Source: a virus | Length of the DNA stretch: 37,459 nt | IMG/VR virus record: IMGVR_UViG_3300029258_002352 | Coordinates: 1-37,459 of that record | Direction: 5' to 3' (one strand) | Shown: positions 1 through 37,459 of the stretch, one piece after another | How positions within the stretch are numbered: position 1 is the first letter of the stretch | How the letters are laid out: every line of letters begins with the position of its first letter | Translations under genes and position numbers: made by a program | The notes under the pieces: generated by a model | Database searches by the model: none | Seen by the model: only the letters and a program-made list of their open reading frames with translations | What the model was told of the DNA's origin: nothing

Positions 1-1689
1 GTCGTGTGCCGGAATCTGAATGACGATCGTGTGCTCCCGCGCTTCTCGCGGTACCTGCGGGATCACCTCGGCTGGACGTTGACCGCAGCGCCCGATTCCA
101 GGGCAGACGTGGTGTACCTGAGCGGCTATTTCGAGGCTCAGTTGTGCAAGCCCTGGCCATCCGTGCCCGTCGCGTCGCTGTTCACCCACCGGGAGGAGGA
201 GCCGCCGGGGAACGCGAAGGCCAGGCTGTTCGATGCGACGGCCAAGCGCGTGGACCTGCGGCTGGCGATGTGCCGGTTGTACGCCAAGCCGCTGAGCCGC
301 TACGGGCCCACGATTCAGCCGCCGCTGCCGGTCGAGCGGGATAGATTTATCATTCCCCGGGGATTCCCATCGAAGGGAAAACCGGTCGTTGGTTTCAGCG
401 GATACACCTACCGCAACCACCGCAAGGGCGAGGACCTGGTCAAGGCTGTGCTGGCCAGCAAGATCGGGAAACGGGTGGAGTGGCGGGCCTCTGGGCGCGG
501 GTGGCCCGTGAAAACGGTGCGCTACGACTGGGCCGATATGCCGGCGTTCTATCAGTCTTTGGACGTGCTGGTGTGCCCCTCGCGGGTCGAGGGAGGGCCC
601 ATGCCGGTCTTAGAAGCGCTCTCCTGCGGTGTCCGGGTGGTGATTCCGCGAAATGTAGGCATTCTCGACGAACTCCCGGACACAGAAGGCCTCCACAGGT
701 ACGAACGGGGCGATGCCAAGGGTCTGGTGCGCGCGCTGGAGGCGGCGCTGTCTGGATCGTTCGACCGGGAGGAGCTGCGGGCGATCACGGCGGCGTACAC
801 GGTAGAGGCGTGGTGCGCAGCGCATGCGGCGATGGTGCCGCTGCTATTCGGCGATGGCAAGGTGGACGCGGGAATTACGGAGGAGGAGCCAGTGAGGCGA
901 ACACGCAGGCAGCCGGTCATCCAGGCGGTCGATCCGGTAGAGAAAGGCACAGGGAGCACGCGGGGCATCTACGTGGTGGCGTTCGGCGGTCCGGCCCGCA
1001 GGAGCGCCACGACGCTCCTGACCAGCATCAAGCAGCACATGCCGGACGTTCCGATCTGCCTGTGCGGGGCCAAGAAAATCGGGCTGGAGGACGTGTTCGT
1101 GAAACAGCCGGATAGCGACGTGGGGGGGCGCAGGGCCAAGCTGAGGGCGTACGAGTTGGCGCCAGCGGAGTGGACATCCGTCCTCTACCTGGATGCGGAC
1201 ACGGAGGTCAAGGCGCCGATCTACCAGTATTTCGAGTGGATCGAGGCCGGCTGGGAATTCGTGATCTGTAAAGATCCGCACCTGATGGACACGATGCACG
1301 CGTTTGAGCGGCGCAACAACAAGGTTGAGCTGGCGCAGATCAAGGAGGAGATCTCCACCCTCCACGCCCTGCAGATCAATGGAGGCGTGTGGGCGTTCCA
1401 GCACGATAACGCGCGCGTAGCGGCGTTTTTCCAGCGATGGCGGGAAAACTGGGAGGAACATGCCCAACGTGACCAGGGAGCGCTCCTGAGGGCGCTTTAT
1501 GCCGATCCGTTGAAGGTTTTGTGGCTGGGCAACGAGTGGAACACGTTCGAGAAATACTGCCGGGGCCTGACGACGGCGGGACTGATGCACTATCCAGGCC
1601 GGGCGCGGCGCTGGAAGGGGATGATTCCAGGGCGGATCGACAGCGCGGAGGCGTGGGCGATGGTGCGTAAATTTGAGGGCAGGAAATGA
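1..1689 (+). CDS. Two-domain glycosyltransferase (GT4-like + GT8-like), 5' partial
   Basis: The reading frame is open to the left edge (GTC, then GTG at 4), so a few N-terminal codons are probably missing. Residues about 35-280 (counted from the GTG) look like the C-terminal half of a GT-B, GT4-family glycosyltransferase. They end in the family's E-x7-E signature, E196-GGPMPVL-E204, followed by SCGVRVVIP. A linker near 285-320 leads to a GT-A, GT8-like domain with VLYLDADTEV (DxD metal site, residues 397-399) and the later segment LQINGGVWAF. Such enzymes transfer sugars from nucleotide-sugar donors. It is followed with ATGA overlap by an unknown gene and then methyl- and sulfotransferases, so it probably works on a virion or host-surface glycan; the acceptor is unknown. 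The two-domain fusion is clear; sugar specificity cannot be read. Confidence 0.85.
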   Translation, partial: VVCRNLNDDRVLPRFSRYLRDHLGWTLTAAPDSRADVVYLSGYFEAQLCKPWPSVPVASLFTHREEEPPGNAKARLFDATAKRVDLRLAMCRLYAKPLSRYGPTIQPPLPVERDRFIIPRGFPSKGKPVVGFSGYTYRNHRKGEDLVKAVLASKIGKRVEWRASGRGWPVKTVRYDWADMPAFYQSLDVLVCPSRVEGGPMPVLEALSCGVRVVIPRNVGILDELPDTEGLHRYERGDAKGLVRALEAALSGSFDREELRAITAAYTVEAWCAAHAAMVPLLFGDGKVDAGITEEEPVRRTRRQPVIQAVDPVEKGTGSTRGIYVVAFGGPARRSATTLLTSIKQHMPDVPICLCGAKKIGLEDVFVKQPDSDVGGRRAKLRAYELAPAEWTSVLYLDADTEVKAPIYQYFEWIEAGWEFVICKDPHLMDTMHAFERRNNKVELAQIKEEISTLHALQINGGVWAFQHDNARVAAFFQRWRENWEEHAQRDQGALLRALYADPLKVLWLGNEWNTFEKYCRGLTTAGLMHYPGRARRWKGMIPGRIDSAEAWAMVRKFEGRK

Positions 1690-1985
1690 AACGGCCGTAC
1701 GTCGTTGATCTGATGGGCAGTACCATTTGGCTAGGCGACGTCGTTGCCGTCTATGATTATCTGGACGGCGATGGCTATAACAATGTACACCTCTTGCATC
1801 GAGGGACTGCGGGACCGATCAAGGAGGTGGTCGTTTGCGGGTTGGAGATCAATCGCGGAATCCCCGGGCAGTTGGATTGGATTGTTGATGGGTACGGCGA
1901 GAGGCATCCCGCAGCGCAATGCCTGCTTATCCTGGGAAAGCATTGTAACGTACCAATGTTCGGCTGGAGGGGGGAAATCATATGA
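1686..1985 (+). CDS. Hypothetical protein in transferase cassette
   Basis: This gene encodes 99 residues. The ATG overlaps the stop of the glycosyltransferase (ATGA) and its end overlaps the start of the next methyltransferase, so it is translationally coupled to both. I recognise no domain. The protein is mixed hydrophobic/polar, has no membrane segment, and carries two cysteines near the C-terminus (QCLLIL and KHCNVP). Its tight coupling suggests it acts in the same decoration pathway, which is inference only. Confidence 0.7.
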   Translation: MKRPYVVDLMGSTIWLGDVVAVYDYLDGDGYNNVHLLHRGTAGPIKEVVVCGLEINRGIPGQLDWIVDGYGERHPAAQCLLILGKHCNVPMFGWRGEII

Positions 1986-2587
1986 CCACCTTCACCTGGA
2001 ACGGCCTGACGCTGGAGTACTTCGACCATCCCTACAACCATACGGCGCTGAATATGCGGTGTGTGGAGATTCCAATCGCCCGTTGGTTCCTGGAGCAGGC
2101 AGCGGAGGACGCGCGGGTCCTGGAGGTGGGGAACGTCCTCAGCCACTATCAAGCCGTGACCTGGCCGGTGGTGGATTTGTACGAGGCCGGGGCGATCAAT
2201 GCGGACGTGATGGAGTGGGAGCCGGAGGAGCCGGTCGACCTGCTGATCAGCATATCGACGATCGAGCACGTCGGATTTGGCAGATACGCCAGGACGACGC
2301 CCCCAGTCCCTGCCTCTCAGATATTGGCGCGGCTAAGGTCGTTTTTATCACCTGGTGGCCGTGCGTTGATCACCGCGCCCACGGCGTACAATCCGGCAAT
2401 CGATGAGGAGCTGCGGGCGGGGACGCTGGGCGCGGATGAGATGTGGTTCATGCGGGCGGAGTTCAATTGGACGCGAAACGAGTGGGTCGAATGCACGCTG
2501 GAAGAGGCGCTGGCGATGCCGGCCAGGGCGTGCGCAGGGCGCTGGAGCGGGGGGCTGGTGGTGTTGCAACTAAAACGTGAAACGTGA
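1982..2587 (+). CDS. Class I SAM-dependent methyltransferase-like protein
   Basis: This is a 201-residue protein with a Rossmann methyltransferase layout. A motif I-like VLEVGN is near residue 46, the motif IV region is DLLISISTIEHVG near 86-98, and a post-motif LSPGGRALITAP follows near 122-133. The IEHV pattern is typical of small-molecule or sugar methyltransferases rather than DNA methyltransferases, which lack an SPPY or PCQ motif here. The ATG overlaps the preceding stop. The substrate is probably a glycan or sugar-linked group given the neighbours, but that is inference. Its last codons are encoded by two AACGTGA heptamers. Confidence 0.75.
   Translation: MTTFTWNGLTLEYFDHPYNHTALNMRCVEIPIARWFLEQAAEDARVLEVGNVLSHYQAVTWPVVDLYEAGAINADVMEWEPEEPVDLLISISTIEHVGFGRYARTTPPVPASQILARLRSFLSPGGRALITAPTAYNPAIDEELRAGTLGADEMWFMRAEFNWTRNEWVECTLEEALAMPARACAGRWSGGLVVLQLKRET
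2573..2587 (+). repeat. Two tandem 7-mers at a gene junction
   Basis: AAACGTG occurs twice in tandem and supplies both the stop codon of the methyltransferase and a possible GTG start of the sulfotransferase. The same heptamer recurs at 5164-5177, where it also sits at a gene junction. Confidence 0.8.
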
Positions 2588-3339
2588 TGGGTACAATACC
2601 GATAGAGAATGACGAAACCAAACATATCGCGCGGCCGGCGGTGATCGTGGCCTCGATCCGCAGCGGCGGGACGTTCCTGGCGCATTGTCTGAGCAATCAT
2701 CCGCAGATTTTCTGCGATCGAGGAGAGAGCCTGCACCACACGAGCCTGTGGCATTCCCACCTGACGACGAACAGAGCCAAGGTGTTGTTCTGCCTGACGC
2801 ACATGCACGGATACCAGGTGAGCATGGTCAAGCTGCTCTATCAGCAAGCGTTCCTGGTCGAGGTGTGGGACTATATCAGGGAGCTCCCTATTATTTGGCT
2901 GCGGCGGGAAAACACGATCCGCCAAGCGGTAAGCGTGATCCTGAACAAGATGGCGCGCCGGGGCAGAATCGAGCATCCGCAGCACACATTCGGCAAGGTG
3001 GATCCGGTCCGTGTGGAGCTGGAGCCCCAGCGGGTGTTGAACGCGGCGCGCAATCTGCTCGTGCACGATCGAAGGGCGAAAGAGCTCCTCGATTTGCTGA
3101 ACACGTTGGAGCTGATCTATGAGGAGATCGTGGGGCCCGGGTCTACGTTGGCGGATGGAGTTGCGCGGCGCATTTGCGAGTTCCTGGGCGTACGCTCACC
3201 CCGATGTCCCCTGAGCTGCGATCTAACGCGAATTAACCCGCGGCCGCTGGAGGAGATGATACGGAATTGGGACGAGGTGCGGGCGGCGATCGAGGCGAGC
3301 GAGTTCGCGGCGTGCCTGGCAATGCAGAATGGAGAATAG
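2587..3339 (+). CDS. Stf0-like sulfotransferase
   Basis: This gene encodes about 250 residues. The N-terminus carries the 5'-phosphosulfate loop expected of PAPS-dependent sulfotransferases, IRSGGTFLAHCLSNHP, near residue 26. A 3'-phosphate-binding segment LRRENTIRQAVSVIL lies near 105-120; its R-x4-R-Q-A-V-S arrangement is that of the Stf0 (trehalose sulfotransferase) group. The reaction would be transfer of sulfate from PAPS to a hydroxyl, most likely on a carbohydrate. GTG at 2584 overlaps the preceding stop and ATG at 2587 follows at once, so either may be used. No PAPS-making genes are in the window, so it would depend on the host donor. Family assignment is from motifs; the acceptor is unknown. 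Confidence 0.78.
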   Translation: MGTIPIENDETKHIARPAVIVASIRSGGTFLAHCLSNHPQIFCDRGESLHHTSLWHSHLTTNRAKVLFCLTHMHGYQVSMVKLLYQQAFLVEVWDYIRELPIIWLRRENTIRQAVSVILNKMARRGRIEHPQHTFGKVDPVRVELEPQRVLNAARNLLVHDRRAKELLDLLNTLELIYEEIVGPGSTLADGVARRICEFLGVRSPRCPLSCDLTRINPRPLEEMIRNWDEVRAAIEASEFAACLAMQNGE

Positions 3340-3347
3340 AGAATGGA
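3327..3347 (+). repeat. Three tandem 7-mers spanning a stop and a start codon
   Basis: GAATGGA, GAATAGA and GAATGGA lie head to tail. The middle unit provides the TAG stop of the sulfotransferase and the last provides the ATG of the next gene. Confidence 0.8.
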
Positions 3348-3837
3348 CGACGAAAACAGGCTAGATTTCCTCAACCTGGGAGCTGGAAACAAGATCATTC
3401 AGGGCGCGGTCAATCACGACCTTCACAAACATCGGCCGGAGATCGACGTCGCGCACGATCTCGATTTTTTGCCCTGGCCATGGGCCGACGATTCTTTCGA
3501 TCGGATCGCGGCGCTGGCGGTTTTCGAGCATCTGGACATCGACCTGGTGCTGGCGCTGAACCAGTGCCACCGCATACTGAGGCCCGGCGGCGAATTGGTG
3601 CTCAAGTTGCCGTTGTGGGACTCGGAGCGGGCGCATGACGATCCGACCCACCGGTGGTATTACACGCTGCGGTCACTGGACCAGTTTTGCCCGGAGACGA
3701 AGCGGGGTCGGCAGTACGGGTTCTACACTCCGCACAAGTGGGCATTCGTGAAGCGGCCCCGCGCCAACAAGGCCCGGACGTCTTTTTATGCCACATTACG
3801 GGCGCTTAACGGCGAACAAGAGGAGACTACGGGATGA
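3343..3837 (+). CDS. SAM-dependent methyltransferase (class I)
   Basis: This 164-residue protein opens almost directly with motif I, LDFLNLGAGNK (about residues 7-17). It then shows DLDFLPWPWADDSFD (about 39-53), the AVFEHLD segment and ILRPGGELVLKLP (about 80-92). This is the layout of short predicted SAM methyltransferases found in surface-polysaccharide clusters. A segment DDPTHRWYYTLRSLDQF follows, typical of the same group. There is no DNA-methyltransferase signature. It begins within a heptamer repeat and its stop overlaps the next ATG. It is probably a sugar or glycan methyltransferase. Confidence 0.82.
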   Translation: MDDENRLDFLNLGAGNKIIQGAVNHDLHKHRPEIDVAHDLDFLPWPWADDSFDRIAALAVFEHLDIDLVLALNQCHRILRPGGELVLKLPLWDSERAHDDPTHRWYYTLRSLDQFCPETKRGRQYGFYTPHKWAFVKRPRANKARTSFYATLRALNGEQEETTG

Positions 3838-4556
3838 GCGGATTGAACGGCTGTGGGATCCTGACGATGGGCAGGAACGTGAAGATCTCATCGAGGGCGC
3901 GGCGGCTGGGATTGCAGCTCCGGCAGGGGCGGAAATGGAAGCCGGGTTGGGAGCGGACGCTGTTCGTGAGCGGGGAGTATGAAGTCCCGTGGGACCTGCT
4001 ACCGTCTGGATTTCATTTCCTCCAACGCTGGGACGCAGCGGCGCCACTGTGGCGCTACGGCGTGCTGGCCGAGGACGTGGGCACGCCGGGGGAACGGACA
4101 CGGACGAAGAAAATGACACTCGATCTACGGATCCTGTTGTATGAGCCGGGATTGCTGTTCATCCGCAACAGCGAGGCCGGCCTGGCGCTGCTGGAGACGT
4201 GGCGGGCCGAGTGCCGCCGGGGCAGCGACGAACGGCTGGCATTTCTGCGGGCATTGCACATCGTCAAGCCGCGCTTCTGTGCGTTGCCACGCTCATGGCT
4301 GGCCGAGGAGGCACAGCGGGCGCAGCAGGATGCCAGGACGGACAAGAACGTGCGCGACACGCTCAAGCCGCTGGTGCGGGTGAAGATCGCGCCAGGGCGC
4401 TTCGTGAAGTGCCATAAGGGGGACGAGGAGAATGTGAAAGCGAGATTCGAGCGCCTGCAGCGGGGCAGAAAGCGGGAAGAGCCGGCGAAGAACAAGAAAC
4501 GCAAGCCGGTTCAGGACAAGAAGAAGAAGCCAACGAAGGATAAGAGCGGTGGCTGA
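3834..4556 (+). CDS. Glycosyltransferase-fold-like protein with lysine-rich tail
   Basis: This gene encodes 240 residues. The centre (about 100-165) resembles the distal half of a GT-A transferase. DLRILLYEPGLLFIRNS, then an LLETW segment, then DERLAFLRAL and CALPRSWL parallel the C-terminal domain of the first gene in the window. No DxD metal motif is visible, so it may be inactive or a divergent relative. The last about 40 residues are very rich in lysine (KNKKRK, KKKKPTK), suggesting binding to nucleic acid or an acidic surface. It overlaps the preceding stop by 4 bases and runs 8 bases into the connector gene. Confidence 0.6.
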   Translation: MSGLNGCGILTMGRNVKISSRARRLGLQLRQGRKWKPGWERTLFVSGEYEVPWDLLPSGFHFLQRWDAAAPLWRYGVLAEDVGTPGERTRTKKMTLDLRILLYEPGLLFIRNSEAGLALLETWRAECRRGSDERLAFLRALHIVKPRFCALPRSWLAEEAQRAQQDARTDKNVRDTLKPLVRVKIAPGRFVKCHKGDEENVKARFERLQRGRKREEPAKNKKRKPVQDKKKKPTKDKSGG

Positions 4557-5160
4557 TTTCTGCACCGTGGAGGACGTGGAGAACCTGCTCCAGATCGAGA
4601 TCATCGATGCCGACAAGATCGCGTCGGTAGAGCGGGCGATCGGCGAGGCGACGCAGGCGATCCGCAACTACTGCCACCAGTACATCGAGCTGGTCACCGA
4701 CGACGAGATCACGCTGGATTGTGCGGGCGGGTCGCGGTTGTTCCTGCCGGAGCTGCCAGTGATCAGCGTCTCCGAGGTCATCGAGGACGACGAGATCCTG
4801 ACGGTCGACGACGATTACAAGCTGGGCCAGTATGGCATCCTTCACCGGGTGGACTGCGATTGGGAGGCGGGGATCCAGATCGTCACCATCACGTACACGC
4901 ACGGGTATGCCGTGATCCCGGACGACGTCGTGGCGGTGGCCACCCGCGCGGCGGCCAGGGTGTACCAGGTCGGCCTGCGCAACGCCGACACGGATGGCGT
5001 GCCGGGTATCTCGGCCAAGAGCCTGGGGGATTACTCCGTGTCCTACGCCAGCGAATCCAGCGGGGGCGTGGGCGAGGGGCTGATGGGGGTCAGTGGGGCG
5101 CGGATGTTGTTGCTGAGTGAGAAGGACATTTTGGACCGGTATAGATATGTCAAGCAGTGA
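4549..5160 (+). CDS. Head-tail connector (gp6-like adaptor)
   Basis: This is a 203-residue protein with GTG start overlapping the end of the preceding gene. The N-terminus, FCTVEDVENLLQIE followed by helices with AIRNYCHQYIE, and the stretch LFLPELPVISVSEV are typical of phage head-to-tail adaptor proteins of the HK97 gp6/SPP1 gp15 type. Those form a ring under the portal. It is followed by head closure and tail completion genes in the usual order. The C-terminal part, with a glycine/serine-rich segment, is less conserved. Confidence 0.85.
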   Translation: MADFCTVEDVENLLQIEIIDADKIASVERAIGEATQAIRNYCHQYIELVTDDEITLDCAGGSRLFLPELPVISVSEVIEDDEILTVDDDYKLGQYGILHRVDCDWEAGIQIVTITYTHGYAVIPDDVVAVATRAAARVYQVGLRNADTDGVPGISAKSLGDYSVSYASESSGGVGEGLMGVSGARMLLLSEKDILDRYRYVKQ

Positions 5161-5163
5161 TGC

Positions 5164-5198
5164 GTGAAACGTGAAACGTGAGGGGTGAGTTGTGACCG
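5164..5198 (+). repeat. Five 7-bp units containing the next gene's start
   Basis: The units GTGAAAC, GTGAAAC, GTGAGGG, GTGAGTT and GTGACCG follow one another without a gap. The fifth provides the GTG start of the head closure gene at 5192. Only GTGA is constant, so the array looks like a decayed heptamer repeat. Confidence 0.7.
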
Positions 5199-5530
5199 TG
5201 TTTGAGAGCTTGCTGAATAACACGTTCATCGTCGAACGGAGGAGCAGGACGGACGACGGTCAGGGCGGGTGGACGATCGAGTATAGCGTTTCCGGAACGG
5301 TGGAGGGGCGAATCCGGCCGGCGACGTCGAATGAGCGACTAGTGGCGGATGCGGAGCAACAGCAGATCACGCACGTGTTATACGTGGTTGCGGGCGCGGA
5401 CGTCGCACGCGGGGGCCGGGTGACGTGCGGCGATTTGGTCGTGGAAGTGTTGGGGGTGCGGGAGCCCAGCGAGGCGGGACATCATTATGAGGTGGATTGC
5501 CTGGAGCGGCAAAGGGAGGAGGTCAGCTAG
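5192..5530 (+). CDS. Head closure / head-tail joining protein
   Basis: This 112-residue protein has the pattern of the phage head-tail joining family: an N-terminal beta strand (FIVERRSRTDDGQGGW), a central SNERLVADAEQQQITHVLYV, then GDLVVEVLGVREPSEAGHHYEVDC. These proteins close the DNA channel under the connector. The GTG start lies inside a heptamer array. It is followed by an unusual 160-base gap before the next tail gene. Confidence 0.82.
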   Translation: MTVFESLLNNTFIVERRSRTDDGQGGWTIEYSVSGTVEGRIRPATSNERLVADAEQQQITHVLYVVAGADVARGGRVTCGDLVVEVLGVREPSEAGHHYEVDCLERQREEVS

Positions 5531-5544
5531 GGGGCTGGGAGCTA

Positions 5545-5690
5545 TAACGCGATGCGACCCGGAAGGATTCACCGGGAGACCCCCACAGTCACCATCCTTC
5601 AGCGGGTAGGATGCCAAATGCCCGGAATATCCCTCTCGCGCACGAATCGCACCGCCAGCGCCATATAAAATATAGCACAATTGTACTAAT
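5545..5690. other. Structured non-coding insert between head and tail genes
   Basis: This is a non-coding gap of about 160 bases in an otherwise gap-free operon. It holds a hairpin with arms CCCGG 5558-5562 / CCGGG 5572-5576 and a second with arms CATCCT 5593-5598 / AGGATG 5608-5613, both with 9-base loops. AAGGAT (5563-5568) in the first loop can pair with ATCCTT (5594-5599), giving a possible pseudoknot or switch. An AT-rich end carries the near-perfect palindrome TAGCACAATTGTACTA (5673-5688) just before the next ATG. No ORF of substance is present. It could be a remnant of a mobile element or its guide RNA, or a regulatory RNA. Neither is proven. Confidence 0.45.
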
Positions 5691-6056
5691 ATGTCAACGA
5701 TTACGGAGTGGACGCAGCAGGAGGTCATCGAGGCGATCAAGGCTGACCTGGTGGCCAATATGGAGATCGCGGCGGGCGTGGTAGAGACGGACGCCCGCAA
5801 GCGGTTGCTCCGCATCCAGGAGCCGGATTTCGGGCGGGCCTACCGGCGCGTGCTCGCGCTGTATCGGCTGATCAGCCGGATCGTGGTCGGCAAGGACGTC
5901 GTCGAGGGCCAGATTGGGATCCCCGGGGGGGAAAAGGGCAGCGATTACGGATTCTGGATCGAGATCGGGAGTCACACCTACGCAGCGCAGCCATGGTTGA
6001 GGCCGGCGCTGGTGGCGCATCTCAAGGACGTCATACGTCTATTGGCTGGAGTGTAA
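5691..6056 (+). CDS. HK97 gp10-like tail completion (neck) protein
   Basis: This is a 121-residue protein. The C-terminal signature YGFWIEIGSHTYAAQPWLRPAL (about residues 85-107, shown in two parts YGFWIEIGSHTY and AAQPWLRPAL) is the hallmark of the HK97 gp10-like family, which joins tail to head. The N-terminal helix (QQEVIEAIKADLVANMEIAAGVVETDA) also fits. It lies in the standard place between head closure and tail terminator. Confidence 0.85.
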   Translation: MSTITEWTQQEVIEAIKADLVANMEIAAGVVETDARKRLLRIQEPDFGRAYRRVLALYRLISRIVVGKDVVEGQIGIPGGEKGSDYGFWIEIGSHTYAAQPWLRPALVAHLKDVIRLLAGV

Positions 6057-6088
6057 GGCGCCGTCGGAATGGTCTTTGAGGAGTGATT

Positions 6089-6403
6089 ATGCCAAACGAG
6101 TTGGATGAAAATCGCGCGAAGGTCGACCTGGCGCTCAAGCTGCTTGACTCGGAGACGGCGGATGCGATCATCGGATCGCCGCAGCCGGATGAGTATGGCA
6201 CGCTGGTCCGGGGCGTAGAGGGCGCCTATCTGATGATGTGGATAATGGCCAAGGCAAATGGTCTGAAGACGACCAAAGCCACGCTGAAGATGGGCGCACA
6301 GATGGTGACCATCCTGCTGACCATCATCCACTACGCCTATGCACTCGGCCTGCGGCGGGGTAGGGGGGGATCCCCCTCTCCCCGGGGAGAGGGAGGAGGA
6401 TAG
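6089..6403 (+). CDS. Hypothetical protein with one hydrophobic helix
   Basis: ATG at 6089 is preferred because GAGGAG (6078-6083) lies at the right distance upstream; GTG at 6083 lacks a site. The protein is about 104 residues with an acidic N-terminal half and a hydrophobic segment MVTILLTIIHYAYALG near residues 71-86. The last 15 residues (RGRGGSPSPRGEGGG) are encoded by a REP-like palindrome and look like an appended tail rather than native sequence. I do not recognise a family. Its position between the gp10-like and tail terminator genes suggests a minor virion or assembly role. Confidence 0.65.
   Translation: MPNELDENRAKVDLALKLLDSETADAIIGSPQPDEYGTLVRGVEGAYLMMWIMAKANGLKTTKATLKMGAQMVTILLTIIHYAYALGLRRGRGGSPSPRGEGGG
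6374..6393. repeat. REP-like perfect palindrome
   Basis: CCCTCTCCCC followed directly by GGGGAGAGGG forms a perfect 20-base palindrome. It sits at the 3' end of the upstream gene and its right flank supplies the GGAGGA ribosome site for the next gene. The arm sequence CCCTCTCCC is shared with the hairpin at 16496-16524. Confidence 0.85.
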
Positions 6404-6817
6404 GTGGGCGCGATCACGGCGGCGATTCACGACGTGCTGGCAGGTGACGCGACGCTGGCGGCGATGCTGACCACGTACGGCGGCGAGCCGGCGATATTCA
6501 CGACCGACCCGGCGCCGGGGGATGCGACGTTGCCCTACATCGTGAGCGCCGGCGAGGTGGCACAGACGCCCTTCGACACGAAGACGACGCGGGGGCGTAT
6601 GGTGATTCGCGACGTGCGGTGCTACACGGACGCCACGGGGAGCGCGGCGGCGGTGGAGGCGATCGCTGAGCGGGTGCGGGTGCTGCTACACCGGCAGACG
6701 ATCGCGATCTCGGATTTCGAGTGTGTGGTGGCGGACTGCTCAGGGCCCATGGCGGCGGATGGGCAGGACGCATATGGCAGGATCGTCACCCTGACGATGA
6801 CGATCGAGGAGGTTTAG
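6404..6817 (+). CDS. Tail terminator / tail completion (DUF3168-like)
   Basis: This gene encodes 137 residues, with GTG directly after the preceding TAG and a GGAGGA site. The N-terminus AITAAIHDVLAGDATLAAML, then PYIVSAGEVAQTPFDTKTTRG, and the helical VEAIAERVRVLLHRQ match the DUF3168 tail-terminator family, which caps the tail tube and sets its end. The C-terminal GRIVTLTMTIEE strand also fits. It immediately precedes the tail tube gene, as in other siphoviruses. Confidence 0.82.
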   Translation: MGAITAAIHDVLAGDATLAAMLTTYGGEPAIFTTDPAPGDATLPYIVSAGEVAQTPFDTKTTRGRMVIRDVRCYTDATGSAAAVEAIAERVRVLLHRQTIAISDFECVVADCSGPMAADGQDAYGRIVTLTMTIEEV

Positions 6818-6821
6818 AAAA

Positions 6822-7229
6822 ATGGCTATGAACGGAAGTGACGTGCTGTTGTTGGTCAACACGGGCACGGCGGCGGTGCCAACGTACGAGGCCGTAGGGT
6901 CCCAGCGCGACGTGACGTTCGACGAGGCGTCGGAAGAGATCGACGTCTCATCGAAAGACAGCCGGGCGAAGCGTGTGTTGCCTGGCAGGTACTCCGCGAC
7001 CCTGTCGCTGAATGCGCTGTACGTCTGGACCGACGACGGATACCGCTCGCTCCGCGACGCGATGCGCGACGGGGACCTGATCCTGGTCGCGCGCGAGGAC
7101 GACGGCACGACCATCGAGACGGCGGACGCGCTGATCACGAGCTTGAGCGAGAGCTTCCCCGACCAGGGTGAGGGAACCATCAGTATCTCGATGACCATCG
7201 ACGGCTTCTGGACGGAGCTGGAGAGCTGA
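6822..7229 (+). CDS. Major tail tube protein (TP901-1-like)
   Basis: This is a 135-residue protein with the pattern of the TP901-1-type major tail protein: GSDVLLLVNTG, VGSQRDVTFDEASEEIDVSSKDSRAKR split by the VLPGRYSATLSLNALY segment, then SLRDAMRDGDLI and a final beta-rich TISISMTIDGFW. It stacks as hexamers to form the tail tube. The stop overlaps the ATG of the tail chaperone. A size near 135 residues is normal for the family. Confidence 0.9.
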   Translation: MAMNGSDVLLLVNTGTAAVPTYEAVGSQRDVTFDEASEEIDVSSKDSRAKRVLPGRYSATLSLNALYVWTDDGYRSLRDAMRDGDLILVAREDDGTTIETADALITSLSESFPDQGEGTISISMTIDGFWTELES

Positions 7230-7582
7230 TGGGGGCGCGGGGCGAGGCGACGATCGAGGCCGACGGGCGCGAGGTGCGCGTGTTGTTCACCAATCGCGCG
7301 CTGGCCGAGATCGAGATGAAGCTCAAACAGTCGATCATCGCCGTGGCGCAGGGCCTGGCGGATGGCTCCTCCGGCATCACGGAGGCGGTTCACCTCCTCC
7401 GGACAGGGATGGAGGCTGCCCGGCGGGACGTACACGATGGAGGCACCGTCAGCCTGGCGGATGCGTTCCAGGTGCTCGATGACGCCGGATACACCAAGGT
7501 GGTCCTGGCCGTGAGCGAGGCGATCGCGGCTGTGCTTTCCTACGGCACCCCCGACGGAGGAGCCGAGCCAAAAAACCCGTAG
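7229..7582 (+). CDS. Tail assembly chaperone, short form (G)
   Basis: This 117-residue product, in the lambda gpG position between tail tube and tape measure, starts with ATG overlapping the tube stop. It includes EADGREVRVLFTNRALAEIEMKL, given here in two parts EADGREVRVLF and TNRALAEIEMKL, typical of G-type chaperones. It ends just after a slippery A AAA AAC site at 7570-7576, six bases before TAG at 7580. The product helps load the tape measure protein during tail assembly. Confidence 0.85.
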   Translation: MGARGEATIEADGREVRVLFTNRALAEIEMKLKQSIIAVAQGLADGSSGITEAVHLLRTGMEAARRDVHDGGTVSLADAFQVLDDAGYTKVVLAVSEAIAAVLSYGTPDGGAEPKNP

Positions 7583-7926
7583 ACCGGCAGGAGCGGTTCG
7601 ACTGGCACGCGCTCCTGCTGGAGGCGCTCAAGTGCGGCGTCGGGGTGGCCGAGTTCTGGTCGCTGACGCCGCGCGAGACGTACGTGGTGATTCAGGCAGC
7701 CCAATGGCGGATGGAACGGGAGCACAGGCGGGATATGTGGCTGGCATGGCACGTGGCGGCGCTGTCGCGGGCCAAGCGACTGCCGGCATTGAAGGGGCTG
7801 CTGGGCGCCGGTAAGGCGCGGGCGCTCACGGGTAAGGAGCTGAAGCGCAGGCGGGCCGAACACCAGGAGATCATGAAGAAGATCGACGTGAGCAAGATAA
7901 CCGAGGCGAAGCGGCGTGGGCGTTGA
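7229..7926 (+). CDS. Tail assembly chaperone, -1 frameshift form (G-T)
   Basis: The downstream reading frame (7577-7926) has no ribosome site and no in-frame stop back to the slippery site, and it lies in the -1 frame relative to the short form. Slipping at A AAA AAC (7570-7576) joins GAEPKN to PVDRQERFDWHALLLEAL and then to FWSLTPRETY, the typical T-domain motif of tail chaperones. The fused protein is about 232 residues. The T part ends in a basic coiled helix and overlaps the tape measure start by 11 bases. The frame relation and motif make this a strong case, though expression is not shown. Confidence 0.85.
7570..7576 (+). promoter_or_regulatory. Programmed -1 frameshift slippery site
   Basis: The heptamer A AAA AAC is in phase with the zero frame (codons CCA AAA AAC), followed by CCG TAG. 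After a one-base slip both tRNAs re-pair on AAA AAA, and reading continues through the T domain to 7926. Confidence 0.85.
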
Positions 7927-10027
7927 CACGACCCTGGGTCGCGCAAACGTAGCCGTTCGTGCGACGTTGGAGCAGCTCGACGGCGACCTGAGCGACGCGC
8001 GGGGCAAGGTAGATAGCGCGATCAGCCGGATTGTGGGTGGCGCCGGGAAGAGCTTCCAGGCGCTGGGCAGTGCCGCGCTGGGCGGCATCGGCGTGGCCAC
8101 CGGGGCGGTGACGGGCCTCGGGGCGGCGCTGGGCAAGATCACCATGGACGCCGCGCCGGTCGAAGGCGTGAGCAAGGCGTTCAGTGGCCTGGCCGAGAGC
8201 GCCGGGCGCGGGACGGATGATATGCTCGCGGCGCTGAAGCGGGGCAGCGCAGGGATGGTCGCCAACCGCGATCTGATGATGACCTTCAACGAGGCTGCGC
8301 AACTCGTGTCGACTGATTTCGCGGTGCAGCTCCCTGATGCGATGCAATACCTGGGCAAGGTTTCGGCGGCGACCGGCTCAGATATGGGCTTCATGCTCGA
8401 CAGCCTGGTGAAGGGCGTTGGGCGGCTGAGCCCAATGATCCTGGACAATCTGGGCATCCAGGTCGCCCAGTCGGAGGCGACGGAGCGGGCGGCGGAGATG
8501 TTCGGCGTCGAGGCCAGCGAGCTGGACAAAGCGCAGGTCCAGGCCGGCATGATGAACGTCGTGCTGGAGAAACTCGCGGCGAACACGGCCAGCATGCCGG
8601 ACGTGACGGAAAGCGCGGCGGCGAAGATGGCGCGATTCAAGGCGACGGTGCAGGACACGAAGGACCAGGTTGGGCTGGCACTACTTCCGGTGCTCAACAA
8701 CCTGATGGGCACCTTCGGGCACATCGCGGAATCGGTGCTCCCGCTCCTGACCGGGTTCATTGAGAGCACGCTGGCGCCGGCGCTGGAGACGGCGACGCTG
8801 TTCATCGACGAATTCGTCGCCGGCATCCTGGCGGGCAACGATCCTCTGACGGCCTTACAAGCCACGCTGAAGGAGTTCGGCTTGGCGGAGGTGGCCGAGC
8901 TGATCGGCACGGTAACCGCGAAGGTGCAGGAGCTGTGGACGGTCGTCCAGCCGTGGTTGGAGCAGGCGGCGGAATGGGTCGCCCGCAATGTGGAGCTCCA
9001 GGACGTGCTGATCGTGCTGGGGGCGGCGATCGCGTCGGTGGTGCTGCCCGCGCTGTGGAGCCTCGTGGCGGCGGCGGCGCCCGTGATCGCCGTCTTCGTG
9101 GCGGGGGTGGCCATTGTGGCCGCCCTGCGCCAGGCGTGGGAGACGGACTGGATGGGGATCCGCACGGCGCTGACGGACGCGTGGGAGAATTCCATCCGTC
9201 CGGCGCTGGAGACTTTGTGGGCGTGGCTCCAGGTGAACGTGCCGGCGGCGATCGAGACGCTGCGCACCTTCTGGGAGACCACGCTGTTGCCGGCGATCCA
9301 AACGGTGATGGCGTTCATCACCGGGACGGCGATCCCCACCTTCAATCGGATCGCTGATGTGGCGACGACCGTGGTCGGTGCGGCGGTCACAGCGCTGGCC
9401 ACGCTGTGGAAGAATACGCTGAAGCCGGCACTCGAGACGGTATGGGCATTCATCCAGAACAATATCATGCCGCTGTTCGAGGCGCTGGCCAACCTGACGT
9501 CGGCTGTGGTCGGCGCGCAGGTCAGCGCGCTGGCGGGGATATTCCAAAATGTGCTCATGCCGGCGATGAGCGCAGTATGGGCATTCATCCGGGAGAAAAT
9601 CATCCCGATTTTCACCGATGCGTCCGATGCTGCGCGGGACACGCTCGGCCCGGCGCTGGATTGGCTCTCCGGTCTGCTAGGGCCGCTGGAGGATGCGTTC
9701 AAGGGAATTAAGAGCGCGATTAAGAGCGTCGTTGATTGGATCAACAGATTGGCTGATAGGATCAGGAACCTCGACGTGCCGGATTGGATGCGGCCCGGAA
9801 GCCCAACCCCGCTGGAGCTGGGGCTGCGGGGCATCGCCGGTGCGATGTCGCAGTTGGCGCGGGTGCAGATCCCGCAGTTCTCGGCAGAGCTCCAACAGAC
9901 ATACGACGTCGAGGGCGGGACCGCGGGAGGGGGAGGGAATCAACAGATCGTGATCTACGGGCTGACCTTACAGGGGGTCCAGGACGTGGGGGGCTTGCTG
10001 GGCGAGTTACAGGCGCTGGCGGCGTGA
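7916..10027 (+). CDS. Tape measure protein
   Basis: This 703-residue protein starts with GTG overlapping the chaperone stop. Residues about 80-260 match tape measure cores: FSGLAESAG, NEAAQLVSTDFAVQLPDAM, then LSPMILDNLGI, and a QDTKDQVGLALLPVLNNLM helix. A hydrophobic stretch near 362-403 (ASVVLPALWSLVAAAAPVIA) may insert in the membrane during DNA entry. Residues about 410-570 carry repeated Trp-containing units (ETLWAWLQ, RTFWETTLLPAIQ, ATLWKNTLKPALE, ETVWAFIQ), as expected for a ruler protein. The length predicts a tail of roughly 100 nm by the usual 1.5 angstrom per residue rule. Confidence 0.92.
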   Translation: MGVDTTLGRANVAVRATLEQLDGDLSDARGKVDSAISRIVGGAGKSFQALGSAALGGIGVATGAVTGLGAALGKITMDAAPVEGVSKAFSGLAESAGRGTDDMLAALKRGSAGMVANRDLMMTFNEAAQLVSTDFAVQLPDAMQYLGKVSAATGSDMGFMLDSLVKGVGRLSPMILDNLGIQVAQSEATERAAEMFGVEASELDKAQVQAGMMNVVLEKLAANTASMPDVTESAAAKMARFKATVQDTKDQVGLALLPVLNNLMGTFGHIAESVLPLLTGFIESTLAPALETATLFIDEFVAGILAGNDPLTALQATLKEFGLAEVAELIGTVTAKVQELWTVVQPWLEQAAEWVARNVELQDVLIVLGAAIASVVLPALWSLVAAAAPVIAVFVAGVAIVAALRQAWETDWMGIRTALTDAWENSIRPALETLWAWLQVNVPAAIETLRTFWETTLLPAIQTVMAFITGTAIPTFNRIADVATTVVGAAVTALATLWKNTLKPALETVWAFIQNNIMPLFEALANLTSAVVGAQVSALAGIFQNVLMPAMSAVWAFIREKIIPIFTDASDAARDTLGPALDWLSGLLGPLEDAFKGIKSAIKSVVDWINRLADRIRNLDVPDWMRPGSPTPLELGLRGIAGAMSQLARVQIPQFSAELQQTYDVEGGTAGGGGNQQIVIYGLTLQGVQDVGGLLGELQALAA

Positions 10028-10028
10028 A

Positions 10029-11930
10029 ATGATCACCGACATTATCAGCTACGACGGAAACACATTCTCCCCCGACTACGAGGTGGGATTCGTGACCGCC
10101 TCGGAGCCGCGTCTGCCGCAGGCGACGGCGGAAACGCTGGAGCGGATCGGGGCGTGGCCGGTGATCGTGGCGTTGCAGCGCAAGCCGCAGCGGCTGGCGC
10201 TCCTGATCCGCATCGTGGGCAGCGACACGGACACGCTGCGCTCGCAACTATTCCGCTGGATGGATCCGGAGGACGAAACGCCTAAGGAGCTGGTCGCCGA
10301 GAACCACGACGGCGTGCAGATGTACGTCGAGGCGCTGTGCGAGGAGTTGCGCATCTACGGCGACCAGCGGCACGACACGGTCTTCGTGGCCACGTTGGTG
10401 GTCGACGGCGACGTGCGCTGGCGAGCATCGACGGAGACCTCCGACACGTGGAACATCACGGCCAGCGGACAGACGAACACGATCAACAACACCGGTGAGG
10501 ATGAGGCGTACCCGGTGCTGGAGATCAAGCCGACGAACACCAAGACCGGCGGGTATGCATACAAACGCTACGCGCTGGTGACCTGGAATGCGATCAATCC
10601 GGGGAGCAACTATCCGGTCCGGCTGGGGCCGCTGGACACGGCGACGCTCGTCAGTGGTGGCAAGATGCAGGCGGACGGGGACGACCTGCGTGTGTTTGTC
10701 GATGGGGCCGAGATATCGCGCTATCTCGTCGACATCAACGACGCCAACACGTACATCTGGTTTAGCGCTGGCTATCAACAGACCCCGGACCTGGAGCTGG
10801 CGGCGTCGATCGCCGCGGCGGGGTCGATTGACACGATTCAGCTCGACGACGAGGATGAAATGCGTAAGCTCCCGGCGCGGGGATTCGTGCGCGTGGGGAG
10901 CGAAGTGTTCAGCTACACCAATCGCGATCTGGTCAATCTGCGCTTGACCGGGATCACGCGCGCGGTGTGGGGCACGTCGGCGGGCGCACACACAGCCGGC
11001 GACGCCTGCTACTGGATGCAGCACGAGGTGATCATCGCCTATGGCAACGCCTCGGCGGCGAACCCCCCGGCGGCGACCGAATCACAGCCGGTTTTTACGC
11101 TGGCCAGCAGCTCGAATACGAGCTGGTATTTTGAGAGCTTCGGACAGGAGCGTCCGTTGTCGGCCTGGGGGCTGCCGAACCCGAGCCGTCCAGGGACGTG
11201 GGCGCAATGGGGAAGCGTCACGCTGTGGGGCAACGGTGGGGTGTACACGGCAACGGAGCGGACCTTGGCCAGTCCATACGCAGTGGCCGGGGCGTGGCTA
11301 TCGGCAGAGCACGGCAGCGCGTACGGATGGACGCTGTACAATCCCTGCGGCATCGTCAACGCGGCCTGGGCAGATGGGAAGAAGCGTGCCGCCGTCGTCA
11401 CTGATTTCCAAGTTCGGCTGATGTACTGGGTGCGCAAAGACGCGTCGTGGACGTATCAGGCGACGCTAACGGATCCCTCCTCTCCCAACGTGTGGGAGGC
11501 CTGGTCGGAGTCGGCGGCGGGCTCGAACTGGGACGCCGCCGACACGCTCGCGATCGCGGCATACTTCTACGAACAAGACGTGGAAGTGGGCACGGTCACG
11601 GTGACGCTGAACTCCTCCGAGACACCCGACACGTCGATCGGCAGCGAAATCGGCAACTACACGCTGGACGTGACGATCACCAACACGACGACGGATGAGG
11701 CGATCACGGTCGAATTCGACATGCCGCTAAACGAAACGCTGGAGATCGACACGTACGAGCATACCGTAGTCTACAAGGCCGACGAATCGAATCAATTCCA
11801 GGCGCTCAGCCTGGACTCCGTCCGTCGGGCCTGGCTGAAGCTGCTGCCGGGCAACAACACGCTGCGCTACGACGACACGGGCACGGCGGGCGTGACGGTT
11901 ACGACGACGTTCCGCAGGCGGTATTACTGA
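10029..11930 (+). CDS. Distal tail protein (Dit-like) with inserted domain
   Basis: This is a 633-residue protein directly after the tape measure gene. The N-terminus and the segment ITASGQTNTINNTGEDEAYPVLEIKP (in parts ITASGQTNTINNTGED and EAYPVLEIKP, about 141-166) are typical of distal tail proteins. The C-terminus, AWLKLLPGNNTLRYDD plus VTVTTTFRRRYY, is the usual Dit ending. Between these lie about 380 extra residues rich in Trp, Ser and Thr that resemble beta-sandwich or carbohydrate-binding insertions seen in evolved Dits. It would form the hub ring where fiber proteins attach. Confidence 0.8.
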   Translation: MITDIISYDGNTFSPDYEVGFVTASEPRLPQATAETLERIGAWPVIVALQRKPQRLALLIRIVGSDTDTLRSQLFRWMDPEDETPKELVAENHDGVQMYVEALCEELRIYGDQRHDTVFVATLVVDGDVRWRASTETSDTWNITASGQTNTINNTGEDEAYPVLEIKPTNTKTGGYAYKRYALVTWNAINPGSNYPVRLGPLDTATLVSGGKMQADGDDLRVFVDGAEISRYLVDINDANTYIWFSAGYQQTPDLELAASIAAAGSIDTIQLDDEDEMRKLPARGFVRVGSEVFSYTNRDLVNLRLTGITRAVWGTSAGAHTAGDACYWMQHEVIIAYGNASAANPPAATESQPVFTLASSSNTSWYFESFGQERPLSAWGLPNPSRPGTWAQWGSVTLWGNGGVYTATERTLASPYAVAGAWLSAEHGSAYGWTLYNPCGIVNAAWADGKKRAAVVTDFQVRLMYWVRKDASWTYQATLTDPSSPNVWEAWSESAAGSNWDAADTLAIAAYFYEQDVEVGTVTVTLNSSETPDTSIGSEIGNYTLDVTITNTTTDEAITVEFDMPLNETLEIDTYEHTVVYKADESNQFQALSLDSVRRAWLKLLPGNNTLRYDDTGTAGVTVTTTFRRRYY

Positions 11931-13000
11931 TGCGCATCTTGCTGGGCGACCAGACGGGGCGCGTGCAGGCTGAGGTGGACAAAGGCAGCATCTCCAACGT
12001 CGTGTGGCGGCTTAACCAATCGGGCACGGCGACATTGCGCGTGAAGCGCGATAGCAGCGCGTTCCGCCGGGATCTGCTGGAGCCTGGAGCCCGGATCTAC
12101 GTCGAACACGAAAATGGCCTGCCGGCGTGGGGTGGGGTTCTAGACCTGCCCCGCGGCTGGATGCCGGGATACCTGGAGACGCGAGCGTACACGATCGAGC
12201 GATTGCTCAAATTTCGAATTACGGCCAAGACGCGATCGTTCTATGGAGACGTGGTAGGCTCGATCTGGACGCAGATCCTGCGAGAGGCAGAGCAGCGGGC
12301 GGCGCTGGGACTTCGGATCGGGCAGATATGGCTGGGCGGGGCGGCGCATTATCCGCGCTACCATCTGCGAGACGCGGCCTGGGTGACGGATCAATCGGTG
12401 CGGAAGATGGAGACGTGCGACTACCGGATCGTGCCGTATCTGGCCAACAACCAGATTCTGTTTCGGTGCGAGCTGCACGAGCAACTCGGCGACGACCGGC
12501 GCGACCAGGTGGCGTTGATCGAGGGTGCGAACGTCAGCGAGGCCAAGCTGACAGAGCAAGGCGACATCGTGAATCGGGTCGCGGTGGTGGGCAGCGGGGC
12601 GACGTGGGGCGAGCGGCCGGTCGTGTGGGGAATCGAGGAGTTTAGCCGCCGGCGGTATGGACTGCGGGAGGCGGCGTTGACGCCCCAGGACGTTAGTCAG
12701 ACGGCGACGTTGAACCGGTATGCGGACAACGAGATTCGGGAGCGGGCATACCCGCACAAAATAGCGACTCTACAGGTCGCGGACCGGAATCCCTCTTACT
12801 TCCGGGACTACGACGTGGGGGATACCGTGCAGGTAATCCTTCCGTCGTTCGATTTCGACGGGTACGACGCGCCGATGCGCATCACGGCGCGCGGGTATGA
12901 CCCGGTTTCTGGTGTGTGCGAGCTGGTGTGCGACGAGCGATTCGAGTATGACCCGGTATTTTTGGGCGAGGATGATACCCAACCAGGGGGAGATGACTAA
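11930..13000 (+). CDS. Tail hub / Gp37-like baseplate protein
   Basis: This 356-residue protein has an ATG overlapping the Dit stop (TGATG). The pattern GTATLRVKRDSSAFRRDLLEPGARIYVEH near residues 31-58 (in parts GTATLRVKRDSS and DLLEPGARIYVEH), WGGVLDLPRG, and the C-terminal YDVGDTVQVILPS match the siphovirus Gp37-like minor tail proteins. These act as the hub or tail-associated protein at the tail tip. The position between Dit and fiber supports this. Confidence 0.8.
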   Translation: MRILLGDQTGRVQAEVDKGSISNVVWRLNQSGTATLRVKRDSSAFRRDLLEPGARIYVEHENGLPAWGGVLDLPRGWMPGYLETRAYTIERLLKFRITAKTRSFYGDVVGSIWTQILREAEQRAALGLRIGQIWLGGAAHYPRYHLRDAAWVTDQSVRKMETCDYRIVPYLANNQILFRCELHEQLGDDRRDQVALIEGANVSEAKLTEQGDIVNRVAVVGSGATWGERPVVWGIEEFSRRRYGLREAALTPQDVSQTATLNRYADNEIRERAYPHKIATLQVADRNPSYFRDYDVGDTVQVILPSFDFDGYDAPMRITARGYDPVSGVCELVCDERFEYDPVFLGEDDTQPGGDD

Positions 13001-15483
13001 TGCTGGATCGAGATAGCATCTACAACAACGTGCTCGACCGGATCGAACGATTGGAACAGCGGGTCGAGGACATGCGAGACGTGTCGCGACCGAGCGAGAC
13101 GATCATCGTCGAGCAACCTGATTGGCAAGCGATCGCCGGGTGGGTGAGCACCGGCGCGGTGCTGCGGGACGTGACGGGGAAGATCATCCTGGATCCGTCG
13201 ATCCCACGGATTCAGATCGGGGCAGACGGGTACATCGAGAGCGCCGATTTTGTCGCGGGCAACACGGGTTTCCAGATCAACGGCGGGACGGCGGAATTCA
13301 ACGACATCGTGATCCGGGGCACGATCTACGCCACCGCCGGCGAGATCGCCGGCTGGACGATCGGCGCAGATAACCTGGCCAAGAACGATGCTGTACTGCA
13401 CAGCGGTGGGTATTTGAGCCTGGGGACCGGCAACGATCTAGTGCGGCTGGACGCAGCGGACGCCGACTACCGGCTGTGGATCGGCCACGCCACCAAGGGA
13501 TCTGCTCCCTTCCGCGTTGGCAAGGACGGCGAGATGTGGGCCACAGACGCGCACATCAGCGGGGAGATCAGCGCCACGACGGGAACCATCGGCGGGTGGA
13601 CCATCACGGCATCGCAGATCAAGAGCGACGGCGACTTGATCATCCTGGACAAGGCGGGGACCATCGTAATAGGTGGTGCAGGCGGGTATCTGTCCTCAAA
13701 TCCGTTCAGCTCCGGGATCCAGGGCTGGCGGATCACGCAGACGGAGGCGGAGTTCGGGAACATCGTGGCGCGCGGGGAGATCCGCACGGCGGTGTTCAAG
13801 TTCGACGAGGTGCACGCCCAGGCCGGCCAGCTCCTGGTGACGCCGAACGCAGCGAAGCTGGAGGAAGATCTCACGATCGCGGCGACGGGCGATTCGTTCG
13901 ACGTCGGGGAGAGCGGGCGTTTCGCTGCCAACGACATCGTGCGGCTCAAGGACGGCACGAATGACGTGTGGCTGTCGGTAACGGCAGACAACGGGGACGG
14001 GACGTACGACTACGACCGGGAGAGCGGCGCGGCGGTCAGCACGGTGTTCCGGGCCGGGACGGCGGTCGTGGGGTATGGCGCCAGCGGCGAGGGCGGGGTG
14101 TTGCTGGACGCGGTGACGGCCAACGGACCGTTCCTCGACGTGTTCACGCATGCGGGCAGTCCCTGGACGACGCTCACGACCAAGGTTCGTCTCGGCAACC
14201 TGGCGGGGATCGTCGATGCCGATCTATCCCCTTCCGGCTACGGCCTCTACTGCGACAACGTGTTCCTCAAAGGCAAGTTGGCCTGGAGCAAGGGGGTCCT
14301 CGATTCGGACGGGATCACGCTCGACATCGACGAGGCATTCGACGAGGCGTGGATCAAGTTCGACGACGCCAACAACTACATTCGTGGTATCTCCGGCGGC
14401 GGCGTTGCGGTTCATTCGCTAGCTGACTGGATCGACATCCGCGCATGGGGGGATGACAGCAACGCGCGGTGCGTCCTGGCGCCGGATGCAACCGGCCATT
14501 ACGCTATGTTGGCATACGTCAACACGGAGTCCGGGGATCCTGACACGCTCGGGTTTGCCAAGCTGCTCTACCAGGATTACACCACGGAAACGGCGGTCGT
14601 GGCGGCTGGATACCGACAGGTGCGGATGTACGCGTACAACGGATCGGTCTACGAGTGGATCGAGTTGCAGCCCGACGATAGCGAGGTATTCGTCAAGCTG
14701 GGGGACGCGGCGGGGTCCCACAAGTTCCGGGTCAAGGACAGCGCCGGCAACACGGTGTGGCAGGTGGATTCAGACGGAGTCGTTGAATGTGACGGGGACA
14801 TATATCCAGATCAAGACGGGTGGGGCCTTTTCACCCGTATGTCGAATCGGATCGGAAGCACGACGTACACCGACCACTTCCGATCAGGCTCCATTCCGAG
14901 CGGGTATGCCTGGGACACGGGAGCGCTGTTCACAGGCACGCCGGGGACGTTGACCTACGACTACGCGGATTCGTATCTGCGGGCCGGTGTGGGGGCCGGT
15001 ACGAAGGCATTCTTGCGGAAGGCCATCACCAATAATGGTTCGGCCTGGCAGAATAAGTCGTTTGACGCACGCGTGCGCTGTGCGTTGAACGGAGAGGTCG
15101 GTCTTCGATTCGACAACGGATCGGACGTATCTGCCGCCGAGAGAGCAGCCGAAGTTTATTTCGACGGCAGTGCGGGCGATGCCACTATCACGCTGAAATT
15201 CCGCTACAAGGATGCAACGGGGTGGCATACCGTGGCGTCCAACATCGTCGTCCCTGCGAGCGAATTCTACGTGATACGATTACTCTGCTACTACACCGGG
15301 GGCAACTACTACGCGTATGCCTATTTGATCGGAGAAGAAGGAACACAAATCAGCATCAACAACTTCAATGTGGCTATCACGTGGCCACCGTGCGCCGGGC
15401 GTGCCGGCGTTTTCGTCGCTAATCCAACCGGATCGGCGATGAATGCTGCGTATGTAGATTGGTTCTACAACCAGTTCGGGTAG
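13000..15483 (+). CDS. Tail fiber / receptor-binding protein with lectin-like C-terminus
   Basis: This is an 827-residue protein and the last gene of the tail operon. It starts with a short coiled coil (NVLDRIERLEQRVEDM, about 8-23). It continues with repeated beta units IYATAGEIAGWTIGADN and ISATTGTIGGWTITASQ (about 108-205), a repeat type common in phage fibers. The last about 210 residues (from TTYTDHFRSGSIPSGYAW) have the beta-rich pattern of a concanavalin-like jelly roll, with YYAYAYLIGEE near the end, so they likely bind host glycans. The sequence directly shows the repeat and domain layout; the receptor is unknown. A strong hairpin follows 13 bases after the stop. Confidence 0.85.
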   Translation: MLDRDSIYNNVLDRIERLEQRVEDMRDVSRPSETIIVEQPDWQAIAGWVSTGAVLRDVTGKIILDPSIPRIQIGADGYIESADFVAGNTGFQINGGTAEFNDIVIRGTIYATAGEIAGWTIGADNLAKNDAVLHSGGYLSLGTGNDLVRLDAADADYRLWIGHATKGSAPFRVGKDGEMWATDAHISGEISATTGTIGGWTITASQIKSDGDLIILDKAGTIVIGGAGGYLSSNPFSSGIQGWRITQTEAEFGNIVARGEIRTAVFKFDEVHAQAGQLLVTPNAAKLEEDLTIAATGDSFDVGESGRFAANDIVRLKDGTNDVWLSVTADNGDGTYDYDRESGAAVSTVFRAGTAVVGYGASGEGGVLLDAVTANGPFLDVFTHAGSPWTTLTTKVRLGNLAGIVDADLSPSGYGLYCDNVFLKGKLAWSKGVLDSDGITLDIDEAFDEAWIKFDDANNYIRGISGGGVAVHSLADWIDIRAWGDDSNARCVLAPDATGHYAMLAYVNTESGDPDTLGFAKLLYQDYTTETAVVAAGYRQVRMYAYNGSVYEWIELQPDDSEVFVKLGDAAGSHKFRVKDSAGNTVWQVDSDGVVECDGDIYPDQDGWGLFTRMSNRIGSTTYTDHFRSGSIPSGYAWDTGALFTGTPGTLTYDYADSYLRAGVGAGTKAFLRKAITNNGSAWQNKSFDARVRCALNGEVGLRFDNGSDVSAAERAAEVYFDGSAGDATITLKFRYKDATGWHTVASNIVVPASEFYVIRLLCYYTGGNYYAYAYLIGEEGTQISINNFNVAITWPPCAGRAGVFVANPTGSAMNAAYVDWFYNQFG

Positions 15484-15495
15484 AGATCAACATAT

Positions 15496-15528
15496 AAACG
15501 GGCCAGGGTATGATACCCCGGCCCGTTT
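15496..15528. terminator. Bidirectional terminator between converging operons
   Basis: AAACGGGCC (15496-15504) pairs with GGCCCGTTT (15520-15528), enclosing a second stem GGGTA/TACCC with a TGA loop. It separates the end of the tail operon from the end of the leftward early operon and can fold equally well on both strands. Confidence 0.88.
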
Positions 15529-15539
15529 CGCTTACGCCG

Positions 15540-15863
15540 CTATTTGACCGCTTCTTTGAGCTTTGCAGACAGATCCCTCGACAGCGGAGAGGTTGGCCAA
15601 TGCTCCCAGGCATTCGCGCTGGCTACCACAGCGGAAAAGTCGGCGTCTTCGAATTCCACTTTCGACTCGATCGTCGTATCTCCGATCACGATGGAGCCAT
15701 CCTCGGGATTGAGCTGAAAGCCAACCTGCTCCTGCTCCTCCTCCTTGAGGCGTAGCGTCTCAATGATCCGTACGTACATCGGGATCTGGCTGAGGGGTGC
15801 CTGGTCGGGCAGGCAGCGGATGAGCATGACGCGCTCCCAGGCGTTAAGGCTCAGGGTCTTCAA
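15540..15863 (-). CDS. Hypothetical protein, last gene of leftward operon
   Basis: TTG at 15863 is preferred because AGGAGG lies five bases upstream; an in-frame TTG at 15878 lacks a site. The product is about 107 residues, acidic and glutamate-rich in the middle (RLKEEEQEQ), with an NAWERVML helix near the start and no membrane segment. It overlaps the upstream gene's end. I do not recognise it. Confidence 0.62.
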   Translation of the reverse strand: MKTLSLNAWERVMLIRCLPDQAPLSQIPMYVRIIETLRLKEEEQEQVGFQLNPEDGSIVIGDTTIESKVEFEDADFSAVVASANAWEHWPTSPLSRDLSAKLKEAVK

Positions 15864-16218
15864 GTTGTCCTCCTTCAATTCGTTCTATGTGCGCCCGTAC
15901 GGCCTCCACGAATGTGTCTTCGCTCGCGGCCTCACCGGCGGCGAACTCACCTTCGAACGGCGTGAACAGGCCAGCGATCCAGCCATTATACCATACGCAG
16001 AAGCAGAAAGGAGCGAGCTCCACTTCCATCATTCCCTCTGGCTCCACGGTCACTTTTTCCTGATGACCGTTGACCGCGAGATACCAATGGTCATCGATGG
16101 CGATCTCCCACGCGCCGTCGAGCTCATTGATGTTTTCGACGCCATGGGCCTGGGAGAGTTCCAGGATGGGGTCCAGGATGGCTACCAGTTGTCTCTGTTC
16201 GCTTATCTGAGAACTCAT
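15844..16218 (-). CDS. Hypothetical acidic protein
   Basis: This 124-residue protein has an ATG overlapping the stop of the gene before it (ATGA). It is strongly acidic and includes DDHWYLAVNG and an aromatic patch FCFCVWYNGWIAGLF near residues 71-85. There is no signal peptide or known motif. Tight coupling on both sides places it in the same operon as the FtsK-like gene. Function unknown. Confidence 0.65.
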   Translation of the reverse strand: MSSQISEQRQLVAILDPILELSQAHGVENINELDGAWEIAIDDHWYLAVNGHQEKVTVEPEGMMEVELAPFCFCVWYNGWIAGLFTPFEGEFAAGEAASEDTFVEAVRAHIERIEGGQLEDPEP

Positions 16219-16475
16219 CCGATGGGCTCCTTCTCTTCGGGCATCGCCTCGACCAGCGCCTCGGCCGCTTTGGAGAGCGCTTCGGGCATCGCCTCGACCA
16301 ATGCTTTCGCCGCTTTGGAGAGGGCCTCGATCAGCGGTTTGATTTCCTGCGGGTAAATGCCGACTATGCCGCCGCCCTGGCGACAGAGCAGAGCACCTGA
16401 ATAGGCCTCGCTGGTCCAGGCCTCGACGACTAGATCCTCCGACACTTGAATGTTGGTCAGGTATTGTGTAGGCAC
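16215..16475 (-). CDS. Small protein with duplicated alanine-rich helix
   Basis: GTG at 16475 is chosen because GGAGGT lies directly upstream; longer frames would read through the REP-like hairpin and look non-native. The product is about 86 residues. The C-terminal half holds a near-exact tandem duplication, ALSKAAKALVEAMPE then ALSKAAEALVEAMPE, predicted to be amphipathic helix. The N-terminus (PTQYLTNIQVSEDLVVEAW) is unlike anything I recognise. Stop and next start overlap. Confidence 0.6.
   Translation of the reverse strand: MPTQYLTNIQVSEDLVVEAWTSEAYSGALLCRQGGGIVGIYPQEIKPLIEALSKAAKALVEAMPEALSKAAEALVEAMPEEKEPIG
16236..16325 (-). repeat. Two tandem 45-bp coding repeats
   Basis: Units at 16236-16280 and 16281-16325 both begin TTCGGGCATCGCCTCGACCA on the plus strand and differ by only a few bases. 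They encode the duplicated alanine-rich helix of the host gene, in frame. Confidence 0.85.
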
Positions 16476-16495
16476 GTTTACCTCCATCGTTTGGT

Positions 16496-16524
16496 GGGAG
16501 AGGGGGCGATGTGCTCCCTCTCCC
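16496..16524. repeat. REP-like hairpin in intergenic gap
   Basis: GGGAGAGGG (16496-16504) and CCCTCTCCC (16516-16524) form a 9-bp stem with an 11-base loop. It lies in the 125-base gap between the membrane protein gene and the next leftward gene. A strong AAAGGAGGT site near 16563-16571 on the minus strand lacks a following start codon, as if this insert separated it from its gene. Confidence 0.75.
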
Positions 16525-16600
16525 TGTGGTGAACGCGTACGCAGTGTTACCAGGGTTCGATGGGGACCTCCTTTCGTGGGGGTTGGGCGCCCCACTCGCG

Positions 16601-17032
16601 TCATACGTCGATCACGTCGCCGTTGCCGCTCCAGGCGGTGATGCGCTGAACGGCAGGCAGGGGCGGCAATTCGGTCACTTCTGCCTCGATGACCGGTTGC
16701 CGCATCGCCCGCGCGGTCGAAATCTTGACGTCGGCCACCTTATTGGCTGCATCGACCGCAGTGTCGATGCCTTTTTCCAGGCCGTGCACCATGCCGGCCG
16801 CGCCCCGGTCGCCCCAGCGACATCCGATGTAGAATGCGCCGGGGACGGCGACGAAGGCGACGAGCGCGACCGCCGCGAGGGCTCCGTGCTCGATCTGCGC
16901 CACGAGCCGCCAGAGTCCGTATGACAGGCCGGCAGCGATCAGCAACGCCACGAGGCCGGTGCACAGGAACATCGCCAGGCGCTGGCCGAACGTCAGCTCT
17001 ACCGTCTTCTTCTTACCGTTACTTTTGCTCAC
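16601..17032 (-). CDS. Two-helix membrane protein next to FtsK-like gene
   Basis: This is a 143-residue protein with GTG start and a perfect ribosome site GGAGGTGATC. Two membrane helices are clear: LAMFLCTGLVALLIAAGLSY (about 19-38) and GALAAVALVAFVAVPGAFYI (about 50-69). A soluble C-terminal tail of about 70 residues follows. It lies 13 bases after the FtsK-like translocase gene, whose product lacks its own membrane segment. It may therefore supply a membrane anchor or pore, which is inference. A holin role is possible but unlikely here, because separate lysis genes lie at 30.4 kb. Confidence 0.7.
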   Translation of the reverse strand: MSKSNGKKKTVELTFGQRLAMFLCTGLVALLIAAGLSYGLWRLVAQIEHGALAAVALVAFVAVPGAFYIGCRWGDRGAAGMVHGLEKGIDTAVDAANKVADVKISTARAMRQPVIEAEVTELPPLPAVQRITAWSGNGDVIDV

Positions 17033-17045
17033 TTGATCACCTCCG

Positions 17046-18404
17046 CTAACTCATTGTGGCGAACGTGTAGCCGCTGGCCACAAGACCGTCCGTGATGGCG
17101 CGGCCCAACTTCACCAGCCGGCGCCCACGTGTGCTCCCTACCTCGGCGCCGAACTCGGAGGCCACGCTCTTCAGCGTGCCGCGGCCCCCATCGCGCAGGG
17201 CGGTGATGATGGACGCCACGATCTCCTGTTCACTCCATTGCTCTGCGGTGTTTCCGGCGTGGCGTCCGTTGCCGCCGTCCATATCCTGGCCAATGTCGCA
17301 CGGGTCGTAATCTGGCCAGGCGTCGAATCGCCATTGGCCAGCGCGACCGTTGGCGCGTTCGAGCGCGGCGTCAACGTCGGACTGGTCAACGAAGGCGCCC
17401 TGGACCCGGTGAACCTGACCGGGTCCAACCACGAAGCTGTCCCCGGCGCCCTGGAGTTTATCGGCCCTGGGGGAGTTGCCTCCGACGGCGACCCGCGAGG
17501 CCTCGTAGTCGGACACCAGGAATGCCTGTTTGCCGACGACATTGCGCTTCACAGAAGGATCGCCGAACATATCCACGCTGGGGTGCTGCGTGGACATCAG
17601 CAGATGGACGCGCGCGGCCCGGCCCTGGGCGGTCAGTTTCCGCAGCAGGCCGACGATCGCCGGGTCCTGCGTGTACTCCTGAAACTCATCGATCACGAGG
17701 ACCAGCCGCCCGGCCTGCTCTCCCTGGTATCGGCGTTTCATCTCGACGCAGCACCAGGCCATCGCCCGGCGCACTTGGTCGAATTCGACCGCCACGGGAC
17801 CGACGACGCCAGGCAGACGCGCCAGCGCCTGGAGAGATTCCCCATACTTTCCATCGATCAACACGATCGTGTTATCCTGGCGCTCGCTGAGCTGAAGGAT
17901 GGCGTTTTGGAGCGCAACGCTCTTACCCGCGCCGGTCGTGCCCGCCATCAGATAGTGAGGTGTGCTATCGTCCAGGTGAGGGACGACGACGGCTCCGGTC
18001 TCGGACTTGCCGGCGATCCAGGCGTTAGGATCCTCCGGCTTGTGGGGGATCTCCCGCAGGCGGATGACCCGCTGGGCCAGGTTCTCTGGCCAGGCAGCTT
18101 CGATCCGCAAACAGCGGCCGTGCATGTAGCACTGTGGGTCGCCGGCGAAGTCCCAGGGGATTGCGCGGCGCAACTTCGCGCAATCATCGGCCGCGAGCGC
18201 TTTGCGGATTCGGCCCGCGTTCAGGCCGGCCAGGATCTCGATTGCGCCCGCTCTGGGGCCGCTGATGGTGATGCACTGCTCAACGATGGACGGCTTGCCG
18301 CGCGTCCATTGGCCGCGCCGGACAGATTCCATCACGTACAGCGCCAGTTGGTCAAGGTGCCGTTGGCGTGCCCGCTCCAGTGCCGTAGCTCGTTTCACGC
18401 TCAT
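17046..18404 (-). CDS. FtsK/SpoIIIE-like DNA translocase
   Basis: ATG at 18404 is chosen for its TTGGAGGTAAGAGG ribosome site. The product is about 452 residues. A helical N-terminal domain is followed by a RecA-like motor: Walker A AGTTGAGKS (154-162), Walker B LVLVIDE (234-240) and sensor STQHPS (271-276). The C-terminal about 65 residues (SEQEIVASIITALRDGG onward) look like a winged helix, as in FtsK gamma or TraB DNA-recognition domains. Unlike FtsK it has no membrane helices. Such motors pump double-stranded DNA. Relatives occur in actinobacterial conjugative elements (TraB) and in some phages. Which role applies here is open. Confidence 0.85.
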   Translation of the reverse strand: MSVKRATALERARQRHLDQLALYVMESVRRGQWTRGKPSIVEQCITISGPRAGAIEILAGLNAGRIRKALAADDCAKLRRAIPWDFAGDPQCYMHGRCLRIEAAWPENLAQRVIRLREIPHKPEDPNAWIAGKSETGAVVVPHLDDSTPHYLMAGTTGAGKSVALQNAILQLSERQDNTIVLIDGKYGESLQALARLPGVVGPVAVEFDQVRRAMAWCCVEMKRRYQGEQAGRLVLVIDEFQEYTQDPAIVGLLRKLTAQGRAARVHLLMSTQHPSVDMFGDPSVKRNVVGKQAFLVSDYEASRVAVGGNSPRADKLQGAGDSFVVGPGQVHRVQGAFVDQSDVDAALERANGRAGQWRFDAWPDYDPCDIGQDMDGGNGRHAGNTAEQWSEQEIVASIITALRDGGRGTLKSVASEFGAEVGSTRGRRLVKLGRAITDGLVASGYTFATMS

Positions 18405-18424
18405 TCCTCTTACCTCCAACCCGC

Positions 18425-18841
18425 CTATGTTCCTGTTATGTAGCACCGCCGCGACGGCTCGCACATACCTGTGCAATTTTCAAGTTCGGCTTCCGCCAGG
18501 GCCTCGTCGGCCCGGCGGCGCATTGCCGGCTTGCGCGATTCGATCCAGGCCAGGCCGGCCTGGTATTCGGCTTCCCAGGCTGCGGGTGATATGACCTCGA
18601 CCTGCACGTCGGCTTGCTGCCGGCTGAATCGATTTGCCGGCAGGGCTTGTGTTTGCTCGATTTGCACCGGTCCGGCTTGCTCAACCTGGTGCACCATCTG
18701 GCCCGGCTCAGTCCGTGCCAGAAAAGCGCCCGCCCGTCGTGCCAATTCCCTATGCTCCTGGTACATCTGGCCCAGGGTCGCCCCCAGGTCAAGCGCAGCC
18801 ATCGCCCACGTTTCCCGTGTGGTTGCCAGTTTATCGCCCAT
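18425..18841 (-). CDS. Hypothetical protein upstream of FtsK-like gene
   Basis: This gene encodes 138 residues; the ATG overlaps the end of the upstream gene and has GGAGGTGATC upstream. It is mostly helical by composition, with ALDLGATLGQMYQEHREL near the N-terminus and a charged WIESRKPAMRRRADEALAEA helix near 98-117. Cysteines appear only at the end (NCTGMCEPSRRC). The overlapping frame over the same stretch looks like a shadow. No family recognised. Confidence 0.6.
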   Translation of the reverse strand: MGDKLATTRETWAMAALDLGATLGQMYQEHRELARRAGAFLARTEPGQMVHQVEQAGPVQIEQTQALPANRFSRQQADVQVEVISPAAWEAEYQAGLAWIESRKPAMRRRADEALAEAELENCTGMCEPSRRCYITGT

Positions 18842-19121
18842 CGCCGATCACCTCCCACTGTGCCCGCGCCTCTTGCTCCTGGTGCCACTGTGCCAGCATA
18901 GCGCCAATGACGGTCCACAATCGCCGGTTTTCCTGTAGAAGCGCTTCAATCAGGTTACGCGCTTCGGCTAGGTCCGCTTGACGTTGTGCCAGCGCCCGGC
19001 CGGCCGTGCCACGTCGGACGTGTGGCGGTCTGTCATCACGGTTCCATAGACAGGCCACGAAGGATGCCAGGAATAGGCCAAATACCGCCAGAAGCGCCAC
19101 ACACGCCAAAAGCTCAAGCAT
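18831..19121 (-). CDS. Small protein with N-terminal membrane helix and coiled coil
   Basis: ATG at 19121 is preferred because GGGGAGG lies about nine bases upstream. The product is about 96 residues. An N-terminal membrane helix (LLACVALLAVFGLFLASFVA) is followed by a long charged helix (AQRQADLAEARNLIEALLQENRRL) that is likely coiled coil. The layout recalls i-spanins and membrane-tethered adaptors, but its place in the early leftward operon argues against a lysis role. Confidence 0.62.
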   Translation of the reverse strand: MLELLACVALLAVFGLFLASFVACLWNRDDRPPHVRRGTAGRALAQRQADLAEARNLIEALLQENRRLWTVIGAMLAQWHQEQEARAQWEVIGDGR

Positions 19122-19123
19122 CG

Positions 19124-19333
19124 TTACCATCCTCCCCACTTGCGCCGGGTATCCGCGTATCGCTCCTCCGGCGTCATCTGTGCATATCGCCGCATATCGC
19201 GCGCCAGCGCCCGGATTAGTTCATCCTGCGCGGCGAATAGTTCATCAATGGCCGATGGTTCCCGCCGTCGCCGTTGCCGCCGGCGCTGTGGGCGTCCGTA
19301 AAATGAAACGTATGGTGAATTTTCGTCAAACAT
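19124..19333 (-). CDS. Small basic hypothetical protein
   Basis: ATG at 19333 shares a base with the stop of the upstream gene (TAATG) and has GAGGA upstream. The protein is about 69 residues, with an arginine-rich block (RPQRRRQRRRREP) followed by a helix AIDELFAAQDELIRALARDM. This suggests nucleic-acid binding plus oligomerisation. No family recognised. Confidence 0.58.
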   Translation of the reverse strand: MFDENSPYVSFYGRPQRRRQRRRREPSAIDELFAAQDELIRALARDMRRYAQMTPEERYADTRRKWGGW

Positions 19334-19707
19334 TATCTTATCCTCACTGACAGCGTGGGATTGCACTCCAGGTGCCGCCAACCCCGCCCATCGTTCACCC
19401 AGGCCATACGCGCGCGCTCTTGACCCGCCTTTTCGTCAAGCAACACCTCCGCTTCGCCGCACACGTAGCAGGTTACCACGTATGCCGGGATCGCTTCGCC
19501 GCGCTTGCCTCTTGGGGCGTACACTGGCGATTGACTCAACAGATAGTCGATTTGTCCTTGCGCGACTTCTGTCGCCTGTCCCTCAGTGGTGTACGGCCCG
19601 CGCTCCCATACCACTTTGCCCGCACGCTCGATCACCACATTGAATGTGCAATATGTACCCGGTACTAGATTCAGGCGGATTGTGTGATCTCGATAGGTGT
19701 ACATCAT
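19333..19707 (-). CDS. Hypothetical protein with possible zinc site
   Basis: This is a 124-residue protein. The N-terminal half is beta-rich (YRDHTIRLNLVPGTY). The C-terminal half contains CYVCGEAEVLL and later WRHLEC, a Cys-x2-Cys plus His-x2-Cys arrangement that could bind zinc. The stop is coupled to the next gene. Function unknown. Confidence 0.6.
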   Translation of the reverse strand: MMYTYRDHTIRLNLVPGTYCTFNVVIERAGKVVWERGPYTTEGQATEVAQGQIDYLLSQSPVYAPRGKRGEAIPAYVVTCYVCGEAEVLLDEKAGQERARMAWVNDGRGWRHLECNPTLSVRIR

Positions 19708-19714
19708 ACGTACA

Positions 19715-20002
19715 TCATACCTCCAGATCTAGCGCCAACTGGCGCGCTCTTTCCCGCGCCTCTTGTGGTGTCATCCCCGGCCCGTCGCGCCGCACTCGAT
19801 CTACGCGCGCCGTGAGGGATCGCGGAACCACGTACGTGATTGACTCCCCGTAGGTGAGTTCGGCCCACCGCCTGCGGTAGACAGGATGGTAGCATGGTAC
19901 GTTGTCCATCCTGAATCCACAGGAGCATCCTTCTTCGCCGTGGTTGGCCGGGCATTCGAGGACCGGGCAGGAGCCGACACGAATTCTACGATTGTCGCTC
20001 AT
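19715..20002 (-). CDS. Small cysteine-rich hypothetical protein
   Basis: This 95-residue protein has five cysteines within the first 40 residues (SCPVLECPANHGEEGCSCGF, then PCYH), likely a metal-binding knot. The rest is charged, with a final helix TPQEARERARQLALDLEV. Its start overlaps the end of the upstream gene by 17 bases. No family recognised; it could be a DNA- or protein-binding regulator. Confidence 0.6.
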   Translation of the reverse strand: MSDNRRIRVGSCPVLECPANHGEEGCSCGFRMDNVPCYHPVYRRRWAELTYGESITYVVPRSLTARVDRVRRDGPGMTPQEARERARQLALDLEV

Positions 20003-20324
20003 TGTATCTCTCCTCCCAGCCCTGGTCGGTCAGTCGCCGGCTTAGGGCCATAAAGACCGACACGAGGGTATCGGAGAATTCGGCGTCGTAGCGACCGTCA
20101 TCGAGGATCGCAATCAGGTAGATGATCCATCCCGCCCGCTGCCTGGGTTCGGTCGCCAGGAGGGCGGCGGCCGCTGCGTCCATCGTGTCCTGTATGTCGG
20201 TGATCCTGAGCGCGTCCAGAAGGCGCGCGACATAGGCCATCTGGCGTTCGGGTTCAACGTCGCGAAGTGCTATTGCTGTCGTCTCGATCGTGTTCTGAAT
20301 GTCGATTCTCTCTTGCTTGTCCAT
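19986..20324 (-). CDS. Hypothetical helical protein with internal duplication
   Basis: This gene encodes 112 residues, with AGAGAGG upstream of the ATG. Two halves repeat each other: IQNTIETTAIALRDVEPERQ and IQDTMDAAAAALLATEPRQR, each followed by a short hydrophobic helix (AYVARLLDALR and GWIIYLIAILDDGR). The pattern suggests a duplicated helical hairpin that dimerises. It is the first gene after a gap with two strong hairpins, so it may begin a separately controlled part of the operon. Confidence 0.65.
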   Translation of the reverse strand: MDKQERIDIQNTIETTAIALRDVEPERQMAYVARLLDALRITDIQDTMDAAAAALLATEPRQRAGWIIYLIAILDDGRYDAEFSDTLVSVFMALSRRLTDQGWEERYNERQS

Positions 20325-20389
20325 TTTGTACCTCTCTGGTATGATTGCTAATGGTGGCAGGTCTTGGTCCCTCCAAGTGGCGCCACCTG

Positions 20390-20412
20390 GCCCGGCGTAG
20401 GCTGCGCCGGGC
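20390..20412. terminator. Hairpin terminator or attenuator
   Basis: GCCCGGCG (20390-20397) pairs with CGCCGGGC (20405-20412) with a 7-base loop. On the plus strand TATTTTCTT follows, as in an intrinsic terminator; on the minus strand it lies in the leader of the gene starting at 20324. Confidence 0.6.
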
Positions 20413-20423
20413 TATTTTCTTGT

Positions 20424-20462
20424 GGGGGCCTGAACCTGCGAAAGCACGAGGTCCAGGCCCCC
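20424..20462. terminator. Strong long hairpin after the HTH membrane gene
   Basis: GGGGGCCTG (20424-20432) pairs with CAGGCCCCC (20454-20462), with an inner ACCT/AGGT stem and a GAAA tetraloop on TGC/GCA. It lies 13 bases past the end of the leftward HTH gene, so it probably ends or attenuates that transcript, although no clear T-run follows on the minus strand. Confidence 0.6.
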
Positions 20463-20475
20463 CTGGACTTCCTTC

Positions 20476-21309
20476 CTACGTAACCTCCCAGCCGGCGCCG
20501 TTCTTGTGGAGGCGTCCGGCCTCCTCCAGTTCAGCCTGGTAGGTGTATATGGTCTGCCGGCTGACGCCGATCACGTCGGCGGCCTCGGTCGGTCCGGCAT
20601 CTGGATTGTCAAGGTAGAATGTCAAGAGAGTGTCCATCCGGGCGTCGCGCTTCGCCTTACGCGATTGTCGCGCGAGTGTCAGAGAATCCGTCAGATTCTC
20701 AGTTTTTGACGCTCGATTTGACATTCCGGCTGACGTCGCGGCGATTGCCGCTTGACGTTTTTCTTTACGCCTGGCTTGACGTTTTTCTTTACGTTCCTCG
20801 TACGCTATCTCGCTGCTGGTCTCACGGCTGGTCTCACGGCGAAATTGCGCCGCGCGCTCGGCGGTCATCACCGTCGACACGACCTGCGCCAGCGGGAACA
20901 GCATCGCGGCGTAGTGGATGGGGTCGGTCGCGGCTTTCGGGATCTCCAGGATGCCGATCAAGACGAAGTCGGAGGCGAAGTAGGTGACGGCCATCGCCAG
21001 GCCGAGAAGTTCGTTGGCGGGCGGGTCGCTCACGCGTTTGTTGGCGTTCCAGTCGCGCGCCTTCATCCAGGTGTTGACGACGGCCTGGCCGACCACCTCC
21101 AACGCGATGCTGGAGAGGAGGGCGGCGGTCGGGTCGAGGTCGAAGATCGCGCGGCAGCTCCTGGAGGTGAGGACGACGGTGGGGATGGTGGCGACCCACA
21201 TTGCTGCACGGCAGAGAATGGCCAAGCCGAGGGCCTCGGCGGCGCCGGCGAGGCGATCGACGTGGACGACGTTTTTTGAGATTGTGTCGGTAAGGTTTTT
21301 GATGTTCAT
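20476..21309 (-). CDS. Membrane protein with C-terminal helix-turn-helix
   Basis: This 277-residue protein has three to four membrane helices in the first 150 residues (about 27-48, 61-80, 101-121, 131-150). A very basic linker follows (about 155-225: KEKRQARRKEKRQ, RQSRKAKRDAR). The C-terminal 55 residues hold a helix-turn-helix, GPTEAADVIGVSRQTIYTYQAELEEAG (in parts GPTEAADVIGVSRQTIY and TYQAELEEAG, about 239-265). The layout is a membrane-tethered DNA-binding protein, perhaps linking replication or gene control to the membrane. No sensor domain is visible. It is not a known phage repressor type, but no other repressor candidate is evident. It is followed by strong hairpins. Confidence 0.75.
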   Translation of the reverse strand: MNIKNLTDTISKNVVHVDRLAGAAEALGLAILCRAAMWVATIPTVVLTSRSCRAIFDLDPTAALLSSIALEVVGQAVVNTWMKARDWNANKRVSDPPANELLGLAMAVTYFASDFVLIGILEIPKAATDPIHYAAMLFPLAQVVSTVMTAERAAQFRRETSRETSSEIAYEERKEKRQARRKEKRQAAIAATSAGMSNRASKTENLTDSLTLARQSRKAKRDARMDTLLTFYLDNPDAGPTEAADVIGVSRQTIYTYQAELEEAGRLHKNGAGWEVT

Positions 21310-21318
21310 AAGTCCTCC

Positions 21319-22140
21319 TTAGAATCCAGGCATTACCATCTGGCAATGCGAATCCAGCCGCGGCAGGATGGTTTTATGCCAGTAGAATTTGGCCAACCGC
21401 CGCGTGTACGTTGAATACGTCTCTCCTGGTCTGTGCAAACATTCCTCCGGCCTGTCCATGTCCTTCTGCCCACGGCCCCAGTTCCATGCGTACGAATCCC
21501 ACGACCGGATCAGCCAGGATACGCGGGGATCGTCCAAGGCCTGGACGTGCAGGCCGAATCCGTGATACACCACGCCTGGCAGTTGAGAGCCATAGAAGCG
21601 AATGACGGACCGGGCCTCTTTCGGGTTTCTGCTACAAATTGAGCCGATGCCCGCGTAATCGGGCAACAGGAGGCCCTCTTTGGCGCGTAGGGCTAAATCA
21701 AGACGCCGCTCATCCCGCGTGTTCCCTTGGAGCACGGGCAACCAAGGGAGGCGCGGGTCCGCTTCGTGACACGCGATCTCGTTAGAGATCGTGGCCTCGA
21801 TCCGCTCGCGGTTGGTGGGATAGATGCCCCGATTCACCTCGCGCTCGCAGGCATAATCCATTGTGGCGCAGAAATCGAGCGGAACATCGCGCGATTCCTC
21901 GCGGATGAAGTCGGCGTATTGTTTCACGGTCCACGGGTAGCGACCCCAGCGTTTCGCGGCGGTAAAGCCGCCCGAATCGATGGCGATGGTGGCAACGTTA
22001 CCAGGCGGGCGGCGCACGCGAAAGCGGGCGCGCTCGTCATCCCAATGTGCTGAGGCAACGAGCATGATGTGGCAGTCGTTGAGCAGGCGACCGCGGATGA
22101 GATCGCCAGGATGAACGGTAAAGTAGAAGCGGGTGGTCAT
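21319..22140 (-). CDS. DpdA/TGT-like base-exchange enzyme (deazapurine DNA modification family)
   Basis: ATG at 22140 overlaps the preceding stop (TGATG). The product is 273 residues. IDSGGFT (D55) corresponds to the conserved DSGGFQ acid/base motif of tRNA-guanine transglycosylases. VLQGN (137-140) and GIGSICSRN follow, and HGFGLHVQAL with SWDSYAW places D215 where the catalytic nucleophile should be. This pattern is that of the phage DpdA-like/DUF7221 family, which swaps guanine for a 7-deazaguanine in DNA (or in tRNA). The usual TGT zinc cluster is not evident. Two DNA methyltransferase genes precede it in the operon, which favours DNA as substrate. No preQ0-synthesis genes are in the window, so the host or the missing part would supply the base. 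Confidence 0.75.
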   Translation of the reverse strand: MTTRFYFTVHPGDLIRGRLLNDCHIMLVASAHWDDERARFRVRRPPGNVATIAIDSGGFTAAKRWGRYPWTVKQYADFIREESRDVPLDFCATMDYACEREVNRGIYPTNRERIEATISNEIACHEADPRLPWLPVLQGNTRDERRLDLALRAKEGLLLPDYAGIGSICSRNPKEARSVIRFYGSQLPGVVYHGFGLHVQALDDPRVSWLIRSWDSYAWNWGRGQKDMDRPEECLHRPGETYSTYTRRLAKFYWHKTILPRLDSHCQMVMPGF

Positions 22141-22397
22141 CACAATATTCTCTCGTATCTCTGAAGGTGATCCCAAACCAGGAGCGGCACGTCGTCAACT
22201 GTGGTCAGTACCGCGCCTGGTTCTGTACTCTGCGTGACGCGCCACAACATTCTGCACAATGCCGGCAGTGATACTCCGGTCGGTTTTGATTCGAGGATCG
22301 CCATCATTCGCGCGACCTCATAGTGCCGTTGGCACATCGGCGGCTGGATGAATCCGAAGCCGACCGCGTCGTCGTCGCAGAACGTGCACCTGGTCAT
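22140..22397 (-). CDS. Small hypothetical protein with zinc-like N-terminus
   Basis: ATG at 22397 overlaps the stop of the methyltransferase (ATGA); a longer frame would run through the methyltransferase gene and is a shadow. The protein is about 85 residues. It starts MTRCTFCDDDAVGFGFIQPP, then MCQRHYEVARMM, so Cys4, Cys7, Cys22 and His25 could bind one zinc ion. The rest is helical. It is coupled to both the cytosine methyltransferase and the DpdA-like gene and may be a helper or regulator of modification. Confidence 0.6.
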   Translation of the reverse strand: MTRCTFCDDDAVGFGFIQPPMCQRHYEVARMMAILESKPTGVSLPALCRMLWRVTQSTEPGAVLTTVDDVPLLVWDHLQRYERIL

Positions 22398-23086
22398 CCG
22401 GTTACCTTTCCCTTGTTGTGAAGGTATTCCATCAACTGTCTTCCAATGTACTCTGTGTACGCGGGTGGAATGGCTTGTGTGATCTCCTCCCAATCCATCC
22501 AATCTATGTCCATCGCATCGCGCGCCTCCTCCAGTGAGGAGGCGACGCGGGTCAGCCGGTGCTGTGGATAGCTGACCCGCCGGCCGTCCGGTCTGGAACC
22601 ATAGACGCCAATGCTGTAGTCGTTCGAGTAATGAGAACACGGCGGTGCAAAGAGGAGTACAGAGCTTTCAAAGTGGCGATGGCGTGCGAGATGCTCAAGC
22701 CCCAGTGACGCTCCGCACAGTATTATCACTGTATTCAACGGGCTTCCCTGTACGTTCTCGATCACCCAGGGTTTTCCCGTGTCTATGAGTGCGCATCTGG
22801 TGGCGGCGATGAGATCGGGCGGATTGGGATTGCTGCGAATTCGGCCAAATCTGGAACGCGTGATCTTGCGCATTCCCGTATACCTCTGGCAAGGCGGACT
22901 GGCGTGTATCACTGAGTAGCGCGCGCTGTGCTCCGCGACGAATTCCAAAGCATCGGCCTGATGGAACTCGAACGGATAGTTCGGCTGGTCTTTGTGGTCC
23001 ACACCGACGACCTCAAATCCGGCACGATGGTATCCCATCGCTGCGCCCCCGGCTCCGCAAAATAAGTCCAGCAGCAGTGGTCTCAT
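22394..23086 (-). CDS. DNA (cytosine-5) methyltransferase
   Basis: ATG at 23086 is chosen because the motif I follows directly and GAGAGG lies upstream. The product is about 230 residues. Motif I DLFCGAGGAAMGY (7-19), motif IV SPPCQ with nucleophile C66, motif VI IENVQG (109-114), an RHRHFES segment (about 135-141) like motif VIII, and AIPPAYTEYIGRQL (motif X) are all visible. It is short for the family and has only a small target-recognition region, like many phage solitary enzymes. It methylates C5 of cytosine in DNA, probably for protection from host restriction. It overlaps the upstream amino-methyltransferase by 4 bases. Confidence 0.88.
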   Translation of the reverse strand: MRPLLLDLFCGAGGAAMGYHRAGFEVVGVDHKDQPNYPFEFHQADALEFVAEHSARYSVIHASPPCQRYTGMRKITRSRFGRIRSNPNPPDLIAATRCALIDTGKPWVIENVQGSPLNTVIILCGASLGLEHLARHRHFESSVLLFAPPCSHYSNDYSIGVYGSRPDGRRVSYPQHRLTRVASSLEEARDAMDIDWMDWEEITQAIPPAYTEYIGRQLMEYLHNKGKVTG

Positions 23087-24309
23087 CCCATCCTCTCCGT
23101 GTACCAGGCCAGCTTCTGGCCCAGATTCCGATGTGCGGTGGGGATGGTGGCCACTGCACCAAATGTGTTTGCGCGCTGCTGCAGGTAGCGCGCGTAGCGG
23201 TCGGTGACGTGAAGCTCGATCTGATCGCCGGCAACCAACCCGAATTTGGCCACCAGGTCGCGCACGATCCCGTAGGACCAGGAGCGGCGGGCGCGGGCCT
23301 TGGCCGGATGTGTGCCGGTCCAGACGATGTCGGGCTCGTCGACCGGGGGGAACAGGCCGATGGAATCCAGGCACAGGAGCCGATCGGGCTGCTGCTGAGC
23401 GCAGTAGGTGACTTGCTTGTCAAACAGGATCCGACCAGGTGACGAAGCGCCGTTTGGCACCTCGATGACGAAGAACCGTTTCTCCCCAGGCCCCGGACCA
23501 TCTGCCTTTTTGAGCACCAGGGCGGTCTCGACGGCGATCATCGGGTAGTCGTCGATATTCTTGCTGTGGATGCGTCGCCAGCGACTCGGGATGGTCTTCC
23601 GATCGTGCGTCGCCACGATCTTAAAGCCATTGGCAGCGACCAAAGCGCGCGTGTCCTCGGTCACCGGAACGATTCGGCTTTTGCGGATCTTGTTCCCCAG
23701 GATCAAGATGAGTTTCCCACCCGGGCGCAGGATACGCCTGCACTCCCGGTAGACGCCGCGCATCGCATGCAGGTAGTCGTCGTAGATGTGGATGTTGCCG
23801 ATCTGCGCTGGATGGTCCCCGTATGAGAGGCCTTTTGGCCCCATGTGGCGACCGTCGAGGTAGTTGGCCTGCTTTCTATTCCAGTTGCTGAATAGGTCGA
23901 AGTAGGGCGGCGAGGTGACGATGGCGTCCAGGCTGTCATCCGGGACCGGCAGGCGGCCGGCATCCCACTGGCAGGTCAGGATCGGCGATACAAACATATG
24001 CCGGGTGCGGATCCGGAGCGCATTTCGGTTTAGGAGCCGGGACCAGTAGCCTTCGACGTCGCCGGCCAGCGTTGGGTGCTGGTTCAGGGCGGCGAGGAGG
24101 ATGGAGCCGGTGCCGGCCATCGGGTCGAGGACGGCGGATCCGGGGTCGGTGTGTTCGTTCAGGAGCCAGGCCAACCAGTTGAGGTTGAGCTTTGCCTTGT
24201 GTTCGAAGGTGCGTTCGGCGAAGCCGAGATAGCGACGCAGGTGGTGGTCGCGCGCGAAGGTCAAAGGCTCCTTGGGGCCCGGGCCCGGGTGGGAAACTTG
24301 GTTAAGCAT
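23083..24309 (-). CDS. DNA amino-methyltransferase (N4-cytosine/N6-adenine) with extra C-terminal domain
   Basis: This 408-residue protein has motif I LDPMAGTGS (61-69) and the catalytic SPPY (133-136), in the order motif I then IV. It also has LRPGGKLILILGNK and a helix-rich target region. SPPY is most common in N4-cytosine and N6-adenine enzymes; which base is modified cannot be read. After about residue 275 an extra about 130 residues (EKRFFVIEVPNG to the end) has no motif I know. It may be a target-recognition or second enzymatic domain. No restriction enzyme gene is next to it, so it appears to be a solitary protective enzyme. Confidence 0.85.
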   Translation of the reverse strand: MLNQVSHPGPGPKEPLTFARDHHLRRYLGFAERTFEHKAKLNLNWLAWLLNEHTDPGSAVLDPMAGTGSILLAALNQHPTLAGDVEGYWSRLLNRNALRIRTRHMFVSPILTCQWDAGRLPVPDDSLDAIVTSPPYFDLFSNWNRKQANYLDGRHMGPKGLSYGDHPAQIGNIHIYDDYLHAMRGVYRECRRILRPGGKLILILGNKIRKSRIVPVTEDTRALVAANGFKIVATHDRKTIPSRWRRIHSKNIDDYPMIAVETALVLKKADGPGPGEKRFFVIEVPNGASSPGRILFDKQVTYCAQQQPDRLLCLDSIGLFPPVDEPDIVWTGTHPAKARARRSWSYGIVRDLVAKFGLVAGDQIELHVTDRYARYLQQRANTFGAVATIPTAHRNLGQKLAWYTERMG

Positions 24310-24514
24310 TGTCGTTCTCCGAGATGGTCACTACGAGTATCTCTGCGTCGGCTGTTCCTGATATGAGCGATTGCAGGATCAAATAGTGCCGAAGGCTCTG
24401 GGCTAAGGTCGCTTCGATGGATGCGTGCTCCTCTGTATTCGCGAGCGCCTCCACGAGGACGTCGGCAGCTTCCTGCGGCGTTATGGTGATCGCCAGTTCA
24501 CTCCTGATGATCAT
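24302..24514 (-). CDS. Small acidic hypothetical protein
   Basis: ATG at 24514 has GGAG upstream; GTG at 24517 is also possible. The product is about 70 residues and mainly helical, with TPQEAADVLVEALANTEEHA near the middle and an acidic end. It overlaps the genes on both sides by 8-17 bases. Function unknown. Confidence 0.6.
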   Translation of the reverse strand: MIIRSELAITITPQEAADVLVEALANTEEHASIEATLAQSLRHYLILQSLISGTADAEILVVTISENDNA

Positions 24515-25226
24515 CACTGTTCTCCAGCTTCGACTGGATCCACGCGCGGGCCTCGTCCAGGGTTTCGATGATCTGGATGTCGGTGCTCAAATCGCCTGTC
24601 AATATGTTGACTGATTTTCCACTGAGCAATGCGATCTCAAGATCTTCATTCTCTTCATCGCTCAATAAAACATAAACCGAGCCCGGTACGGCGATTTTCC
24701 CCAGGTATTTCCACCGCTGTTCTCCTACGTATGCGTCAACTGTGATAACAGTCCACAGACCAGGCATCTTGAAATATGCCTGGACCCATTCACGCAGTTC
24801 GTGAGTCGGAAGCTCGCGAATTTCCTGCGGAAGGTTTCCACACATCATTCGTAGGTTGGGCAGTCGCTGGTTTGAGTAGATCTCATCGCCGCAAGTGGCG
24901 TAATGCGACCATTTGCCAGGCAGGTCGCCAGGAAGATCCAGCGAATCCGTGTGCGGAACAATGAAGAGCATATCAGCGTTTCTCCATTGAATCAGGTCAT
25001 AGCGCGGGTCGGGGCTGTAGATCGCAGGTTGGCCGGCCTGCTCCAGGGCGACATCGATCGCATCGTTGACCTCCTGCTCGATCTCGTAGCGCAGATCATG
25101 CTGAGCGAGGAGGTAGTTTTCGACCTCGTCTAGCTCAGCGGTCACGCTTAAGCTATGCGAGACGTTGCAGTAGCCGGGAAGGCTCTGCGTGCGCTTGACG
25201 GTCACGGTCACTTGTTTCACGTCCAT
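24498..25226 (-). CDS. Conserved-looking phage hypothetical protein
   Basis: This 242-residue protein begins with a beta-strand VTVTVKRTQSLPGYCNVSHS followed by LSVTAELDEVENYLLAQHD. I have an impression of seeing this strand pattern (V-x-R-T-x-x-L-x-G-Y-x-N-V) in other phage genomes near replication or recombination genes, but I cannot name a family. The centre is rich in Trp, Leu and Pro and the C-terminus is acidic, including LSDEENEDLEIALLSG. There is no signal peptide or membrane helix. It shares the leftward operon with the initiator and methyltransferases. Confidence 0.62.
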   Translation of the reverse strand: MDVKQVTVTVKRTQSLPGYCNVSHSLSVTAELDEVENYLLAQHDLRYEIEQEVNDAIDVALEQAGQPAIYSPDPRYDLIQWRNADMLFIVPHTDSLDLPGDLPGKWSHYATCGDEIYSNQRLPNLRMMCGNLPQEIRELPTHELREWVQAYFKMPGLWTVITVDAYVGEQRWKYLGKIAVPGSVYVLLSDEENEDLEIALLSGKSVNILTGDLSTDIQIIETLDEARAWIQSKLENSDDHQE

Positions 25227-25227
25227 T

Positions 25228-25356
25228 TCACTCTCCTTGTTTTTCTATACTCGGTTCCTTCTCCAATACTCCTATCCATGCCATTTCTGGCGATGGAGAA
25301 AGCACGCCAACGTTTGCAGAGAGATTGATTACAACGTTGTATCGGTGTTGACTCAT
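25228..25356 (-). CDS. 42-residue hypothetical protein
   Basis: This short gene has AAAGGA six bases before the ATG and ends one base before the next ATG, so it is spaced like a real gene. It starts MSQHRYNVVINLSANVGVLS and ends KEPSIEKQGE. The N-terminal half is beta-like and the end is charged. It is too short to assign. Confidence 0.55.
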   Translation of the reverse strand: MSQHRYNVVINLSANVGVLSPSPEMAWIGVLEKEPSIEKQGE

Positions 25357-25359
25357 GAT

Positions 25360-25523
25360 TCATCCTTTCTGAGCGTTGGCTATGGCTTTAATCTCAGCGA
25401 TGGCCGCGGCGTTGTCGGCGGTGGCCAGGGCGGCGTCGGTGAGGCGTTGGGAGATGAGGACGATGTTCAGTCCGTTGGGCAGACATATCCCCCGATTACG
25501 TGCCGGCTATGCTTGCGGCCCAT
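25360..25523 (-). pseudogene. Frameshifted small gene
   Basis: An ATG at 25523 with GAGGAG upstream opens MGRKHSRHVIGGYVCPTD and stops at 25467-25469. In the -1 frame the downstream part reads LNIVLISQRLTDAALATADN then AAAIAEIKAIANAQKG and ends at 25360, three bases before the next gene. Adding one G in the G5 run (C5 at 25489-25493 on the plus strand) would join the two into one 54-residue ORF. It is either a recent indel, a sequencing error in the homopolymer, or a frameshift gene. Confidence 0.5.
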
Positions 25524-25641
25524 CCCACTCCTCACGTTTCATCCGCTCGTCGGCCTGGCTGGCGGCGACGCAGGCGGCGGTCACGATGCCGCCCAGCAGG
25601 CCTCCTACCAGCAATCCGACGATCAGGCCGATGATGAACAT
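25507..25641 (-). CDS. Very small membrane protein
   Basis: ATG at 25641 follows a perfect GGAGGT ribosome site. The protein has 44 residues: one hydrophobic helix rich in glycine (MFIIGLIVGLLVGGLLGGIV, 1-20), then a charged tail ADERMKREEWDGPQA. The glycine pattern suggests helix packing in the membrane. It is coupled with a second membrane protein upstream. Confidence 0.65.
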   Translation of the reverse strand: MFIIGLIVGLLVGGLLGGIVTAACVAASQADERMKREEWDGPQA

Positions 25642-25643
25642 TG

Positions 25644-25964
25644 CTACCTCCGAATCTCGTTGGCGTCGTGGTCCAGGCACTCGCGCCGTTGTTGCGCGCG
25701 CGCAATGCAGTGCCGGGAGATGGAGCCGATGATCATCGGGGTCCCGCTGGCGGCGAAACAGGCCAGCGTCCAGATGACCGGCTCTAGGCCGACGATGAAG
25801 GCGGCTCCGGCCAGGGTGACGGCACAGCCCAGGGCGACGATCAGGCCCATGTAGCCGCGGTCGTGGCCCTGCCGTTCGAGCGATTCGACCCAGCGGTTGT
25901 AGAAGTAGCCAAAGACCGCGAGGGTCACAAATATGAGCAAGCAGTTTGAGCAGTTTAAGTGCAT
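25644..25964 (-). CDS. Small multi-helix membrane protein
   Basis: This 106-residue protein has three likely membrane helices: NCLLIFVTLAVFGYFY (about 7-22), GYMGLIVALGCAVTLAGAAF (about 37-56) and VIWTLACFAASGTPMIIG (about 63-80). A basic cytosolic tail with two cysteines follows. It is the first gene downstream of the iteron region in the leftward direction and is followed two bases later by another membrane protein. Function unknown; superinfection exclusion is one option for such early membrane proteins. Confidence 0.65.
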   Translation of the reverse strand: MHLNCSNCLLIFVTLAVFGYFYNRWVESLERQGHDRGYMGLIVALGCAVTLAGAAFIVGLEPVIWTLACFAASGTPMIIGSISRHCIARAQQRRECLDHDANEIRR

Positions 25965-26032
25965 TTTGGTCTCTTTTTATATAGATCAAGATCACGTCTT
26001 TGAGTTTAGGAGTCTAAGAGTCTTTCATGTTA
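25965..26032. other. AT-rich stretch next to iterons (possible unwinding region)
   Basis: This non-coding segment is noticeably richer in A and T than its surroundings and contains TTTTTATATAGAT and the near-repeats GAGTCTAA and GAGTCTTT. Lying directly beside the iterons and the initiator gene, it would suit a DNA-unwinding element. That is inference. Confidence 0.5.
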
Positions 26033-26137
26033 TGCACCGTGCATATGCCCCATCTGCACCGTGCATATGCCCCATCTGCACCGTGCATATGCCCCATCTG
26101 CACCGTGCATATGCCCCATCTGCACCGTGCATATGCC
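26033..26137. repeat. 22-bp iterons, probable replication origin
   Basis: Four exact copies of a 22-base unit (start TGCACCGTGCATATGCCCCA, end TC) lie head to tail at 26033, 26055, 26077 and 26099. A fifth, partial copy of 17 bases starts at 26121. Each contains the inverted repeats TGCAC-C-GTGCA and GCATATGC. A 22-base spacing is two helical turns, so binding sites face one side of the DNA. They lie directly after the initiator gene and beside an AT-rich stretch, the usual make-up of an iteron origin. Confidence 0.8.
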
Positions 26138-27012
26138 TATTCCTCCTCCCTCAGCAGACTTGGAAGGCTCAATTGCTGCCATTGCTCAAACTCCAGCCGA
26201 CAACGCTCGATCTCCCTGCCGTGCCTCTCCTGAAGCCGTTCGCTCAATTTGGCGATTTGGCCGGGCGTGAGCAACGGGAGCTTATCAAGGACCCTAAAAT
26301 GGTAGATCGTATCCCGTCCGGTCCCAATAACCTGCGGCCAAACAATTCGCTCGTTTTCAAGGATCTCCAGGGCTCCCACTGTGCGTTTTCGGTGGTGCTT
26401 TTCCCCGTGTGCGTTACGGCCCAGGATCTTGTACCTGTTGCCCTTGGCTACCATATCAGCGAGGGTGTATATGCTGGGCCAGTGCGGTCGTCCTTTCTCT
26501 GCCCAGGCTGCGGGGAACGACCGCAGGGTATTCCATAGGCAGAATGCGACGCCAGTGTTAATGGCGCCAGTCTCTCGCTCGCGGGCGGCCAAGTACGGCT
26601 GCCAATACTGCCAGGCGTAATTAGAGGTCATCACGAAGCCAGCCGTGAGCGGATCGAAGTTGACCAGCTCGATGGCGATGCGGGAATCCGGCCGGATGTC
26701 GGCCTCGGTGGGATCGCCGTCGCCGTCGTCGTCGTCTTCATCGTCGAGCGAAGGCAGGTGACCGTTGCCGGCGACGAACGTCACCTTGACCTGCCGGCCA
26801 GTGACGCGAGCCGCCGTCCGCAGGATGGTGTCCCGAAGGCGGGTATTCAACCAATCGACGGCGTACTTGTTGCGTACGGCGACGACGAGCTGATCACCAT
26901 CCTGGCTGATGAGCCGGGAGTCGTGCAGCAGGTTAATGAACGTGGCCTCGGTCATCTGCATGGCCAAGTTTGGGAGGATTTCTTTGCTCCAAATATCTTC
27001 GCTTGTGTTCAT
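26137..27012 (-). CDS. Replication initiator with DnaA N-terminal-like domain
   Basis: This is a 291-residue protein. Residues about 5-83 match DnaA domain I: SKEILPNLAMQMTEATFINL, LVVAVRNKYAVDWLNTRL and QVKVTFVAG. An acidic linker DDEDDDDGDGD (about 91-101) leads to a helical domain with NYAWQYWQPYL, then VGALEILENERIVW, likely a winged helix that binds the iterons next door. There is no ATPase domain, so it is an adaptor-type Rep and not DnaA itself. Domain I normally recruits the host helicase. It is the first gene of the leftward operon, and a TATA-rich segment (TTATATA) lies about 15 bases upstream of the ATG. Confidence 0.78.
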   Translation of the reverse strand: MNTSEDIWSKEILPNLAMQMTEATFINLLHDSRLISQDGDQLVVAVRNKYAVDWLNTRLRDTILRTAARVTGRQVKVTFVAGNGHLPSLDDEDDDDGDGDPTEADIRPDSRIAIELVNFDPLTAGFVMTSNYAWQYWQPYLAARERETGAINTGVAFCLWNTLRSFPAAWAEKGRPHWPSIYTLADMVAKGNRYKILGRNAHGEKHHRKRTVGALEILENERIVWPQVIGTGRDTIYHFRVLDKLPLLTPGQIAKLSERLQERHGREIERCRLEFEQWQQLSLPSLLREEE

Positions 27013-27085
27013 ATTGCCTCGGGTATATAATGGGGGCTGGAAGGCGGGCAGCCTGGGGAGGCAATCGGCCCACCTTCCGGCCCAC

Positions 27086-27115
27086 CGGTCACGTGCGCTC
27101 CCGCGTGCGTGACCG
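27086..27115. promoter_or_regulatory. Inverted repeat in the divergent control region
   Basis: CGGTCACG (27086-27093) and CGTGACCG (27108-27115) are perfect 8-bp arms with 14 bases between. This lies in the 144-base gap between the divergent initiator and integrase genes and may be an operator. Confidence 0.5.
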
Positions 27116-27135
27116 TCTTCATTGTCCGTTCAAGT

Positions 27136-27153
27136 TTAGAACGGGGGTTCTAA
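27136..27153. promoter_or_regulatory. Operator-like palindrome, GAAC-N4-GTTC core
   Basis: TTAGAAC-GGGG-GTTCTAA has perfect 7-bp arms and ends three bases before the integrase GTG. Its core fits the Gram-positive-type LexA box (GAAC-N4-GTTC). It could place the integrase, and perhaps the divergent initiator, under SOS or phage repressor control. Confidence 0.55.
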
Positions 27154-27156
27154 GTA

Positions 27157-28083
27157 GTGAAACTTTCCGAGGCACTACGGGAATTTGACACCGCGCTGGT
27201 GGGCAACGTAGCTGATAGCACGCGGTCGTGGTACAGCAGGCGGCTGGGTGCGCTGGTGGAGTTCGTTGGCGACGTCGAGATCGAGGAGCTGACGATCTCC
27301 GATCTGCGGCGCTGGCGGGCGTCGTTGATCGAGCGCGACGCCCGCTGGACAGATCATCCCACGCGCCCGGAGGAGGAGGGTGGGCTTTCGCCCTGGACGG
27401 TGCGCGGATACATCCGCGCCGTCCGCGCGTTCTGCAACTGGCTGGTGCACGAGGGCTTATTGGTCAGCAGCCCGGCTGCCAGGCTCAGGCTCCCGCCCAA
27501 GCCCCCGAACCCCCCGAAGGCGGTACGTCCTCAAGATGTGGTAGCGATGTTGGAAGTGGCGGACGCGCGCGATCGAGCGATCGTGTGCGTGCTGGCCGCT
27601 ACGGGGTGCAGGGTGGGCGGGTTGTGTGATCTGCGCCTATCCGACCTGGACCTGAATCACCAGCCGGCCAGGGCGATGGTGCGAGAGAAGGGTCGTGGGG
27701 GGAAGAAATCCCGACTGGTGTTTTTCGGGCCTCAAACGGTTGATGCTCTGCGGTCCTGGCTTGCGATCAGGCCGGAGATGGGCGGGGACGATCACATATT
27801 CCTGGGGCAGCGCGGGCCGCTGACGGAGGGCGGGATCTACCAGGTCCTACGCCGGCTGGCGAAGAAGGCGGGGGTGGAAGGACGATTCAATCCGCATGCC
27901 TTTCGCCACGCGTTTGCGCGGGGTGCGTTGGAGAACGGCGCCGACCTGGGTACGGTGAGCCAGCTTCTGGGCCACAGCAGCGTTCAGGTGACTGATGAGT
28001 TTTATGGCAGGTGGAGTGCAGATGAGCTGGGGCGGCGAAGTGAGAAGTACGGGTGGTTCGAGAAGTCAGCAGAGGATTTCTAG
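27157..28083 (+). CDS. int: Tyrosine recombinase (phage integrase)
   Basis: This is a 308-residue protein. The N-terminal SAM-like core-binding domain (about 1-105) includes STRSWYSRRLGALVEF and GYIRAVRAFCNWLVHEG. The catalytic domain holds R152 (ATGCRVGGL), a lysine near 178 (EKGRGGKKSR), H247-x2-R250 (HAFRHAF), H273 (LLGHSSVQVT) and the nucleophile Y283 (EFYGRW), the complete set. It is closest in style to XerC/XerD-like integrases. The GTG start lies three bases from an operator-like palindrome, with no clear ribosome site. The attP site follows 30 bases after the stop. Confidence 0.93.
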   Translation: MKLSEALREFDTALVGNVADSTRSWYSRRLGALVEFVGDVEIEELTISDLRRWRASLIERDARWTDHPTRPEEEGGLSPWTVRGYIRAVRAFCNWLVHEGLLVSSPAARLRLPPKPPNPPKAVRPQDVVAMLEVADARDRAIVCVLAATGCRVGGLCDLRLSDLDLNHQPARAMVREKGRGGKKSRLVFFGPQTVDALRSWLAIRPEMGGDDHIFLGQRGPLTEGGIYQVLRRLAKKAGVEGRFNPHAFRHAFARGALENGADLGTVSQLLGHSSVQVTDEFYGRWSADELGRRSEKYGWFEKSAEDF

Positions 28084-28111
28084 TCCCTTGCTCAGTTTAC
28101 GGGAACTGAAC

Positions 28112-28162
28112 AAAGGACTCATAAGCCCTTGGTTGGCAGTTCAAATCTGCCCGTCGCCACTG
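28112..28162 (+). other. attP: attP: 3' half of a tRNA(CAU) gene
   Basis: The sequence runs from an anticodon loop CTCATAA (28118-28124; anticodon CAT 28120-28122) through a short variable loop. A perfect T arm follows, GGCAG (28135-28139), loop TTCAAAT, CTGCC (28147-28151), then an acceptor strand CGTCGCC-A (28152-28159). The 5' half and its pairing are absent. This is the usual form of an attachment site inside a tRNA gene with crossover near the anticodon loop. The host target would be a tRNA with CAU anticodon (Met, fMet or Ile2). Phage genes on both sides show it is attP. Confidence 0.85.
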
Positions 28163-28218
28163 CCCGTTGTGCCTCTTCAGTTGGTAAGGTTCTGTGCCGA
28201 AAGGGTACGGCGGGAAAA

Positions 28219-28255
28219 ACAGGGCCGCTCGTGGTTGAGGCCTGGGCGGCCCTGT
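28219..28255. terminator. Hairpin between integrase and excisionase-like gene
   Basis: ACAGGGCCGC (28219-28228) pairs perfectly with GCGGCCCTGT (28246-28255). On the minus strand the hairpin is followed by TTTTTCCCG, a typical intrinsic terminator for the leftward HTH gene, and it can also stop the integrase transcript. Confidence 0.78.
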
Positions 28256-28261
28256 AATTCA

Positions 28262-28456
28262 CTACTTGGTCGACTGATCTCGCATCTCTTCGAACTCTGT
28301 TACGTCAGACTCGGGTATGACATAGGGGCTATTCTTTCCCAAGCCAACCTTCCGAGCATTTGGGAAGTAGCCTTTCCGAATCCAACTGATCACAGTATTC
28401 CGGTGCACATCCAAGCGATCAGCGACTTCTGTCGTCGATAGATTCTCGATTTCCAT
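28262..28456 (-). CDS. Excisionase-like HTH DNA-binding protein
   Basis: ATG at 28456 has AAGGGG upstream; earlier in-frame starts overlap the promoter and are rejected. The protein is about 64 residues and consists of one MerR/excisionase-type helix-turn-helix: LSTTEVADRLDVHRNTVISW, then IRKGYFPNARKVG and a C-terminal PYVIPESDVTEFEE. This is the HTH_17 pattern. Its position beside attP and the integrase makes it a directionality factor (Xis) candidate; it might also be a small repressor. A good promoter with repeated sites lies just upstream. Confidence 0.75.
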   Translation of the reverse strand: MEIENLSTTEVADRLDVHRNTVISWIRKGYFPNARKVGLGKNSPYVIPESDVTEFEEMRDQSTK

Positions 28457-28480
28457 AGTGCCCCTTTCGTGACCATACAA

Positions 28481-28498
28481 AGTATACATAGTATACAT
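28481..28498. promoter_or_regulatory. Direct-repeat operator over the HTH gene promoter
   Basis: AGTATACAT occurs twice in tandem (28481-28489, 28490-28498), each with a palindromic GTATAC. The repeats cover the -10 box of the leftward promoter, suggesting autoregulation or repression. Confidence 0.6.
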
Positions 28499-28518
28499 TA
28501 GATTTCCAGCCCTGTCAA
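28490..28518 (-). promoter_or_regulatory. Sigma70-type promoter, leftward
   Basis: On the minus strand TTGACA (28518-28513), a 17-base spacer, and TATACT (28495-28490) give a near-consensus promoter for the excisionase-like gene that starts at 28456. Confidence 0.8.
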
Positions 28519-28566
28519 GGGGTTTGGTGGTCGGTTTGGTGGTTTCTCGCGGATTTTTAAGGTTGG

Positions 28567-28600
28567 AGCCCGGACCGAGGGGGTCCGGGCTTTGGTTTTG
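28567..28600. terminator. Intrinsic terminator
   Basis: AGCCCGGACC (28567-28576) pairs with GGTCCGGGCT (28582-28591) across a 5-base loop, followed on the plus strand by TTGGTTTTG. It lies between the promoter of the excisionase-like gene and the end of the next leftward gene and insulates the two. Confidence 0.72.
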
Positions 28601-28625
28601 GGGCGGGTAACCTCGCTTATCGGCG

Positions 28626-29069
28626 CTACCTATTCCACTCCTCCACAGCCCTGCGCGGAATTAACCACTGGCGACGCTCGCGACCAGGAACCTGGAAAGC
28701 GAATAAAGCGCCGGTGGCGATCGCTTCAGCTATCCGCGGCTGGGGCCGATCGACGATCTCGGCAACTTCCATCTGCGTAAGGAGCTCCTGCCCCACATAG
28801 AGGAGCATTTGCAGATCTCGCCATTCTTCGGCCTCGAAGAAGAGCGTATCATTCTTCCTCATCAAAGCGATTCCGAAAGATGATCCGCTTGCTGCCCAAG
28901 TCACCGATTCGACCCGAGGCGCATCCTCGTCGGCGGCCATCTCCGGCGCGACCCTGGCCACCAGCCCGCGCAGATCTAGCAGATCGGCCCAGGGAAAGAG
29001 GAGAATCAACCGGCCGTGCCGCAGCACGGCCAATGGTGGATTGTCTGTCGTGCGATGAAGTGAAATCAT
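28626..29069 (-). CDS. HTH-containing hypothetical protein
   Basis: This 147-residue protein has GGAG upstream of the ATG. The C-terminal about 50 residues form an excisionase-type helix-turn-helix, LLTQMEVAEIVDRPQPRIAE, then ATGALFAFQVPGRERRQW and LIPRRAVEEW. The N-terminal about 95 residues are a separate beta-rich domain (RLILLFPWADLLDLRGLVAR) that I do not recognise. It may be a regulator with a sensing or oligomerising domain. It is one of the few repressor candidates in the window. Confidence 0.68.
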   Translation of the reverse strand: MISLHRTTDNPPLAVLRHGRLILLFPWADLLDLRGLVARVAPEMAADEDAPRVESVTWAASGSSFGIALMRKNDTLFFEAEEWRDLQMLLYVGQELLTQMEVAEIVDRPQPRIAEAIATGALFAFQVPGRERRQWLIPRRAVEEWNR

Positions 29070-29309
29070 TCATATCTCCTTTTCATTGAAAAACTCTTCA
29101 GCGGGCACAAACTCCACTCCCGCCGCTTCAGCCGCTGCTCGATCGCTGTCCCGGTCGCCCACAAAAATGGTGTCTGCCAGCGGATAGTCAAGCCGCCGCG
29201 CCAGCTCAGTGATCATCCCCGGCCCCGGCTTCCGTCGCTGGCTGACCTTCGCGTATTGCGCCCGTGCCCGCGGCCCCTTAGCCCGAGAATCGTAAGGGCA
29301 CACACTCAC
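29070..29309 (-). pseudogene. HAD phosphatase remnant (C-terminal half)
   Basis: From GTG at 29309 the product has 79 residues. CPYDSRAKG, QRRKPGPGMITEL (motif III lysine region) and IFVGDRDSDRAAAEAAGV (motif IV) match the histidinol-phosphatase/heptose-bisphosphatase type of HAD enzymes. The frame stays open upstream to about 29388 with further matching sequence (YRLAWDAAEKVGGVDAV). The DxD catalytic motif I and the TNQSG motif II are missing, and an unrelated gene occupies that place. It is therefore most likely a truncated remnant, inactive on its own. Confidence 0.6.
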
Positions 29310-29397
29310 CGCGTCTACCCCACCGACCTTCTCGGCTGCGTCCCAGGCCAGCCGATAGGCCGTGCTCAGGGAGATGAAACCCCATGGGAACTCAGGC

Positions 29398-29613
29398 CTA
29401 GCTGTTCAGATACTCCTTAACTAACCCATTGTCAATGTAGTCGGCATACTCTTCCTCATCGTCCAGGTCGGCCGCGGTCGCTGCGATCACGGCATCCCCG
29501 CTCGGCCCCGCCCAAACAACGTCGTCGCTCTTGATCTTGCCCTTGCTGAGTGCCTCGGCGAGTGTTGCGCTCAGGCCCTCTGTGTCAATCGTCCAACTGC
29601 TGATGTAGAACAT
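29398..29613 (-). CDS. Small acidic hypothetical protein
   Basis: ATG at 29613 is chosen for the strong AAGGAGAAAGGAA ribosome region; the longer frame would extend into the promoter. The product has 71 residues: MFYISSWTIDTEGLSATLAE, then a DDVVWAGPSGDAVIAATAAD segment and a very acidic LDDEEEYADYIDN. It has its own promoter and operator upstream and may be an early inhibitor or DNA-mimic type protein, which is speculation. Confidence 0.6.
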   Translation of the reverse strand: MFYISSWTIDTEGLSATLAEALSKGKIKSDDVVWAGPSGDAVIAATAADLDDEEEYADYIDNGLVKEYLNS

Positions 29614-29658
29614 TTCCTTTCTCCTTTTTTGTGATCTTGCTTCCCTCAACCTGATTCT

Positions 29659-29686
29659 ATTATAGCAGAATATACGTATATTGCAA
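29659..29686 (-). promoter_or_regulatory. Leftward promoter with operator
   Basis: On the minus strand TTGCAA (29686-29681), a 16-base spacer and TATAAT (29664-29659) form a promoter for the gene starting at 29613. The spacer is almost filled by a perfect 14-base palindrome AATATACGTATATT (29669-29682), a likely repressor-binding site. Confidence 0.72.
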
Positions 29687-29806
29687 GCATTTGACCCCAA
29701 ACTGTTTCATATTGGAACATTTTCAGCCCCAAAAACCTCCGTTTTCCCGGTTACTTGGATTGTGAGATTGCACGACAATTCACAACCCCTTGCACCATCC
29801 ACCAAC

Positions 29807-29834
29807 AAAAAATCCCTGGCCACCTGGCCAGGGA
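29807..29834 (-). terminator. Intrinsic terminator, minus strand
   Basis: TCCCTGGCCA (29813-29822) and TGGCCAGGGA (29825-29834) pair perfectly around CC. On the minus strand the hairpin is followed by TTTTTTGTTGG, a strong terminator for a leftward transcript that would start right of it, although no gene is seen there. Confidence 0.8.
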
Positions 29835-30010
29835 CCATTTTCCAGGAAATACTACAACTCCGATAAGCCCTCTTATGCAACCTGGTCGGCCTGGTTGGCT
29901 GGTTGGCAGGACACACGCACAGTGAAAAAGGCCCGCTCGGGCGGGTTTTACGGCGAGAGTGTGTGTATAGCCAGCCAACCAACCAGCGATTTTAGGAAAT
30001 TTGTTACCCT
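29835..30010. other. Structured non-coding region
   Basis: No convincing gene lies here. A long imperfect inverted repeat pairs TGGTTGGCTGG (29892-29902) with CCAGCCAACCA (29971-29981), and ACACAC (29911-29916) with GTGTGT (29959-29966 region). It encloses a terminator-like hairpin CCCGC (29932-29936) / GCGGG (29941-29945) with A-rich and T-rich flanks on the two sides, so it can work on both strands. It could be a small RNA gene or a boundary element in front of the late promoter. Confidence 0.5.
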
Positions 30011-30018
30011 GGCACCGA

Positions 30019-30047
30019 TTGACATACCAGCACATTTGTACTATACT
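30019..30047 (+). promoter_or_regulatory. Rightward late promoter
   Basis: TTGACA (30019-30024), a 17-base spacer and TATACT (30042-30047) make a near-perfect sigma70 promoter. It faces the lysis, packaging and structural genes, with transcription expected to start near 30054. Confidence 0.85.
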
Positions 30048-30072
30048 GAGTGTAGGCATTCGGTCTCAAACG

Positions 30073-30091
30073 GGGACGCCCACGGCGTCCC
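30073..30091 (+). promoter_or_regulatory. Leader hairpin after late promoter
   Basis: GGGACGCC (30073-30080), loop CAC, GGCGTCCC (30084-30091) is a perfect 8-bp hairpin in the untranslated leader, flanked by GGTCTC on both sides. It may be an antitermination or RNA-stability element. Confidence 0.55.
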
Positions 30092-30112
30092 GGTCTCTAT
30101 TTAGGGGGGCCA

Positions 30113-30331
30113 TTGGCAACTGTCCAGACGACGGACGACGGAAACCGGGTGACGTGCGACTTACCGGACTGCAAAGTCGCACGAGCGCATCGAGGTCAGG
30201 AGAATGGCCGGTGGTTATTCAACCTGGCCTTCGGCGATGGCACGGTTGCGGTGACGACCCGGTGCCAGGAGTGCGGAGGTGTCCATACGGTAGTGTTCCC
30301 AGTACCCCCTGAGGGGGTGTCCTCGAAATAG
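30113..30331 (+). CDS. Small zinc-ribbon-like protein, first gene of late operon
   Basis: TTG at 30113 has GGGGGG upstream. The product is 72 residues. Two cysteine pairs, CDLPDC (about 15-20) and CQECGG (about 51-56), with beta strands between, suggest a zinc ribbon of the kind seen in Com-like phage regulators. It is the only gene between the late promoter and a strong terminator, so it may act in late control. This is inference from place and motif. Confidence 0.62.
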   Translation: MATVQTTDDGNRVTCDLPDCKVARAHRGQENGRWLFNLAFGDGTVAVTTRCQECGGVHTVVFPVPPEGVSSK

Positions 30332-30373
30332 TGGTTGATCGTTCGTAGCTCAGGGGCATCGGGCTCGGACGGA

Positions 30374-30413
30374 GCCGCCCAGGCCTGCGTTTGCAGGCGG
30401 GCGGCCTTTTTTT
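30374..30413 (+). terminator. Strong intrinsic terminator inside late operon
   Basis: GCCGCCC (30374-30380) pairs with GGGCGGC (30399-30405) and CCTGC (30384-30388) with GCAGG (30393-30397), followed by seven T (30407-30413). It lies between the first late gene and the lysis genes, so reading of the latter needs antitermination or another promoter. Confidence 0.88.
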
Positions 30414-30437
30414 ATCTCCAGAAAGGAGCTAGGGGAA

Positions 30438-30914
30438 ATGAAGAAATTGTTGGTCGCGGGCGTGGTAGGATTGATAGTGCTGGTGCTGGCGGGGTGTGAG
30501 GAGCCTACACCTACGGTGTCGCCGATCGCGACGCCGGGGGCGCCGGCCGTGCTGGTGACTGCGAGGCAGGTGCCGCAGGCACAGGAATCGCTCACCGCGG
30601 AGGTGGTGGCGGGGATCGTGGCTGCGCTGATCTCGATCCTCCTGGAGGTCATCCCTGGCCTGGCGGCGAAGTGGGAGAAGGTGGACACGACCTACAAGCG
30701 GCTGGCCTGGCTGATTGGTTGCCTGGCGGTTCCGATGGCGGTACTGGGGGCCGGCTGTCTGGGGCTCGACCTGGGCGTGATCGCGCCGGCTTGTGATAAG
30801 CAAGGTGCGATCGAGGCGGTCAAGATCGGCTTCGCGGCATACTTCGCGGGCCAGGTGACGTACACGGTGGTCGGTCAGGCGGTGCGGAAGGCCCGCAAGA
30901 CTCTTCAGCGATAA
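30438..30914 (+). CDS. Holin-like membrane protein with lipoprotein signal
   Basis: This is a 158-residue protein. The N-terminus is a lipoprotein signal (MKKLLVAGVVGLIVLVLAGC, lipobox LAGC, Cys20). Helices follow at about 54-75 (TAEVVAGIVAALISILLEVI), 89-108 (LAWLIGCLAVPMAVLGAGCL) and 125-142. The central EVIPGLAAKWEKVDTTYKRL between helices recalls holin-type proteins of phages from Gram-positive and Chloroflexota hosts. Together with the next two genes and the M23 enzyme it forms the lysis cassette. A holin role is inferred. Confidence 0.65.
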   Translation: MKKLLVAGVVGLIVLVLAGCEEPTPTVSPIATPGAPAVLVTARQVPQAQESLTAEVVAGIVAALISILLEVIPGLAAKWEKVDTTYKRLAWLIGCLAVPMAVLGAGCLGLDLGVIAPACDKQGAIEAVKIGFAAYFAGQVTYTVVGQAVRKARKTLQR

Positions 30915-31219
30915 TGTCTGGGGATGATGCGCCGCGCAATCACTCGCCGACGATCCGTCTACTCGGTGAGCAGGTATCCACTGCACTGAAGGCGTGCGGC
31001 GAGCTGCGCTCCGATTTCCGTGCGCTGGATGGCAACGTCGATCAGATCAAGACGGATCTGGCCGTCCTGCAGGAGAAGAGCCCACCGGTCTGCGAGGGCT
31101 GTCAAGCGTTGCAGATCGAGATCGCCAGGCTGAAGGAGCGCATGTCCATCGCCGTTGGCATCTTGGGTGTGTTGCAGGTCATCAGCACGGCTATTGCTAC
31201 GTATCTGGCCGGGAGGTGA
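30914..31219 (+). CDS. XhlA-like membrane-anchored coiled-coil protein
   Basis: This 101-residue protein has an ATG overlapping the preceding TAA. A coiled coil (about 35-75: LDGNVDQIKTDLAVLQEK and LQIEIARLKERM) precedes a C-terminal membrane helix IAVGILGVLQVISTAIATYL. This is the layout of hemolysin XhlA and related lysis helpers that work with a holin and an endolysin. A Cys-x2-Cys (CEGC) lies before the helix. Confidence 0.68.
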   Translation: MSGDDAPRNHSPTIRLLGEQVSTALKACGELRSDFRALDGNVDQIKTDLAVLQEKSPPVCEGCQALQIEIARLKERMSIAVGILGVLQVISTAIATYLAGR

Positions 31220-31221
31220 AT

Positions 31222-31422
31222 GTGGCGGATCAAGAATCCGAGCGTGCTGCGCGGGTGGCTTTCCTCACGGCGACTAAGACGATCACGGGTCTTACGTACC
31301 AGCTCGAACTGGTGACTGATCTGCTGCGGCGGATCTATCAGCGCCTGGCCGATGCGGCCACCAAGCTAGAGATCGCGGTCGACATTTCCGAGAGGGAGGA
31401 TGATGGGGAACCTACGGACTGA
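31222..31422 (+). CDS. Small helical hypothetical protein of lysis cassette
   Basis: GTG at 31222 follows a perfect GGGAGGTGAAT site; a longer frame through the upstream gene is rejected. The protein has 66 residues and is almost all helix (LTYQLELVTDLLRRIYQRLA) with an acidic end. It overlaps the M23 gene by about 20 bases. Function unknown. Confidence 0.65.
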   Translation: MADQESERAARVAFLTATKTITGLTYQLELVTDLLRRIYQRLADAATKLEIAVDISEREDDGEPTD

Positions 31423-32038
31423 AACTCAGTGGGCGGTCGAGCAGATCTGTGTCATCGCCGAGCGGCTCGCGCGAGCCATCGAGGGCGAAGCACCGGATCT
31501 ACTATGGGCCTTCCCCGTGGGGACGGCTGAGTATCCTCCAGATCAGTGGTACGCCGCAGCGGTGCATGACCCGACCGGCGTGGCCAATGGCAACTACCCT
31601 CACACCGGGATCGACCTCAACCTGGACAAGCCGAATTGGGGCGACATAGATCGAGGGATGCCGGTCTTCTCCGTTTGCCCGGGTACAATCCGAGGCCTGG
31701 GCTATTCGTCCTCCTACCTGGGGAGCGTTATCGTCGAAGGCGAGTACGATGGGCGGCCGATCTTCTTCCGATACTGGCATCTGGCATACGATGCCGTGTA
31801 TCAGGCGCTGAGCATGGGCCAGATGGTGGCTGCTGGCCAACGAGTCGGTTCCATCGGCAACTATCAACTCGGCCGCGGCGGGGATCATTGCCACTTCGAT
31901 TGTGCGCTCGATCTGTTCGGCGCGCATTGGTGGTTCACGAACCACCCGGATGTGAGGTGGATCGACCCGGTGCCCATCCTGGAGGAGAAGCTCGATCCGG
32001 CGCGCGTTGCCGCAATGCTCCGTAGGGGAGATCAGTGA
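31403..32038 (+). CDS. M23-family endopeptidase (endolysin)
   Basis: This gene encodes about 211 residues; ATG at 31400 and 31403 are both possible, with GAGGGAGG just upstream. The domain of lysostaphin/LytM type is clear: HTGIDL (zinc ligands H68 and D72, counted from 31400), YWHL (126-128 region) and GDHCHFD with the H-x-H pair at 163 and 165. It cuts peptide cross-bridges in peptidoglycan and follows holin-like genes, so it is the lysis enzyme. There is no signal peptide and no cell-wall-binding domain. Confidence 0.85.
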   Translation: MGNLRTETQWAVEQICVIAERLARAIEGEAPDLLWAFPVGTAEYPPDQWYAAAVHDPTGVANGNYPHTGIDLNLDKPNWGDIDRGMPVFSVCPGTIRGLGYSSSYLGSVIVEGEYDGRPIFFRYWHLAYDAVYQALSMGQMVAAGQRVGSIGNYQLGRGGDHCHFDCALDLFGAHWWFTNHPDVRWIDPVPILEEKLDPARVAAMLRRGDQ

Positions 32039-32247
32039 GCAAGGAAGACGACGAAGATCTAACCACAATACGGCAGTTGCGCGATCGAAGGACGAAGCAT
32101 CTCCTGGACGGCTGGTCCGACCTGCGGGCAATGGCACGCACTGATGAAGATGTCGCGACATTCGAACGATTGACAAACGAATTTCAAATGCTTATTTTGG
32201 CTGACGCGCTCCTCGACAATGAGCCCCCCACTGGTGAGGATGATTAG
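32035..32247 (+). CDS. Small charged hypothetical protein
   Basis: GTG overlaps the endolysin stop (GTGA). The protein has 70 residues and is strongly acidic at both ends, with a helix DEDVATFERLTNEFQMLILA. The stop is directly followed by the HNH gene. Function unknown. Confidence 0.62.
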   Translation: MSKEDDEDLTTIRQLRDRRTKHLLDGWSDLRAMARTDEDVATFERLTNEFQMLILADALLDNEPPTGEDD

Positions 32248-32592
32248 ATGCCTCATTTGCCAGCCCGCCCCTGCGCACACAGAGGATGCCCCAATCTGGT
32301 CCGGGGACGTGACCGGCGATTCTGTGACGAACATCAGCGCGAGGAGTGGAAGCGGCAGGATGCGCGGCGTGGCACAGCAGCGGAGCGGGGATACGACGCC
32401 AACTGGCGCGAGATCCGCGCCCGGTTCCTGGCAGATCACCCCCGATGTGCCCGGTGTGGTGAGACCGCCACGATCGCACATCACATCGTACGCAAGCGCG
32501 ACGGCGGCAGCGACGACGAGAGCAATCTGATGCCGCTGTGCAAATCGTGTCATTCTAAGGTGCACGCTCGAAACGGAGAGAGTTGGGCGTGA
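32248..32592 (+). CDS. HNH endonuclease
   Basis: This is a 114-residue protein. An N-terminal zinc-like cluster (CAHRGC, then FCDEHQ) is followed by the HNH core: CARCGETATIAHHIVRKRDG with catalytic HH, then SNLMPLCKSCHSKVHA. HNH proteins directly upstream of P27-type small terminase genes are common in HK97-like phages and are needed with the terminase for cutting at packaging. Its place here fits that role. Confidence 0.9.
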   Translation: MPHLPARPCAHRGCPNLVRGRDRRFCDEHQREEWKRQDARRGTAAERGYDANWREIRARFLADHPRCARCGETATIAHHIVRKRDGGSDDESNLMPLCKSCHSKVHARNGESWA

Positions 32593-32692
32593 CGAGGAAA
32601 TTGCAAGGTGGATAAGGGGGTCGCAATCTCTACGATGAATTGGCAGCATGACCGCGCGGGTAACTCAGCGCAAACACCGTCAAAATTGGGGT

Positions 32693-32703
32693 GGGGGGGG
32701 GGG
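32693..32703 (+). repeat. Poly-G11 tract before the small terminase start
   Basis: Eleven G in a row lie just upstream of the proposed TTG start at 32711. Length variation here would alter the spacing or frame of the upstream start, and sequencing error is also possible. Confidence 0.85.
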
Positions 32704-32710
32704 TAGGCGC

Positions 32711-33202
32711 TTGAAGGGCAGAAAACCCAAGCCAACGGCATTGAAACGGCTCAGCGGCACGGCGCGACCGGATCGCGTGAATGCAGCCGAGCCGCAGTTC
32801 AGAGTCCCGGAGCGCACGCCCAGCCCGCCGGCATACCTGGCGCAGGAAGCGGCGGATGTGTGGCGCGATTTGGGCAAGCTACTGCGCGAGGCCGGCCTAT
32901 TCACAGTGGTGGACCGGTACGCGCTGGCGATGTTTTGCAGCGTCGCGGGCCGGTGGATGGACGCTGAGCGCAAGATGAGGTCCTCCGGAGGACCGGTCCT
33001 GATCGCGGAGTCGGGCAACCTGTATCAGAATCCCTGGTACTGCGTGGCCAACAAATCGTGGAGTCAGATGAGGCAGATGCTGAGCGAATTCGGGTTGACG
33101 CCGGCGGAGCGATCGCGATTGAAGGCGATCGTTACGGAGGAGGAGCCGAGCCTGGCCGAGATGCTGTTCCAGATGAGCGTGGGGGATGATGGCGACGATT
33201 GA
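32711..33202 (+). CDS. terS: Terminase small subunit (P27 family)
   Basis: TTG at 32711 is preferred: the protein then opens MKGRKPKPTALKRLSG, the normal start of P27 proteins, with a G-rich site upstream. The alternative ATG at 32648 would add a glycine run encoded by poly-G. The product is about 163 residues and shows the rest of the family pattern: PPAYLAQEAADVWRDLGKLL, GLFTVVDRYALAMFC, YQNPWYCVANKSW and LSEFGLTPAERSRL. It binds phage DNA and directs the large subunit. It overlaps the large-subunit gene by 17 bases. Confidence 0.88.
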   Translation: MKGRKPKPTALKRLSGTARPDRVNAAEPQFRVPERTPSPPAYLAQEAADVWRDLGKLLREAGLFTVVDRYALAMFCSVAGRWMDAERKMRSSGGPVLIAESGNLYQNPWYCVANKSWSQMRQMLSEFGLTPAERSRLKAIVTEEEPSLAEMLFQMSVGDDGDD

Positions 33203-34868
33203 CTTCACGGCTGACCAGTACGTCGAGGACGTACTGTCCGGGCAGCAGACCGCGTGCAAGTGGGTCCGGCTGGCGTGCCAGCGCCACGCGCGCGACCTGG
33301 AGCATGGCCCAAAGCGGGGACTGCACTTCGATGAGCAGACGGCGCGGCAGGCCGTGGCGTTTTTCTCGTTGCTGAAGCACTCGAAGGGGGAATGGGCCGG
33401 CCGGCCGATACGGTTGGAGCCGTGGCAGCAATTTCTGATCGCGTCACTGTTCGGATGGAAGCGGGCCGACGGATTGCGACGTTTCCGCACCTCCTACTTG
33501 GAGTGCGGACGCAAAAATGGCAAAACGACGATAGCGGCCGGCCTCGGGCTGTATCTGATGCTGGCCGATGGCGAGCCGGGTGCGGAGATCTACTCAGTGG
33601 CCACGAAGCGGGACCAGGCGCGCATCAGCCACAGCGAGGCGACCCGCATGGCGAAGGCGTCTGCGCCGGTTCGGCGCGAGGTGACGATCTTCCGGGACAA
33701 CATCCACATCGTCGACACGGCCTCGAAGTTCGAGCCCCTCGGCGCGGATGCTGACACGCTGGATGGGCTGAACACGCATGGGGCGATGGTCGACGAGGTG
33801 CACGCCCACAAGACCCGCGAGGTGTGGGATGCGATCGAGACGTCCACGGGCAGCCGTAGGCAGCCGCTCATGTTCGCGATCACGACGGCTGGGTACGACC
33901 GCCAGTCGTTGTGCTTCGAGCAGCACGAGTACACAGAGAAGGTCCTCGAAGGTGTGATTGAGGACGATTCCTGGTTTGGGATGATCTACACGCTCAATGA
34001 GGAGGACGATTGGGAAGATGAGGGCGTATGGGTCAAGGCCAACCCGAACCTGGGCGTGTCGAAGAAGGTCGACGATATGCGGCGCAAGGCGGATAGGGCG
34101 CGGGAGATGCCCAGCGCGTTGAATGCGTTCCTCCGAAAGGAATTGAGCATCTGGACGCAATCAGATACGAAGTGGGTCAGTTTGACGCATTGGAACGCGT
34201 GCGGGCAGGCGGTGGACGCGGACGGATTGCGCGGGCGCACGTGCTATGGCGGCCTGGATCTATCGAGCAACATCGACGTTTCTGCGTTCGTGCTGGTGTT
34301 CCCCCCGCAGGCGGACGGAGATGACTATAAAACGCTGGCCAGATTCTGGATCCCGGAGGAAGCAATGATCGAGCGCAGCCGCCGCGACCGCGTGCCGTAT
34401 GACGTTTGGGTGCGGCAGGGCTTCATTACTGCGACGCCGGGAAACGTGATCGATTACGCGTGGATCCTCCATCAGATCGACCAGGATGCGCAGGCATACG
34501 ACATCCGCGAAGTGGCATTCGATCGGTGGGGCGCGACGAAGATCCAGACCGAGCTAATGGAGCGCGGGGGCGATGACTGGCTGGTGCAATTCGGGCAGGG
34601 GTACGTGAGCATGAACCCGCCGATGCGCGAGCTTGAGCGGCTGATCCTTGAGCACAAGCTCGCGCATGGGAACAACCCTGTTCTCACGTGGATGGCGAAC
34701 AACCTGGTCGTTCGGACCGATCCGGCTGGCAACATCAAGCCGGACAAAGAAAAGTCAATCGAGAAGATCGACGGCATGGTGGCGCTGGTGATGGCGCTCG
34801 ACCGGGCGCTGCGGCACGAGCCGCCCAGGCGAAGCGTGTACGAGGATCGAGGATTGGAGGCAGTATGA
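33186..34868 (+). CDS. terL: Terminase large subunit
   Basis: This 560-residue protein is HK97-like. The ATPase domain has the adenine motif region LEPWQQFLIASLFGW, a Walker A-like CGRKNGKTTIAA, and Walker B GAMVDEVHAH. The nuclease domain shows CYGGLDLSSNIDVSAF, VAFDRWGATKIQ and a late EKIDGMVALVMALDRAL, giving the three acidic metal sites. It powers DNA packaging and cuts the concatemer. It starts with ATG ATG after GGGGG, and its stop overlaps the next ATG. Confidence 0.93.
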   Translation: MMATIDFTADQYVEDVLSGQQTACKWVRLACQRHARDLEHGPKRGLHFDEQTARQAVAFFSLLKHSKGEWAGRPIRLEPWQQFLIASLFGWKRADGLRRFRTSYLECGRKNGKTTIAAGLGLYLMLADGEPGAEIYSVATKRDQARISHSEATRMAKASAPVRREVTIFRDNIHIVDTASKFEPLGADADTLDGLNTHGAMVDEVHAHKTREVWDAIETSTGSRRQPLMFAITTAGYDRQSLCFEQHEYTEKVLEGVIEDDSWFGMIYTLNEEDDWEDEGVWVKANPNLGVSKKVDDMRRKADRAREMPSALNAFLRKELSIWTQSDTKWVSLTHWNACGQAVDADGLRGRTCYGGLDLSSNIDVSAFVLVFPPQADGDDYKTLARFWIPEEAMIERSRRDRVPYDVWVRQGFITATPGNVIDYAWILHQIDQDAQAYDIREVAFDRWGATKIQTELMERGGDDWLVQFGQGYVSMNPPMRELERLILEHKLAHGNNPVLTWMANNLVVRTDPAGNIKPDKEKSIEKIDGMVALVMALDRALRHEPPRRSVYEDRGLEAV

Positions 34869-35290
34869 GGCCGATTACGTTCAAGTACGCCAACCGGACG
34901 CTGGGCGCTCCGGAGGGCGAGTATCCAGAAGACGTCGCCGGAATTGATCCGCTGCCAGTGTGGACCAATGGCCGTCAATGTGTTTCGTGCTGGAAGATGT
35001 CCTGGCGGGAGCGGCTCGCGGCGCTGGTGTTCGGGCGGGTGTGGCTAGCCGTGCTGAGCGGATCGACGCAGCCGGCCGTTGGTATCACGGCGACGAGGGC
35101 GTACCTGAAAGAGGATGGTCCGCCCGCTGGACGCTGCTATTTGCGCGGGCGCACGCTATTGGGGATCTTCAACACAGTGTGCGGATGCCTGTTTGGCAAG
35201 GTGTTGGTGAAGGTCATTGACGACGACACCGGCGAGGTGATTCGATGGTATTGGGACACAGCGATCGAGCATCCTCCGGAGACGGCGTGA
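34865..35290 (+). CDS. Conserved-looking hypothetical protein between terminase and portal
   Basis: ATG overlaps the terminase stop. The protein has 141 residues: KYANRTLGAPEGEY, QCVSCWKMSWRERLAALVFG, VWLAVLSGSTQPAVGITATR in order, then CYLRGRTLL and VCGCLFGKVLVKV. The SCWKMSWRERL and STQP segments seem familiar from other phage genomes, but I know no function. Four cysteines could bind metal. It is coupled to a second small gene before the portal. Confidence 0.68.
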   Translation: MRPITFKYANRTLGAPEGEYPEDVAGIDPLPVWTNGRQCVSCWKMSWRERLAALVFGRVWLAVLSGSTQPAVGITATRAYLKEDGPPAGRCYLRGRTLLGIFNTVCGCLFGKVLVKVIDDDTGEVIRWYWDTAIEHPPETA

Positions 35291-35499
35291 GGTTGTTCGC
35301 CCGCTATCCGGTTCTGCGGCAGATCATCGTGAGCACGCGGACGGACAGATCATTCCGGGGCGTGCTGTGGCGGAAGCGGCGCGGGTACCTGGTGCTCAGA
35401 AACGCGGAGATGTTGAAAGGCCGGGGCGAGGTCGTTCCGATGGATGGTGAGGTTGTGATTCCTGCCGAGAACGTGGATTTTATCCAGGTGGTGAGCTGA
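35287..35499 (+). CDS. Small beta-rich hypothetical protein
   Basis: GTG overlaps the previous stop (GTGA) and the end overlaps the portal ATG (TGATG). The protein has 70 residues and looks like a small all-beta fold: FRGVLWRKRRGYLVLRNAEM, VVPMDGEVVIPAENVDFIQV. Similar small proteins precede the portal in other siphoviruses as far as I know. Role unknown. Confidence 0.68.
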   Translation: MRLFARYPVLRQIIVSTRTDRSFRGVLWRKRRGYLVLRNAEMLKGRGEVVPMDGEVVIPAENVDFIQVVS

Positions 35500-37436
35500 T
35501 GGCGGTCGTGCAGAGCGCGACGTCGTTGGTCGACTTGCAGCCTGGCTGGTGGCCGATCACCAGGTACGGCTCGCTGCGGCTGTACGATAGCTACACCTAC
35601 GACTATGCCACGATGTACCGGCTGCAGCCGAACGTCCGGACGTGCGTCGATTTCCTGGCGCGCAACATCGCGCAGCTCGGCCTGCACGTGTTCCGGCGCG
35701 TGTCGGATACGGACCGGGTGCGGTTGACGGATCACCCGCTGGCGAGGGTGCTGGCCAGGCCCCTACCGCCTGACTACAAGATCACCTACTACCGCCTGAT
35801 CGAGGCGCTGGTGGCCGACCTCGGCGTGTATTTCAACGCCTACTGGCTCAAAATTCGCGTGGATGGCGCGCCGGCGGGTCTCCTGCGGATTCCACCTCCG
35901 TATGTGACCATCAAAGGCGGCCTGATCCCCAGCCAGTACAAGATCAGCGTAGGGGGCAAGATCATCCAGGTGCCGTTGGATGGCATCATTCACTTCCGCG
36001 GGTACAACCCGGAGAATCCCATCTCCGGCCTGTCGCCATTGGAGACGCTGCGGCGGGTCCTGGCGGAGGAGCACGCAGCCGGGGATTATAGGGAGCACTT
36101 CTGGCAGAACGCCGCGCGGATGGGCGGGGTCATCGAGCGGCCCCGCGAGGCGCCGGAGTGGAGCGACACGGCGCGGGCGCGGTTCAAGGCGGAGTTCGAG
36201 GCGCTTTACTCAGGGGGGGACAATTCGGGCAAGACGGCGATCCTGGAGGAGGGGATGACTTGGAAGCCGGGGTCGTTCAACCCGCAGGAATCGGAGTATC
36301 TGGAGGGGCGGAAGCTCACGCGCGAGGAGTGCGCGCGCGCGTACCACATTCCACCTCCGATGGTCGGCATCCTCGACCACGCGACATTCTCAAACATCAA
36401 GGAACAGCACAAGAACCTCTACCAGGACAGCCTGGGGCCGTGGCTGGCGATGATTGAGCAGGATATTGAGCTACAGCTCCTACCGGAGCTGGGGGACACG
36501 CAGGGCGTGTACTGCGAGTTCAACATTGCGGAGAAGCTGGCCGGGGCATTCGAGGACCAGGTGACGGCGCTCCAGAGCGCCGTAGGCAGGCCGTGGATGA
36601 CTGCCAACGAGGCCAGAGCCAGAATGAATCTGCCCTCCCTGGGCGGGGATGCGGAGCGGTTAGTGCTCCCGTTGAACGTTCTGGTCGGTGGCCAGGCGAG
36701 CCCACGGGATAGCGCCCCACCAAAAGCGCTAGGGCCCGGTGACCGAAATGTGAATCAGAAGGTCAGTGGGCTCGACACGCACCAGCCGGAGATGCGGGCA
36801 GCACACGAACGGAAGTGGGTCGAGGTGCTGACGCGGCACTACCAACGGCAGGAGGCGGCGATCGTGAGCCGCCTGCCGGAGGAGCCGGGCAAGGCCGACA
36901 TCGGGGGCGTGTGGTGGGACGAGGACCGCTGGGACCGGGAGCTGTCCGAGGATCTCCTCCGGCTGAACACGCTGACAGCGGGTGCGTGGGCCAACGAGGT
37001 CGCCGCCCAGTTGGGGGCTGAGATTTCGGAGGAGCGGATGCTGCCGTGGCTGGAGGCGCACAGCCGGGTCCAGGCGGCGTACATTAACGGTCAGACGCAG
37101 GACCAACTGACGGAGGCGCTACGGGCCCCAGAGGCGCGGGACGCGGTCAAGGATATGTTTCTCACGGCCATATCGGTTTGGGCGCGCCGGCAGGCGATTT
37201 CGGGCATCACGACCGCGGCCAACTTCGGGGCAGTCGAGGCGGCGCAGGCCGGGGGGCTGGCCACGAAGACGTGGCGGGTGAACAGTAGCAATCCACGTAG
37301 TGAACATTTGGCGATGGACGGGGAAACGGTGGGGATCCGGGAGCGATTCAGCAACGGGATGCGCTGGCCGGGAGATCCGGCAGGGGGCGCAGAGAATAAC
37401 GCAAACTGCCAGTGTTCGGTTGAGTTCGGGAGGTAG
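35499..37436 (+). CDS. Portal protein fused to MuF-like head morphogenesis domain
   Basis: This 645-residue protein has an HK97-type portal in residues about 1-400: VRTCVDFLARNIAQLGLHVF, FRGYNPENPISGLSPLETLR, HIPPPMVGILDHATFSNIKE and LLPELGDTQGVYCEFN. The last about 230 residues are a MuF-type minor capsid domain, ending in WRVNSSNPRSEHLAMDGETV and NANCQCSVEF. MuF proteins are usually separate genes; here one continuous frame encodes both with a linker near 405-430. The product would form the DNA entry ring and bring the MuF part into the head. No frameshift is needed. Confidence 0.9.
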   Translation: MAVVQSATSLVDLQPGWWPITRYGSLRLYDSYTYDYATMYRLQPNVRTCVDFLARNIAQLGLHVFRRVSDTDRVRLTDHPLARVLARPLPPDYKITYYRLIEALVADLGVYFNAYWLKIRVDGAPAGLLRIPPPYVTIKGGLIPSQYKISVGGKIIQVPLDGIIHFRGYNPENPISGLSPLETLRRVLAEEHAAGDYREHFWQNAARMGGVIERPREAPEWSDTARARFKAEFEALYSGGDNSGKTAILEEGMTWKPGSFNPQESEYLEGRKLTREECARAYHIPPPMVGILDHATFSNIKEQHKNLYQDSLGPWLAMIEQDIELQLLPELGDTQGVYCEFNIAEKLAGAFEDQVTALQSAVGRPWMTANEARARMNLPSLGGDAERLVLPLNVLVGGQASPRDSAPPKALGPGDRNVNQKVSGLDTHQPEMRAAHERKWVEVLTRHYQRQEAAIVSRLPEEPGKADIGGVWWDEDRWDRELSEDLLRLNTLTAGAWANEVAAQLGAEISEERMLPWLEAHSRVQAAYINGQTQDQLTEALRAPEARDAVKDMFLTAISVWARRQAISGITTAANFGAVEAAQAGGLATKTWRVNSSNPRSEHLAMDGETVGIRERFSNGMRWPGDPAGGAENNANCQCSVEFGR

Positions 37437-37442
37437 ATAGAA

Positions 37443-37459
37443 ATGGAACGCAAGACGTA
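37443..37459 (+). CDS. Start of next head gene, probably prohead protease (partial)
   Basis: ATG at 37443 is followed by GAA CGC AAG ACG, so the product begins MERKT. Many HK97-like prohead proteases begin this way and follow the portal. Only five codons are visible, so the assignment rests mainly on gene order. Confidence 0.45.

Follow-up and report, generated by a model that had tools for sequence, protein, structure and literature searches.

A predicted replication origin and DnaA domain I-containing initiator in a temperate phage of Chloroflexota

Introduction

Phage lambda replicates by a theta mechanism with the host helicase, and its iterons lie within gene O (PMC7466680). The O protein is a winged-helix-type initiator that acts through P, a distinct helicase loader, and its several clustered iterons adjoin an AT-rich tract. 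Iteron plasmids (F RepE, P1 RepA, R6K pi, RK2 TrfA) have tandem iterons, usually in front of rep, together with an AT-rich unwinding region, a twin winged-helix Rep, and DnaA boxes with a need for host DnaA. At oriC, repeated initiator sites (DnaA boxes) lie by an AT-rich region, and DnaA contains the AAA+ domain III and domain IV in addition to domain I. Domain I of E. coli DnaA binds DnaB via Glu21/Phe46 and is required for helicase loading (PMC5448010). A further group of initiators is present in Firmicutes (plasmid pTHECO01, phage Jenst), where they are annotated as 'DnaA N-terminal domain-containing protein' or, in PHROG 26369, as 'replication initiation protein'; they have a winged helix, a C-terminal DnaA domain I, and palindromic sites, spaced by about 22 bp, that adjoin the gene or lie within it. 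Searches of the literature outside subscription journals find no paper on DnaA_N-winged-helix initiators, and literature searches find no characterised replication system for phages of Chloroflexota.

Here we describe a locus at 26.0 kb in a linear IMG/VR record of 37,459 bases, referred to as the window. Most probably it comprises the initiator gene of a temperate, integrating Chloroflexota phage and the origin at which the phage replicates, with replication predicted to be of the theta type and to use the host helicase via DnaA domain I. Initiators with iterons are a known class; what is new is the combination seen here and its recurrence. The window protein belongs with the DnaA_N plus winged-helix initiators, and we refer to it as a variant with reversed domain order because domain I is N-terminal here and C-terminal in the Firmicutes proteins and PHROG 26369. 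The winged helices are homologous, but the Firmicutes iterons are of the TCAAAATTTGA type and their domain I belongs to a different lineage, with 16-21% identity to that in the window.

The arrangement is closer to the lambda O plan than to that of iteron plasmids. It has the winged-helix-type initiator, clustered iterons and AT-rich tract of lambda, but the array starts at the stop codon instead of lying inside the gene (arrays in Jenst and in phage contigs L072/L073 are in-gene, as in lambda), and DnaA domain I would replace the loader contact. A search limited to IstB/DnaC-type loaders finds none in six phage contigs, which are incomplete. With the array outside the gene and no loader of this type seen, a lambda module proper was rejected. 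The original prediction likened the locus to an iteron plasmid, and the tandem iterons of similar length, the AT-rich region and the winged-helix initiator agree with that; the rest of the plan does not, as the iterons are behind rep, there is no DnaA box, and the protein has one winged helix plus DnaA domain I and no Pfam match to Rep_3. A Rep_3 iteron plasmid was rejected on these grounds. With DnaA at oriC the locus shares domain I, an expected helicase contact and repeated initiator sites by an AT-rich region, but it has no DnaA boxes, its sites are palindromic 22-mers, and domains III and IV are absent, so the protein was rejected as DnaA itself.

Organization of the locus

Homologous loci are designated by number (L005 and so on), and the features of the window are as follows.

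25644-25964, minus strand: small membrane protein, predicted by inspection of the sequence; next gene downstream
25954-26033, no strand: most AT-rich 80 bp of the contig, candidate unwinding element (AT scan)
25996-26030, minus strand: conserved block with 8-bp repeats (ACATGAAAGACTCTTAGACTCCTAAACTCAAAGAC; alignment with L005, TRF)
26030-26038, plus strand: single DnaA-box near-match, TTATGCACC (8/9 match)
26033-26137, no strand: iteron array, 22-bp units at 26033, 26055, 26077 and 26099 and a 17-nt fifth at 26121
26137-27012, minus strand: initiator (Rep) gene, 291 aa, DnaA domain I, acidic linker and winged helix (ORF, homologues)
26278-26682, minus strand: winged-helix DNA-binding domain, about aa 111-245 (AlphaFold, HTH_36 in relatives, hhalign)
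26770-27000, minus strand: DnaA domain I, aa 5-81 (Pfam DnaA_N, N-terminal part of NCBIfam TIGR00362, PDB 4tps)
27157-28083, plus strand: tyrosine integrase, divergent from rep (Pfam Phage_integrase, 4e-30)
28120-28159, plus strand: putative attP, 3' part of tRNA-Met (39/40 identity to a tRNA-Met gene)
28262-28498, minus strand: excisionase/MerR-like HTH_17 protein (Pfam)

The array consists of four exact copies of TGCACCGTGCATATGCCCCATC (26033-26120) followed by a fifth copy of 17 nt (26121-26137), and TRF reports it with period 22, 4.8 copies and 100% matches at a score of 210, the highest in the window. The 22-mer is absent from the rest of the record, and nothing elsewhere in the contig comes within six mismatches of the full unit. 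Every unit contains TGCAC-C-GTGCA (TGCACCGTGCA) overlapping the palindrome GCATATGC, and because the two overlap each unit forms one composite site; the fifth unit lacks only the spacer and keeps both palindromes, such that there are five intact sites. Sequence and TRF thus bear out the predicted four exact 22-base units and partial fifth with two inverted repeats each, as well as their position directly after the initiator gene, since the array touches the stop codon of the minus-strand ORF and is downstream of the gene, not inside it. No terminator-like site or Rfam family match is present at the array, and no sigma-70-like promoter match in 25800-27300.

The AT-rich stretch described beside the repeats is also present, and is in fact the AT maximum of the contig: the most AT-rich 60-bp and 80-bp windows, starting at 25974 and 25954 respectively, are 69-70% AT against a mean of 38%, and adjoin the array. 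The 8-bp repeats beside the iterons are reported by TRF with period 8 at 26002-26023. Between the window and L005 this AT-rich block is better conserved than the iterons, which differ, and within it ACTTAAACACTTACC is common to L067 and L005; a DNA pattern search of viral contigs for the conserved block gives L005's own contig as the sole relevant match. The origin has no DnaA boxes other than the 8/9 match at 26030-26038, which is probably incidental. The downstream gene (25644-25964) is the same neighbour in L005, L067 and L008. GC skew, suggested as a check on a start at 26.0 kb, is uninformative, with no clear reversal at 26 kb and shifts that track gene direction.

The initiator protein

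The window protein scores 20.5 bits (E 4e-4) against Pfam DnaA_N, under the curated cut-off of 24.6, and the L005 protein (56% identical) is above it at 39 bits (E 7e-10). Superposed on B. subtilis DnaA domain I (4tps), the domain I model gives a TM of 0.85 and rmsd of 1.1. Neither Pfam nor NCBIfam identifies an AAA+ or ATPase family in the window protein, and together these results corroborate the description of a DnaA domain I without its ATPase. Residue Y50 is a conserved aromatic at the place equivalent to E. coli Phe46 in the helicase-contact region, where NKYAVDWL in the window aligns with NAYAVDWLE in L005 and NEFARDWLE in B. subtilis DnaA. The window domain I is 47-48% identical to chloroflexotan DnaA, 45% or less to other phage initiators, and 16-21% to Firmicutes initiators, identities that would fit a domain I matched to the host helicase.

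The winged helix is seen in an AlphaFold model built from eight phage homologues (mean pLDDT 75; three sequences left the C-terminal domain unresolved), which contains helices at 132-147, 155-173 and 181-188, a recognition region and a two-strand wing, forming one winged helix and not a twin. HTH_36 matches are weak in two relatives and are also found in Firmicutes homologues; the window protein has none of its own. A profile built from 13 relatives aligns to the HTH_36-containing domain of Firmicutes plasmid proteins with an hhalign probability of 98.9 and E of 2.7e-17. A PDB sequence search with the winged-helix profile finds nothing, and Foldseek with the winged helix gives no significant match.

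Relatives and their arrays

Homologues of the initiator are present in IMG/VR phages (L005 56%, L007 50%, L067 46%, and L068-L071 about 30% identical) as well as in two genomes of the class to which the Anaerolinea sp. CH6 MAG belongs (L053, L054); L008, in the CH6 MAG itself, has only domain I in common with the window protein. INPHARED phages and PLSDB contain no close full-length homologue, the matches being to domain I of DnaA/DnaA_N proteins only. L061 and L064, with DnaA_N matches in short open frames, are truncated DnaA genes and were rejected as initiators.

The palindromic repeats of the relatives lie right after the stop codon or up to about 150 nt beyond it. The unit is GCATGGTGAGCAGCGCACCAGG in L005 (4.9 copies, period 22), AAGGGGCTTATGGCCGGGCCAC in L007 (period 22, with the contig end falling inside the array), GCCCTTATGGCGGGTACACAAG in L067 (three copies, 22-bp period), TGTCCTGGGACA in L053 (six copies), TTGTGCGCAGGCACAA in L068 (four), TTGTGAAATTTCACAA in L054 (four), TTGTGCAATTTCACAA in L069 (five), and a CGATCAAAAAATGATCG-type palindrome in L008 (four). 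L071 and L063 have two copies each, those of L071 following one small ORF, and L070 has no recognisable array behind the initiator gene. When near-palindromes that recur within 350 nt are counted (an earlier even-length 16-mer metric missed odd-centred units), at least three copies are present at 9 of 12 homologue loci and in 10 of 219 background windows taken from these loci. The p-value of this difference (Fisher, 4e-9) is descriptive only, since the counting scheme was devised with the first arrays already known. Among 12 initiators with a homologous winged helix, repeat units tend to be more alike where the winged helices are more nearly identical (Mantel Spearman r 0.44, p 0.001), a trend to be expected in part from the joint inheritance of adjacent DNA. 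Unit sequences differ strongly among relatives with about 25-69% winged-helix identity, and the palindromic architecture is kept.

Proteins in which a homologous winged helix precedes DnaA domain I are found in CH6-MAG-class genomes (L055-L060) and in Firmicutes, where the winged-helix plus DnaA_N module is present on large plasmids. Eight copies of TCAAAATTTGA follow the stop codon in Thermobacillus composti pTHECO01 and ten in a plasmid of Paenibacillus urinalis, mostly spaced at 22-24 bp. Brevibacillus phage Jenst has seven copies of TCAAATTTTGA within the initiator gene, between its two domains, and ParM adjoins the gene; these plasmid members and Jenst show that the module can serve plasmids. 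In two phage contigs whose protein has a different HTH domain, L072 and L073, the stretch that codes for the linker contains four palindromes, and in-gene iterons occur in L072, L073 and L075 but not in the window. Where repeats are found they sit 3' of the sequence coding for the DNA-binding domain, whichever end carries domain I. In the swapped-order group of L056-L058 and L060 there is either no array or just a pair of distant copies, and these proteins are possibly domesticated or part of another element.

The in-gene palindromes of L072 give its DnaA_N protein a repeated peptide, SQI[HYC]DD, with a layout as in lambda O. L056, L057, L058 and L060 have a conserved gene after the initiator-like gene with a similar start (MRTLTxTxxAAQR-like).

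Phage context and lifestyle

No capsid or protease gene is recognised in the contig, which is therefore probably incomplete. The bases at 28120-28159 match the 3' end of a tRNA-Met gene from one genome of the CH6-MAG class (Anaerolineae) at 39 of 40 positions. As judged from the sequence, the phage is temperate and integrates into the genome of a Chloroflexota host, probably in Anaerolineae, and the origin would serve its lytic replication. ParA (AAA_31) and ParB are absent from the window and from the L005, L067, L069 and L070 contigs. The proposal that the phage may replicate as a plasmid-like circle at some stage is not supported, given the tyrosine integrase, the tRNA-Met att site, the excisionase-like gene and the lack of ParA/ParB; a transient plasmid-like stage may occur. 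The window and five related phage contigs, all incomplete, have no match to DnaB_C, IstB/DnaC or DNA_pol_A, in agreement with the report that no helicase or polymerase gene is recognised in the window.

A model for initiation, and alternatives

We infer binding, melting, helicase recruitment and direction as follows. The C-terminal winged helix would bind the five palindromic 22-bp sites, which are about two helical turns apart, so that bound initiators could align on one face of the DNA and together open the adjoining AT-rich 8-bp-repeat stretch. The arrayed copies of domain I would then dock DnaB of the host, in the way that DnaA recruits this helicase at oriC, and theta replication would start at about 26.0 kb. 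If domain I docks host DnaB, the phage would need no helicase or loader of its own. The role of domain I with DnaB in E. coli, the aromatic kept at Y50 and the lack of DnaB_C, IstB/DnaC and PolA matches in the six incomplete contigs make docking through domain I the most likely mechanism, and recruitment of host machinery in this way, as proposed originally, appears well supported by comparison. In favour of an origin are the array and AT maximum next to the gene, the arrays of differing sequence that accompany homologues in Chloroflexota and Firmicutes, and the iterons that co-vary with the winged helix; the GC skew, and the homologues that lack a recognisable array, count against it.

The array could instead be an operator at which a winged-helix regulator represses gene 25644-25964 or its own operon. 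The palindromic sites do separate rep from a following gene of the same orientation, winged helices are frequent in regulators, and lambdoid and plasmid initiators often both initiate and regulate. An operator is nonetheless unlikely: the array is behind rep and not at a rep promoter, the promoter search of the region being negative; in Jenst and L072/L073 the sites are inside the coding region; and a 22-bp spacing with up to ten copies exceeds usual repressor needs. We know of no ordinary repressor with a DnaA domain I. A prophage replicating as a plasmid from an iteron-plasmid origin is slightly more improbable. Tandem 22-bp iterons, and the occurrence of the module on large Firmicutes plasmids and beside ParM in Jenst, would suit it, but the integrase, tRNA-Met attP and excisionase-like gene, the missing par genes and DnaA box, and iterons behind the gene all argue otherwise.

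Five direct repeats right downstream of repA in mycobacteriophages Miko and Rachaly have been assigned to parS (PMC7157519), and the position and copy number here are the same. A parS-like partition centromere is less probable still, as no ParA or ParB accompanies the array in the contigs searched and the iterons vary in step with the winged helix of the initiator itself; with an integrase and att site present, moreover, no prophage partition is needed. That the repeats are a functionless chance tandem expansion is barely credible: perfect units could be recent, but arrays in the same place in relatives, with palindromes kept through changes in sequence, speak strongly against it.

Implications of a predicted origin with a DnaA domain I initiator

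If the locus is an origin as proposed, its initiator has the helicase-recruiting part of DnaA without the DnaA ATPase, separating two functions that are normally tied and making the sufficiency of domain I for DnaB recruitment testable. It would also provide a predicted origin for Chloroflexota phages, and a sequence rule for finding origins in related phages and plasmids, namely to look directly behind the winged-helix coding region. We give even chances to a broader reading, that DnaA domain I is a portable helicase-docking tag, joined by mobile elements to either end of a winged helix, in a widespread initiator class of Chloroflexota and Firmicutes elements. The winged helix would then retain palindromic iterons of its own, placed within the gene or immediately after it, and diverge together with them, domain I would follow the DnaA of the host phylum, and such initiators would bypass both DnaA and phage-encoded helicase loaders.

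Other features of the genomes

The L071 contig has, alongside its DnaA_N initiator, a 787-aa open frame with a ParB_N domain (G402:C1:2047-2295). In the window, a DpdA-like protein (21319-22176, minus strand; Pfam DpdA, E 4.5e-13) suggests 7-deazaguanine modification of the phage DNA, and its gene adjoins C5 and N6/N4 DNA methyltransferases at 22394-24309. A 79-aa ORF at 29070-29309 (minus strand) matches only the C-terminal part of a HAD phosphatase and is a fragment or a stand-alone half. Between the portal and head-tail genes, at the contig edge (4-4556, plus strand), are a glycosyltransferase and a sulfotransferase identified by Pfam, with methyltransferase-like ORFs in the same cluster recognised by eye. 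An FtsK/SpoIIIE-like ATPase is encoded at 17046-18476 on the minus strand (Pfam, 5e-20), with homologues in L005 and L067.
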